Source: Taxawa tesnikishii (nom. ined.) (taxonomy: Eukaryota > Ascomycota > Dothideomycetes > Dothideales). From it: DNA of 64,000 nucleotides. The DNA is taken from NCBI GenBank assembly GCA_030247885.1, contig JAPDRO010000018.1, positions 641,099-705,098 of the forward strand, written 5' to 3'. A program made the translations under genes and the position numbers. Of this stretch, positions 1 through 64,000 are shown in pieces; within the stretch, counting starts at the first letter, position 1, and every line of letters starts with the position of its first letter. The notes under the pieces were generated by a model. That model was not told the origin of the DNA, searched no databases, and saw only the letters and a list, made by a program, of their open reading frames with translations.

Positions 1-26
1 GCGCTTCAACTTACACTGTCTCAGTC

Positions 27-1185
27 ATGACCTCCGCCAATTGTCTCAAGTTTGTTCGCTCAGTACGTAGTCACGCCGGGAAACGCTGCGCCAAGTCCCA
101 TACTGATGGCGTACACTTAGGTATGGGAGTCTTTTCGAGCCAACTCTGGTCTGGAGCCGAGGTGAGAGATCTTGCCGATAGCATGGGGATGAACGTGACT
201 CTGACACCTCGATAGACTGCTTGATGGGGTGTGTTGCTTCGCTTCCTCGCCTCGTCACTCCGCTCTCCTTCTGTTCTTGGATCGGCCAGGAACACCTACA
301 CGCCATCCACTCTGAGCATCATAAAAACGGACCGTCTCCCTGCAGCCCCTGTCCTCATTCGTGTTCCGCGAAGACATCAATGGCTCTTTGCCTCTACTTG
401 GCCTGACCCTCTACTGACTTTGCCCTTTCAAAGCTCCGGGTCACCGCAGCCAGGCCAGGCACAGTAAACTTCGAACTCGATATCCAAAAGGAGCATACCG
501 TAAGTCTAGCCCGCCCATCCCTCTCTTCTATCCGTTACGTCCTCCATGACTAATACGGTATCTTGTCTAGAACCGCCTGAAAATCATGCACGGCGGTACC
601 ATCGCCAGCATGGTGGACCTAGGTGGCTCTCTCGCAGTTGCCTCGCGAGGCCTATTCGCCACGGGCGTATCTACTGACCTCAATGGTAAGTACTATCACA
701 AGCTCTAACATGGTTCTACCAACACCGCTGGAGCTCAACATCAACTAAACAAAACGTGCGGCTGATCTTCTTCTTCGCGTAGTGACATATCTTAACTCCG
801 GAGGTAAAATCGGAGACACGATCCGCGCCGAAGTTACGTGCGACAAATGTATGTGTCCCCATTCCGCATCACTCACTACATCCACAAGTCATGCAGACCG
901 ACAAAACCATAGTTGGTAAAACCCTCGCCTACACCTCGATAAAGTTCACAAACGACAAGGACGAATTGGTCGCTCGGGGCAGCCACACCAAGTAAGTCAT
1001 TTCACTCGCACCGTCTTTGCTCCATCCTATCACATTCCGGAGCGATCTTTCGGTGAATCGCCGTGCTCAGAGCTGACTGTGCCGCCAGGTTCGTGGCCCT
1101 AGCCTGGAAAGACCCACAAAACATCACAGATGAGCTGTCGCCAAAACCCGAGAGTGTGCCGAGACAGCATACAATCCAGTCTTGA
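27..1185 (+). CDS. HotDog-fold acyl-CoA thioesterase (ACOT13/PaaI-like)
   Basis: Exons read as 27-62, 121-161, (junction unresolved), 434-499, 571-685, 783-848, 913-991 and 1089-1185. The core contains IMHGGTIASMVDLGGSLAVA, then a segment beginning TYLNSGGKIGDTIRAEV, and ends with ARGSHTKFVALAWKDPQ. This is the HotDog pattern HGG...DxxG...GDxI of PaaI/ACOT13 thioesterases, which hydrolyse acyl-CoA esters as small cytosolic or mitochondrial oligomers. All introns after 434 have GT-AG ends and join in frame. The N-terminus MTSANCLKFVRS followed by VWESFRANSGLEPR fits the family, but the 162-433 gap leaves the frame one base short, so a small exon or a base is missing. The family call is solid; the 5' structure is not. 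Confidence 0.75.
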
Positions 1186-1262
1186 TCGGAGATTTAACAG
1201 ATCGTTGTACAGAAATTTACTTTGGTGTTTCATCCTCGTGTATCATTCCTCTTGACCTCCTG

Positions 1263-4200
1263 CTACGCAACCTCATCCTCCATCTCCTCCTCTTTGACGT
1301 CCTCTTCGTCCACATATTCCGCTCCCTCATCGTCGTCCTCCGCATCCTCGATCTTCGCAATTCGGGGCAAAACGCCTCCACCCGTTTTGAGCGCCTCGAC
1401 CTTTGCCTTCGTCATCTCGAACACGTATTGACCCAAATGCTCCACTCCCTCCATCTCCGCCGCCTCAACCTTGTCCTCCATCCTCCTCTGGGTAGGCCAC
1501 ATCTCGCCGGTGACCAAACTGAGTTTATCACTCCTCGTCCAGAACCGATCGAATGAGTGCCTGAGCTCGAAGCAATTCTCAAACACCTGTCTCCGGCCCA
1601 GGATATACAAGCCCAATCTGGCGCGAGACAGTGCGACGGTCAACCTGCGCATATCGCGCAGGTATCCCGGCCGGCTGGTGCGCGTCAGACTTAGGATGAT
1701 ATAGTCGTTCTGCTCGCCCTGGTATTTGTCGACTGTGCTAACGGTCTTCGGGAGCCCAAAGAGTCGGTTCCCCTTGCAGCGGTGATTCAGCACATCCCTA
1801 ATCAGTGCTCTCTGGCCCGCGTAGGTTGTCAGCATACTGATGCGCTCGGCGGGGTACCCGAGCAAGCGCATATACTGGTACAGCGCGACGGCGTACTCGG
1901 CTTCGCCGAGGTTCTGCACGAAGTGCGGGTTGGGCTCCTGCTCGCCACGGCCCTTGTAGTCCGGGACATCGATGAACTGGTACTCGTGCGCGAACCCGGC
2001 GTTGGCGAGGGCGAATTCAGAAGTAGGCGCCGTAACGGAAGGCAGATTGCTGAGGCGCGGGTAGCGCCAGCTGTAAAGCTCCGCGAGGCTTGCGCGGGCG
2101 CGTCCCTGCTGGTCGAGCGTGATGGTCGGCACGCCAAGCCGTACGAGGCGCAAGAAAAGGGATTGCGAGAGGTTGGCGTATTGTCCGAAGGCGAGGTTTT
2201 GCACGATCGGACTGTTTTGTAGGTGATCACCCGCCAAGACGATGCGCTTGAGCGGCATTGTGCCGTTGCGTGCGTTTTGTAAAGCTAGTGGGATGAAGTT
2301 CTCAATTTCGGTGATCTGTGCTGCCTCCTCCATGATCACGTTGTCGTACCGGAAGCCCAGCTCGGCGATCTCTTGTCGTCGCATGGCTGCGTGTGTCGAA
2401 GTCATTGCGATGATCCGCGCTTCTTTAACGAGCAGGTAGTTTGCCTTGTCACGGCCGGAACGGAGGATCTCGAAAGGCCTTGTATCGGCCAAAGCAGCGA
2501 AGATGTGATCAAGGTGACGATTGCAGCCGGAAGCAATGTCAATGATTTCCTCGCGGGAAGCTGTAGGTGGGAAAAGGGGTTGAGGGGCGGAGGCGAAGTA
2601 AGCGTGGAATGGAAAAGCGTAGATTATCTCTTGGGAGCTAGATGGAAGTCAGCCCTGGAGCTCACGATTGTCGAGCAAGCTTACCTCGCATTGGTCTTGA
2701 CTTCGTCCCAGAACTTGGTCCAAGCTGGTCCGATGTACACCTGGTTGAAGTAGTCCGCCGTCTCGCAAGAATTGCCATGGGCTCCTGGGGCATTGATGCT
2801 TGCTGCAAGCCTCGTCACCTCGCTAAGACAATGTCCTGCATTCTCCAGCATAGACTCGACTCTGCCGTGCTTGCTGTAGCTAGCCTCGGTCTCTAGTTCT
2901 TCCTCTCCGTGTCCCAATCGAAGAAGATGCCGTTCATCGACGTCGAGAGCGGTGATCTTCTGGAAAAGTTGGTTCAGTGCCTGATTGCTGCGTGCCACCA
3001 GAAGTGTGCGCTCCTGCGGGAAGTTGTGGTAAATATTGTTGATGATCTGCGTAGCAACATCGGTCTTGCCCGTACCTGGTGGGCCTACAATAATTGTAAG
3101 GCCTGGCTGGGAACCTGAGCTAATGGCCTCGATCTGGGCCGGGGTGAAGCGGACTGCATTCAACTTGGGTGCATCGGCAGGATAAGGGCCAGTGTTCGGC
3201 GGCTTGTATGTAGCCACCTTGACAGTTTCAGCTGCGGCAGGCTGGGCAGTCTCGGCTTGCTCACGCCTCCGCTTTTTAGATGGCCGAGGAGCGGGCGCTT
3301 CCGCGGTGGTGGTCTCGAGTATGTAAGGAGGAGGAAAGCTTCCATCCATGCTGGCGTCGGGCTCAACGGTCTTCCCAGGTAAACTCTCGATTAGGTGCTG
3401 CCAGTCAAGGAAAGTATCACGATAATCGAGCGACTTCAGCCGATTCGGAAGACGTTGGTATGTGGCGCTTGCAGGATCACCGTAACCCAAGAAGACTTCT
3501 TGTAGCCACTCTGGAGCTGGAACATCCGAAAGTGCCAAGTGCTTGATTGATTGAAGAACGGGCTTGAAGTTGTTCTCTCGCCCTCTCCGTCGTACGAGCA
3601 AGTTAACACCGTCGTATATGTCGCCCTGGCCCTTGTCGGCGCGTTCTTTGTCTTCTTGATAGGCTACTGGGTCCAGCCTTAGCAGCAGCCTCCTCTGCCG
3701 CACTCGCGGACCGAACCCGTCGGCTTGGTCCCTGTTCTGGTTATGCAGCATCTTTCCGTTCTCGTCCAGGACGTGAATGACTTCAGCACAGCGCAGATGC
3801 TGGAGTTGAGGATGTTGCGCTGCGTCCGCATGGCCATTAGCAATCGCCGAACCGGACTCGCGCGGTCGCACAGCCAGAAGGTATACAACATCATCCTGTC
3901 GCAAAGTCTCCCACTCCCGTCGAATGTTGGGTGTTAATCGAGAGACGTCCAGAATTACCTCAACCTGGACTTGCGAAGGATGCAGCTCTCCCACTTTTGG
4001 AGCCATTGTGTCGATTACTGCAGGCTTCGGGATCGGTATTGCCATTCTCGAGAAGCCTTCAAATTTCGTCAGAACACCCATCTGTTGCGGTTGTACGCGT
4101 TTGATGGTGTCCTCAAGATGTTTCTTGATCTCGTAGAAAGATTCGCACCGATACAAGATGAACGATCTCCAGAGGAAATCTCCCAGAGTAAGATACTGTA

Positions 4201-5557
4201 AATTGAGCTTGGGTATAGCTAGCGGCTTAGCTCCGTTGTAACCCTCGGTGCGAAGGTGGGTCATGTCATAGATTGTGCGTTCCGTCGGTAAGAGAGCCTG
4301 ATCACGAATGTTCTCCTGATACATTCGTTTGCGTTCGTGAGCCGTTAGCAAAACTTCGATATAGAACAATCGATCCAACACCACCAGAGACGACTGCGAA
4401 TACTCCGTCCGGAAGCCGAGGAGGATGCACAGCTGTACGATCTCGTCGTCGGAGAGTGAGCTAAGGTGGCCCTCTAGATCATCTCTCTGCTCCAACGACG
4501 CGAAGTTTGACAGTATAAGGATAGTTAACTTTATCTTGAAGTTTTTCAGAGCGACCTTCTGCAGGCGAGACAGCGCCTGATGATGGATCTCTTCGTATTG
4601 TAATGGCGTATATTCGCGTCCACTGTGGTCCTCGATGGGGAAGTAGCTGTAGTGTCGGAAGAGATTGTACATGTCTCTTAAGAGGCCGTTTTCCTCGTCA
4701 CTATACATGGGTGACAATTTGACGGCGGTCAGAGTGTTCATGTCCTGCAGCAAAGTATTGACGTAGCGCCTTGTAGGAAGCTGGCTCTGAAGATCCGAGA
4801 GCAATTCCAAGAAACGCTCGCAGTAAGCAACATTGTCTTGCCTGTCCTGCGCCTCAGGATTGTAGAGGCGGTCAAGGAAATCCAGGATCAGTGAATAGAG
4901 CCACGACCTCTCGAAGCGCAACCTTGTCTGCGCGGGCGCATCAGCGGCGTCGTATTTCTTTGCCGCAGCTCGCCATGCTTTGTGTAGTTGCACCGTCTTT
5001 TCAAGCTTTTGCTCCCTCGCCGCATCACTGTGCAGATTCTGCCAGATACCTATAGACACCAAAGGCGCACATTCTTTCCTGATCATCCCGCTGTCCAACG
5101 ATTGGAATGCACCGATGATGAAGGTGACGAGATGTGTGCGCAGCTTGGTGGAAACCGAAGGATCCAGGGTCATGTACAGTACGCGTCGGAAGAAAGACGA
5201 GAACTCTTCGGGCTGCTTGGAGAAGTTCTCCCACACGGGCAGGTCCTCGCGACGTTTGACGTTGACCAGGAGCGCCAGAAGGAGAACGTGCTGATTGGAC
5301 GCGTCTTCTGTATATCCAGGCCAGAGGTATCTCTCCAAGAGCTGCAGCTGCTCGAGCAGGAGTAATTGTCCAAACGCGAAACCTTCATTCTCCAAGTGGT
5401 CCCACAACTCCTTTCTCACGACATCTGGCTGGACCTTTGTTGGCCTTGTCTTTCCCAGCCAGTACTTTCTGGCAAGCTGCGCATAGTGGTTGTCTCCAAT
5501 GAGATCTTCAACACCCGGCCGACTCGAGACAGCGGAGTCTACGGTGACGGGAGCCAT
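1263..5557 (-). CDS. Intron-binding RNA helicase Aquarius (Cwf11-type)
   Basis: Complement(join(1263..2637, 2685..5557)), 1415 aa, with one 47-nt GT-AG intron (2638-2684). Aquarius is the SF1 helicase of the catalytic spliceosome that contacts the intron upstream of the branch site. Seen: an N-terminal alpha-helical/armadillo-like half starting GVEDLIGDNHYAQLARKYW, Walker A IIVGPPGTGKTDVATQI near residue 830, DEAD-type box MEEAAQ, motif V STVDKYQGEQNDYIILSLTR, and motif VI VALSRARLGLYILGR. The length matches the family (about 1400-1500 aa). The C-terminus is acidic. The frame is unbroken over 4.2 kb, unlike several neighbours. It is convergent with the thioesterase: the stop codons are about 80 nt apart. 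Confidence 0.93.
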
Positions 5558-6490
5558 TCGTTGAGAGGCGGAGGGTACTCGAGGGCACTCGGTATCAGTT
5601 CTGTGGGACCTATGTGCTAGCAGTCATGCTCGTTCGAAGCAAGAGTGTTGCGGTTCTTGTCGCGTAGTCGTAACCAGTTATCTGCAAGCCGACTGAAACG
5701 GCCAATCGTAGCGGTATAGGTTCTATGGAGGTGGTGATTGTGCCGGTAAGGTTATGCGAATGTTTGGAAAAGTCGCGATGCTCTGCTTCCCAGCTTCCCC
5801 GGATTTTCTGAAACGCCAAGCCGTCGCACCGAAGCTCTCAATCTCCCGCGTCATCCGCATCCACATCCGCATCCACCTTCTCTTCGATCGCAGGTCAGCG
5901 CACAGCACTGCACTCCGAACGCTTCTCTTCGTTCGTTTTCAATCGTCTGTGTACCACAGACAGGAGACGCTGGTTGTGTACCCCGACTGTGTAGCAGCCG
6001 TCGCAGGAGAGGCTTCCGCGGCAGACCATGCTTCTTCCCATGATACGGTCTGATGCGCAAAGACAGGTGCAAGCGCATTCCGAACCACGTCCCTCTTTGG
6101 TACGCGAATACACCTCAACTACCCCAGTCACATGAGGGAGAAGTCCATTCCGTGGTCGTAGGTGCTTCGGCCGCGACGGTCGCCTCACAATTCCTTTGTT
6201 GTACGGATACAAGAATGCTCCGTTCAACGTTGGAGGCTGGCTTCTACTGCAGCCGTAACCGCGGCTTGGCACTCCACCACTCGGCCGCAACCGTCCAGGG
6301 ACTCATTGAGATGCCCCGTCGGTATAGGAGCGCGCGTAACAGTCGGAGATATATACCTTCGACGCTTGTCCGTTTGAGAACACATCATCCACACTCAGAA
6401 AGCAGCACACTCAACACTAACTGTTTCCCAACGAACTAAACCAAAAGCGAGTCATACGTCAAGTCACAGCATATACGAACACCCGCAGAT
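5558..6490. other. Intergenic region, no supported gene
   Basis: 933 nt between the divergent starts of the Aquarius gene and the DUF4188 remnant. It presumably holds both promoters. The open frames here are short, overlap on both strands and show no recognisable motif. No repeat or RNA gene was seen. Confidence 0.5.
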
Positions 6491-7328
6491 ATGTCCACCA
6501 AATCATTCGCCGGCATGTTACCAACGAGCAAGACTCGAACGGCGGACTCCAAAACCGGCGGTCTCTTCGTCATCCTTCGCGACCAATTCCAGATTTCCAC
6601 CTGGCTCCTTATAGGTGCAGCCTTGCAGTCCCTCGTGTCGATGCTCGTCGGCCGCCTAGCTCTCTTACCCGCAGCCCTTGTGCTGCTATACCGCCCCGCA
6701 GACACCTACGCTATGGCGACCGGGCCTAAGCACAACGTCTAGACCGACTGGCAAATTCTCCGCACAATTCCCCGACGCCTCCGGCAACTACGGAAGTACG
6801 CCGTGCAAAGACGAAGTCGCCGTCCTTCTAATCGGTGCGCGCTCTAATTCACCCTTGGGACTCCTCGCGCCCGGGTTCCGCGAGATTGGAACCTATTTCC
6901 AGGACATGACTAAGGAGCTCGAAGACTCTACAGAAGAATGGGGTTACCTGGGTTCCACGTCGTGGCTAGGCGCACAACGTTCTGCCACAAACGTTACCAT
7001 GGCCGTCATGTACTTTAAGAACGCCTCTTATGTTCACAAGTATGCCGAGTCTCCGCTGCACCGCTAGGCCTGGAAATGGCGGAACAAGGAGCTGGTGAAC
7101 AAGTACCCGCACTTCAGTATCTACTACGAGTTGTTCCACGTTCCGAAGGGTAACTGGGAGAGCATTTATGCAAACTGTCACCCGATTGGCCTGGCGGCCA
7201 CGAAACATGCTGTGAAGGGAAAGCAGGGAGAGGGCGCGGTGGAGTGGATGAGTCCGGTTGTGGATGCGAAGAAGGGCGTTCTGAGCACGAGTAAGGGACG
7301 CATGAGCGGGCATTTGGAGATTGAGTGA
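6491..7328 (+). pseudogene. DUF4188-family (fumagillin Af470-like) monooxygenase remnant
   Basis: The N-terminal part (6491-6742) reads LFVILRDQFQISTWLLIGA and YRPADTYAMATG. The body reads GKFSAQFPDASGNYG, LLIGARSNSPLGLLAPGF and YLGSTSWLGAQRSA. The C-terminal part reads FSIYYELFHVPKGNWESIY and HPIGL. These are the conserved blocks of DUF4188 proteins, which include monooxygenases of some fungal secondary-metabolite clusters. Two lesions are visible: the frame changes near 6738-6750, where the family would need about 10 more bases, and an in-frame TAG interrupts PLHR|AWKW at 7065-7067. TAG from CAG or GAG is a substitution, so this is decay rather than only base-calling error. No cluster partners lie next to it. 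Confidence 0.7.
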
Positions 7329-8226
7329 AGGCCTGGCTCGAGGTTGGAGAGATAAGGGAGGAGAGGATTGGCAAGGAGGCAAGGTGGTAAGGACATGGGT
7401 ATAGGGTATCGGGTCGGGGAGGAGTTTGGCTTTTGGTCTAGCCTCTTTACAAGTAACTGTAAACAACTAGAGATACCCATAGACGTGTTTCTGCTCCTTC
7501 CCGTCATCTGACATTGCAATCGCTCATTCTACACTATCACCAGGTTCCCCGGAGCATGGAATGTCCTTGTAGTTGGAGGATGCAACCTTGAGCTTGCATC
7601 ACGGTCGCAAAATGCTGAGGACAACAAACAAGAAGTGAAATCTATTGGTAGCCGACATGTATCGCTGTATTGGAGCCGGGCGCCAAGCATGCAGTACCGC
7701 AGGGGGCATTCAGGATAGACTGATACCATTTCGTGCTGGATGCTTAGCTCAATAAGCAGCGTCGTACTCGATCTGGCGAAGCGGGTGAGCTTGTCCGCGG
7801 CCGGACATGTCCTTCAGGCATTCCAACAGCACGATCAGAGCTTTACCCTCAAGCTCATCCGGACACCCTGCCATACCAGGCAACCTGATAGGTCTCACGG
7901 CTGTCCGAGTGGAAGAGTGAGCAGCCGCCATCCGGCCGGTCATGCCGTGAGGCTATGCTCGGCAAACATTTTGCCCAACAGATAGGCAAGAGGCCGCTCG
8001 AACATATACCGGTGCTGATCGATCACGCCTGAGGCCCCGCTTGACAAGTGCTCCGTGCGGACGACCGACAGTACAATTTCGCAGTGGACGCATAACAGAC
8101 TATATCACATCTGTGCGAAGACCGTCAGCGATACCAAAGCTATCCGGAACTGTCCCGTCACTGTCGCACAGTTTATCGTACTCGTCACAAACAATCGCAC
8201 ACTCTGCTAGTCTACAATCCTTGCCC
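7329..8226. other. Intergenic region, no supported gene
   Basis: About 900 nt. Only short opposing open frames are present; no domain, repeat or RNA was recognised. Confidence 0.4.
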
Positions 8227-9171
8227 ATGGCCGGCCCTGCATTCAGAGACGCCGCATCGACAGTCCTGGCGTTCGGCCAGTCTTTGACGAACCGGGAGCT
8301 TCGTCGTATACCTCAAACCCTACAACCTTTTCAAGAACTAGTTGACAGCATACGTCACTTCCTCGAAATGAGTCACGGTGGCATAGCTCGTCGCCTTGTC
8401 GACATTCTGGCATCTCTCTCTACGACACCACAACGCCACCAACCGCCCGATCAGAGCACTCATCTTGTATCGCCGCAGTATTCTTAAAGCAGTCGTGGAG
8501 AGCATCCTCCGCCAGGTTCGCCACGATGATACGTACCGTGATGCGGCGAGAGCATACCTTGACTTGTGTACCACGCACTACGAAGCATTTGAGAAAGCTC
8601 GAGAGTACCGAATGCTTGTTAATACCAACCTTTGCTTCATGTTCCTCTGGGTGTCTGCTGACGGACGGCCTCGGATGGTTCAAGAGGTCGTTCAATATCC
8701 ATCTGATCTCGGCCGCTGCGTCAACCTTGGGTACGGCGTCGTCGAGTCTTCTCCCTTGTATCGTTGGCGAACGGCTCCTGTTGCATTCACGGAAACGACG
8801 ACAAGCGATCTCCGGGCCGCTGCGAAGAGCATCTTTGGATTGGATTAGAGATTCGAGAATCGTTTGGAACGGCCGCTCGGAGTGCCGTGAACGGCGCGCT
8901 ATATGCTTCCGTCGGTCAGCTTGCCTCAGGCGGATGCACATACATGGCGACGCACACGGTGTGTACAACCGCATTGCTAGGCGGACACAGTTTCTGGGGT
9001 CTCGTTACCTCCACCGCTCATCTCGCTGCCTATGCGGCTTCAGCTGTGGGTTGGACAGCTGGAGCTGCGGCTCTGGCTACTGCAGGTGTTCCGCCGTTAT
9101 TGGGTACTACGATTGTGATTGGTGTCGGTGCGATTGGTGGTGCAGCAGTTCGGTACGTAAAAGGGCAGTGA
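8227..9171 (+). CDS. Unrecognised protein, helical N-half and Gly/Ala-rich hydrophobic C-terminus
   Basis: The start ATG at 8227 begins MAGPAFRDAASTVLAFGQSL. Protein-like segments follow in successive frames: a helical block (AVVESILRQVRHDDTYRDAA, then YLDLCTTHYEAFEKAREY), then GWFKRSFNIHLISAAASTLG, and finally ESFGTAARSAVNGALYASVG and a hydrophobic glycine/alanine-rich tail ending AVRYVKGQ. The frame changes near 8447, 8487, 8664, 8756 and 8842 can all be explained as single-base losses at short homopolymers (CCC, AAA, GG/A, CCC, GG). Restored, it would be a single-exon protein of about 316 aa with probable membrane-associated helices at its C-terminus. No family was recognised. It could alternatively be a decayed gene. 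Confidence 0.45.
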
Positions 9172-10283
9172 AGTTGCGAACGCGGGCATAGAACCATAAG
9201 TTGTTAGTATTGGTAGACAAGAGAGTTAGCATCGCCAAGTGTGGTGGATAACAACATCAGTGAGACTGCAAAGGGCTCTCATGGAGCCCTGTTCAGCCAA
9301 ACTCGGAAATGATGCGATTGGACTGTACCCCTTCACAGACAGCCTTGGCAGGGCAGTGCCTCGTGGGAGCCTTTTGTTGTAGACAGGCGCAAAAGAGTGC
9401 TGTTATCAGAACGGCAGGTTGGCGACGACTGAGACGGCCAACGCCAGCAGTGCAGAGCCGAGGAGTGAGTAGGATAGAGTTTGAGAGAGTCGCGTCGGGG
9501 GTGTCGTCGAGGTATCGCTCGCTTAGATCGGTTTTGCAAACGCTCAGCTGCAGACTAGTTGTTGCTAATGTCTATGGACACTGAGCGATAGATGAAACTG
9601 ATATTGCTATGACTGTCCTACAATAGCAAGTCACCTGACTGATCAGACGGTCAGAAGCACTCCTAGATCTGGAATGCAATCTTCTAGATGATAAACACAA
9701 TCCTCCTTGCATCGAGCGAAGAGAAACCGATGGATTAGGTGGGTCAGCTCCGTACGGTTGCAAAAGACAGCGAACGTTAAGCGAGAGGGGAACCTATCCA
9801 CCGCCGTCTCTCATCCTTTGCACAGCTGTTCGATATCAACACCGGCGCGACTTATTACTTCTTCGGGGTCGTGGCTTTGCATTCCTGTGTCAGGCGGGTC
9901 GACTCGATCGAGGGAGGCTCGGCGAACTCAAGGCCATGCACGTCCGCCGTCGGCAACGATAAAGCGCCTTCGTGACCGGGATCTCCCATGGATGTCGATA
10001 AGGAGCACGATAACTGCCCCAAAATCATCCAATCGCCGATAATACTACAAGAGTGGAGAGCTTTCTCGCTTTTGCGTTGCGAAGATAGGGCTACTATGGC
10101 ATAAAGGCGGCATGGCTCCTTTTCCTCGACACGTAGAATCGAAGGATAAGTACAGCTTCCTGTATCCCTTTGCTCGAATTCGTGAACTCTGCCTCCTTCC
10201 TTATCGCTCCACTGGTCGTGCTGAACACACTATTGGAAAAAGTTTGGACAAGTTACATAGTCTCTTGATAGTTTGAGAGCAAG
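9172..10283. other. Intergenic region, no supported gene
   Basis: About 1.1 kb upstream of the symporter. Several short open frames are present, none with recognisable content. It is likely the symporter promoter and the 3' flank of the preceding gene. Confidence 0.4.
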
Positions 10284-12595
10284 ATGGCAGGCACCGTTCT
10301 GCCGCAAGGTCTGTAAGTTCCCCTGCAGTACTCAAGGATAGTGCTGACGAGATACGCAGGCAGCGGGTATGGAATCATCATCGGTTTTGGGGCGCTGTTC
10401 GCTCTAGGGATGTGGTGTATGGTTTGCTATTCGACGCAAGCATCTCTGTACTGATGATGAGTGGTCAGGGCTTGCTCACCTGCTTGCAAAATTTCAGAAT
10501 GAAGTCCAAGGCTCCGAGATGTTCATGACCGCCAAACGTTCTGTAGGCACTGGCCTAGTTGCTTCAGCAGTCGTTTCATCTTGGACCATCGCTGCGACAC
10601 TACTCACATCAACGACCTGGTGTTTCGAATACGGCGTTGCTGGAGCATATTACTACGGTGCCGGCGCCTGTGTTCAGATATTCGTTTTCGCGGTCGCGGC
10701 TATCGGTCTGAAGCGCAGAGCGCCCGGTGCGCATACCTTCCTTGAAGTAGCCCGGATACGGTATGGGAAGGCCGGCCACGTCGTTTCCGTCATGTGGGAA
10801 TGCCAATCATCATGCCCTCTACATTCTGCTAATAGCGGACAGTTACACAACTCTCTACGCGATCATCAACTGCGTCAACATCCTTGTCGGCGGCTCTGCC
10901 GTGTTCACTGCTCTTACCGGCATGAACGTGATTGCTGGAGTTTGGCTTTTACCCGTAGGTGTCGTCATCTACACCTTGACTGGTGGAATCAAGGCTACCA
11001 TCTTGACGGATTACTCTCACACGGTTATCATATATGCGATGATCCTTGCCGGTCTCTTCGTCACGTACACAGACAGCGACATTCTGGGCAGCCCCGACAG
11101 GGTGTACGATCTGCTTCGAAAAGCCGCCCAAGCCGCTCCAGTGTCCGGGAATGCGGGCGATGGTGAGTACCTCACCATGCGGTCCCAGGATGCCGTGCTT
11201 CTTGGTGTCGTGTTCTGGTGCGCAGTCTTCGGCACCACCATCGACGCACAATTGATGCAGAAAGCCATCACGGCTGATCCCTCAGCTACGTTGCCTGGCT
11301 ACATGATCGGAGGTATGATGTTGTTACAGGCACGAGAGCACTGTGGCTTCTGATTGACACATTTCATATAGGCCTAAGCTGGTTCAGCATCCCGTTTTGT
11401 CTCGCCACTACGTTCGGGCTGGCGGCGCGCGCCATGCAGGGTTTGCCGCAGATGCATACGCTCACTGCGTCTGACATCGCTCAAGGCCTGGCGCTGCCGT
11501 ATGCAGCTCAAGCGCTGATGGGCACCGGCGGAGCGGTCTTCATTCTGATCATGGTGTTCATGGCTTGTACCTCTGGATTCTCCGCGGATATTGTGAGTGA
11601 GATGCAAGCTTCACACACAACCAAGAGCAAGTAACTCATACTGCTTATTCTTTAAAGGTCTCCATCGCGGCCGTCTTCACTTACGACGTCTACGGCGCTT
11701 ACATCAACCCCACCGCCTCCGGCGGAAAGCTACTTAGGATGTCCCATCTCGCCGTGGTGATCTGGTCTGTCTGTATGGCCATCATTGCGACTGGAATTAC
11801 ACGCACAACGATCGGGGTCAACTATCTCGTCACATGCATGGGCGTTTTCACCAGCTGTGCCGTCTGGCCCTTCTACTGCACCATCCTCTGGAGCCGGCAG
11901 AACAAAGTCGCACTTGTCTGCGCTCCAATCCTAGGCAGTATCACCGCCATCGCATGCTGGCTCGGCAGTACGCACGCTCTATACGGAACCGTCAGCGTCG
12001 CGACCACGTCCAACATCCTACCGCTGGTGATAGGCAATGCCGTGTCGCTCGTCTCGGGCGCGCTCTATTCCATCGTCCTCACATTCGTCTTCGGTCCTGA
12101 TACCTTTGACTGGGACTTGCTGAAGACCGGCATCCGTGTGGTGGACGACAGCGACATTGCCGGTCTCACCGCCGAGCAGATCGCCCAACAATTAGCCGGA
12201 GAAACACTCACACCTGACGCGGAGCGCTCCTGCGCCGTGGAAAGTTCAAAGCCATTCTCACCGCCTGCGTCTTATGCGCCATATTCGTGGTGATATTCCC
12301 TATGCCCATGTACGGCACCAACTACGTGTTTTCCAAGCCATTCTTCAGGTTCTGGGTAGCCTTGACATTTGTTTGGGCTTTTGCTGCTACGCTGGTCATT
12401 ACTGTCATGCCATTATGGGAGGGCAGAAGGACAATCGCGTTGTTTTTCTCGACCATGATCAGGGGCAGGGAACCGCCGAGGTCGGTTGAGGGAGTGGTGG
12501 TGAGAAAGTCTGGGGAGGATGAGCAGACAGGAGAAGTGAAGGGCGAGAAAGGGGCCTGTACTGCTGGGGAAGCTATACGAAGAGATCGAGAGTAA
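10284..12595 (+). CDS. DUR3-type sodium:solute symporter (urea/polyamine transporter family)
   Basis: Exons 10284-10308, 10360-10416, 10469-11312, 11372-11592 and 11658-12595. Family signatures: MAGTVLPQGSGYGIIIGFG, GLVASAVVSSWTIAATLL, RRAPGAHTFLEVARIRYG, ALTGMNVIAGVWLLPVGV and YTLTGGIKATILTDYSHTV. About a dozen or more hydrophobic segments follow, ending in a basic/acidic cytosolic tail. DUR3 proteins are plasma-membrane symporters of urea and polyamines. The frame slips near 10793-10800 (equivalent to loss of two G) and near 12228 (loss of one C in CCC). Both restore family sequence, so base-calling error is likelier than inactivation. The substrate cannot be fixed: the segment after RYGKAGH differs from classical DUR3. 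Confidence 0.82.
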
Positions 12596-13664
12596 TGCAT
12601 CGGTACATCTTCGCTTGGAGGCCTTGTAGAGTTGTTTTGACCGCCCTGTACTAAAGCATCGTGGAAATGAGCTATATAGTCAATTTGACGACCGACTACG
12701 TCGCTTTTAAACTCCGGCGAACGCTCTGATCGACCAGCCTCGGAAGCACAAAAGCGGTAGTTCGTAGGTCTCCGAATTCTTCTACGTGATTGTGTTCCGT
12801 ATTGCCGTCAACGATTTTCGACACAGTCGTTCAGTCCAGGAGGCAAGGAACCCTCCATGTTGCATCCCTTCGATTGATAGACGGACGCTCACGTGCCACG
12901 ACACGTGTTTCCCTGCTTTGTAGCTTTGACAGTCACTTCGGCAGTCTCCGGCTGCTTACTCAGCAAGCTCCTTCGACATCGAGTCTTCTTGGAATGTCCC
13001 ACTGTTTCCCCAATCAAGTCAATGCCTCACAACACTCCATCAAGCTTCTATTGACAAACAGCAGTTGCCATGCTTCCTACACTAGGTCTATGATTAGTAG
13101 CGATCGTCCAGTGTCTTCCTTCCACCTGATGCCCGAACTGGATTCCGTACTCATGTCCCGCGCTCAAGGGGCATCTCGATAACGCCCTCGTGCAGGTCTC
13201 CCGGAAACGATGCGAGACTGGCGAAAGAGGCAGCTTCTAGGCAGGCACATTTACCACTAAGACAGCGCTCCGCCCTGTGTCCACTGTTGTACCCCAACAT
13301 GAGGTCTGCAGCCCCGCAACCCCGCATCTTGATTAGGGAGATCGGTCGAGCTGAATCCTTCGTGTAAGCCAAACCCACAGCCGACTGCGTATGTCTATCC
13401 CAGCCGGATGTGCTGTGCCGCAATGACCAAGAACAAAGACTCACATGCAACCATACTCATTGGATGTTCCTGGAGAGGAAGGCATTCCCTCCTGTCCGAT
13501 GTACCCCGCCTTCTACTACCTCGGACTCAGGGAGACAGAGAGACGGATACAAAAGGGTCAATTGTCCGCCTTGCTCAGATCCTGTAGGTCACGACACTCC
13601 CCATCTGTCTCCTTCTGTCTGCTACCGTAGCCTTTTCTCTGTACCATCCGTCTTTCTGTCCAAC
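12596..13664. other. Intergenic region, no supported gene
   Basis: About 1.07 kb between the symporter and the alcohol dehydrogenase. No motif, repeat or RNA was recognised. Confidence 0.4.
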
Positions 13665-14913
13665 ATGGGTGCGCAAGAGGTGGACGGCAACAGCAACCAA
13701 CCACAGTTTGAGATTCCGAAACAATGCAAAGCCGGCGTGGTAGTCAATGAAGGACCAGACTTCCATGTCGAGGTGCAGATGGTCGACGTGCCCGAGTGAG
13801 CTTATTCCAGAGCTGACCTGGCGGCCACCGTAACATGGAACTGCTCGCTGACCATGGCAGACCCGGTCCAAACGACATCCTGATCAAGCTCAATGCAACC
13901 GGGCTTTGCTACTCAGACATCCACTATATGCTGGGTGACTTACCCATTCCAAGCATGTCGCAGTTCGGCGTCCGTTCCCCTGGTCACGAAGGAGCAGGCG
14001 TGGTGGTCAAGCTAGGCGCGAATGTCACGAACTGGAAGATCGGCGACCGGGCGGGCATCAAGCCGCTCATGGACGTATGCCACCACTGTGAACTATGCTG
14101 GAGCGACAAAGAATGCTACTGCCCGCAAGCCGTTTTCACGGGCTTGGTTGTACCAGGTGTGTTCGCTCGCCTCTTCCCTCCCCTCTCGAGTGAGAGGAAT
14201 GCAGCTGCTTATAAGACGATTGGGTAGGCACGTACCAACAGTACATCGTCAGCCCGGCCTCGTACGCCTCTCCGATCCCCGAAGGCGTCTCGGACATCGT
14301 TGCCGGACCCATCATGTGCAGCGCCAGCACAATCTACCGCTCCCTGGTGGAATCCGACCTTCGACCAGGAGACATCGCCGTCTTCCCCGGCGGCGGCGGA
14401 GGCGTAGGTATCCAAGGCGTACAACTAGCGAAAGCCATGGGATTCCGGCCCATTGTCGTGGACACGGGGTCGGACAAGCGAACCCTTGCGCTCAAGATGG
14501 GCGCCGAGGCCTTTGTTGACTTCAAAGAGGTCGAAGATGCGACCAAGGCGGTGATAGAAGCAGCCGATGGGGTCGGGGCGCACGGCGTCTTCGTGACTGC
14601 GCCCGCCGCGTACGGCAACGCCATCAGCTATGTCGGTTCGAGGATCGGGGCCAAGGTGATGTGCATTGGGCTGCCGACAAAGGGAAGCGTGACGCTCGGG
14701 GCGGATCCGAATCAGTTCGCATTCAAGAACCTGACGGTCAAGGGGACGTTGGTCGGCAGTATGAGGGACACGGACAAGGCGCTGGATTATGCGAAGAGGG
14801 GTCTGTTGAAGCAAATTTGCGAGGTCGTGGGCATTGATGAGCTGCCAAAGGCGGTGGAGAAGTTGAGGAAGAACGCGGTGCCGGGAAGGATCGTAGTGGA
14901 TTTCAACGCCTAA
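13665..14913 (+). CDS. Zinc-dependent alcohol dehydrogenase (MDR superfamily)
   Basis: Join(13665..13795, 13861..14156, 14228..14913), 370 aa, both introns GT-AG and in frame. The GroES-like half shows catalytic zinc ligand C in GLCYSDIHY and GHEGAGVVVKLG, and the structural-zinc lobe CHHCELCWSDKECYC. The Rossmann half shows AVFPGGGGGVGIQGVQLAKA, binding NAD(P). This is the AdhP/ADH1-type layout, oxidising primary alcohols or reducing aldehydes. The first residues MGAQEVDGNSNQPQFEIPKQ form a short extension. The frame is intact throughout. A CT microsatellite lies 130 nt downstream. Confidence 0.92.
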
Positions 14914-15048
14914 GGAGGGGGACGTATGAGTTATGGGGTGGAGAAAAGGGAATTCTTGGTGCAGGATTGGAATTACTTGGTATCTTTCTTGGGCTTTTGC
15001 TGGGTCCCTCTTGCCAGTTGCGCTTCGGATAACCCTTCGAAAGAATTT

Positions 15049-15091
15049 CTTTCTCTCTCTCTCTCTCACTCTCTCTCTCTCTCTCTCTCTC
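15049..15091. repeat. (CT)n microsatellite
   Basis: An almost pure CT run with one CA interruption, between the alcohol dehydrogenase and galactokinase 3' ends. The flanking 14914-15297 holds no gene. Confidence 0.9.
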
Positions 15092-15297
15092 GGTTTTAAG
15101 GGAACATCTACCGTGCTGCCCGCTAGACGCCGTGGACACCGAGAAGAGAAGCCTCTAGTTGATTCATGGGGCCGAGCAATGCACATACCTCTGACCGTGC
15201 TCTTAGCTGAGACCTGTCACTGCGAACGTTCACGTGGATCGTCAAGAGGTTTCAGAACCAACCCCCGGCTATTTCCCTCAACACCCCATGCACAACC

Positions 15298-16869
15298 TCA
15301 CAGACCCTCTCTGCCCTCGACCAAGAACATGGTACTCCCGCTGCCTGGCTTGCTAACCACAACCGCCTCCCGCAGCTTCTCGTCACTCATATCGGGGAAG
15401 CGTTTCCTGTAGTACTTGTCCTCCCACGTCTTCTTCACCTTGTCCACCTTATCCTGAGGCACGAGATGCACGCAGCAACCGCCCCAGCCCGCGCCTGTCA
15501 GCCTGCTTCCGTAAGCGCCTGCGGACCGAGCGAGCTGGCACAGCTCGTCAAGCTCCGGGCACGAACACTCGTACACGTCACGACACGAGTCCTGGGTGTC
15601 GTTGAGCAGGCCGCCGAGCTCGCGCAGCAGCGCCTCACTATCCTGCTCCGACCGGGGTTTCTCAGACTCGAGCAGCTTCACGAATCTGAGCACGCGGAGG
15701 GCTTCGCTGAAGACGTGGAGGGCGCGTTGGCGCAGCTTGAAGTGCTCGGCGCGCACGGGGAATTTGGTCATGAACTTTTGTTCCAGCTCGGATATGGGAG
15801 TACCCGATATCTCGGAGATCTGCTCGCGGGTGTAGCCCTCTTCTTGCGGGAGATAGTCCTCGACTAGCTTGACGAGCTGCTCGAGCTGTGTCGTGTAGGT
15901 GGCAATGTCCGTCTTGTTGTTGTCGGGGATGCGGTCCTTTGCTGGAAAAACAGGTTCTGGAACCCGCGAAGACTGACGCCGAGGGGTGAAGAGTCCTGCG
16001 GTAAGGGCCGCTTCAGGTTGCAGATCTTGGCCAGCACGAGGGCTGCCAGCGTGCATTCGACTACGCGCAGGTTGTAGCATACCGGTGCTGTGACGTGCTT
16101 GTCGGCGGCGACGTACGACTGCGCGATGACAAAGGTGAGGGGCGTGTGCGTCTGGGGGAAGGATATGGCGCGTGCATCGAGCTCGGGGAGGAAGGAAACG
16201 TAAAGGGCGGATCCACGTAGCGAGAAGACGGAAGCAGACTGGTCCATGCCGCCGGAGTTGACGCCCACGGCTCTCTCCGAGACAATGGCCAGCTCGACGA
16301 GCTCCTTCTTGTCGACGCTGTCGGCGCCGTACGCCTTCATGGTCGCGAGCGCGCTGGCACATACGAAGGCCGCACTGCTCGACAGACCCCTCCGCTCGGC
16401 ACCGTGCCATCAACCAGTACCTCCATGCTCACATTCCCGACCTTCCCTCCCTTCTTTTCAGCAGCTCCGTGGCGCCGCGCAGCCCGGACTTGAAGTAGTT
16501 TGTCCACTCGTGCGACCCGGCGTCAATGTCGACGTCCCCGTCGGCTCCAATGTCGAAGTTCCGGGTCGGGAACTTGTCCTCGTTCACGTTGGCGATGCGC
16601 ACGGTTGAAGATGACGAGTCCCGAGCCACGGCGACGGCGATCAAGACATCGGCGGTGACGGCCATGGGTATGACCTCGTAGAGCGAGTAATCGATGTGTT
16701 CGCCGATGAGGTTGACGCGGCCCGGACTCCGCGAGACGTACTCGGCTGGCTTGCCATAGCGGCTCTTGAAGGCCGAAAGGAGGTTGCTCCACCGCTTCTT
16801 CTGGATGTCGAGGGCGTCCTGCGGGTAGATGTCTTCCAGCGAGCTGGTGACGGGGACGTCTGCCTTCAT
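15298..16869 (-). CDS. GAL1: Galactokinase (GHMP kinase)
   Basis: Phosphorylates galactose to galactose-1-phosphate, the first step of the Leloir pathway. Motif 1 is SRSPGRVNLIGEHIDYSLYE, motif 2 is PSGG/GLSSSAAFVCASALATM, and motif 3 is GSRLTGAGWGGCCVHLVP. Also seen are MDQSASVFS and IPDNNKTDIATYTTQLEQL. The span of about 523 codons matches fungal galactokinases. The frame slips three times, near 16442 (GG), 16387 (GGGG, inside motif 2) and 15948 (TTTTT). All are -1 and each is repaired by one extra base in a homopolymer, so this looks like sequence error rather than a dead gene. There is no intron. The stop is just after VEGREGL. Confidence 0.87.
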
Positions 16870-19800
16870 AGTAGCTATATCGACGCTGGTCTGTGAGTAG
16901 GTGTTGGCGGAGAGGATAGGTAGGGAAGGAAGGGATGGGTATGGAATCAGACAGTCTTCCTCGAGTGTCTTCGATTGGTAGGATCAGATGCCGTCAAAGG
17001 ACATGGGACGAATTCAATTGTTGAGGCACATAATTTCGGTCGCGTCTCAAGCGATGTGAGTCCCCGCAATGAAACACGCTTCGGCTCGTAGTGTATGAGG
17101 GTCCGCGGGGTGGGGTAGCAGAGTAAAGTATATAGTAGAGATAGTGGCGTGCGAGCTCGAGGACTCTTGGATGTGATCCTGCGCAGTAGAGCAGCCCCAA
17201 GCGCAGCCTCAGATACGCCACCCACTCCATCCACATGTGGTTGAACCACCACGCGACGACATCTTCTGGCTCACCCAAGTAAACTCATGTCCGTCTGACG
17301 AGGTCCCGCGCAACTGCGAGTGCGTAATGGATCTGACGGTGTCGCTTGACAGCTACGCATTGCCGATAGATGAACCGCTCATATGATTTGGGATCTTGTT
17401 ATCGTCATGACATGATATTTATATCTCAGTGATTTGTCACGTTCGGCCATAGGCGGCTGAATATTGGGCATCCCGTCCGCTCTGCCATACACAAGCAGTC
17501 GACCGACCAGTTAGTACTATAGTGGGTGACCATATGGGAATCCTGGTTGTTGAACGTTTTGCTCCCGCGACCGCCTTTCTGCCGTTGTGCCGAGAGGTGA
17601 TCCCTTTTGGTGTCGTCCCTACAGGAGTTCTGGTGTCCTCCATGATCGGTAATACGACGGTTCATGCGTAGCAAAACCCCTTCATGGCGCTGACCATGAC
17701 ATATTGTGCGATTTGGTATGCTTTTCTTTGTACATACCTGCAAGATCTCTTTCGACGATGTCTTCCTGCTATCTTCTCGAGCATGGCTTGCTATGTTTTC
17801 CCTCCTAGCTACTGCTTTGTCGCTGGAACCATGGCTTCCATTCGGTCTCCTTTGAATCACAGCATTGCACAAACAACCAAGTCAGCCGACGGGTGAAAGA
17901 GTTCGTTGAGCCGCTGGTGGTGATTGACGTTCACGAGCCTACCGTACAAAAGTTCACTTCTTTTCGTAAACAGATCAACGTGGCTGGAGAATCGTGAGCA
18001 TCCACCTCACGACGCTTGCTCACGAGAGATTTTCCTACAGCACAAGAGTCCCTCCGTAATTGCGTATCTCGCCATAAACTCTCGCCTCGGCAGCAACTCT
18101 TCGAAAGCACCTTCCTCTGACCACTACCGACCACACACAGTGACCCCTTCATCCCCTTCGACAGTCGTATACACCCCTTCACGCTCTGCACAAATCGCAC
18201 GGTCCTGTGCCATATCTATCGTTGACAGGTCTAGCTACGGAGGTGGACACGGAAGCGGTGGTGGTCGTTGGGCAAAGAGGAGTCAAAAGCAGTGGGGGCT
18301 GGGTGGCGATCCGAGGAACCCTTGGGACCCCAACCGTGACCCTCACCATGCGAAGAAGGGCATTCACGACTACGACTATTCCTACGAGCCAGTTCAGGGG
18401 TTACATTGAAGTTGTCGGAATGGGTTGGGTCAGGCGAGCATCTCCCTCTCTTCACTCTATCCCTGTTTCGACCCAATCACAAGCTTCATACCCACTCACA
18501 ATCAACCACAGTCCCTACCCCATCGTTCAACTCGCCCGCTTGGGCTTTTACGTTCGGAACCATTACGGCGTTCCTCACACTCACGTCTGGGTGACAGACG
18601 AGCGTTCCAGTCTGGGAAGTTATCGTCTTCGCCCGGATCCTCATCCCAACGCTGACTGGAACTACCGCGCCGCGGCCGAGAACGAGCGCTTGAGGCGCGA
18701 GCGTGCCGGATTCGGAGCCTCGCTCGCACAAAACAATCATGTCTTCGAGTGGCAGATTAACCCAACGCCGGCACATCGGTTCAGAGGTACTGCGAGGGGC
18801 GGGAATTGCGAGTGCTCTTCAGATTGGAATTGGAGGTCGCGGAACATGGCTGACAAGAGAGGTAGGGGTATCGCCGTACCGCCGCCACAGGTCGTCTAGG
18901 CACTGCGGCAGGATCCCACCTACCGGCAGCACCAACCGCAGGCGTGGGACACGCCCCAGAGCGACACGCAAGGGCCCTCGGATGCGGACACCATGCACGG
19001 ACGGATCCGCGAACGAGGCAATGAAACACCACCTTCATATGTCGGCAACGGAGTCTCCCCGCCCCGCAGCATCGACAACCTCATGGTTAGTTTCTTCAAT
19101 AATGAGCTCCGTACCCTATCAGAGAACCGCGGACCACGAAATTGCTGTCAGTGCGTGGCGGGAGGCTCCTGGAAGGAGCTTGACCGACGAGGTAGTTATC
19201 TGGACAAGGGACACACACTGGCTTTGGAACCTGAGGTGCACGCCCAATGAGGTCAGCATTAGAGGGCCATCTCGAAGATCGCGAATGGATTTGGTAGACT
19301 GAGTGCATTGCCTCCGCTCAGCGGTCACAAGACTGTTGAGTGACGAGTCCCTTCGTGATACATGAATGGTAGCGTGGCGTTCCGGTTCGAGCAATCATGG
19401 AAGGGTATCCAGAGGATCTGGCGGCGTTCCAGAGAGTTTCATGTTGCTTAAATTGGTCTCTCAGGATACACAAAAGTAAGATCTCGACTGTCAACATGCA
19501 AGAGATTTCCAGCTAGGACGGCAATATGGCCGGGAAGCTTTGACTTTGTGATGCCACAAGGGCCATATTCGATATGGATGCTCTATCAGGACCAAATGAT
19601 GCTGTTCTGCTGCAGCCTCGAACAAATTCCGCAAAAGCATTGCCTTGTAATCACACTTCTTGACGCCGGCGAAAGAGAGAAACAAGAGCGTGAATTAGGA
19701 CTGAAATAACCGTCCTGGCACGCCCATCACAGTGCGGCTAGCTTTGACCGCTTTTGTCAGTGTGGTCTTCGAACAGCTACGTTTGCCCTCCCTTGTTCCT

Positions 19801-20457
19801 GCGTCCCCAACAGCACTCTTTGCAATGCATAAGAGATTCGAAGAGACGAAAGAAACGTTCAGGCAAAACAAGATGCTGGCTACAGCGACAGCCGGCCACG
19901 ACCCAGCGGAGTTGAACACACAGAGACGATAAAAAACGATCATACTGAGGTTCACTTGTTGCATTGGGGCTCTCGATGTCGGCTTTGACGAAGGCTTTTC
20001 AGTCTCGTCTCGTGCTCGACAAGTGTACAATCATAGCTTCGCAAGTGATGCTCTGAGTAGGTACGCATATACTCCCAAGGACCACGCTCAACCAGGGCGG
20101 TGAAGCATAGCGTGCTGGGGGATACAGAGCGCTGCGTGCTATTGTTATCCTTGCGCATCGAAGCTTTCGACATGTACCATGAGCAACGATCAGACTTCTG
20201 CAGCAATACCGGTATCCCGCTGGATGAATACATGCCAAGCACGGTCTCCTTTGTGGCTCCTGACGAGCAATTTGATGTGGATTCTGTTTGAATGCTGCAA
20301 GACAGCAAGTCACGACCAGCTAGCTGTAGTGGAAGATCTCGACTTCTGATGTCTCTACAGTGCGTCAGTACTCACACATTGACAGAGCGATAGACCTCTG
20401 CAGACCGCATGGTTGATCGAACGGGTAATGTCCGTCGAAGTTTTCCAGCAAGATTTG
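16870..20457. other. Long region without a confidently identified gene
   Basis: About 3.6 kb between the galactokinase start and the CDK gene end. It includes the galactokinase promoter and one possible gene at 18207-18899. Elsewhere open frames are short and conflict between strands; no repeat, RNA or transposon was recognised. Confidence 0.4.
18207..18899 (+). CDS. Possible hypothetical protein, structure uncertain
   Basis: An open frame of 230 codons whose last half looks protein-like: GFYVRNHYGVPHTHVWVTDE, WNYRAAAENERLRRERAGFG and NNHVFEWQINPTPAHRF. In another frame just upstream, 18230-18400 gives a glycine-rich stretch and DPRNPWDPNRDPHHAKK, which may be the true N-terminal part. No family was recognised. 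It may be a gene broken by base loss, or chance. Confidence 0.25.
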   Translation: MPYLSLTGLATEVDTEAVVVVGQRGVKSSGGWVAIRGTLGTPTVTLTMRRRAFTTTTIPTSQFRGYIEVVGMGWVRRASPSLHSIPVSTQSQASYPLTINHSPYPIVQLARLGFYVRNHYGVPHTHVWVTDERSSLGSYRLRPDPHPNADWNYRAAAENERLRRERAGFGASLAQNNHVFEWQINPTPAHRFRGTARGGNCECSSDWNWRSRNMADKRGRGIAVPPPQVV

Positions 20458-22026
20458 TCAAATCAGCTTCAACTGAAACCCACCACCGACCTCCTCATCT
20501 TCCCTTCCGGCAAAGATACCACTGAAATCCACGTTTCCCATCTGCTCCCCCTCTCCCCTGACCGGCGCATCGGGTGTCGCTCTCCGTCTCCTCCTCTCCT
20601 GACCCGCCTTGCTCGGGAAGGTGGGAAACATAGCCGTGCTCTTGGGCCTCGGATCCTCCCTGAAGTATGAATGAGCGAGCAAATTGCTCGCACCAGGCCT
20701 TTGTCTGGATTGAGGGACAACAGTGAAGCGAGGAGGGAATTGCCAGCTGTTGTAAGGAAGGGAAACTTGGAGCGGATGACGGAGCCGGTAGTCTGTGAGG
20801 TGCGTGGGAGACGGAGGCTTTTGGCGTTCGGCAAGCGGCGAAAACCGGGCCACATGTCTTCTGTGGGTATGCCGCAGAGCTCGAAGATCTATGCCTTGCA
20901 TCAATTTCATATCGTAGACCGCACAAGGTTCTTCCGTGTGAACGGCGAGGGTAGGCGTGGACACACCTTTGATAATTGGTCGACTTCGTTCTTGCCTTGC
21001 AGTAAGGGCTCCTTGGTCAGTAATTCTGCGAATATGCACCCGATGCTCCACATGTCGACTGCGTTGTCGTATATCGGGGTGCCGAGCAGGAGCTCGGGTG
21101 AACGGTACCAGAGCGTCACGACGAGTTGAGTCAGGTTGGACGGTGGTGGGTTACCGCAGAAGCGCGCCATGCCAAAATCTGCAATCTTGATCTCGCCGCG
21201 GTTGTTCATGAGGATATTGGACGTTTTGAGGTCGCGCTGGGAGGCCGCGTTAGCGACGGATTCTTGTACGCCTGCCCGGGCAGTGTCCGAATCGGGCGGG
21301 GCTGCGGCAAGGAAGGAGGCAGGGTGACACGAACGTGTAAGATCCACCTCTCGTGCAGGAACTCGACGGCGCTACCAAGCTGCAGCATCAGAGTCTTGAC
21401 CTCACTCGGCAGGAACGGCTCCTCCATGTCCTCCATCAGCGTCTTGAGATCGTGTTCCAAGAACTCCATGACCAGGAACACGTCCTCCACCTTCCCTCCT
21501 TCGCCGTTGACCACCTCCCGCAGCTCCACTATATGCCTGTGTCGTGCCGCACTCAACGTTTGTATCTCCCGTAGCGCGGTGACGGGGAATCCGGAGTGGT
21601 CTGCTCCCTCCATCTTCATCTTCTTGATAGCCACAATCTCGCCGGTAGTGATCTCTCTTGCTCTTGACACAAAGCCGTACGAACCCTCTTCTATGTGATT
21701 GAGCCGCTCAAATTGATCGATCGTCCGGGCGGGACCCCATGAGGGTACATTGAAGCGGAGTATAGGGCGTGCTTGTGATGCCGAGTCCTCTTCTTCCCTG
21801 CTCTCCGCGTCCGCAGAGAGGCGTCTTCTCTTGCTGGGCCGACCATCAACGCCATCTTGCGCTTGTGCCTCTTGCTGTTGCTCCCGCTCCTGCTGCTGGC
21901 GGAGTTTCTCTGCCTCTTCCGCCTTGCGCTGCTTATCCGCCTTTGCGCGCTTTTTTCTCCCCTCTCGCGCTTGCGTTGGGCTTCTACCGCTGCATCCTCC
22001 TCATCATCCGCCCAGCGAGACTTCAT
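20458..22026 (-). CDS. CDK11-like cyclin-dependent kinase (PITSLRE type)
   Basis: Complement(join(20458..20888, 20967..21236, 21335..22026)), about 464 aa. The N-terminal tail is charged and RS/K-rich. The kinase domain shows the glycine loop [23 protein letters not shown], the cyclin-binding helix [11 protein letters not shown] (PITSLRE position), [11 protein letters not shown] across the first intron, IADFGMAR, and [20 protein letters not shown]. The C-lobe continues [15 protein letters not shown] and [16 protein letters not shown]11/Ppk23 kinases act in transcription (Mediator) and RNA processing. The frame slips near 21728 (CCC, just before [15 protein letters not shown]) and 20700 (AAA); each is fixed by one base. 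It is head-to-head with the NDUFAF7 gene, sharing a 189-nt promoter region. Confidence 0.85.
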
Positions 22027-22215
22027 TTTGCGTGTTGCAAGGAGTTCTGGTGGCCGTGTATGCTTCTCGGAAGTGTGGGCGCGGAAGTGAGTTGCGGAAG
22101 CGTGACGACATGGGCGTCTCAGAAGTCTCGAGCTTTACAAGCGTTGAACTTCAGTCAATATGCATTCTATACACAACCCGAACACCATTGAGGATCTGGG
22201 GCTCGGTCACAAACA

Positions 22216-24066
22216 ATGAGGTGCAGTCTGGTATACTCTGTGCGGCCCATAACTCGTGAGCGCGCCAGGTTGGGACGTTCAGCACTCCGGTGCTCCGGCG
22301 CAAGATGGTCTTCTACAGGTGCTGGTCTCCCACAGAGGCAATGGTCGACACCGCTGGCCAGGACGCTCACTGAGGCTATAACGGTACCCAGATACATCCC
22401 AAACTACTTATCGCAGGCTCTCTGTCTAACGCAACAATGTACAGACAACCGGGCCTGTCTCCGTCGCGGCGTACATGCGCATGTGCCTCACATCTCCCGA
22501 GGGCGGATACTATACCTCACACAGAGAAGGAAAGGACGTGTTTGGCCAAAAGGAGATTTCGTTACATCTCCAGAGATATCACAGATCTTCGGGGAGCTTG
22601 TAGGATTGTGGATGGTTGCCGAGTGGATGGCGCAGGGCCGGAAAAGCGAGGGTGTTTATCTCATGGAAGTCGGTCCTGGCAGGGGCACACTGATGGATGA
22701 CATGCTACGGGTATGTCTCCCATACCGTCGGACGTGTCAGTTACTGAATGCGAAGACAGACGATACGCAACTTCAAGCCCTTTTCTTCAGCCATTGAAGC
22801 TGTATACTTGGTAGAAGCCAGCCCTTCGCTACGCGAAGCACAGCACAAGTTGCTCTGCGGCGACAAGCCGCTCGAGGAGATAGATATTGGCCACCGGAGC
22901 CTTAGCAAGTACACAGACGACCTGAGAATAATATGGTGCGAAGACATCAGATTTGTCCCAAAAGGCATGTTCTCATCATCTCTCGTGCTACGCCACTGAC
23001 ACCCTACAGAATCCACTAAGACGCCCTTCATCGTCGCCCACGAATTCTTCGACGCCCTTCCCATTCATGTTTTCCAGTCGGTCCCGCCCGCGTCACCTTC
23101 GGAAATCAAAACCCCGACCGGCAGCCACCCAGTGTCAGCCAGTGCCCTCCGAACGGCCCAGACGAACCAATGGCGCGAGCTACTCGTCTCACCAACCTCT
23201 CCTTACGCCATCTCCAAACCCGAAAACCCCTCTGGTCCAGCGCCAGAGTTCGAACTAACTCTCGCCAAAGCCTCCACTCCAAACTCTCTCTATCTGCCCG
23301 AGCTGTCCAACCGCTACAGGGCCGTGAAGTCCATCAACGACGCCCTTGTAGAGATCAGTCCCGAATCGCAAGAATACGCCGCTGACTTCGCCGTCCGCAT
23401 TGGTGGTGGCGTAGCACAATCCCCTGCGCCGGTCTTCACAAGTCCATCTCGCTCTTCCCCTTCCTCCACCCCAGCCGTCATCAGCGGGGCATCATCGGAA
23501 CCTCAGTCCGTGCGTCCAGTCCGCTCAGCGGCAAAACCAGAAGTCATTGAAAAGCCCACACCCTCCGGCGCGGCGCTTATACTCGACTACGGGTCCGCGT
23601 CGTCGATCCCGACGAACTCACTTCGGGGCATCAAGGCGCACACACGCGTCTCGCCCTTCAGCGAACCGGGCTTGGTCGACATCAGCGCCGACGTGGATTT
23701 CCTGGCCCTGGCCGAGAGCGCCATCAATGCGAGCTTGGGGGTCGAGGTACACGGACCTGTGGACCAGGCGCGCTTTCTCACGTCCATGGGTATCCAGGAG
23801 CGCGCGGCGCAACTGGTCAAGCGGGTGGTGGATGTGGAGCGGGGAGCGACGTAGTCGAGGGGGCGGGTGAGGGGAAGGAAAGGAGGAAGGAGGATCTGAC
23901 GGAGACGGTGAGGAGGATCGAGAGTGGGTGGAAGAGGCTGGTGGATCGCGGGCCGCAGGGGATGGGGAGATTGTATCAGGCCATGGCGATTGTGCCGCAC
24001 AAGCCACCGGTAGAAGGAGAGAAGAGGAGGAGGCCGGTGGGGTTTGGTGGTGATGTGCCTGCGTAG
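22216..24066 (+). CDS. NDUFAF7-type arginine methyltransferase (complex I assembly)
   Basis: Join(22216..22383, 22445..22710, 22760..22964, 23010..24066). NDUFAF7/MidA proteins are mitochondrial SAM-dependent enzymes that dimethylate an arginine of the NDUFS2 subunit. Seen: an Arg/Ser-rich N-terminal import-type sequence, [40 protein letters not shown], the SAM site [38 protein letters not shown], and [11 protein letters not shown]. The third intron has a GC-AG form (GCATGT donor at 22965). Frame slips near 22546 (CC) and 23843 (GGGG) are -1. The second hides the true C-terminus, which contains [19 protein letters not shown] and [10 protein letters not shown] and stops at 24066. Confidence 0.85.
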
Positions 24067-24746
24067 AAACTGTAGGATCAGGTAAGATCTGCGCGGCCCG
24101 TATACGACAGGCGTTGTATCTTAATTAGGAATGTCGGAGGCCAATCCCACACAGCTCAAATGCAACAGACTGTCTTTTTACACCGAACGAGGTCTAAATA
24201 CGGCAATGGTCGGTTGATTAGGAATATGGTTGGTTGGGTACATACACAGTTGTTTGCTCTGTGGTACAGAAACTAATTAAAACATTACGAATGACAACTT
24301 TGTCACACCTCTGAAACCGGTCACTGTAAGCGGCACTTCGACCCTCACCTTCGCGCAAGAATACTGCTTTTGCATCACCAAGTCTCGTGCGACCGCCCCC
24401 CATAGTTAACACATTGGTCGCCAGGTTCTTTCTTGGCGATGAATGCGACGCCGTTCTCCGACACGGGAAGGCCCTTGATTCAGGACGACTTGGCCAACTT
24501 GGTCACCTACTTAGAGATCTTGTCCACTCATGAGCCTACCCTCTCGTTGTTCAGATGCCATGATGCTGAGTCAACACGAGAAAACTACCAATCTTGGGCC
24601 AGTCGACTGGCTATGAAAACTCTTTCTCTAGCATGTTGAGCCTCGTTTTCAACTGTCTATCCGATATCAGTAGCTTGCTAACCCCTCTCCTAACGCTAAT
24701 ATGCAGCAACAACCCAAGAACCCAGGAACTCAAGAAAGCCACACCC
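24067..24746. other. Intergenic region between convergent genes
   Basis: 680 nt between the convergent NDUFAF7 and Lunapark genes. Nothing recognisable. Confidence 0.45.
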
Positions 24747-25992
24747 CTACTTGCTTTTCCTCTGCCGCACCTTGCTTCTCGTTGAGCCAGAAGGCGGGGT
24801 ATCTTCCATACTCGCCTCGCTCGCTTCATCCTCCTCACGTTTCACCTCCTCCACCTCGACTTCGGAGGAATCCTCCGCCTCGTGAGGAATCTCAGGGGTG
24901 CGGGGCGAAGCCGGTTGGGCCTGCAGCGCTCCCTGCTCCTCGGCAATCCGCTGGATCATCTGCTTCGCCTGACTCTCGGTTCCGTTCCAGGAGTGGCACT
25001 CGCTGCAGCGCCATTTGCCGACGTCCTCAAGTGATTTGGTGCCCGGCGGGGCTTGGCCGTTGACGAGTTTGCAGTTTTGGCAGATCAGGACGATCCGGTT
25101 TTTGGGTTGGGTCTCGTCGTCGCCTAGAACGACGTCCATGATCCGGTCGTACCAGCGCGGACCGGTGGATACGTATTCAGGGCCCTGGCGAGATGGTGCG
25201 GAAAAGGCGTTGGGAGCAAAGTCCTCGTTCGATGGAGGAGCGACCTGTGGAGGTGGGAGCGATATGTTTGGATCTTGACGTGGGTTCGCATTCTGCAGTG
25301 TTTGCGGCGCCGGGAGAGGCGGTGGTTTGCGTCCAGGAATGTTCGCCGTCGGTGGAGGTGCAATACCTGTACGTTGGACTGGGGGCGCGTTCTTCTTGCT
25401 CTGGCTTCTTGGGGATCTTCCGTTGGAGGAAGACGATGGTGCTGGTTTGGGCTTTGGGCTTTGGCCGTACTTCTCGAGCATCTCGGACGCTTTCTTGTAG
25501 CTCATGTTCTCCTTCAACTTCTCAATAGCGGCGTCGCGTTGCTTGTTCAGCTCGCCGAGGTAGGTTTCCGTGCTTGATATCCGATAGCTGTAGTATGCTT
25601 CTATGGCTGTCCTGATGCCGTATATGCTAGACACCATCAGTGACAAACTTCTGTGCCGTGTTCTCCGCATGCGTACACCAGAGGTCCTCCTGCTACGCCG
25701 GTGTATTCGGCGGCACGCCAATTCTGCCATCCGGTCACCAGAGTGAGAATGACGGCGACCAGAATGTAAGCGAAGCCGGTGTAAAGCGTCCACAGGACCT
25801 TGTAGCGTCTTTGGCGTTGTCTGAAGGTGTCGGCTCTAGCGCTTGCTCTGTCAATCTTTCCAGTGAGGGCGGAGAGGATCTTCTCGAATGCGGCTGGGGA
25901 CGTGTCATTGCCCTGTCATTGGTTAACGTGGAAGGATTGTTGGCTTAGCGAGCACTTGATGTTACCCAAGTAGGCCACCTGAGTATGGCCAT
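24747..25992 (-). CDS. Lunapark ER-junction protein
   Basis: Complement(join(24747..25626, 25677..25912, 25966..25992)), 380 aa, both introns GT-AG. Lunapark stabilises three-way junctions of the tubular ER. Seen: a 9-codon first exon (MAILRWPTW), the coiled region FEKILSALTGKIDRASARAD, two membrane segments (TLYTGFAYILVAVILTLVTG and the one through GGPLVIYGIRTAIEAYYSY), a coiled coil, a proline-rich linker, and the Lunapark zinc ribbon CQNC...WRCSECHSWNG. The tail is acidic. The frame is unbroken. Length and order fit the fungal family. Confidence 0.9.
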
Positions 25993-26275
25993 GGTGGCTG
26001 AGAGTGTGTTCAGGTGTATTGTGTTGTGTTATGTCGTGTTGCGTAGTTGCCTTGTCTTGCAGAAAGCGCGTAGTTTGGTATTTGGTCGCGTGTGAATGGT
26101 AATCGTATCGAAGATGAAGCGGGAGTAGATTTCACATGTCTCGGCTGTCGCATGTGCAGCTCGACAGGCGCCACGTCATTCGCTCAGCCTCCATCCAGCT
26201 TCGGCATCTGTTGTCCCGCAAGAAAGCAAGCGCAGGCAGCCACCACTCCGGGCCGCGACTGCTGCTTTGATCCGT

Positions 26276-26324
26276 CACCATGCACCATGCACCATACACC
26301 ATGCACCATACACCATACACCATG
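26276..26324. repeat. 7-bp tandem repeat (CACCATG/CACCATA)7
   Basis: Seven 7-bp units alternating CACCATG and CACCATA. First member of a cluster of unrelated short tandem arrays upstream of the Lunapark gene. Confidence 0.95.
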
Positions 26325-26365
26325 CACGCGAGTACTCGTACTTGTATCAGGAGAAATCCACGATT

Positions 26366-26367
26366 GG

Positions 26368-26398
<31 letters not shown>

Positions 26399-26400
26399 GT
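26366..26400. repeat. 6-bp tandem repeat (GGGCAT)n
   Basis: About six units of GGGCAT, the last one changed to GGGCGT and running into a GTGCAGGTGCAC stretch. Confidence 0.95.
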
Positions 26401-26469
26401 GCAGGTGCACGTGCAGGTGGTCTCCAGTATCAGAACCAAGTCAAACACCTGTACAGATATGCATGGTTT

Positions 26470-26511
26470 CATAAGGCATACTGCATAAGGCATACTGCAT
26501 AAGGCATACTG
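26470..26511. repeat. 14-bp tandem repeat x3
   Basis: Three identical copies of CATAAGGCATACTG. Confidence 0.95.
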
Positions 26512-26550
26512 CATGAGACATACTGTCGCTATCTGTGTCGTGTCGATTGT

Positions 26551-26655
26551 GTCGTGTTGATTTTGCCTGTGTCGTGTTGATTTTGTTTGTGTCGTGTTGA
26601 TTTTGTTTGTGTCGTGTTGATTTTGTTTGTGTCGTGTTGGTTTTGTCGTGTTGAT
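26551..26655. repeat. 20-bp tandem repeat, about five copies
   Basis: The unit is GTCGTGTTGATTTTGTTTGT, with degenerate copies at both ends. The region 25993-27013 otherwise holds no gene and ends with a CCGGAAG x3 array at 26720-26745. Confidence 0.9.
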
Positions 26656-26719
26656 TGTGTCGTCGCGTTGGTCTTTCGCATTGCAAATGCATGAATGAAA
26701 CCATTGTTCTCGTCCCCTA

Positions 26720-26745
26720 GCCGGAAGCCGGAAGCCGGAAGCCGA
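26720..26745. repeat. (CCGGAAG)3 array
   Basis: Three and a half units of CCGGAAG close to the golgin promoter. Confidence 0.9.
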
Positions 26746-27013
26746 GCCGCGCGGGCCGAACACGGCCGAACAGCTGGTGCTGGTGCTGGTTCGCAGATGC
26801 TTACAGTACGGCCAGTCCCTGTCGCTTTTGAGATGAGATGGTGAGAGGAGAACAGAGCCTCAACTCAACCATGTCGTGTGCGTGCGCCACTTCTTGTATC
26901 TCCCTGTGAGCCGTGTCTGTCTTCAACAATGATGCATTTGCGGCAATTCGCATGAGCCTGACGACACTTGTGCTTGGGCTTAACACCATCATTGCAGCCT
27001 GGCAGCAGGCACA

Positions 27014-30000
27014 ATGTTTCAAGTACGTCGAGCAAACACCCGTAAGCACCTCCAAGACCCTGAGCAGCCATTGACAGTCTGCAGCGCTTGAAGGGCTTCA
27101 ACCTTGAGAACTTCCTAGATAGCAAGATTGCAGAAGAGCAAGCTCGCCAGCGGAACGCACAGCAATCACCTTCTTCCTCAGCCGGCCAACGACGAACACC
27201 TTCAAACGCCAGACCATCCAATGCCCGTACCGACTCTCGGTCACGACGGCCTCAAGGAGGAGATGGCGACAAAGCGCCAACGGTGAAGGGTCCGGACCCG
27301 TCCGAGTTCGTTATAGAAGACGACGACTCGCTCCCCAGCCGAGCCGCGACCCCGAAACCCCCTGCAAAAGACGGCAGCGATGAAACGACAGTCGACCGCG
27401 CTCAAGCGGCCAACGAAAACGCGCCCGCAGACAAAGATGCGGGCTCTGGAGAGAAGGCGGCCGAGGCCAAGGCGCCTGAAGAGCTGCCTCAGGATGTGCG
27501 GTTAAAGCTGCGTAAGCTGGAGAAACTCGAGTCACGATACCATGGTGAGCTAGCTCAAGAACGCGAATTACTAGTGACAGCTTTGTTTGACCATGCGCAG
27601 ATCTCCTACGCTCATATCGCATCGCCCATTCCAGAGTCACGGCAATCGAACCCTTCGAGGCAGCTCTCCGTGAAAATACACCCCTCGCTTCGATAGCTGA
27701 CCCCAGCGCCCTTGTGGAGTACCTCTCCCAGATCAACCTGAAAGGCGACATGGTCATGCAGGAGCTCAAAAGAGTGTCTGGAGAAAGAGACGAACTGAGG
27801 GTCAAGCTGGAGGAGGCCGAGAAGCAAACAAAAGTGGCTTACGACGAGGCGGCGGGGCTTCGTAAAGAGAGGGACGATGCAGCGGCAGAGAAAATAAAGA
27901 ACTCCGACGGTGGTGCTACGGGAAGTGACACGGCACAGGAAGATGCCGACCCCTTAGGCGTGCAGAAGGCCAACAAAGAAGCAGCGGCCGATCAGACTCA
28001 GGAAGGCAAGGCTACATCCAAGGCAGAGGAGAAGGAGAAGAGCGAAGACCTCTTCTCTTACGAGAGCGAGGTTCCGCGCCTCCAAGCCGAGGTGCAGAAA
28101 CAGTCGGAGTACATCAATGAACTTACTACGGAGAATGCTACCCTTCGATCTGATCTTGGTACCGCTAGGGATTCCTACCAGAAGGTGCTCGACACGCAAG
28201 AAGAGACGTCGAGAAACCACCAGGTCGCTAAGGAACTTCTGGAGCGCGAAAAGGTCCAGCTGGAGAACAAGATCGAGACGGCAGAGAGAGAAGCTCGCGG
28301 AATCCGGGAGCAGCTGGCCAACTCTACAAATACCTCCCAGGCCGAGCAAGAAAACATGCAAGCTCAAGTCAAGATTCTTGAGGGTGAGCTTGCAGGCGCT
28401 CAGACGAAGCTTCAAGACACCGAGAAGTCCATGCGCGATCTTTCTGACAAGGCTCAGGCTGCTGAGGCAGCAGCTCAATCGCGAGAACACGAACTCAAGA
28501 AACAACTAGAGACGTTGAGGGCTGAAGTATCCGATAACGCTTCGGACAAAAAGCGTATCGGCACCCTGGACAACCTAGTTAAGAGCATGAAGACCCAACT
28601 ACAGGATGCCGAAGCCGCAACGAGGATTGCTGAGGCCGATCTCGCCAGCCTACGCGAAACCTTGTCACATGCAGAGCAAGGGCGTGATATCGCACAAGAA
28701 GCATTGAACTCCAAGAAAGGTCATGAATCTGCCGTCGTTAGTTTGCGCAGCCAGCTAAAGAAAACTGAGAAGGAGCGTGACGACGCCTATCAGATGATTC
28801 TCAATTGTGGGAAGTGCGAAATACCTAAACAAGACGAGCAATCTGCGCCTGTTGCTGGAGCACAGGATGCTCCTGGTCTTGCTGCGAGTGCGGAAGAGAA
28901 CAAGGAAGACGCGGATGGAGCAGGCCAAGGCGCGAAAAAGAAGAAGAAGAACAAGAACAAAAGAAGAAGGCCACAGGTGGAGCACAAAACACTCCTGAAG
29001 CAGCACCTGCGGAAACTGCACCTGCGGAATCCACGAACGAAACATCGAGAGCCGTTGTCTCGATGGGTCAAAGCGAGAAGCCTGTTCTGTCGGACGAGCA
29101 GCGGCAACACATTTACCGTCATATCTTGAACAGCATGGCTCACCTTGCTCAAAGCCGTGACCCCCAGAGCGAGGAGCAAGACCAAAGAATCCAGCACTTG
29201 GAGAACTTGATCGAGGAAAAGGACGCCGAGATCAAGCGTCTCTCAAGCTTGATCGACAATAAAGAAGCCGCGATTGACCGCTTGCATGGGAAGCTCAAGG
29301 GCGAGGAGGATTTGCGCGAGGAGATCGAGAGTCTTAGAGACGACCTGATGGAGGTGGGCAATGAGCACGTTGCCGCAAAGACCAACTAAAGCAGCTCCGC
29401 GAACAGAAGGCTGCAACGGAGCAAGAGCACGCTGAGGAACTGAAGCAACTCGGGGATAGATGCGCGTCGCTTAAGACGCGCTCTGCTGAGCTCGAGTCTC
29501 TGGTCAAGGACAAGAATGAAGAACACGAAAGGGTTAAGCAGGAGCTTGACGATTTCAAGAAGAACAACAAGGCATCAAGCAAAGCCCGCGAGGACGAATA
29601 TGCGGCTGCCATCAAGGCAGAGAAGGAGGCGCTGGAGAAGGCTAATGAAACATCTAAGAAGGAGATCGAGGAGTTAAAGGCCGGCCATATGGCCACGAAT
29701 GCAGAGTCCGACAAGAAGTATAAAGACCTGAGCTCAGAATTTGATAAACTCAAGTCGAAGGCTTCGTCTTTACAGACTGATTTGTCTGCAGCAAATGAGC
29801 TCGCGCAGACAAGGTACAAAGATCTCACAGCTTTGCGAGAGCATCTAAACAAAGTTCAACCTGAACTCAACAGCTTGCGCAATGAGGTGAAGGAACTCAA
29901 GGACGCGAAGGAAGAGCTGAACACCACGTCTACCGCCCTGCGAAAGCTCGAGGCAAAGGAGAAGGATTTGCGCTCAGAGATTTCTCTCTACAAGTCCCAG

Positions 30001-31280
30001 CTTACCGACAAGGAGCAGGAAATCGGGACCCTAAACGACAAAGTAAAGCAGGGCAACGAGCGGGTGTCTAACTTGGAAGAGACTCACAGCAAAACCCAAA
30101 AGGAGCTTCAGCGCGCTGAGAGGGAACACAACGAGACGATCGCCGCGAAGGACAAGCTATTGAACGAGCTGTCTACGACCAGGTCAGACCTGCAAAAGGC
30201 CCGTACAACTCTCCAAGATCTCGAAGCACAAGTTGCCAAATTCAACCGTGAAGTCACCCAGCTACGGGACGAGCTCGAGCTTAAGAGCGCCCAGCAGGCT
30301 AGCGCGCAGTCGCTCATGGACAGCATGCAGGATCAGACACGAGAGCTGGCAACCCAGATGAAAGAGACAAAGGAAAGATGCGAAAGCCTGGAGGAAGAGC
30401 TCGCAGACGCGCATCGCCTGCTCAGCGAAAGGAGTCGCGAAGGCGAAACGATGCGAAGACTGTTGAACGACGTCGAAGGCCGCGCAGACGCTCGAGTCAA
30501 AGACATGCGCGAGCGTCTGGATGTGGCGGTAGAAGAGCGAGAAAGAGCAGAAGACGAGGCCGCGCAGGCCGGCCGTCGGCGGAGCAGGGAGGTCGAGGAC
30601 CTGAAAAACCGGCTCCGAGAAGCGGAAAGGGCGGCAAACGCCGCAAAGGAAGACAAAGAAGGCTTCGAGCGGAGGGAAAAGGAGTTCAGAAGCCAGCGCG
30701 AGGAGCTCGAGCGCAGAGCCGCGGCCGCCCAGGAAGAAGTCAATGAAGTCCGCTCCGCCCTGAGCCAGCTCAGAGACGCACTCGACGAGGGCGAAAAGCA
30801 GAGCCGCGAGCTGGACAAGGAGAAGACAGAACTTAGACGCGCGCTTGAGGATAAAGAGATGCGCCTCGCGTCCCTGCAGAAGAGCTCGAAGGCCATGGCA
30901 GAGGAACTGCGCAGCCTGCAGACCGAGAGGAAGAGGCAACCGAGCCTGCAGTCGCAGTCGACACGCACGTCCATCGACTCGTCGCGCGTGGCTTCGCCCA
31001 CGCCCTCACGCACCCGCACCCAGAACGGTAGCATCGCGACCACGGGTGGCCCGGACGCGGCGCCTAGTGTGGATTACGTCTACCTCAAGAACGTGCTGTT
31101 GCAGTTCCTGGAACAGAAGGACAAGAAGCATCAGATGCAGCTCGTGCCGGTCTTGAAGATGTTATTGCATTTCAACAAGTGAGTATTCTCTTGCCTTGAA
31201 CGATACGCCGAGCGGCCGGTTGCTGACAAGCGTGCAGGGAGGACGAGCAGAAGTGGACAACGGCCATCTCTAGCATGTAA
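27014..31280 (+). CDS. GRIP-domain golgin (coiled-coil Golgi tether)
   Basis: Join(27014..27022, 27085..27544, 27601..31178, 31238..31280), about 1363 aa. GRIP golgins bind ARL-type GTPases on the trans-Golgi and tether vesicles. The first exon is MFQ, then RLKGFNLENFLDSKIAEEQA. Most of the protein is heptad-rich coiled coil with Lys/Glu/Gln bias. The C-terminus contains YVYLKNVLLQFLEQKDKK and LVPVLKMLLHFNKEDEQKW, the GRIP signature, split by the last 59-nt intron. Frame slips near 28960 (AAAA) and 29385 (AA) are -1 and are repaired by one A each. The ATG choice rests on the splice-linked MFQ exon, which is usual for Imh1-like fungal proteins. Confidence 0.87.
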
Positions 31281-31521
31281 GGTGGGCTGAGCCCTATTGA
31301 GACGGATGGAGAAGTTTCGCAATGTACCATATCATTACGCGTCGCAAGAAGGTCATCTTTGGCATGTACCGTGTCCGGGAAACTTTCAAGCTCTTATAGA
31401 TTCTGTAAGATCGGATATAGTGCGTACGCTCAAATGCGATGCTTTCGCTACGCTGTAGTGACCAAATATCGATCAGACCTTCGATCTCACCGGAAGAGCA
31501 GCGACCTCATCCGGGCCAGGA

Positions 31522-32792
31522 TTATGCACCACTGGCGGCAGTAGGCGAGTCAGCAGCTGGCGTTAACGGCGCAGCAGCTGATCCCGCCACGCCCTTGTGC
31601 TCTCCAAGCTTGCTCTTCCTCTTGTTCACGAAGCCTTTCCCCGGGCTGTCCCACGCGTAGTCGAGGTACTCGCCGAGCTGCTCTTGTATGCCATCAGCCA
31701 GAATCTCAACCGCGCGTCTACGGTTCAAACTCCATTCGTGGTCCCTCTTCCAGCGGCCTGCGTGCATTGCCGTCTGCTCCCCGTTCTCGAGTCCGTCGAG
31801 TATACTCCGCCACACCTGGATCGTCTTTTGCAGCTCGCCGGCGTTGCTGACGCCCATGACGCTGATACCCAGCTTCGTGTCGCCCAGCACCTGCTCGTTG
31901 GCCTCGCGCTGCCACGGTACGCCTGACGCAGGGTCGCCGTGCGAGCCCACCGTCTCGCCCTTGACGATCCATTGCTCCAGCGCGTACCTGATGGCGACCA
32001 CTTCCAGCCGTTCGTGGTGCCGGTCGCAAAGTCGGACGCTCGCCGCACGGCCTCACGCAGTCCCGCCGGAGACGGATGCCAGTCCTCCGTCGCTCCCTGC
32101 GGCACGCCGACCCGGCGGAGCAGGCCCATGCCTAGTGGAGACGCGTTGGGTACGACGTCGACGCCGGCTGCCTTGAGCTCGGCGAGCGCGTACGACTCCA
32201 GCGTCGTGTTCTGCAATGTGAAGTTCGCGTACGACATGACGGCATCCAACGGCTCGCCCGTCTCCCGGTATATCCGCTTCGCCAGCGAGCACAGCACCGG
32301 CAGCGGGTATCCCGAAATGCCTACGTACTTGATCGTGCCCTCTTCGTCTCGTATCCGTCGCAGCTCTTTCACCGCCTCCACCACCTCGTCCCCCGTCACG
32401 AACTCGACGTCGTGGCAGTACACCAGGTCCAGGTAGTCGGTCCGCAGTCGCTGGAGACTGCGCCGTATGCTCTGGTACAGCCACTCTGGCGAGTAATCGA
32501 ACTCCTCGGCCGCGATGCGACCGACTTTGGTGATGTAGAACATGTCGGCGCGTGGCACGTTGGTATGGACGAAGTCGGTGTCGAGAGCGGCACCGAGGAG
32601 CTCTTCAGATGGGCCGTAGTAAGGGGAAGTGTCGAAGGCCCGGACGCCGTACTCGAGAGCTTGCTGCACGAGGCCTACCGTGTCCAGCTTGTATGGATCA
32701 TGGTTGTACTGCGTGTTGAAGGTTGCGCAGCCGAAGATCAGAGGCGGGAGGATGTTGGAGAGACGCTGTGCTGGCTTTCCCTTCTTGTTCAT
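31522..32792 (-). CDS. Aldo-keto reductase, D-arabinose/L-galactose dehydrogenase type
   Basis: About 423 aa, no intron. NAD(P)-dependent oxidation of a sugar to its lactone is the expected reaction for this AKR group (ARA2-like). The catalytic tetrad is visible: D and Y in RAFDTSPYYGPSEELLG, K in FYITKVGR, and H in LDLVYCHDVEFVTG. Also LPPLIFGCATFNTQYN, TIKYVGISGYPLP and NASPLGMGLL. The frame slips once near 32029 (TTT in the coding strand); one extra T gives RRASDFCDRHHERLEVVAI and continues to WIVKGETVGSHGDP. The C-terminal tail is longer than usual and Ala/Pro-rich. It is convergent with the golgin, 241 nt away. Confidence 0.87.
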
Positions 32793-32874
32793 TACGACGG
32801 ACGGAGGCTGCTCAACCAGAGAAGTTTGGTGTGCGAGAGGTTTGTGTTGAGTGTTTCAAGGCAGCAGATGGCGA

Positions 32875-32931
32875 TTGTTGTTGTTGTTGTTGCTGTTATT
32901 GTTGTTGTTGTTGTTGTTGTTGTTGCTGCTA
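32875..32931. repeat. (GTT)n microsatellite upstream of the aldo-keto reductase
   Basis: About 19 GTT/GCT triplets, 80-140 nt upstream of the AKR start codon, so probably within its 5' UTR or promoter. Confidence 0.95.
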
Positions 32932-33963
32932 CCCAGCACTGACAAGTAGATTAGGATATCAAGTAGCTATACAAGTATCGAGGTGAAAGGACGTTAGCAA
33001 CGGGTAAAGGGCACGGAGGCAGCAGCTCGTCGAGACCACCGATCACGACTGCCAAAGCACCGTGCACGGCGGTCTTGGCCCGTGCCGATGCCCAGCGCAA
33101 GACGCGACAAAGGTGGCCGGCCTCTGTGGCCTTTCGACACCAAAATGGCGACATGGAATACATTCGAGACGAGGTGCTTCTGGCAGCTTTCCGGAGCGGT
33201 GATTCGAGCACGATTCGAGCACGATCCGAGCACGATTCGAGCACCGTTCGGCTTTGCGGTCAACCGCTGATACTCCTAGGACAGTCAGAGTACGACATGG
33301 TCGCGGATCCGACCGCTGGATGCTCCGAGTCATCAAATTGCCTGGATGGCCAGATAGATGGCCCACTGCCTTCTTCAAACCCAAGCGGTCCGGCTGCGCA
33401 AGTGTTGTAATACCACGACGAGTAAGACATGCGCGCCTCCGAAGCCCGGTGTCCGTGCGGCTAACAGATCTAACGCAGCCCCAAGACATACTGTACGATA
33501 GCGTCTCGCGCCGAGGGGTCAACGACGCTGCAATCGAGTTGGTAGAACAATAAAACAAACCAGCTCTCATGATAGTTGCAATGGCGCTGTCTGGTCCAGG
33601 CTCGTTTGTCTCTGACAGGCTCTCGATTTACACCTAGACCGCATCTCTGTCCGAGGCTGATGGAGAAGCGCTGCACGCCTGAACCAACACTTCCCATCGC
33701 AAGGCAGCTGCACACTATCGACGAGGGTAGCGAAAACGAAACAAGTTCGATACATCTGAAGAATCAGCCGGTCAAGCCCGTTATTGGAGAAACGGGCCTG
33801 ACGCTAACGAGGTGGCTGAGCACACAACCGCAGCATCGCTAAGCCCCCACCATGCCTGGTACAAAACAGTCCAAAGCAAGTCCGCAAATCCAACCTCTAT
33901 TGTTATCCAGCAGCACACGGAGCAGCTTGTTTCGCGAAAACGACAACGTCCACTGCCGAGGCC
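32932..33963. other. Intergenic region with a short direct repeat
   Basis: About 1 kb without a recognisable gene. It holds four tandem copies of an 11-bp unit close to GATTCGAGCAC at 33201-33245. Confidence 0.5.
33201..33245. repeat. 11-bp tandem repeat x4
   Basis: Four near-identical copies of GATTCGAGCAC; the third has GATCCGAGCAC and the fourth ends in CACCGTTCG. Confidence 0.85.
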
Positions 33964-35967
33964 ATGGACCCCCTTTCAATAACAACGGCATGTGTTGCGT
34001 TGCTCGGTGTTATCGGCAAAACCTCGCACGCCATAGCAAGCTTCGTGCGGACATGCAGCGAAGCACGCGATGATCTCGCCGCCGTGAGCAGGGAGCTCTC
34101 CGCCCTGTGCGCCGTGCTCGGGCTTCTGATCGAGGATGCTACCTCGACGGACGCGACGCTTCCGGCTGCCTTTCAGAAACACATTTTGGTTTTGGTCGAT
34201 AATTGTTCTGACGTCATCAACCAGATTGCAAGAGTGCTCGAAAACCACGGCGGAAGAACGGGGCCGGCTCGTTGGGCCTCTGATGGTAACGACGAAGTCA
34301 AGGAGTTGCGGGTGTTACTTGAGATTCACAAAGGCTCGCTGAGTCTTGCTCTCGAGCTCGCGAATCTGTAAGTGGCTTTTACTGGCCTGCGATGGATTGT
34401 CGATACGCGCTGACGTGTGACAGGAAATCGGCCAGGGCCATCAGGGATGACACAGCCGTTATCCGACACGGCACCGCGAACATCAAGGACGATACTACAA
34501 AACTCCTACTGCAAATCTGTCAGATCACCGTCCAGATAGCGAAACTTCGCCCGGGTGTCGCCGCTAGTCGAGGGACCGACCCGATTGAGAACCAGACGAT
34601 TGACCTTTGGTTAGAGTCTCTAACAAATTACGCCGAGACGGTGTGCGGTGATCTGATCCATGACGTCCTTCCGGAAACAGGATCAGAGCACGCACCCTCA
34701 GAATGCCTAACCCCGAGCGAGAGTGGCGAGGAAATAGAGGAGGGAGGCGACCTCAAGGTCTACAAAACCCACCACTTGACCGGCGACAATGAGATCCATT
34801 ACATTTGCCTTTGGGAAAACATACTCGTAGGGACGGACGGCTTCGATAATACGATCATCTGGGATGTCGTTACAGGAATTCGACTCGGCTCGTTCAACAG
34901 CAACAAGCGGGGCTGGGGGTCGCGGGATGAACACCACATCAGAGTCTCATATATCTGCGGCCATCCCGACTATGTGTGCGTGCACGATTTGAGGAACGAA
35001 ATTTCCATTTGGGAGTGGAAGAGAAAAAACGAGTCTTCACTCTCCCTCGGGAGAGGCAGAGCAATCCGTCATCACAAAAGAGTTGGTTACGGCTCAGTAT
35101 AGTGTCCGGTATGTCTGAGGGGACGGTGCTGCATTCTTCTGGGCAGACGGCCGTAGCCTGTGGAAAGTAAGAAGCTCCGACTGGAGAGCAAATTGTTTCA
35201 TGACCTTTGCGTCTGGAACTACGATTATGGGTCAAGGGACCTGGCACGGGAGCATTGCAATAATGCTTGACAACGGGTATGTAGCGGTGCTCGATGCCAT
35301 CACGGGCACAATCAAGGCTACGAAGTTGGTGTGTTCCTCGGAGCAGGTCAAGGCTACTAGGATTCACAAGGTTTCCTGGTCACAAGATAAGAGTCGAGTC
35401 AGTGTTATATCGGATGACCTAGTGAAGAATCATGTCACCGTCGCGGTCTGGCACATCAAGAGCGATACTGTCACCACAAGAACATTCAAAGGCCTGCCAA
35501 TCCGCAAAGCGGGAGTGGAGAAGATCGTGACGGAAGAAAAATCTATGAAGATAGTCGAGCAGGAAAAAGGACAGGAAACAGACATAGATCTGGCGAGGAG
35601 CACGGCACACGAGATGGGAGAAGTCAAAAAGTCAACGTTTGACGCACTTTGGTTCGATACCGGGAGCATATTGTACCTTGCTAGCGGAGAGATCCTAGAC
35701 CTCATCGACGTGGAAACATGCACCAGGCGGAGGTATAAGACACCGTTTGCCACCAGAGAGGAACTCAAGGGAACACCGAAGGAGATCCGGGTACGATTAG
35801 GGCTATTCGGAAGGCGCAAGTGTGAGTTCAGTTCCGACACGGGCTCCCAATGCCGCTTGAACTCTGGGAAAACCTCAAGAACAGTAGTCACCAGAGCGGT
35901 CGGAGGGGCTGTGCAGGTTTGGAATCTGGACATTAGGGACATGCCATTCGTTAGACGGCCAGAGTAA
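33964..35967 (+). CDS. STAND-N (PigL_N-like) protein with WD-type beta-propeller, no NTPase domain
   Basis: Exons 33964-34367 and 34424-35967. The N-terminus MDPLSITTACVALLGVIGKT is the hallmark of the fungal N-terminal domain of STAND/NLR-like proteins, followed by an all-helical region. Later segments look like propeller blades: NTIIWDVVTGIRLGSF, VCVHDLRNEISIWEW, AAFFWADGRSLWKV, YVAVLDAITG, TVAVWHIKSDT and AVGGAVQVWNL. The frame slips near 35098 and 35120 (GGGG) can be repaired by one base each. No Walker A or NACHT/NB-ARC block is visible between the two parts, so it is not a complete NLR. The role (incompatibility or immunity-like signalling) is inferred only from the N-terminal domain. 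Confidence 0.6.
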
Positions 35968-36008
35968 GAGCAAGAGTAGGAGCAGCGGTAGTAGTAGAAG
36001 AAGAATAA

Positions 36009-36058
36009 GGAGAAGAAGAAGAAGAAGAAGAAGAAGAAGAAGAAGAAGAAGAAGAAGA
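36009..36058. repeat. (AAG)n microsatellite
   Basis: About 16 AAG triplets in the 3' flank of the STAND-N gene. Confidence 0.95.
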
Positions 36059-36081
36059 GTTTTATATAGCAAAGTCCCTAT

Positions 36082-36312
36082 ATGGCTCAAGTCCATCGTC
36101 ACTATTGGCTCGGCCAGCCCATCAGCAATACCTGGGTCGCCTCGGCCGCAGGAGGTATGAATATCTGGAACTGCGTCACCTTCTTCGATCGTCTGACCGC
36201 CCGGGGATGGGAGAACGAGCGTCAAAACCCTCATGACACACAGTACGGAGGTAGCAGGAAAGAGTTCGCCAACGGGACAATTGCGTCTTCTCGAGAAGTG
36301 AGAGTCTGGTGA
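36082..36312 (+). pseudogene. Possible leftover WD-blade fragment
   Basis: An open frame of 76 codons containing NTWVASAAGGMNIWNCVTFF, which resembles the last blade of the gene just upstream (VVTRAVGGAVQVWNLDI). It may be a relic of a partial duplication or of a longer propeller. It has no other support. The rest of 35968-36943 shows nothing recognisable. Confidence 0.2.
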
Positions 36313-36943
36313 GAGGTGAAAGCAGTCTCTTCGGGGTGGCATAGAAGATTGACGCAGGTGTGGTTTATGGTGTCGAGAAGTCTGGTGGTGGTCGCTTCCT
36401 GGATTTCCTACGATTCATCGGTGGATGTTATCTACAGCTAGAGATACGGTAAGGCTTTTTCAGGGTTGCCCTCTCGGCGGGCACAATTCGTTCGTGAGGG
36501 AGCTGGAAGTCCGAGCGATGTCTACCTTCAATTTCTTCAACAGGCACCATCCGGCGATGTATTTGTTCGTTCTGGCGGGTACGATCGCGGGATGTCTCAA
36601 TGATGCGGAAACTTCAAAGGTGGCGAAGCCATTGTGCGGATCTATCGAGCAGACTTACACGCTGAGGATCTTTAGAGGGTAAGTCTCGTATCAGCTCCTG
36701 AGTGTCCAGACACTGACGATGATGATGATGACTGTAGGACCTTCTGGACTTGTCCAGCGCTATGCAAATGTCTTTACATCGGCTGTTGCTCACACTCAAT
36801 TGCCATGTGCAGTAACATGTCACGTGTTCATTTCGGACTCCGCGGCTTCCGCTGCCCCACTCGAAGTCATCGCCGCGCCGTGACCACACCACCTTGTTAT
36901 ATCTTGCTGGGTACCGTCGACGAGGACGTACAGACAATCCGCC

Positions 36944-39677
36944 ATGGAACCTTCTGACCCCCATCCTGCGTTGGGTCTGGCTACGCAGCGTGCCGTAAGC
37001 TTTGCTACTGCGGAACAACCGATCCCTCGGCTTCACTGACCGTTAGCCATAACAAGAACAGTGCGATGCTTGTCGGACCAGGAAGATCCGCTGTGATCGA
37101 GCTTCCCCATGCTCCCCTGCCGAGCTGCGAATCTGTGTAAGCGATGAAGCTTTGAATCACGCAGTCGCCCGGCGGCCGTTGGCTAACAATCAAGTCTAGC
37201 ATGTCGGACCCAAAGACAACGCACAAAAATAGACAAACACAGAGTCCAGGTCTCGAAACAATAGTGAGTGTGGCTGTTGATATAGACACGTTTGTTAATG
37301 TCTTCCTCCAAGCGAAACCAAAATCGACAGCATCGATCACCGACTGGCAAACATCGAGCAGCTACTGCTCAAACAATCAAACAGCACCACGTTGTCTCCA
37401 CGGACTCAATCAACACCTGCTTCTTCGTACACAATGGATGAGCACGTGGATCATGCTGCTGCTGTTACTCTCTCCATTTCCGAGGACGACTCGAGCTCCC
37501 AGACGCCAGCAGCTGGCTACATTGGCGCTCAGGCAGAGTCCGTGACGGCAACGAGCGTTTTCGAACAAACCCTTGGTCGAGACCCCACGGTCCAGCACGA
37601 TCCAGAGCTCATATCGGCGTTGAATTCTTTGCGCAGGCTTGTGGTTCACAATCAGCATGACGCATCTGGCTCAAGCAGAGGATTGACTGCCACGCGGTTG
37701 GCCAATGCCGCTCCGGATGTTCTATCCCCTGGATGGGAGCAGGTAAAGGCATTGTTGGAAAGAGCAGAGGGTACGCTGTCCGCAAGTCTTACTACCGCAG
37801 GTGTACTCGCTAACACTCCCGACAGGAGCGAGGCCCATGATGTTCAACTTGCTACCACCCGCAATGTTCGGCGACTTCTGCAGAAAGTGCCGGTCAATGT
37901 ACGAGCTACGCCAGGAAAGCTCACCGATCGACAAACTACTAATCTACTCGGGCTTGTCCAACATCTGTGCGGAGTTCACCCAGGGTGATGTGAGCTCAGC
38001 CTCTTACAATCACAGCCTGGTCCGGGCCTTCTCGTGGTTGTTGATAAAAACTTTGGCCACTTTCCCACTGCTCATACCTGCATCCATGGAGACGCTCGAA
38101 GCCTTGTTGATGGCTGTAAGTTCTAAATGTATCCCACCCCACGCTATGGGCAAACCGCTGATGGGTTCGCCATCATAGGTACTAACATTGATCGGCATGT
38201 GTAAGCCTTCGCTGGCGTGGTCCTTGATCTGCAAGGCTGCACAAATGTGTCAGAAGCTGGGTTACAACTGTTTGTCTCGTAGCGATCCAAATTCGGATCC
38301 CAAGTTCAAACACAAGGTAAGTTGCGACGCATTGCCAAGATTTGTAGCTTCCGAACCTCGATCACCCGGATGGTTCGATATACTCGTTAGCAGGTGATCT
38401 GAGCCCCCAAGCGAACAACAAAGACGCCGTTGCGTCCGTTTCCCTCTTGATTGCGATCTGCTTTGTGTTTCGGACACGGAGGATAACTGACATGAACCGT
38501 TGTGTCTTTCAGATTATGCTTTTCTGGGCCATATATATCATGGATCGAAACATCTCTTTCCGTTTGGGCCACGCACCAGCTATCCAAGACTACGACATCG
38601 ACACGCCTATGATGATAGAGAATGGCGAATGTTCTTCCTCAATCGTGGAATTGATGACATTCTGGGTGGACTGCGGACGAGTCCAGGGCAGAATTTGCAC
38701 GCAGCTTTATGGACCTGCAGCCTCCTTTCTTAGCCCTGAGGAGCGAACCCGCATTGCTGAGAGTCTCGCGGATGAACTAGAGTGGATACATCAACGCAAA
38801 AGCAAGGTATGGGCGTTGCCATGCGCATTCGTAATGGCGTTCCTTAACTCACTTTACTCAGGCAAACTTGGTGATGATGTCAGGATCTAGTCATACACAA
38901 GACACGAGGCATGATGGCCCATGGATCTATGGTGATGATATCATGCATTTCAGTACGCTGTAAGTCATGTACGGGTAGCATCGTCAGACGGCCAAAACTA
39001 ATTACGGTTCCAGAACCACGGCTTTGTACGCCATCCCCTTCCCCCATCCTGGCCGATTCCGCGCTATCGAAGCCGCCCGTCAGTGCCTTCGCATCAGTCG
39101 AGATCTGAGCAATCGTTACCTCCACAACGTCTACAACTGGACCGTCTGCTGCCACTGGGTGCTCTTACATGCGCCGCTTACCACTTTCACGGGAATCTTT
39201 TACAATATCATCGCCAAGCCTTCTGACTCACAAGAAGATGTACAACTCCTTGAAGACTTCGTTGCTTCGCTTGGACCGGCGCGGCAACTATCTGATCCCA
39301 TAGAAAAGTTCTACCAGCTCTGTTCGGCGTTTGTCAGAGTCGCTCAAGCTTATGTACGGGCCAAAGAGCAACGTCAACCCACAAGAAACTGCGACCCGAC
39401 TCCTCAAACACTCTTACAACCAGCCAGTGATTTGTCTGATCAGCACTCGTCCGCAACTGGGCGCTCCAGTCCGCTGACATCGATCACCAATAGGATTGAT
39501 ACCGGCGTAGCGTTCGGTAATGCGACAACCAATGACTTTGAACTGCAGCAGCAGCAGCAACAACAGCAGTTTTTGGATGAGATTCAGAGTTTACAGGATT
39601 GGTACTCAGGTAATGCAGCATTGCTCGGCCTGATAGAGCAAAACTTCAGCGACCCTGATCTCGAGATCTCTCTGTAA
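36944..39677 (+). CDS. Zn(II)2Cys6 transcription factor with Fungal_trans domain
   Basis: Nine exons: 36944-36994, 37062-37136, 37200-37263, 37313-37770, 37826-38115, 38179-38316, 38513-38806, 38862-38959 and 39014-39677. The DNA-binding cluster reads CDACRTRKIRCDRASPC, then SPCRAANLSC: CxxC-x6-C-x5-C-xx-C-x6-C, split by three introns. It is complete only if one C is added to the CCCC run at 37114. A coiled linker follows (IDHRLANIEQLLLKQ), then the Fungal_trans middle homology region (SWLLIKTLATFPLLIPA, MLFWAIYIMDRNISFRLG, AIQDYDIDTPM). A run of eight glutamines lies near 39546. It is likely a nuclear regulator of nearby transport/redox genes, an inference from position. Confidence 0.85.
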
Positions 39678-40061
39678 CGAGAATGGGCATAGCTGAGCGG
39701 AGATATGATCGACAATCCGAGCCTTCAATCACAGTACGGCGAGGCTTGATGAGATTGTAACCGCTACACGCACGGCATCATGGGGCGCTGCTTCCGTCGC
39801 AGCTCCCGACAACAGACGCTGCGTTTGTGTCATGATCGCGCCGAAGCCAGACTCAAATAACGCCCTATTTACAACCGATACTGTCCGATCGCTTGGGTAT
39901 CGGAGCCTTTTCAGGTCTCCCAAGGAAAGAGACAAAAACACAAGTGTCAGTCACTGTAGTTCGACAAATCCTTCAAAAAGGGTTTGATTGCCAATCCATG
40001 CATACCGAAAGGGCAACACCGTTCTTGTTTCCTTCACGCATCACACTATCCATCAAAAACA

Positions 40062-41123
40062 ATGCTTATCGATAAGACAAATGTTTACATAAACTCCAAG
40101 CTCACCGTGCTCTACCAGTCGTACGATGCCATTGCTCCCCAGAAGTATGCTGGCAAGCCAGAAAGCAAAGTCGGACGTACTCATGGTGCCGTTACTTCTC
40201 TCACGGATAGGCACTGATCCAACCAAGGCTCTGATCACAGGGACGTCTAGCGGTATTGCACGAACCATAGTAAAAGCCTTTGCATCCACAGGCACCGCCG
40301 TTGCTCTCGTTGCGCGCCGCGAGGCCGAGCTCCTCTGGCTCGTCGATCAAATCACATCGTTGTGGATGAAGGGCAAGGGGATACCTGTCGTCACGATCGT
40401 GCTGGGTCCCGTTGGGGATCCGGAAATCGTTGTTCAGGGCGAGCAGTCCCTCGGCCCAATTAACGTTTTGGTAAGCCCAAGGTGTATGCCTCATCGAGTC
40501 TGAGAGACGACACGCTGATCACTTGGGCTTCTCCCGCTTAGGTCAACAACGTCGGAATCACGCGACTGGGGTCCCATTCGTGATGAGGATATGGAGCGCT
40601 AGTGGCGTGTCTACGAAGTCAACATTCTAGCTCTAGTCTCCTTGTCCAACGCGGTTCTCCCGTCCATGATTGAGCAACAGACAGGGATTTTGATAAGCAC
40701 GAGCAGCTATGGACAAGTCGACTTGCTCGCCATATCAGCCTATATTTCTTCCAAGGTGGCCCTTTCCAAATTGCACTGCTTGCCATCGAGCTGCAGGCAG
40801 GATCTCACAACACTCGCAGCTTCGCCGTGCATCCCGGCTTCAACTGGACCGGGATTGGCACGAGCGACGGCAAGTAGATTAGCGCTCAGATGCAGCATGT
40901 CGCCTTGCTAAAGTTGTTCGATAGGTTCGGATCGATGGACCCAAGGACCGTGAAAATGCAGATACCCGAGCTATGCGCTGGCACCTTAATTGCACTGGCT
41001 GCTGATCCAGCATACCAGGTCTTGACCGGCCGCCACATCAATGCTACACAGAAGCTGCCGTTGGTTCTGGAGGAGACGCAGAAAGAAAACAAAGGTCGTC
41101 TCGGCGCGGAGCGTTTGGATTAG
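40062..41123 (+). pseudogene. Short-chain dehydrogenase/reductase, disrupted
   Basis: SDR blocks are clear: ALITGTSSGIARTIVKAFAS (TGxxxGI cofactor motif, with IA instead of IG), VALVARREAELL, LVNNVGITRL (NNVG), ILISTSSYGQ, SAYISSKVALSKL (YxxxK as YISSK) and FAVHPGFNWTGIGTSDGK. Two in-frame TAG codons are present: at 40600-40602 within MER|WRVYEVN, and at 40875-40877 within SDGK|ISAQMQHV. Both are explained by C-to-T change in a CpA context (TGG on the other strand, or CAG). Further -1 slips occur near 40568 and 40773. An intron of about 68 nt lies at 40471-40541. The short first intron near 40170-40226 has no good donor. Dead as read. Confidence 0.72.
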
Positions 41124-41726
41124 CTCAACTGGATATTTTTGTGACGGGAAGGCGCATGAGTGGAGAATGGGGTTGGTCGGTTGCTTCCACTTTGGGCAAG
41201 CGTACGGAGTTGGAAGGCAGAGTCGGGCGTATCGGTACCTCCACGCGTACATCGCCAAATCCGGTCTCAACGATATAGGACTCCTGATCGTGTCACACAG
41301 GAAACATATTCTGCACTGCTCCCGCGATGCCTTGACTCTTTTGCTGTATCGTGATTGCTCCGTACCATGCGCACGGGAACGACCTAACGTCGTGTATGCA
41401 AGCAATAACAACCGAACAGAGGCAAATCGGGAGTACGGTAACTTCGCTTCGCGATGAGTTCACGTAGATTCTTTTCGGAATGCGCGGACACCGCGGACGC
41501 CGTTACACGAGGTGTCATAGGCAGATCATGGGCAAAACTCATGGGCAAATCTCATGTCACCTGAGCTCTGTCACCGGAGACCGCGCGCTCCGGCGTGCCA
41601 ACCATCTACCTATATTAGATGGAGGAATGCCACGCCGCCAATGATTTCTTGATGTTGAGAGACATTACGGGTCTTTCCTTTTGCTCTTCGCTTCATTGTC
41701 TGCTGCCTCGGTTAAGTGCACCCAAC
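41124..41726. other. Promoter region of the ABC transporter
   Basis: About 600 nt. It holds a doubled TCATGGGCAAA motif at 41526-41551, the inverted repeat listed separately, and a TATATTA at 41611. The 5' part carries no gene. Confidence 0.45.
41575..41592. promoter_or_regulatory. CGGAG-N8-CTCCG inverted repeat, candidate Zn2Cys6 binding site
   Basis: A perfect 5-bp inverted repeat around an 8-bp spacer, giving inverted CGG/CCG triplets, the site type bound by dimeric Zn(II)2Cys6 factors. It lies about 135 nt upstream of the ABC transporter ATG. Binding by the nearby factor at 36944-39677 is inference. Confidence 0.4.
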
Positions 41727-44700
41727 ATGGCAACGACAGCAGCGCACCTAACAAGAGACGCCGAGAAGGCAATTGACGAGCAGGCATCTGCTATCCACAT
41801 TCCACCAGATCAGGCTAAAGCCCTGGCTCCTTTGCAGCACCATAGAAATTCTTTGGACAGATCAGGGAGCGCCAACCCGGCCAATTTTAAGTCTAAAGAG
41901 GGAGATGATGCTGGAACAGCTGGGGAGCGGAAGGAGAAAGGCAGCACGGGCGACTATCTTGTCTGTCCCTGCTCGAAGCTAAGATTCCCACGAGGTACTG
42001 ACTGCTGCTCTCTCACAGCGCATCTTTGGATATACCGACTGGCTCGACCGACTTTTGTACGCGATCGGCATCGCAGCTGCTGTGGCCAGCGGCGCTGCAT
42101 TGCCTTTGATGACCCTGGTGTTCGGCTCATCAACAGGTTCGATCGTCAATTATTCCTCTGGACAGGACGACCTGCAGCAATTCCATGACAGAATTCGCAC
42201 TTTGATCCTCTACTTCGTATACTTGTTCGTCGGCCGCTTCATCATCAGTTATGTCGGAACGCTGTCCGTATGCATTGCGGCTGCTAGAACCACAAACTCT
42301 TTGAGGAAGGCATTTCTCGGGTGCTTGCTTAGGCAGGATATAGCACATTTTGACATGCAAGGCCGAGGATCCGTTGCCACACAGGTCACAACCAGTAAGT
42401 GTTTCTTTTATCGACCTCATCTTATCTGCTGACCATTGATACTAGATGGGAATCGCATCAGTCAAGGCATTGCCGAGAAACTGTACACATTAGTGATGGG
42501 AATGTCGCTCTTCTTCTCGGCATTTATCGTCGCTCTCGTGGTCCAATGGAAACTTGCTCTCATTACGATGAGCATAGTACCCGCCATGATACTTACTGTT
42601 GGTGGCTGCGTCGGCATCCTTACACCTATCGAGACTGAGGTGGTGAGTCCTGATTACACATTCATTGCTCCCGTACAAAGTGGTAACCTGACATGTCTTC
42701 CTACTTAGACCCGAATTTATTCCCGCGGAGCGACCGTAGCCCAGGATGCACTGGGCTCCATGAAAACCATTCTCGCCTTTGGTGCGCAAGAAAAGATCGT
42801 GACACTGTACGACGAGTATCTGCAGGCAGCGTACAACAAAGGAAAAAGAAATCACTTCTCTTCGGCATACTTTTCTCTAGTCAGACATTCTACACCATCT
42901 CTGGAACCGCGCTCGCTTTTTGGGAAGGCTTTCGATTATATCGAAGCGGAGAAGTCCCAAACGTCGGGCGTGTCATCACAGTCATCCTAAGCGTTAGTCC
43001 ATTCGAGTAGGATATGCCACATCTGGGAAACGAGAATACTGACATGCTTTCTCTGTTGATCAGGTCACGCTTGGCGCTACCTCAGTATTGTTTGTTATGC
43101 CACAGCTCGAAGCTATCACCAATGCATCGTCAGCTGCAGCAGAGCTGTTCTCCATCATTGACAAGCCATCACAGCTGGATCCACTTCAACCAGGCGGTAA
43201 ACAACCCACGACTTGCACGGGTGAGATAGAGATCCGCAACTTGAACTTCGCTTATCCGACTCGTCCCGGGGCACCAGTCTTGCGGGATCTGCATCTCAGG
43301 ATACCTGCTGGCAAGACGACAGCTCTGGTCGGACCTAGTGGATGCGGCAAGTCCACCATAGTCGGCTTGCTAGAACGATGGTATCAGCCCACTTCAGGGC
43401 AGATTATTCTTGACGACCACGACATCGCCGATTACAACACCAGTTGGTTGCGAAGTAATCTCAGGCTTGTGCAGCAGGAGCCCACTCTCTTCCAAGGCAC
43501 GGTCGCACAGAATGTTGCCAAAGGGTTCGTCCGCGAACAGAAAAGTCTGCCGGAGGAGAGGCAAATGCAACTCATTAAGGAGGCATGTGTGGCCGCCGAG
43601 GCACATGGCTTTATCGAACAGCTACCTGAGGGCTACAATACACAGCTCGGTGAAAGTGCACGTACGTTGAGTGGTGGGTGAGTATCACATCGCTGGCGCT
43701 CTTCTTGTGAAACACGTATCGCTAATATATCTCTTTTGACTAGGCAACGACAAAGGATTGCCATTGCACGGAGCATCATTTCAAAGCCTAGGATCTTGCT
43801 GTGTGACGAGGCAACGAGTGCACTAGATTCACGCGCGGAGAAAGCCGTTCAAGACGCTCTTGACCGTGTCTCGGCCAACAAAACGACTCTGGTTATCGCG
43901 CACAAACTCGCAACAGTAATGGCAGCCGACAACATCGCCGTCATGGCAAATGGATCGGTAGTCGAGCAAGGAAATCATCATGAGCTGCTTGCACGAGACA
44001 GTCTTTACGCAGCGATGGTGCGCGCACAAGACCTAGGCGCCCAGACAAGAGAAGACGCGTTTGGCAAAGAATCGGAAGAGGAAACATACAAAGAAGGCGC
44101 CCTTGAAGGAAAGTCGAGCGTCCCATCGCTCACGCGGAAGCAGTCCGAGTACAAAGCTGCATATCCAGACACCGGAGACAAGCTGCTCACTGCCGGAACC
44201 CTGGGTTTTTCTCTCCTCAGATGCATCTTCGTAATGCTCAAGGAACACTCAGACCTGTACCCGTGGTATGCACTCATCAGCTTGGCTTATGTGGTGGTCG
44301 GCGGTACGTATCCGGCACAGGCAATCCTCTTCTCTCGTCTCATCAGAGTTTTCACATTGCAGGGCTCGGAAGCACAAGGTCAAGTTGACTTCTATGCCCT
44401 TATGTTGTTTATGGTAGCACTCGCCAACCTTGTGGGATTCTTCTGCGTTGGAATTGCCACAAATTCGATTGGGCAGACTCTAACATATCGCGCTCGCAAG
44501 GAAATGCTTCAGCGTGTATTGCACATGGACCAGGACTTTTTCGACTATCCAGAGAACTCTTCAGGAGCCTTGACCGCCAGATTGTCTTCCGTACCGTCCG
44601 CAACACAAGAACTGATGTCACAAAACCTCGGCCTTATGCTAAATGTTGTTGTCAACGTCATCGCGAGTAGTGCACTTGGCATCGCCTTTGGATGGAAGCT

Positions 44701-46039
44701 GGGTCTCACTCTGGTCGTGACCGGATTGACTCTTATTGTCGGAAGTGGATACGTCCGAGTTCGGCTGGAACAGAGACTCGAAGCTTCGACAGAGAAGCAT
44801 TTCTCAAGCAGCGCCAGTTTAGCTGCAGAAGCTGTAACGTCTATCAAGACAATCAGTCTACTCACGCTCGAGACCTCTGTTCTGCAAGAATACAGCGAAA
44901 TTCTGGACGGCATCCTCGGAAATGTCATTCGCAGTTTGGTAAGTGGTGGAGAGACGATACCCTGATGCATGTACAATGGCTGACCCTTCGGATAGGTCAT
45001 AACGCTCTTGCCCTATTCGTTCTCACAATCAGCCGACTTCCTTGTTATGGGCCTTGGCTTCTGGTATGGGTCCCGGCTTCTCCAGAGTGGAGAGTACACT
45101 TCTACACAATTCTTCGTAGTTTTTGTTGCGATCGTCTTCGGGGACCAAGCTGCCGCGCAGTTTTTCACCTACACAACTTCGATCACTAAAGCCAAAGGGA
45201 GCACGAACTATATGCTTTGGCTGAGGACCGTATCTAGCAAGATCTGCGAGACTGCAGAAAACCGCTACGAGGAACCATCTGGCAACGACCTTTCGATCGG
45301 ATTAAGAGACGTCGAGTTCCGGTACCGACAACGAAGAGACGCTAGGGTGCTGCGTGGGATCTCCTTGGATATTCGATCTGGGACGTTCGCAGCGTTCGTC
45401 GGACCGTCTGGGTGCGGCAAGAGTACCATCGTTTCGCTCATACAGCGCTTCTACGATCCATCTTCTGGTCGTATCACAGTCAATGGGAACGATATCTCAC
45501 TTTTGTCGCCAACTTTATATCGTCGCTGTATGTCCCTTGTCCAGCAAGAACCGCCGCTGTATCTCGGCTCTGTCCGCCAAAACATCGAGCTAGGCTTGGA
45601 CTACAAACCATCCGAAGAGGAAGTAAACGAAGCTTGCCGCCAGGCTAATGTTCTCGAGTTCATCTCGTCGCTTCCTGAAGGGTTGAACACGCCTTGTGGG
45701 TTCAAAGGTACTCAATTCTCCGGCGGACAGAGGCAACGTATCGCGGTCGCTAGAGCGTTGATCCGAAAGCCACGCCTTCTCCTACTCGATGAAGCGACCT
45801 CAGCCTTAGATACGCAAAGCGAGAAGGCTGTGCAAAAGGCGCTGAATGGAGCAATGTCGAGTCGTACCACAATCGCTGTCGCTCATCGGCTCAGTACGAC
45901 TCGAGACGCGGACGTGATTTTCGTCATAGAAGATGGGAGGATTGCCGAGTCTGGCACGCATGAGGAACTACAGCGACGGAAGGGTAGGTACTACGCTATG
46001 TGCTTAGCACAGTCCTTCGGAGAGGTTAGTTTAACGTAA
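41727..46039 (+). CDS. Full-length MDR-type ABC exporter (ABCB, TMD-NBD-TMD-NBD)
   Basis: Exons 41727-41960, 42019-42394, 42446-42642, 42709-42992, 43064-43677, 43744-44938 and 44996-46039, about 1314 aa. An ATP-driven plasma-membrane exporter of hydrophobic compounds (Pmd1/P-glycoprotein type). NBD1: Walker A GPSGCGKSTIVG, signature LSGGQRQRIAIA across an intron, Walker B ILLCDEATSALDS, H in VIAHKLAT. NBD2: GPSGCGKSTIVS, FSGGQRQRIAVA, LLLLDEATSALDT, VAHRLST. Both ATP sites look canonical except C before DE in the first Walker B. One -1 slip near 42845 (A5 run) restores SLLFGILFSSQTFY. The stop is immediately followed by RIP-mutated DNA, so this is the last ordinary gene before the repeat block. 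Confidence 0.93.
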
Positions 46040-46212
46040 TTTCTCTTTACTTTTAGGATTTCGGCTTAAAGAAATCTCTTGTATTTTTCTAGTTTAAGAT
46101 TATTATTATATACATTTATCTATTATCCTATATTCTCTTTAGATAGTAGTAATACTATATAACTTAAAGTTAAGAGTTTATAATTATAAACTATTTTAAT
46201 TACTTAGTACTA

Positions 46213-48059
46213 ACGTGTTTTATTACCGAGCGGCTACCCCCTACTAAGTAGCTACTCCTTACTAACATCGCGACTATTATAGACTATTACCTTCGCACTA
46301 TAATACTATATAAAGATATACTCTAGCCTATAATACTATTTAGAAGCGTCGCTATCGTCTGCATTTACTATTTCTATAGTATAGGTACGCGTGTTATAGC
46401 TAGTCTTACTATAACGTCTATAGTACCTCTACGCGCGTACCTTCTTTATAGGCTATTTAGTACCCTCCTTACTACTACTATCCTTTTCGGCTATTAAATC
46501 CTATACGTTACTTACTATTAGGCTCTCCTCTATCCGAATGTACTTTCTTTTATAACTATGCTACTTTGTTAACGCCTTAATCGACTTCTAAAGACTTGCG
46601 ATTTCCCTTATCTATAACTCTAATTTATAACCTATAATAGCTACGCCTTTAGTAAGCGAATCTATAGCTTATAGGAGAGGCGAGATAGGCGATTCTCTAT
46701 ACTATTATATCTACTCGCGAACTAGCGTTATCTACGCTTTTATCTCCTTTAAGTTAGCTAGTATTTTAGACTCCCACGGAGTAACCTCTAATAGTACGAG
46801 TGTTAGCGTACGAAGTACTACGTCGAGCTTTAATAGTACTCGCTCTAGGTCGTAAGGAACTAAACTAGCGCCTCTAAAGCTTACTAGGATATTCTCCTTT
46901 ATAATCGCCTTGTTAAAAGTAGTGCGAAAGACTAGTAAGAAGGCCTCTTTCTTAACTTACGTAATAGAGTACTATAACTAGCTATTAATCTCCGCGTTAT
47001 ACGCCCGCTTTAAGGGGGCAAAATAGCTTATATTAAGTAGCTATAATAAGTGCGACGAGTGTAAGGGTATATAAAGAATAATAATCTTCTATTCTTTATA
47101 GTAGTTATAGAAATCGTAACTACTATAGCTCTCGTAGCCGTCTATAATTAGTAGGTAGTATATACCTACTTAACGCGCCTTTATATACGCGTCAAAGTAC
47201 TTTAACTACTTTAGAGTAAGCTTATTCGTCGTCTAGCTATTAGCGCTAGTCTCAATTACTTAATCGCGAGGTAGGCCGACGTACTAGCTTAATATAAGGA
47301 CCTTACTACCGAAGATAACGAAGGGTAGGATAGCTTACCTAGTAGCGTAAATACCTTGGATAATTATAACTTACTCCCGGTTGCCTAGCTATACCTTTTT
47401 AGGATTACTTCGTTTCTTAGAGCCTATAAAGACTATTTAAGCGTTAATTATGCCTATTATAAACCTAGACTTATTAAAGTTATATATATCTTCGTCTAGG
47501 ATACTATACTTCTCCTTTATCTTTCTAACTAGCTTAAACTAGAGCGTTATAACGCGTACGTCTTCGTTTAAGGCTCGCTAACGATTGTATAGACGACTAC
47601 GTCGAAGCAACTTCCTTAGTACGCGTCTCGAACCTGTCTACCTAGTACTTACTAATAGGTCCTTTACTGCGCGTAGTAAGTAGATCGTTAGCTATTTCTT
47701 TTACTATAGTCCTTATAGTACCTATTCCTCGCGAGTCTAGCTCGAGTATACGTACTACTATCGCTTCCTCCTCTATTTTCTTTAGCTTCTTCGAGTTAGG
47801 CTTATAGTCGCGTCGTATAAGCTTTCCGTCGCGTTGTCGTCTTAGCGTCGTTTGGGGGACGTTATATACCTTAGACGCGTGTTTTATACTATTAGGAAGG
47901 GTTACTTAAGTAGCCTTAATAGTAAGGTATAGTATACCTTCGTTATAGGTAAATTGCGCGTTACGTCGTAGTAATATTGTTGTAATAGTCTATAATAGTT
48001 ACGATGTTAGTAAGGGGTAGCCGCTCGGTAAGGGGTAGTTACTTAGTAATAAAACACGT
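46213..48059 (-). mobile_element. Pogo/Fot1-type transposon family B, copy 1, RIP-destroyed
   Basis: Flanked by TA at 46211-46212 and 48060-48061. Ends are ACGTGTTTTATTAC and its inverse, inside terminal inverted repeats of about 60 bp that hold two tandem copies of a GAGCGGCTACCCC-like unit. The length is 1847 bp. Coding relics lie on the minus strand: reading back from 48000 the fragments resemble the N-terminal HTH region of pogo transposases, but stop codons (TAA/TAG) are dense. RIP explains the decay. Confidence 0.8.
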
Positions 48060-48244
48060 TATATACTTTATTACTTACTAATATAAGGAATAAAGTCCTA
48101 AGAAGCTTACTATAATAGTACTATATAAACTTCTCTTACTTATAAGGAAGTTTCTTAAATTAATTTTAAAAAAGTATATAATAATAAAAACTTAAATAAA
48201 TACTTTTTTATTACTTATAAGAATATTCTTCTTATTAGTAGATA

Positions 48245-48348
48245 ACGTATTTTATAAGTAAGTCGGCTACTTAAGTAAGTCGACTACTTTGCGAAACTAA
48301 AATACTTATATAGTAATATTATATAATACCTTAATAATATAACGTATA
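48245..48348 (+). mobile_element. RIP-destroyed copy of pogo family A, left part (host of nested insertion)
   Basis: This segment matches the left end of the intact element (48349 onward) base for base except for C-to-T and G-to-A changes. It is preceded by TA at 48243. It continues after the intact insertion at 50196-50494, which matches intact positions of roughly 48450-48750. Confidence 0.85.
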
Positions 48349-50195
48349 ACGTGTTTCACAAGTAAGTCGGCCACCCAAGTGAGTCGGCCACCTCGCGAAA
48401 CTAGAACACCTGCGCAGCAACATTGCGCAATGCCTCAACAACGCAACGTGCAATACACCTACACTGAAGGAGATATATACCTTGCTATCTCTGATATTAC
48501 ATCCAAGCAAATTCAAAGCGAGAGACGCGCTGCAGCAGTATATACTGTGCCCCGATCAACGCTGCAAGACCGACGCGCTGGACGGCGCTCTCGACGCGAC
48601 TACGAGCCGAAATCAAAGCGCCTTACAAAACTAGAAGAGGAGGTGATAGTACAGCGTGTGCTAGACGAGAGTCTACGTGGCGTACCGCCCTCGAAGGAAA
48701 CATACGAGATATGGCGGATAAACTGCTAGGAGAGCGTGATGGGAAGCCTGTTGGCAAGAACTGGGTTGACAACTTCATTAAGCGTACGCCTGAGCTACGA
48801 ACGCGATGGAGCCGTCCGTACGATCGCCAGCGAGCTGCCTGCGAGGATCCGGCGGTTATCCAGCCCTGGTTCGCGCTTGTTCAGTCAATGAAGGCGAAGT
48901 ATGGTATCTCAGATGAGGACACCTACAACTTTGATGAATCTGGCTTTCTAATGGGCAAGATATCGTCTCAGCTAGTTGTTACAGGCTCAGAGAAACCTGG
49001 TAAACAGAAGAAACTACAGCCTGGCGATCGCGAGTGGGTTACCTTGGTACAAGGCGTCGGGGCTACGGGGCGCGTTATCCCACCCTTCATCATCTTCGCA
49101 GGCAAGGTCCTTATCTCAACCTGGTTCAACGATCTACCTCGTGACTGGATTGTTGAGGTCTCCTCTACTGGCTGGACTAACAACAAGCTCGCGCTCGCGT
49201 GGCTTAAGCACTTCGATGCGCATACGAAGGCTTATACTGTTGGGGCATATAGGCTGCTTATTATTGACGGCCACGAGAGCCACTGCTCGGTCGAATTCCA
49301 GGATTACTGTAAGGAGAACAACATTATAGCTCTCTGTATGCCTCCACACTCCTCGCACCTACTGCAGCCACTTGACGTCGTCTGCTACTCGCTGCTAAAG
49401 CGCCTGTATGGCGACGAGATCTCAGCCTTGGCACGCAGTCGCGTTTACTATATCACGAAAGAAACCTTCCTAACTGCCTTTAAAGCAGCTTTTAAGAAGG
49501 CGTTCACACAGGAGAATGTCTGCGCAGGGTTTCGAGGCGCTGGGCTAGTCCCATACAACCCAGAGGCTGTGTTATCGAAGCTGGATGTAAGGCTGCGTAC
49601 GCCAACGCCGCCTGCACCAGGTACAGTCGAATGGGAGGCGAAAACACCGCGCAACGCCAGCGAAATAGAGGCGCAGTCAACGCTAATTCGAAATCGCATG
49701 CAAAAACATCAGGGGTCTCCAGCAAGCTCTTTGGATGAGCAGGTTAGGCAGCTGACCAAGGGCGCTCAGCAGATAGCGCATGAGATGGTGTTAATGCGCG
49801 AAGAAACAGCGCGTCTGCGAGACGCAATTGAGGCGGCCACAAAGCGCAAGAGCCGCAAAAGGCAATACGTACGGGCAGAGGAGACTCTAACAGTAGGTGA
49901 GGTAGCTGATCTGGTCGCTGCCAAGGAGGGTAGCAGTGGTAATGACGGCGAGAAGGCTGCGAAGAGGGTGCGCGTAGAGCGGCGTTGCGGCCGTTGCGGC
50001 GAGACTGGGCATAACTCCCGCACCTGTAAAGTAGAAATAGAGGATGCAGAAGATAGCGACGTTTCTGAATAATTATATACTGTTCTATAGACTGCTGTAA
50101 AGTGTTGTAGTGTTGCGCAATGTTGCTGCGCAAGCGTTCTAGTTTCGTGAGGTGGCCGACTCACTTGGGTGGCCGACTCACTTGTGAAACTACGT
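48349..50195 (+). mobile_element. Intact pogo-superfamily DNA transposon (family A)
   Basis: 1847 bp with TA target duplication (48347-48348 and 50196-50197). Terminal inverted repeats of about 82 bp lie at 48349-48430 and 50114-50195, differing by only a few bases. Each end carries two tandem copies of an AAGTGAGTCGGCCACC-like unit, probably transposase binding sites. The body has normal CpA/TpG content, so it has escaped RIP. It sits inside an older RIP-mutated copy of itself. Confidence 0.93.
48430..50072 (+). CDS. Pogo/Fot1-type transposase (HTH_psq, CENP-B HTH, DDE_1)
   Basis: About 547 aa; the start ATG at 48430 is at the inner edge of the left inverted repeat. N-terminal psq-type HTH (YTEGDIYLAISDIT, YTVPRSTLQDRRAG), then the CENP-B-type HTH (VGKNWVDNFIKRTPELRTRW). 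The catalytic DDE_1 domain shows FDESGFLMG, RLLIIDGHESHCS and SHLLQPLDVVCY, i.e. the three acidic residues. The C-terminus has a coiled coil and a zinc knuckle CGRCGETGHNSRTC. The frame slips once near 48696 (GG); one G restores GNIRDMADKLLGERDGKP. It would be an active enzyme if that slip is a base-calling error. Confidence 0.88.
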
Positions 50196-50494
50196 TAATA
50201 TACTTATATTAAAGGAAATATATACCTTACTATCTTTAATATTATATCTAAGTAAACTTAAAGTAAGAGACGTACTATAGTAATATATATTATACCTTAA
50301 TTAACGCTATAAAACTAACGCGTTAAATAGCGCTCTTAATATAACTATAAGCTAAAATTAAAGCGCCTTATAAAACTAGAAAAAGAAGTAGTTATATAGC
50401 GTATATTAAACGAGAGTTTATATAGTATATTATCTTTAAAGGAAAATATTTAAAATATAGTTAATAAGTTACTAAGAAAGCGTAATAAAAAGCC
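50196..50494 (+). mobile_element. RIP-destroyed copy of pogo family A, right part
   Basis: Continuation of the host relic after the nested insertion. It follows the transposase N-terminal coding sequence of the intact element with transition changes only, and ends abruptly at about 50494, where sequence R (50496-50662) begins. Confidence 0.8.
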
Positions 50495-50495
50495 T

Positions 50496-50662
50496 ACGTT
50501 ACAAAATCCTAATAAGTAAATTAGCGCGTTATAGTACTAATCTACTCTTTAGTACTTAATTTACTAATCCTTATATCTTAAATTTATATATTAAATCTAC
50601 GATATATACTTTAATTTATAATATTTATAGTTCTTAGTATAACTATTAATATTACTTATAAT
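50496..50662. repeat. Direct repeat R, copy 1
   Basis: About 166 bp starting ACGTTACAAAATCCTAATAA. A second copy lies at 51157-51324. Differences are mainly transitions of RIP type. Its identity is unknown. Confidence 0.75.
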
Positions 50663-51155
50663 GTATTTTATTACTAAGTAGTTTACTATTACTAAGTAGT
50701 TTACCCTTACTAATATTGCGACTATTATAGACTATTATAATAATACCTTTATAACGTAATGTATAATTAACTTATAACGAAGGTATATTATACCTTACTA
50801 TTAAGGCTACTTAAGTAACCCTTCTTAATAGCTAAAGATATATATTTAAGGTATTTAACATCTTTTAAATAACCTTAAAACGACGATATAATAAAAAGCT
50901 CGTATAATATAATTATAAGCAACTTAAAGAAGTTATAAAAGATAAAGAGTAATAATAGTATATATACTCGAGTTAAACTCGTAAGAAATAGGCGCTATAA
51001 GGACTATAATAAAAGAAATAGCTAATAATCTACTAGCTATATATAGTAAAGGGCTTATTAGTAAGTACTAAGTAAATAAGTTTAAGACGCGTACTAAGGA
51101 AGTTAAGCTTTAACGTAGTTATTTATACGATTATTAATAAGCCTTAAATAAAGAC
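50661..51155 (+). mobile_element. Family B pogo fragment, copy 3, inverted and truncated
   Basis: Begins at a TA (50659-50660) with a RIP-altered terminus and follows the reverse complement of the right end of copy 1 (48059 back to about 47550). Truncated at about 51155, where repeat R copy 2 starts. Confidence 0.75.
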
Positions 51156-51156
51156 G

Positions 51157-51324
51157 TACGTTACGAAATCCTAATAGGTAAATTAGTACGTTATAGTACT
51201 AATTTACTCTCTAGTACCTAATCTACTAATCCTTATATCTTAGATTTACGTATTAAATCTACGATATATACTTCGATCTATAGTATTTATAGTTCTTAGT
51301 ATAACTATTAATATCGCCTATAAT
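51157..51324. repeat. Direct repeat R, copy 2
   Basis: Second copy of R, starting ACGTTACGAAATCCTAATAG. Like copy 1, it begins exactly where a truncated transposon fragment ends. Confidence 0.75.
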
Positions 51325-53520
51325 AATCCTAATAGGATACTTAATATAATCCTAAGGTATAAGTCCTTTAGTCTTATTAAAATCCCTAATAAAGTTACGA
51401 GGTATAGACTTAGTAAGTATACTATTACTATAGTTACTACTAGATCTTTTATACTATGCGTATAAATTAGTATAAGTATAAGAAATAATATAGTCGTATT
51501 ATACGCTATTATAAAAATACTTTATTTACTTAAGTTTCTTACTAGGCTTATTTAGCTAGGCCCTTACCTATATGTTTATTATATTAAAAGTCTTCTTAAT
51601 TACGCTTTATAACGCGCTATTAAGTAGTTTGTCTTTTAAAACCCTTCTATCTTAACTAACTATAAATACTAATATCTCTTTATTTTCTCTATTATATATA
51701 TTATAATACTATATATATAGGCTACTTACATTCCTAATTACGTAAGTAACCTTAGGCTTAATATTCTTTTAGAGCCTACTTAAAGACGTAACTTAGTAAA
51801 AGAATACCTTTTTACTAATCTTATTTATCTTTACCTTAATAGCCTTTAATATAAATATAGTAAGGGATAATAACTTACTACTTATAAGTATAAATAGTAT
51901 ATATAGACTAATACGCTAGTACTTAGGGTTTCTATTACTAGCGTTTATAGTACTACTAACTTAAGTAATAGCTATAAGGAGCGATAACTAAGAGGATATA
52001 ATAGCTATAGTAAGCGATAATAATTATCGAATATTTCTATTAATACCTTCGTTACTACTACGAAGCTTTAAACTAAATATATCTATAATACGTTAAATTA
52101 TATTAAAAAGGAATAAGGGTATAGTTTACCTTCTTTACTAAAGTTTAGTTTAGTAAGGTTATTACTAAAGATATAACGCTATTAAGGAGCGACGTATTAC
52201 TTAATCTTATTATTAACTACGCTAAGTTATTTACGCGCCTAATATGTTATAATAGTAAGGATATACTCGCGGCGAAGAGGCCTATTCTCGCGTTACTATA
52301 TATCTTAGTATCTATTATATATATACTATATAGTCTTACTACTTAGTATTTTCTACTTTAGTTTATACGTTATATTAGTCTCTAGTATACTAGTTATCTA
52401 TAAGTTAATAATATACTCTATAGTTACTACTAAATAGAATAGTATATATAGTATTATATCCTAGAAGAATTTACTAGTATCTTTTTAACTTATAAGGCTA
52501 CGACGTTTATAGTAGACTTTACTTATAATTTCGATAAATATCTTACTTAAAAAACGTTTCGCCTATTTAGTTATTTAGTACTTAGCGTAATAATATTAGT
52601 ATAAGTATTATAATAGTACCTTATCGCTATCTTAGTAAAGGAAAGCTTTTACCTTTCTTTCCTTATAAACTTATTACTTAAAGTAATTAGTATTATAAGA
52701 CGTATATTTACTAGTAGTATTTCGATTAATATAAGCGTTTATCTCTCTATAGGTAATAGTAAAGTAGTTATTACGAGCTATTCTTATAGATTTACGTATC
52801 TAAATCTACGTTAATACTTCGAGGATAACTAGAAATATTATATACTTTAAAAACTATAGCCTTATATAGAGCGTATAGTACTTCCGTCCTTAAGTTAACT
52901 TCTTACTTAATAAACTAGACGTCTCTCTATATATCTCGGATAAGTTTATTTATCTAGTATTTATTTTAAGATATTAAGTAAAATCTAGGGTATATTATCT
53001 CTTAAAAGAAGGTATAACTCCTAAAGTAAAAATAGATATAATACGAAGCTTAACTACTTCGTAAACTCGAAATATAACTAAAAGTAATAGTAACTTACTT
53101 TAACTAATAATTTATTTAAGGTCTTTTTTCCTTAATAAAAGAATACTAAAGGTTATATTATTTATATTTCCTAGCTCTCTTTTAGCTCTTAATAGCCTCG
53201 CTTAATACTATAGGATACTTAAATAAGACTTAAGTAGTTAGAATTATAAATAAATGTAACTTCTATTTAAACTAAGTTATAGTTAATATTATCTAATCCT
53301 TAAGATAACTTAGTAGTACTATAATATATAAGAGATTTAATAATATATACTAAAGATAAATAATATATCGAACGAATAGTTAGTAAAGTTTTACTAAGGT
53401 ATTAGGATATAATATAACAAAACGAACGCGTTAATATAGTTAAGTTAAATAAAAGAAAAGAAAGTTCTATATATATAGACGCGTCTTAACGCTTCCTTTA
53501 GCAATTTATAGTAGTCTAAG
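51325..53520. other. Unclassified RIP-mutated sequence
   Basis: About 2.2 kb, TpA-rich with dense stops in all frames. It is probably a further transposon, but no terminal repeat or protein motif could be recognised. Confidence 0.4.
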
Positions 53521-53529
53521 CTATTTACG

Positions 53530-54175
53530 TAACTCTTAGTAGCTATACTAATAGTAGTCTTAGTAACTTCTCTAAGACTTACTTTATTAGTAATCCTAGT
53601 AGTACTCTAATAGTAATCCTAGTAGTAATCTTAGTAGACTTTCTAGTAGCTTTCTAAGAATTACTCTATTAGTAATTTTAATAGTACTCCTAGTAGTAAT
53701 CCTAGTAGTAATTCTAGTAGACTTTCTAGCGACTTTTTAAGAATTACCCTATTAGTAATCCTAGTAGTAATTTTAGTAATACTCCTAGTAGACTCTCTAG
53801 TAACTTTCTAAGAATTACTCTATTAGTAATCTTAATAGTAATCTTAGTAGTACTCCTAGTAGACTCTCTAGTAACTTTCTAAAAATCGCTCTATTAGTAA
53901 TCCTAGTAGTACTCTTAGTAGTAATCTTAGTAGTAATCTTAGTAGACTTTCTAGTAACTTTTTAAGAATCGCCTTATTAGTACTCTTAGTAGTACTCTTA
54001 GTAAACTTTCTAGTAACTTTCTAAGAATTACTTTATTAGTACTCTTAATAGTACTCTTAGTAAACTTTCTAGTAACTTTCTAAGAGTCGCCCTATTAGTA
54101 ATTCTAGTAGTAATCTTAGTAGTACTCCTAGTAGACTCTTTAACGGCTTTTAAGAGTTACCTTATTAGTAATTTT
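53530..54175. repeat. RIP-mutated satellite built on 12-bp steps
   Basis: Units close to AGTAATCCTAGT and AGTACTCCTAGT are repeated, punctuated by a marker block TTTCTAAGAATTACTCTATT. The marker recurs near 53651, 53734, 53805, 53876, 53958, 54017, 54077 and 54149, at spacings of about 83, 71, 71, 82, 59, 60 and 72, all near multiples of 12. A step of 12 bp equals four codons, so the ancestor may have been a repetitive coding region. Confidence 0.8.
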
Positions 54176-54179
54176 AGTA

Positions 54180-56045
54180 GTTAGTATTAATAAAGTAATA
54201 TTACCTTTTCGACTATTATCTAGTTATAATACTTATTTATATAGTAAAACTTATATAACTACCTTAGTTAAGTTACTATAACTATTACTATTAAAGTAAG
54301 TATTATAGTAAGTATAAGCTAATATACCTTAAAATAAGTAGTTTAGTAAATTATCTTATATAAAGAGACTATAAGTACTATATACTTTATAGTTATATTC
54401 GTAGGTATTACTACCTTAAAGGTAGTAAATAATTATAATAAAAAGTAATTTAAAACTTACTTTCTATTAGTATTATATATTGAGAATATACTTAAAACTT
54501 ACTATATAAAACTTTAAGCTCTTTCCTTATAGATATCGAATTAAGATAAGTCTCTCTTAATTACCTTAATTATTAATTATAGTAAGCCTTTTATCTTCTT
54601 AATTTAATTCGATATAATTCGAGGCGCTATTTAATTCTTACTTTATAGTTAGTAATTCGACTAAGCGTAATAAGAGTAAATCTTCTAGGGCGTAATAATA
54701 CTTTATTACTTTTACTTTAGCTCTTATAATCTCGTACGTAAAGTTAATAGTCTTAAATAAACTACTCTTAAGCGTAACTTATATAGGCTCTATAACTAAG
54801 ATATAATAGTATCTTTTCTTATTATCTTTACTCTTTATCTTTACGCTTTTAGTTTTAGTTTTATCTTCGTCTTTATTACTAGCGCTACTAGTAGCTAGGC
54901 TAGTTATAGCGTAACTTATACTAAAAGTTAATTTAGTATTACTATAAGTAACTTTACGCTTATAACTATATTACTTAAAGTTTACGTTAATTTAGTATAT
55001 TAGCTTCTAAAACGACTCTTTTTCGTTATTTATTTATATAAATTATATAGTATCGTAAAATTAATATACTATATTATATTACTTTAGGACTATAGTAAAG
55101 ATTTTAACTTCGACGTAGTTTTATATTTCGATTATCGCAAAACTCTTTCTAGTAAAATATAACGCTACGAAGATTTTCTTAATAAAAGTATAGAAGTTAT
55201 AGTATCTCTAGTTACTTAGCTATAAGTCCTATATAATTATCTATGTAACTAATTAACTATTATTTTTACTAGTATTCTTTAACTTATAAGTTAAAGCTAT
55301 AGTTATATTAGGGAAGTATCTTTATAAGAGTATATGTAAGTATTAAGTAGAGGCTTAGTTAGTCTTCTTTAACTTATAAGGCCTTCGAAATTAGTCGTAT
55401 ACGCCGTCTAGCTATTACTTATATATTCTTCTTATTTAAATAGTAGATATTCCTCGATGTCTTATTTACATTCTTTATACCTTTATAATCTAATTATCTT
55501 ATTAGCTTCGTAGAAGATAGTCCTTATAAGTTACGCTAGTATATATAGGAACTACTATTAGTACTTTACTTTAACTTTATTAATAGTATAAACTTAACCT
55601 TTTATTTACTTACGTAAAAAGGCCTCTCTTATCGTATTAATTAGTAGTTTAATATTAGCAATTTTTATAAAGTAGTACTCTTTTCCTTTTCCTTTATTAT
55701 ATTATATATATAGTTAAGTAATAAAGTAAGGTATAATTATAGTAGGCCTTATTAATTTTTCCTTTATATCTTATATACTCGTTCGTTTATATCTCCTCTT
55801 TACCTTTATACTTTAATAAATATCTTAGTAAGATTACTAGTAGGGCTTACTTACTTCCTTATTTATACTTTATAAACTTATTTCTTTACTTTTATTTTAT
55901 ACTTCCTTACTATTATAAGATAATAGCTACCTAGTCTAAATAAATAGTTATATAACCTATTAAGCTAAGTAGGGAATCTCTTTATTTCCTAGCTACTATT
56001 ATAAATAGCTTAATAAATTAATAAGTTATAGTTAGTTTTACTATA
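54180..56045. other. Unclassified RIP-mutated sequence
   Basis: About 1.9 kb of TpA-rich sequence without recognisable ends or proteins, ending at family B copy 2. Confidence 0.4.
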
Positions 56046-57680
56046 ACGTGTTTTATTACCGAGCGGTCTACTATTACTAAGTAGTCCGCCCTTACTAACA
56101 TCGCGACTATTATAGACTATTACCTCCGTACTATAATACTATATAAAAACATACTCTAGTCTATAGTACTATTTAGAAGTATCGCTATTATCTAGATCTA
56201 CTATTTCTATAGTATAGGTGCGCGTGTTATAGCTAGTCTTACTACAATGTCTATAGTACCTCTACGTATATACCCTCTTCGTAGGCTATTTAGTACCCTC
56301 GTTACCGCTATCGTCCTTATTAGCTATTAAATCCTATACGTTACTTACTATGAGACTCTCCTCTGTCCGAATATACTTTCTTTTACGACTACGCTACTTT
56401 GTTAACGCCTTAATCGACTTCTAAAGACTTGCAATTTCCCTTGTCTATAACTCTAATTTATAACTTATAATAGCTATACCTTTAGTAAGCGAATCTATAG
56501 CTTATAGAAGAGGCGAGATAGGCGAATCCTATGTAGTCGCATACGCTTGTAGACTAGCGTTATTTACGCCTCTATTTCCTTTAGATTAGCTAGTATTTTA
56601 GACTCCCACGGGGTAACCTCTAATAGTACGAGTGTCGGCGTGCGAAGTACTACGTTAAGCTTCGATAGTACTTGCTCTAAGTTATAGGGAACTAATCTAG
56701 CGCCTCTAAAGCTTACCTAGATATTGTCCTTTATAATTACCTTGTCGAAAGCGATGCGAAAGGCTAGTAGGAAGGCCTCTTTCTTAACTTACGTAGTAGA
56801 GTACTATAACTAGCTATTAATCTCCGCGTTATATGCCCGCTTTAAGGGGCAAAATAGCCTACGTTAAGCGGCTATAATAAGTATAACGAGTATAAGGGTA
56901 TATAAAGAATAATAATCTTTTATTCTTTATAGTAGTTATAGAAGTCGTAACTATTATAGCTCTCGTAGCCGTCTACAATTAGTAGGTAGTATATACCTAC
57001 TTGACGCGCCTTTATATGCACGTCAAAGTACTTTAACTACTTTAGAGTAAACTTATTCGTCGTCTAGTTATTAGCGCTAGTCTTAAGTACCTAGTCGCGA
57101 GGTAGGTCTACGTACTAGCTCGATATAAGGACCTTACTACTAAAGATAATAAAGAGTAGGATAGCCTACCTAGTAGCGTAGATACCTTGGATAATTATAA
57201 CTTACTCCCGGTTACTTAGCTATACCTTTTTAAGATTACTTCGTTTCTTAAAGTTTATAAAGACTATTTAAGCGTTAATTATACTTATTATAAACCTAGA
57301 CTTATTAAAGTTTTATATATCTTCGTCTAGGATATTATACTTTTTCTTTATCTTTTTAACTAGCTTAAACTAAGGCGTTATAATATGTATATCTTTATTT
57401 AAGGCTTACTAACGATTATATAAATAACTACGTCGAAGCTTAACTTCCTTAGTACGTATTTTAAACCTATTTACTTGGTACTTACTAATAGGTCCTTTAC
57501 TACGCGTAGTAAGTAAATCGTTAGCTATTTTTTACTATAGTCTTTATAGTACTTATTTCTTATAAGTTTAACTTAAGTATACGTACTACTATTACTTCCT
57601 CTTTTATTTTCTTTAACTTCTTCGAGTTAGGCTTATAGTTACGTTATATAAGCTTTTTATCGCGTCGTTATCTACTCGTA
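56046..57680 (-). mobile_element. Family B pogo transposon, copy 2, RIP-destroyed and 3'-truncated
   Basis: Starts after TA (56044-56045) with ACGTGTTTTATTACC and runs parallel to copy 1 with almost no indels for about 1.63 kb. It then stops at about 57680, short of the right inverted repeat. Differences from copy 1 are mostly transitions. Confidence 0.8.
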
Positions 57681-57696
57681 GAAGTCAAACGAATGG

Positions 57697-57787
57697 CCAC
57701 GATTCGTTTGCTTTTGCGTGGGCTATAACCTAAGGGTTAGAGGAACGACCACGATTCGTTTGCACCTGTTGACCACGATTCGTTTGC
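57697..57787. promoter_or_regulatory. Three copies of a 15-bp motif upstream of the telomeric helicase
   Basis: CCACGATTCGTTTGC occurs exactly at 57697-57711, 57749-57763 and 57773-57787, all on the + strand. An inverted partial copy (CAAACGAATGG) begins at 57687. The cluster lies 340-430 nt upstream of the helicase ATG, at the first non-RIP sequence after the repeat block. A regulatory role is inferred. Confidence 0.45.
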
Positions 57788-58128
57788 CTTCCCGAGCCCC
57801 AACCTTCTCGAAACCCACACACTATACTGTCATAAGGTTATTCTCTCTGCATGCCAAACACCACTCATATATATGCCATATACATGGAACATCAAGGGCG
57901 GCGGTCTTAAAAGGAAAAAGATGAGGCGCCTTGTGCATAGGCCACTCCCCGCATTTTCGCAGGGCGGCCTCTCCAAACAAAGACCAGCCCTGTGTCTATG
58001 CGACGTGATCAGTACGCTCTAAACAATTGATCCTGAGCATCACATGGATCCTTTAAATCCTTAGAAAGGTAATATAGCTATGTCTGGCCTCGCAAGTATG
58101 GCAGCCGTGAAGGCAAGCCAAGACTCAG

Positions 58129-61100
58129 ATGGATGATTTTCATCGTCTCTTCCAAGTAGTCGCCCAGCACCGCATCCTTGTTTGCATCCATTGTCAGTAT
58201 GCAGTCGTACCTTCGCAGCTCGCCAAACATCTTCGTGTGCATCACAAGCGTCTCAGCTTACAACAACGGCGGGACATTATTGCCAAAGTCGGGTCTTTTA
58301 CCGAACTTGCGCAAGTCGAGGCAGATGTCATCTATCCAGCAGCAACAGAGCCTCCCGTAACGGGACTTCCGGTGTACTTCGACGGCTTGAAGTGTGGCGG
58401 GAAAGATGGCGAAGGCAGGCTTTGTCCCTATATATGCCGCACTCCGCGTGGCATGCAAGATCATTGTGAGCGGCAACACGGCTGGGTCAACGGACAGAAG
58501 CGAGGCGGCGATGCTCGTTTGAAGCAGGTCCATACCCACAACAAGCTGTGGTCTTGCGACCGCGCCTGTCAGCGTTTCTTCAAGGTCGGAAGCTGGCAGA
58601 GGTACTTCGAGGTCCAAGTAGCGGACCTGGAGATTTGCGGTCGGAGGCGAGCCGGTCACCAGCGTGACTTCTTCCGGACGCAAGAAGAAGACATCCTTCA
58701 GGCAGAGCGCGACGCCGCATCTGCGGCCAACCGTGTCCGCGGATTCGACGAGCATCGTTCTACCGTGGTACCATGGCTCAGAGAGACCGGCATCGTCGAC
58801 CATGTCTGCGGCTTGAAGAAAGACGAGATCCGAGCAGCGATCGCCGTGCCCTCGCGAGACGAAGGATGTCCTCTGCGGACGATCGTCGATGCGATGGAGG
58901 ACGTGCTCAGGGAGGCGCACGGCTGGTGTTTCGACGGACCCGACTGTATGCTCACTTGGCCATGTCGCGTCGTTCTCAGTCGGTTCCAGTCGTCGCAGGT
59001 CGAGTCGATTGGGAAGGTTCGGCCGTTCGATCCTTACAAGGAGCCCGGCACGCTCAAGGTCTACTTCAAGCTGGCGTCACAGTTCCTGTCGTACCTGGAG
59101 CGAGTGGCGATCTGTGACGAGTACCACTTCAGTGCTGACTCGGAGGAGACGATCCGGCCAGAGGACGTGATCGAACCGACGGACAAGCAAAGGGTGGTGT
59201 GGCATAACCTCCGTCGGTTAGCAGAACGGGGAGCGACGGGCACGGGTGAAGGGATCAAGGGCCAACTGAGAGATGGGCTGGTTGAGTTATGGATGCTCGT
59301 TATCCGTCACACTACCGGAGCCCGACGGTACCGCTCGCCAATAGTGAGCTTCTGCGCGATGCTAAGCATCAAGCCGTCTACGCAAGGCTGGATGGAACCC
59401 GGCAACTTCAACAGCAGTCTGTCTGCGATGATATGGGTCGCGCAGCTGCTGATCTTCTATGACTGTGCTCGCAAAGAGCGGCAGGGTGGGGAGAAACGCT
59501 CGCGCTCGTCAAGGAATGCTGTGAGAGTTATCTGCAGCAGACGGCCGAGACGCCGATGGGGAGATACTCCGCTGGCGCCTGTTGCTGTTTCGCATCTCGA
59601 AGGACAGCGTGGGTGATCATGAGGCCTGTTGGGACGAAAGCGAACAGGTCCTGACATACGAAGATACAGAGCTGCGTATGGACCAGATCCCCACGCTACT
59701 GCTCTCCGAATACCGTGAGTGCGAACGGCTACTGTACGACGACTTGCTGCTGGGTCAGAAGGACCTACGCCGCATGCAGTCTTGGGCGCTTAGAGATAGC
59801 GGCAACGTCGATACCGTCGGCTGGAGCTTGATCCAGCATCGTGACAACGCTCTCCTGCTGAGGGGACGGACAAAGCTCTGTTGGCCGCCGTTGAGCGTTC
59901 CGAGCAACTGTGCCGCCTTTTCCTTCAGCAAGACCGTCGATCAGCGAGCGGCTTCGTTTGGAGGGACAGTGCGCTAGCCGGCTACGAGGCAACTGTGCAG
60001 GAGTTCTTGAAACGCTTGTGTGTCCTCGTTCACATCAGTGGCGGTCAGCCCATCCGCGAAAGCGAGTTCTTCTCCATGACCTGGCGGAACACGCAACGAC
60101 GACGATCCATCACACTCCGCCACGATCGTGTCATGATACATGTCAAATACCACAAAGGTCAGCAGCAGACGGGCAGGTACAAGGAAAACATCCGGTTTCT
60201 CGCCAATCCGGTGGGCGACCTGTTGCTGGATTACCTCGTCTATGTCGTGCCGCTACGACAGGTCTTTCTGCGGCAGCAATCACCAAAGGCACTGCTCTCC
60301 TCGTTCTTGTGGGAGAAAGACGGAAAGGTGTGGGGCGAAGGACGGTTGAGTCGTTGTCTGGAGGAAGCCAGTGCTCGGGCGTGCACACCCCGGCTTCACG
60401 TTTCCAACTGGCGCCAGATGAGCGTGGCCATCGTCAAGACCAAGTTTGCGAGCAACATAGGCTGCTTCGAAGTCAACGAAGACGACGAGGACGCCGAGGA
60501 GATGGAGGAGGATATCCGAGCGATGACGAGACAGCGCAACCACAAGACACGCACGGTCAACAGGGCGTATGCCAATCAGACGGGAGCGACCTTCGGCAAC
60601 GTGTGGGACGGGCTGATCCGAATGGGACTTCGCGCGTCAACGTTGTGGCAGGACTTCTGGGGAGTGGAGACGATGCTAAAAGGCAAGAAGCGAAAGAGGG
60701 ACGGAGAAGAGTGTCGACTGAAGGAACGACTTGCCAAGGGTGTCTATCGGCCCCGCAAACCGTGGTCGGCAGAGGCTCTGCTGGAAGGGCTCAGAAAGCT
60801 CTACGGCAACCAGAGAATGATGTGGAAATCGAGGGAGCAGGAACAGACCCTCACCACGATCATGTCGTGGACGGAGCAGGTGGTGGCCATCTTGCCAACC
60901 GGAGCCGGAAAGAGCCTGTCCTTCATGTTGCCGTGTACGCTGCCTGATGCCGGGATCACCATCCTCATCGTGCCGCTCGTATCCCTTCGGGCAGACCTGC
61001 TTCGGCGGATACGGGAACTGAACATCGCTCACCTCGAATGGTTGCCGGGAGAAAGTCGAGAAGCATCGCTGATAATCGTCAGCGTTGAGGCTGCGGCCAC

Positions 61101-62561
61101 AACACACTTCACGAAATACGCACGAAGCCTGATCGTCCAGCAGAAACTCGATCGAATCGTGATCGACGAATGCCACCTGACGGTGACTGCCGTTGACTAC
61201 CGATCGAGCATCGTCGACCTTACTGCGGTCCGCAATCTCAGGACGCAGTTTGTCTACCTGACAGCCACACTGCCTCCGTCCATGAAGAGGAGTTTGAGGA
61301 GCGCAACTACCTCTACCGTCCGACAACCATCAGAGCATCGAGCAACCGACCCAACATATTCTACATGGTCCGCAGGGCAGACCCTCGCAAAGGCAGCCTT
61401 CTGGAGCAGAGTGCGGTCGAAGCGCAAGACGCGTGGCGCGACTCCGACCTGTTCGATCATTCCCGTGACAAGATCGTCCTATACGTCCGAACGTGTGAGG
61501 ACGCGGACAGCCTGTGCCAACTGCTTGGTTGTGCTGCATACACCGCAAAGAGCGGAACGCCGGAACAGAAGAAGCTCATCGTTGATCGCTGGATCCATAC
61601 CTCCGACCGCCCGTATCTCGTTGCCACGACCGCTCTTGCCGAAGGCTTCGACCACGCTCATGTACGTCTGGTCATGAACGTAGGGGAGCCGGACTCGTTG
61701 GTCACCTTCGCGCAGGAGTCGGGTCGGGCCGGCCGCGACGGGATGGAGGCGTACTCGATGGTTCTCCTGCCGGCGACGTGGCAGGCACAGCTCGAAGACG
61801 ACGTCGACGTCGGTTCGGAGCAGACGGGCAGCTGCAGGGACGACGTGTCACTTCGCAAGCGACGGGACAAGCAGGCCGTGCACAAGTACTTACGAGGCGA
61901 GCAATGTTTCCGAACTTCGCTGAGCGAACACCTCGATCTCGCTCAGCACCGAAGGTGGTGCATGCCGGAAGACGTGGCTTGCGACGTCTGCAAAGCGGCT
62001 CACGAGGATCCAATCGCAGCCTCGGACGCGACAAGACGGCAGACCGCCCACACCGGACTCGATCTCATCCAGCAAGAGCGGCTGCAGGCTCACTCCGAAC
62101 TTGTCAACTACCGTCTGGACCTGGCCAGCGTGCGCGGGACATGCTTGCTCTGCCGTGCGATGGACGAGGAATGGAAGCACGAGTTCTCCAAGTGTGCCCG
62201 GCGGCATGAGGTGTTTCACGAGCGCAGTCGAGTACGGCAGCGGCACGAGACACGCGGACGAAAGTGGTTGCGTCCGTACACGAGCTGCTTCTGGTGCCTA
62301 AACCCTCAGTCCATCTGCCAAAGGGCTGAGCTCAGCAAGACCAGTAAGGAAGAAGCGTGTGAGCACGGAGACGTGGTCCTGCCGCTCTGTTACGGGATAT
62401 TCGTGAGCGCCGGAGGAGCCAGATGGCTAGAGGACCACTTCCGGCGCAGATTCGCCGGGGTGGAGGATTTCTTTGACTGGTTGGGAGAGGAGACAAGATT
62501 TGGAGGCGGAATGGCGGTACAGGGAGTCAGAGTAGCGGCAAAGGCTTTATTGTCGTTCTAA
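58129..62561 (+). CDS. Telomere-linked RecQ-type helicase with OrsD-like zinc fingers
   Basis: About 1478 aa in one exon. N-terminal zinc-finger region like OrsD/DUF3505: CIHCQYAVVPSQLAKHLRVH and CPYICRTPRGMQDHCERQH. The middle contains VHISGGQPIRESEFFSMTW and IHVKYHKGQQQTGRYKENI, found in related fungal RecQ-like proteins. C-terminal helicase: motif I VAILPTGAGKSLSFMLP, motif II VIDECHLT, motif III YLTATLPP, motif V ATTALAEGFDHAHVRLV, motif VI FAQESGRAGRDG, then cysteine-rich segments (CDVCKAAHED, CLLCRAMDEEW). Four -1 slips (59489, 59559, 59863 in GGGG; 61284) each need one G. Such genes lie next to telomeres in many fungi; telomere maintenance or subtelomere recombination is the supposed role. 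It is not RIP-mutated. Confidence 0.87.
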
Positions 62562-62601
62562 GATAGCGAGGTCAGAGACAACTAATAGCAACGACCTATA
62601 A

Positions 62602-62697
62602 GAAAAAACAGAAGAAGTAGTGAAGGAAAAAACAGAAGAAGTAGTGAAGGAAAAAACAGAAGAAGTAGTGAAGGAAAAAACAGAAGAAGTAGCGAAG
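62602..62697. repeat. 24-bp tandem repeat x4
   Basis: Four copies of a 24-bp unit that starts GAAAAAACAGAAGAAGTAGT and ends GAAG, the last with one change (AGCGAAG). It starts 40 nt after the helicase stop codon. Confidence 0.95.
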
Positions 62698-63171
62698 GAA
62701 AAAAATAGATAATAGCTTAAGAGGTAAATACGTTAGGTCCTTACTAGCTCCGACAAGCAAGAAAGAGTCCTAACAAAAAGTAAACGCCTAATAATAAGTT
62801 AGTTAGAGTAGTTAAGAAGAAGTCTAATAGATAAGGAAAGTAACTTAGTTAAATAGACTTAAGCTAAGTTATAAAGAAGTTAAGAAAGAATCCTAAAGTA
62901 TAATAAAGTTCTTCTTAAACCTTAGGGATTATATAGGATAATATAGAACTAAGAGTTAGGGTTTAGATAAATAAGGGTAAAAAGTAAGTATATAAATGAA
63001 GAAGACGATAATCATAGAAAAGCTAAGTTTTAAAGAAAGGAACAATATTTCTCTATATAGGATTTTCAAAAAAAAAAGGTAATATTTCTCTCTATAACAA
63101 GTATAATATTTTAAAGAGAAAAAGATATATCTCTTAAGATAAAAAAAGATAAAAGAAAGAAAAAGAAAAAC
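62698..63171. other. A-rich subtelomeric sequence with few C
   Basis: AT-rich, no gene. C residues become rarer toward the telomere: about 10 per 60 nt near 62701-62760 and 1-6 per 60 nt between 62821 and 63180. Confidence 0.7.
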
Positions 63172-63844
63172 TAATAGATTTAATAGTAAAGTAAAAGAAA
63201 TTAAAGTAAAATAGTGGAATATAAAAAGAAAAAGGAGATTAGTTAAGAATAAGAGAAAAAAAGTAAAAAGGAAAGTAAAGTAAGGGAGGATAATATAAAA
63301 GAAAAAGAGAAGATAATAAAAAGAAAAGGTAATAAAAAGAGAAGGAATAAAATAAGTAAGTTAGAAAATAAGAGTTATAATAAGGAAGGAATAAAGAAAG
63401 AAAGTTTAAGTAATAGGGATATAATAATATAGAAATAGAATAAAAGTAAAAAATAGGAAAATAAGAAGAGATAAAATAAAAGAAAGAAAAGAAATAAAAG
63501 AAAAAAGTTAAAATAAGAGATTTATAGTAAAAGATAAGGAGTAAAGTAATAGAGATATAGTAATATAAGAATGGAATAATAAATTAGTAGAGTTAAAGTA
63601 ATATTTAAAAAGAATAAGAAAGTAATAAAAATATAGTAATAAAGTAATAAAATAATAAAGTAGTAAAGTAGTAAAGTAATAAAATAATAGAGTAATAAAA
63701 TAGTAGAGTAATAGAATAGTAGAGTAATAGAGTAGTAAAGTAATAAAGTAGTAGAGTAATAAGATATAAGAAGAATAAAAGAAGTAGAGAGATAAAATAG
63801 AAAGAAAGAAATAAAGTAGAAAGAGAAAAAAACATTGAAAAAGA
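63172..63844. other. C-free strand tract next to the telomere
   Basis: By direct reading the + strand has a single C (63832) in this tract, while G is frequent. The sequence is a mixture of AAG, TAG and TAATA-like words with no perfect period. Apparent open frames here, such as a Leu/Tyr-rich one on the minus strand, are by-products of the composition. Confidence 0.85.
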
Positions 63845-63924
63845 GAGTGAGTGAGTGAGAGTAAGAATGAGTAAGAATAAGAGTGAGTGAGTGAGTGAGT
63901 GAGTGAGTGAGTGAGTGAGTGAGT
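63845..63924. repeat. (GTGA)n array adjoining the telomere
   Basis: Tetranucleotide GTGA/GAGT repeats with a few GTAAGAATGA interruptions, ending in GTGGG at the telomere junction. C is absent here too. Confidence 0.9.
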
Positions 63925-64000
63925 GGGTTAGGGTTAGGGTTAGGGTTAGGGTTAGGGTTAGGGTTAGGGTTAGGGTTAGGGTTAGGGTTAGGGTTAGGGT
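63925..64000 (+). repeat. Telomere (TTAGGG)n
   Basis: About 12.5 perfect TTAGGG units run to the window end, G-rich strand 5'->3' outward, so this is the right chromosome terminus. Confidence 0.98.

What the first reader, a model, noticed from the sequence alone, without database searches (positions are those of the whole stretch)
63172..63924. A 750-nt tract with almost no cytosine on one strand, fused to the telomere
From 63172 to the telomere only one C (63832) is found on the + strand, while G stays common. RIP acts on both strands and would remove G as well, so it cannot explain this. The + strand is the telomeric G-strand, the one left single-stranded when ends are resected. Strand-specific cytosine deamination on that strand, or growth of the tract by copying a C-free template, would both give this picture. 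C content also falls stepwise from 62700 outward.
Basis: partly seen in the sequence, partly recalled or inferred. Interest (0 to 1): 0.75.

Follow-up and report, generated by a model that had tools for sequence, protein, structure and literature searches.

The report
Cytosine-free tail of chromosome-end helicase element
Most chromosome ends in this fungus-like genome carry the same helicase element, whose last 750 bases before the telomere contain virtually no cytosine on one strand; a very purine-rich strand altered by an old repeat-mutating process would explain most, but not all, of that.

Summary
In detail: 63172-63924 holds 1 C (at 63833), 163 G, 154 T, 435 A. It is not a change made at this end. 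It is the noncoding tail of a 6.25-kb telomere-linked RecQ helicase (TLH) element, 57672-63924; I count 51 near-identical copies, every one seen at a contig end or beside one telomere-telomere gap. Forty-three aligned tails show no minority C-to-T change, so deamination at individual ends is not supported. Other ends carry different TLH-type tails with the same habit: purine-rich on the G-strand (0.68-0.83) and poor in TpG; one family is C-free for 848 nt or more. A context model predicts 23-30 C against 182-201 G, not 1 against 163. A strand-specific C deficit therefore remains (p = 0.002 here, 5e-4 in the second family), unexplained. TLH elements are known; a purine-biased yeast precedent is recalled, not read. 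Near-total C exclusion in unrelated tails is the new point.

The parts
57672..63924 (+). TLH element 'A' (my label), a discrete unit of about 6.25 kb with an exact 5' edge, abutting the telomere
   Evidence: 19 full-length copies read (18 left ends plus the window), all starting CTACTCGTAG and with different flanks
57697..57787 (+). three copies of CCACGATTCGTTTGC near the 5' edge (57697-57711, 57749-57763, 57773-57787); the first overlaps the right arm of a short inverted repeat
   Evidence: read by eye
58129..59616 (+). ORF with OrsD (PF12013) domain, N-terminal part of the TLH gene
   Evidence: E 1.5e-23
59881..61677 (+). ORF with DEAD/DEAH helicase domain, RecQ type
   Evidence: E 1.4e-13; best solved-structure relatives RECQ5
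61365..62561 (+). ORF with Helicase_C domain, end of the gene; reads toward the telomere
   Evidence: (E 1.7e-11)
62602..62704 (+). 24-bp tandem repeat, 4.3 copies, purine-rich, unit still with CpA and TpG
62705..63171 (+). proximal tail: AT-rich, TpG-depleted (1 TG, 24 GT), still with C
63172..63832 (+). C-free run of 661 nt
63542..63762 (+). degenerate 8/16/32-bp array (TAAAGTAA type) inside the C-free run
63834..63924 (+). terminal GAGT-rich cap, C-free but with TpG not depleted (15 TG, 16 GT)
63925..64000 (+). telomere (TTAGGG)n
56001..57671 (.). RIPed copy of a dispersed repeat, cut at the element's edge; other copies run about 250 nt past this point

Best explanation
The tract is the telomere-facing noncoding tail of a TLH subtelomeric element that has been copied onto most chromosome ends, so the lack of C was inherited from one ancestral tail and did not arise at this end. 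[Shown] The tail is purine-rich on the telomeric G-strand and bears the RIP mark (TpG lost, GpT kept), while the helicase gene beside it does not. [Inferred] RIP (CpA to TpA, with slower change at CpT and CpG) acted on an already purine-rich ancestral tail. On that strand most C are followed by a purine and are removed, whereas the C opposite most G is followed by a pyrimidine and survives. [Inferred] The gene stays clean because copies with a RIPed gene are lost and clean copies spread between ends. [Inferred] Slippage then extended C-free units such as TAAAGTAA and GAGT. [Shown, unexplained] Some 22-29 further C expected from context alone are missing, including every C before a pyrimidine.
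For: Element on about 51 ends: 40 of 40 scored places at contig ends, of 63 candidates; 40 scored of 51 candidates: 39 at contig ends, 1 beside the C2 gap; 43 of 56 end sequences by one probe; 19 full-length copies, 20 variant rows, none C>T. RIP mark in the tail only: A gene TG o/e 1.09, proximal tail 0.05; a second TLH (contig C27) gene 1.16, tail 0.23. Purine skeleton: the last four 200-nt blocks before the telomere are 74-81% purine, against mean 0.499, sd 0.046, maximum 0.637 for 800-nt windows in 1-57000. Context model: expected C 23-30 and G 182-201 in the tract. RIPed B copies differ almost only by transitions: 155 of 155, 169 of 170 and 88 of 89 differences in the three pairs. Three PF00145 cytosine methyltransferase loci in the genome.
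Against: The model leaves 22-29 C unexplained (observed 1; expected 23-30, sd 4-5), by my arithmetic about three quarters of them CpG and therefore strand-neutral, the rest strand-specific (0/17, p = 0.002). The model also fails elsewhere: the C27L tail has more C (171-172) than the 120-134 predicted, and more G (614 against 410-449). No unmutated ancestor of this tail was found, so RIP in its past is inferred from dinucleotides. Current copies show no fresh RIP. Part of the tract is tandem array whose unit lacks TpG anyway. RIP confined to the tail needs selection to have kept the gene clean, which was not tested.
Confidence: 0.55

Rival explanations
1. The tail is simple-sequence DNA grown by slippage from units that never contained C (TAAAGTAA, GAGT, AAAGATAAAAAGAG, TAGTAG), so no mutation process is needed.
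For: TRF finds 8/16/32-bp units over 63542-63762, shorter arrays in 63282-63506 and GAGT at 63881-63925. The terminal caps of both tail families are simple repeats, C-free in A and with a single C in C2R and C15R.
Against: 63172-63540 shows little purine/pyrimidine periodicity (autocorrelation at most 0.12) yet is C-free with 1 TG against 17 GT. The B tails differ from each other almost only by transitions, so they were mutated, not just grown. All four tail types read are purine-rich on the same strand; four cases are too few to test formally.
Confidence: 0.25
2. Strand-specific cytosine deamination on the telomeric G-strand (single-stranded after resection, or displaced in telomeric RNA R-loops) removed C, possibly long ago in the master copy.
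For: C before a pyrimidine is rarer on the G-strand than on the C-strand: 0/17 against 146/461 in the tract, 0/22 against 165/541 and 12/88 against 348/887 in family B. Against the context model the C deficit grows toward the telomere in both A and B. Two sites (63243, 63912) with T in most copies and C in a few could be shared old C-to-T changes.
Against: No minority C-to-T among 43 tail copies or in 19 full elements. The clear context mark (TpG loss) is C-to-T on the other, C-rich strand. Purine excess cannot come from deamination. The C27L tail has more C than the model predicts.
Confidence: 0.12
3. Selection keeps C off the G-strand because a structureless single strand next to the telomere helps the element attach to, or be copied between, chromosome ends.
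For: Tails without detectable similarity share the bias. The tract folds at -1.9 kcal/mol against -71.8 for an equally long RIPed control. Copies are almost identical, which fits frequent copying between ends.
Against: The folding z-score against dinucleotide shuffles is -0.07: composition alone gives the lack of structure. Contig C27's tail still has 9% C and bears a telomere. End C32L has a telomere without such a tail.
Confidence: 0.15
4. Assembly or sequencing artefact.
For: Homopolymer-length differences between copies look like read noise, and contig C2 contains an N-filled join of two telomeres.
Against: The same sequence is found at about 51 places, with different flanks in the 19 whose flank was read.
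Confidence: 0.01

Closest known systems
Telomere-linked helicase (TLH) elements of ascomycetes, e.g. Colletotrichum higginsianum DHX_G198 and relatives (PMC5576322, passages seen) and Fusarium oxysporum TLH regions (PMC12857005, passages seen)
   Same: RecQ-type helicase gene; DUF3505 domain in C. higginsianum (I recall that PF12013 was DUF3505); in C. higginsianum one copy per end, same orientation, full-length copies only at subtelomeres; several kb long
   Different: Here a sharply defined 5' edge on unrelated flanks and a C-free, purine-rich tail. The passages seen do not mention strand composition; 'purine' does not occur in the main text of PMC5576322; it was not looked for in PMC12857005
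Distal subtelomeric R element of Kluyveromyces lactis with strong purine/pyrimidine strand bias (Nickles and McEachern 2004; recalled only, not found)
   Same: As recalled: a telomere-adjacent element shared by most ends, with purines concentrated on one strand
   Different: As recalled it is in a yeast without RIP and lacks a helicase gene; near-total loss of C is not something I recall for it. Not compared by sequence
Y' element of Saccharomyces cerevisiae (recalled; mentioned in PMC4522978 passages)
   Same: Helicase-bearing subtelomeric element copied between ends
   Different: Recalled as flanked by telomeric repeats on its proximal side; none seen by eye in the roughly 100 nt printed for each of 19 flanks here
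MoTeR/FoTeR telomeric retrotransposons (PMC8381367 and PMC12857005, passages seen)
   Same: Elements abutting telomeres
   Different: No reverse transcriptase domain in the four ORFs searched and no telomere repeats seen at the proximal edge

Membership tests
TLH subtelomeric element | RecQ-type helicase gene next to the telomere | tested here: met
   DEAD and Helicase_C hits; RECQ5, RECQ1 and BLM among solved relatives
TLH subtelomeric element | OrsD/DUF3505 domain, as in C. higginsianum | tested here: met
   PF12013 E 1.5e-23
TLH subtelomeric element | present at most ends, same orientation, no interstitial full copies | tested here: met
   40 of 40 scored places at contig ends, of 63 candidates; 39 of 40 at contig ends and 1 beside the telomere-telomere gap in C2, of 51 candidates; unscored candidates not seen
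TLH subtelomeric element | internal TTAGGG motifs, as in C. higginsianum | tested here: inconclusive
   no tandem pair TTAGGGTTAGGG outside the terminal telomere; single TTAGGG at 62922 and 62956 seen by eye
Y' element | telomeric repeats at the proximal junction (recalled) | tested here: not met
   none seen by eye in the roughly 100 nt printed for 19 flanks
MoTeR/FoTeR retrotransposon | reverse transcriptase ORF | tested here: not met
   no such Pfam hit in the four ORFs given
K. lactis R-type purine-biased element | strong purine bias of the G-strand, adjacent to the telomere, on most ends (recalled) | tested here: met
   79% purine in the tract; interior maximum 0.637 per 800 nt
K. lactis R-type purine-biased element | sequence homology to the R element | not testable with these tools
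   no yeast sequences in the collections; paper not found in the library
RIP-mutated DNA | CpA/TpG depletion with TpA excess | tested here: met
   core: 2 TG (o/e 0.08), 44 GT, TA o/e 1.43; CpA cannot be judged because there is no C
RIP-mutated DNA | transition differences against an unmutated copy | tested here: inconclusive
   family B copies differ from each other by 155/155, 169/170 and 88/89 transitions, but neither tail has an unmutated homologue at hand
RIP-mutated DNA | RID-type methyltransferase in the genome | tested here: inconclusive
   three PF00145 loci; not assigned to RID or DIM-2

The most novel reading that the evidence does not exclude
Exclusion of C from the telomeric G-strand is a selected, convergent trait of TLH-element tails: different TLH lineages in one genome have each built a 0.75-1 kb structureless, C-free strand ending in a G-rich cap that is ready for telomerase and for pairing with other ends. 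The tail would then be the working part that lets the element land on broken chromosome ends and spread.
Probability: 0.15. Interest if true: 0.75.

Novelty: new variant of a known kind. Interest (0 to 1): 0.42.

Why it matters
It shows how a strand could lose one base almost completely without strand-specific chemistry: a purine-biased backbone plus context-dependent C-to-T mutation does most of it in the model. It also shows that purine loading of the telomeric G-strand recurs in TLH-type tails without detectable similarity in one genome, with a small strand-specific remainder that sister species could resolve. The exact element edge sitting on a truncated repeat suggests that TLH elements are added to broken chromosome ends as units.

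Tried and rejected
Per-end deamination: 0 of 31 variant rows in 43 aligned tails is a minority C>T; many of those rows are alignment shifts beside indels, and rows are polarised by majority only, so the two T-majority/C-minority sites (63243, 63912) could be old C-to-T changes. Common ancestry of the A and B tails: alignment scores exceeded dinucleotide shuffles (the B ends and marginally C32L, not C27L) and reversed controls, but with third-order Markov controls and parts tested apart, 9 of 10 comparisons gave fractions from 0.07 to 0.78 and the tenth 0.025, so it is not established. Selected lack of structure: the fold z-score is -0.07. A tyrosine-recombinase-like reading of the middle of the TLH protein (59881-60750; H-x9-Y recalled from memory, seen by eye also in contig C27) found no such Pfam hit to E 10 and no solved-structure hit; the single-sequence fold is worthless (mean pLDDT 32) and was not searched. 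It stays an untested lead. Relatives in viral contigs: none. The yeast precedent was not found in the library. The organism was not identified; 'fungus' is inferred from TTAGGG telomeres, RIP-like DNA, OrsD and TLH. An earlier count said that other repeat copies run about 380 nt past the junction; recounted it is about 250 nt.

Full report
Observation. The tract 63172-63924 has 435 A, 1 C, 163 G and 154 T. The lone C is at 63833. The C-free run is 661 nt; elsewhere in the window, apart from the 167-nt part running into the telomere, the longest run lacking C or G is 88 nt. Given the 54 C of 62561-63924, finding at most one in the last 753 nt has probability 2.8e-18. The decline from 62700 is not smooth: from 62601 it runs 5, 16, 6, 5, 11, 3, 0 per 100 nt.

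It belongs to an element on most ends. The window is the right end of contig C10 in a 29.4-Mb, 34-contig assembly. The tail 62560-63925 matched 40 scored places (of 63 candidates) at 98-100% identity, all 40 at contig ends. The 5' end of the element matched 40 scored places of 51 candidates; 39 are near contig ends and one lies behind the N-gap in C2 where two telomeres face each other. Candidates that were not scored were not seen. I read 57 of 68 contig ends plus both sides of that gap (window). One probe found the tail in 43 of the 56 sequences held; C9L carries a variant of it. Seven right ends not read (C21, C24, C29, C30, C31, C33, C34) match. That gives 51 copies by my count. Eight ends that were read have neither a telomere nor this tail (C8L, C25L, C26L, C28L, C7R, C17R; C23R and C32R in the 1 kb seen). 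C5L carries the tail, but its contig stops before a telomere. The right ends of C25-C28 were not read.

Edges. Nineteen full-length copies (18 left ends and the window) start at exactly the same base, with different flanks and no shared target visible. At C10 the flank is a RIPed copy of a dispersed repeat that stops at the junction, while other copies run about 250 nt further. This looks like addition of a unit to a broken end (inference). The distal junction is GAGTGAGTGGGTTAGG in 37 of 43 telomere-joined copies counted, with 7 to 14 GAGT units.

Gene. ORFs 58129-59616, 59881-61677 and 61365-62561 carry OrsD, DEAD and Helicase_C domains; the closest solved relatives of the second are RECQ5 helicases. 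Open-frame length differs among copies. I did not try to decide whether this is biology or read error.

No change at individual ends. In 43 aligned tails there are 31 variant rows, none a minority C>T. Those I judge not to be alignment shifts are G>A at 63040 (2 copies) and 63216 (2), and T>C at 63243 (4) and 63912 (3). Rows are polarised by majority only: at the last two sites C may be the older base, which would make the common T a shared, older C-to-T change. Nineteen whole elements give 20 rows, 3 in the gene, 3 in the proximal tail and 14 in the tract, none C>T. Copies are therefore young or kept uniform by copying.

Other tails. Ends C2R, C15R, C16L and the left side of the C2 gap carry a different tail (B), C-free for 905, 848 and 966 nt in the three complete cases (the last including its telomere); the left-gap piece is only 681 nt long and is C-free for 541 of them. 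C16L and C2R carry stop-ridden TLH matches about 4 kb from the end, reading toward the telomere. Contig C27 has a TLH gene with clean base composition whose last long frame ends about 2.4 kb from its telomere. C22R has C 48 and G 261 in its last kb, with stop-ridden TLH matches about 8 kb inside; that its tail belongs to that gene is inference. C32L has a telomere but no long C-free tail. blastn with the low-complexity filter on found no similarity between the tails, and A and B are not shown to be related beyond word composition. Purine fractions are 0.79 in tail A, 0.83 and 0.82 in B (C16L, C2R), 0.71 in C27L and 0.68 in C22R (from the counts), against a mean of 0.499 and a maximum of 0.637 for 800-nt windows in 1-57000.

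RIP mark. In the tract core there are 2 TG and 44 GT; B (C16L) has 0 TG and 44 GT in its last 800 nt, C22R 3 and 81, C27L 29 and 126. Genes are clean: TG o/e 1.09 in A and 1.16 in C27. The terminal cap of A is not depleted (15 TG, 16 GT in 63834-63924). B copies differ from each other almost only by transitions: 155 of 155 (C16L-C2R), 169 of 170 (C16L-C15R), 88 of 89 (C2R-C15R), mostly A/G after A, that is CpT on the C-strand.

Why a C-free strand. In RIPed DNA of this genome a pyrimidine followed by a purine is C in 0.137 of cases, and one followed by a pyrimidine in 0.395 (trained on four RIPed stretches and 17 element flanks with GC below 0.40, the one left-end flank above that being left out). 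Transitions do not alter the purine/pyrimidine skeleton. Applied to the skeleton of the tract, the model predicts 23-30 C and 182-201 G, depending on context length; 1 and 163 are seen. Skeleton plus context thus gives 6 to 9 G per C. By my arithmetic about three quarters of the missing C are CpG, which is strand-neutral. A strand-specific part remains: C before a pyrimidine is 0/17 on the G-strand against 146/461 on the other (p = 0.002); in B it is 0/22 against 165/541 (p = 5e-4) and 12/88 against 348/887 (p = 7e-7). Sites are treated as independent in these tests, which repeats partly violate. The model is not good everywhere: the C27L tail has more C (171-172) and more G (614) than predicted (120-134 and 410-449), and the proximal tail of A has slightly more C than predicted (53 against 45-48).

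Consequence. As single-stranded DNA the tract is almost structureless (-1.9 kcal/mol, against -71.8 for 53172-53924), though no more so than its shuffles. Whether that matters to the element is speculation.

Known kinds. TLH elements at all or many ends are described in C. higginsianum and F. oxysporum, and subtelomeric RecQ-type genes in Mycosphaerella graminicola and Agaricus bisporus (passages of PMC5576322, PMC12857005, PMC4522978, PMC7473861). A telomere-adjacent element with purine strand bias in K. lactis is recalled, not read. Nine paper searches listed no title or abstract that reports C-free TLH tails; the library omits most subscription journals.

Noticed in passing
window 59881-60750: Middle of the TLH protein resembles the C-terminal part of a tyrosine recombinase by a recalled motif (NHKTRTVNRAY; contig C27 THGSELARLRY). 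No such Pfam or solved-structure hit, fold uninformative.
   Followed up: partly
window 57672-57787: The element's 5' edge carries three copies of CCACGATTCGTTTGC, one overlapping an inverted repeat, like binding sites for a replication or transposition protein.
   Followed up: no
L074 (contig C2, 864500-866500): Two telomeres face each other across 500 N, so contig C2 is probably two chromosomes joined by scaffolding.
   Followed up: partly
L046 (C16L), telomere junction: B-family end that lacks the GGT-rich cap seen at C2R and C15R and begins its telomere with TTTAGGG variants, as if broken and healed.
   Followed up: no
L038 (C8L), last 2 kb: Contig ends without a telomere in a GC-normal, TE-like sequence whose RIPed relatives include window 56-57.7 kb.
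   Followed up: no
L049 (C19L) and L053 (C23L): A few bases of non-telomeric sequence (AGCAATACGT...) follow the telomere repeats at the contig end, probably sequencing adapter.
   Followed up: no
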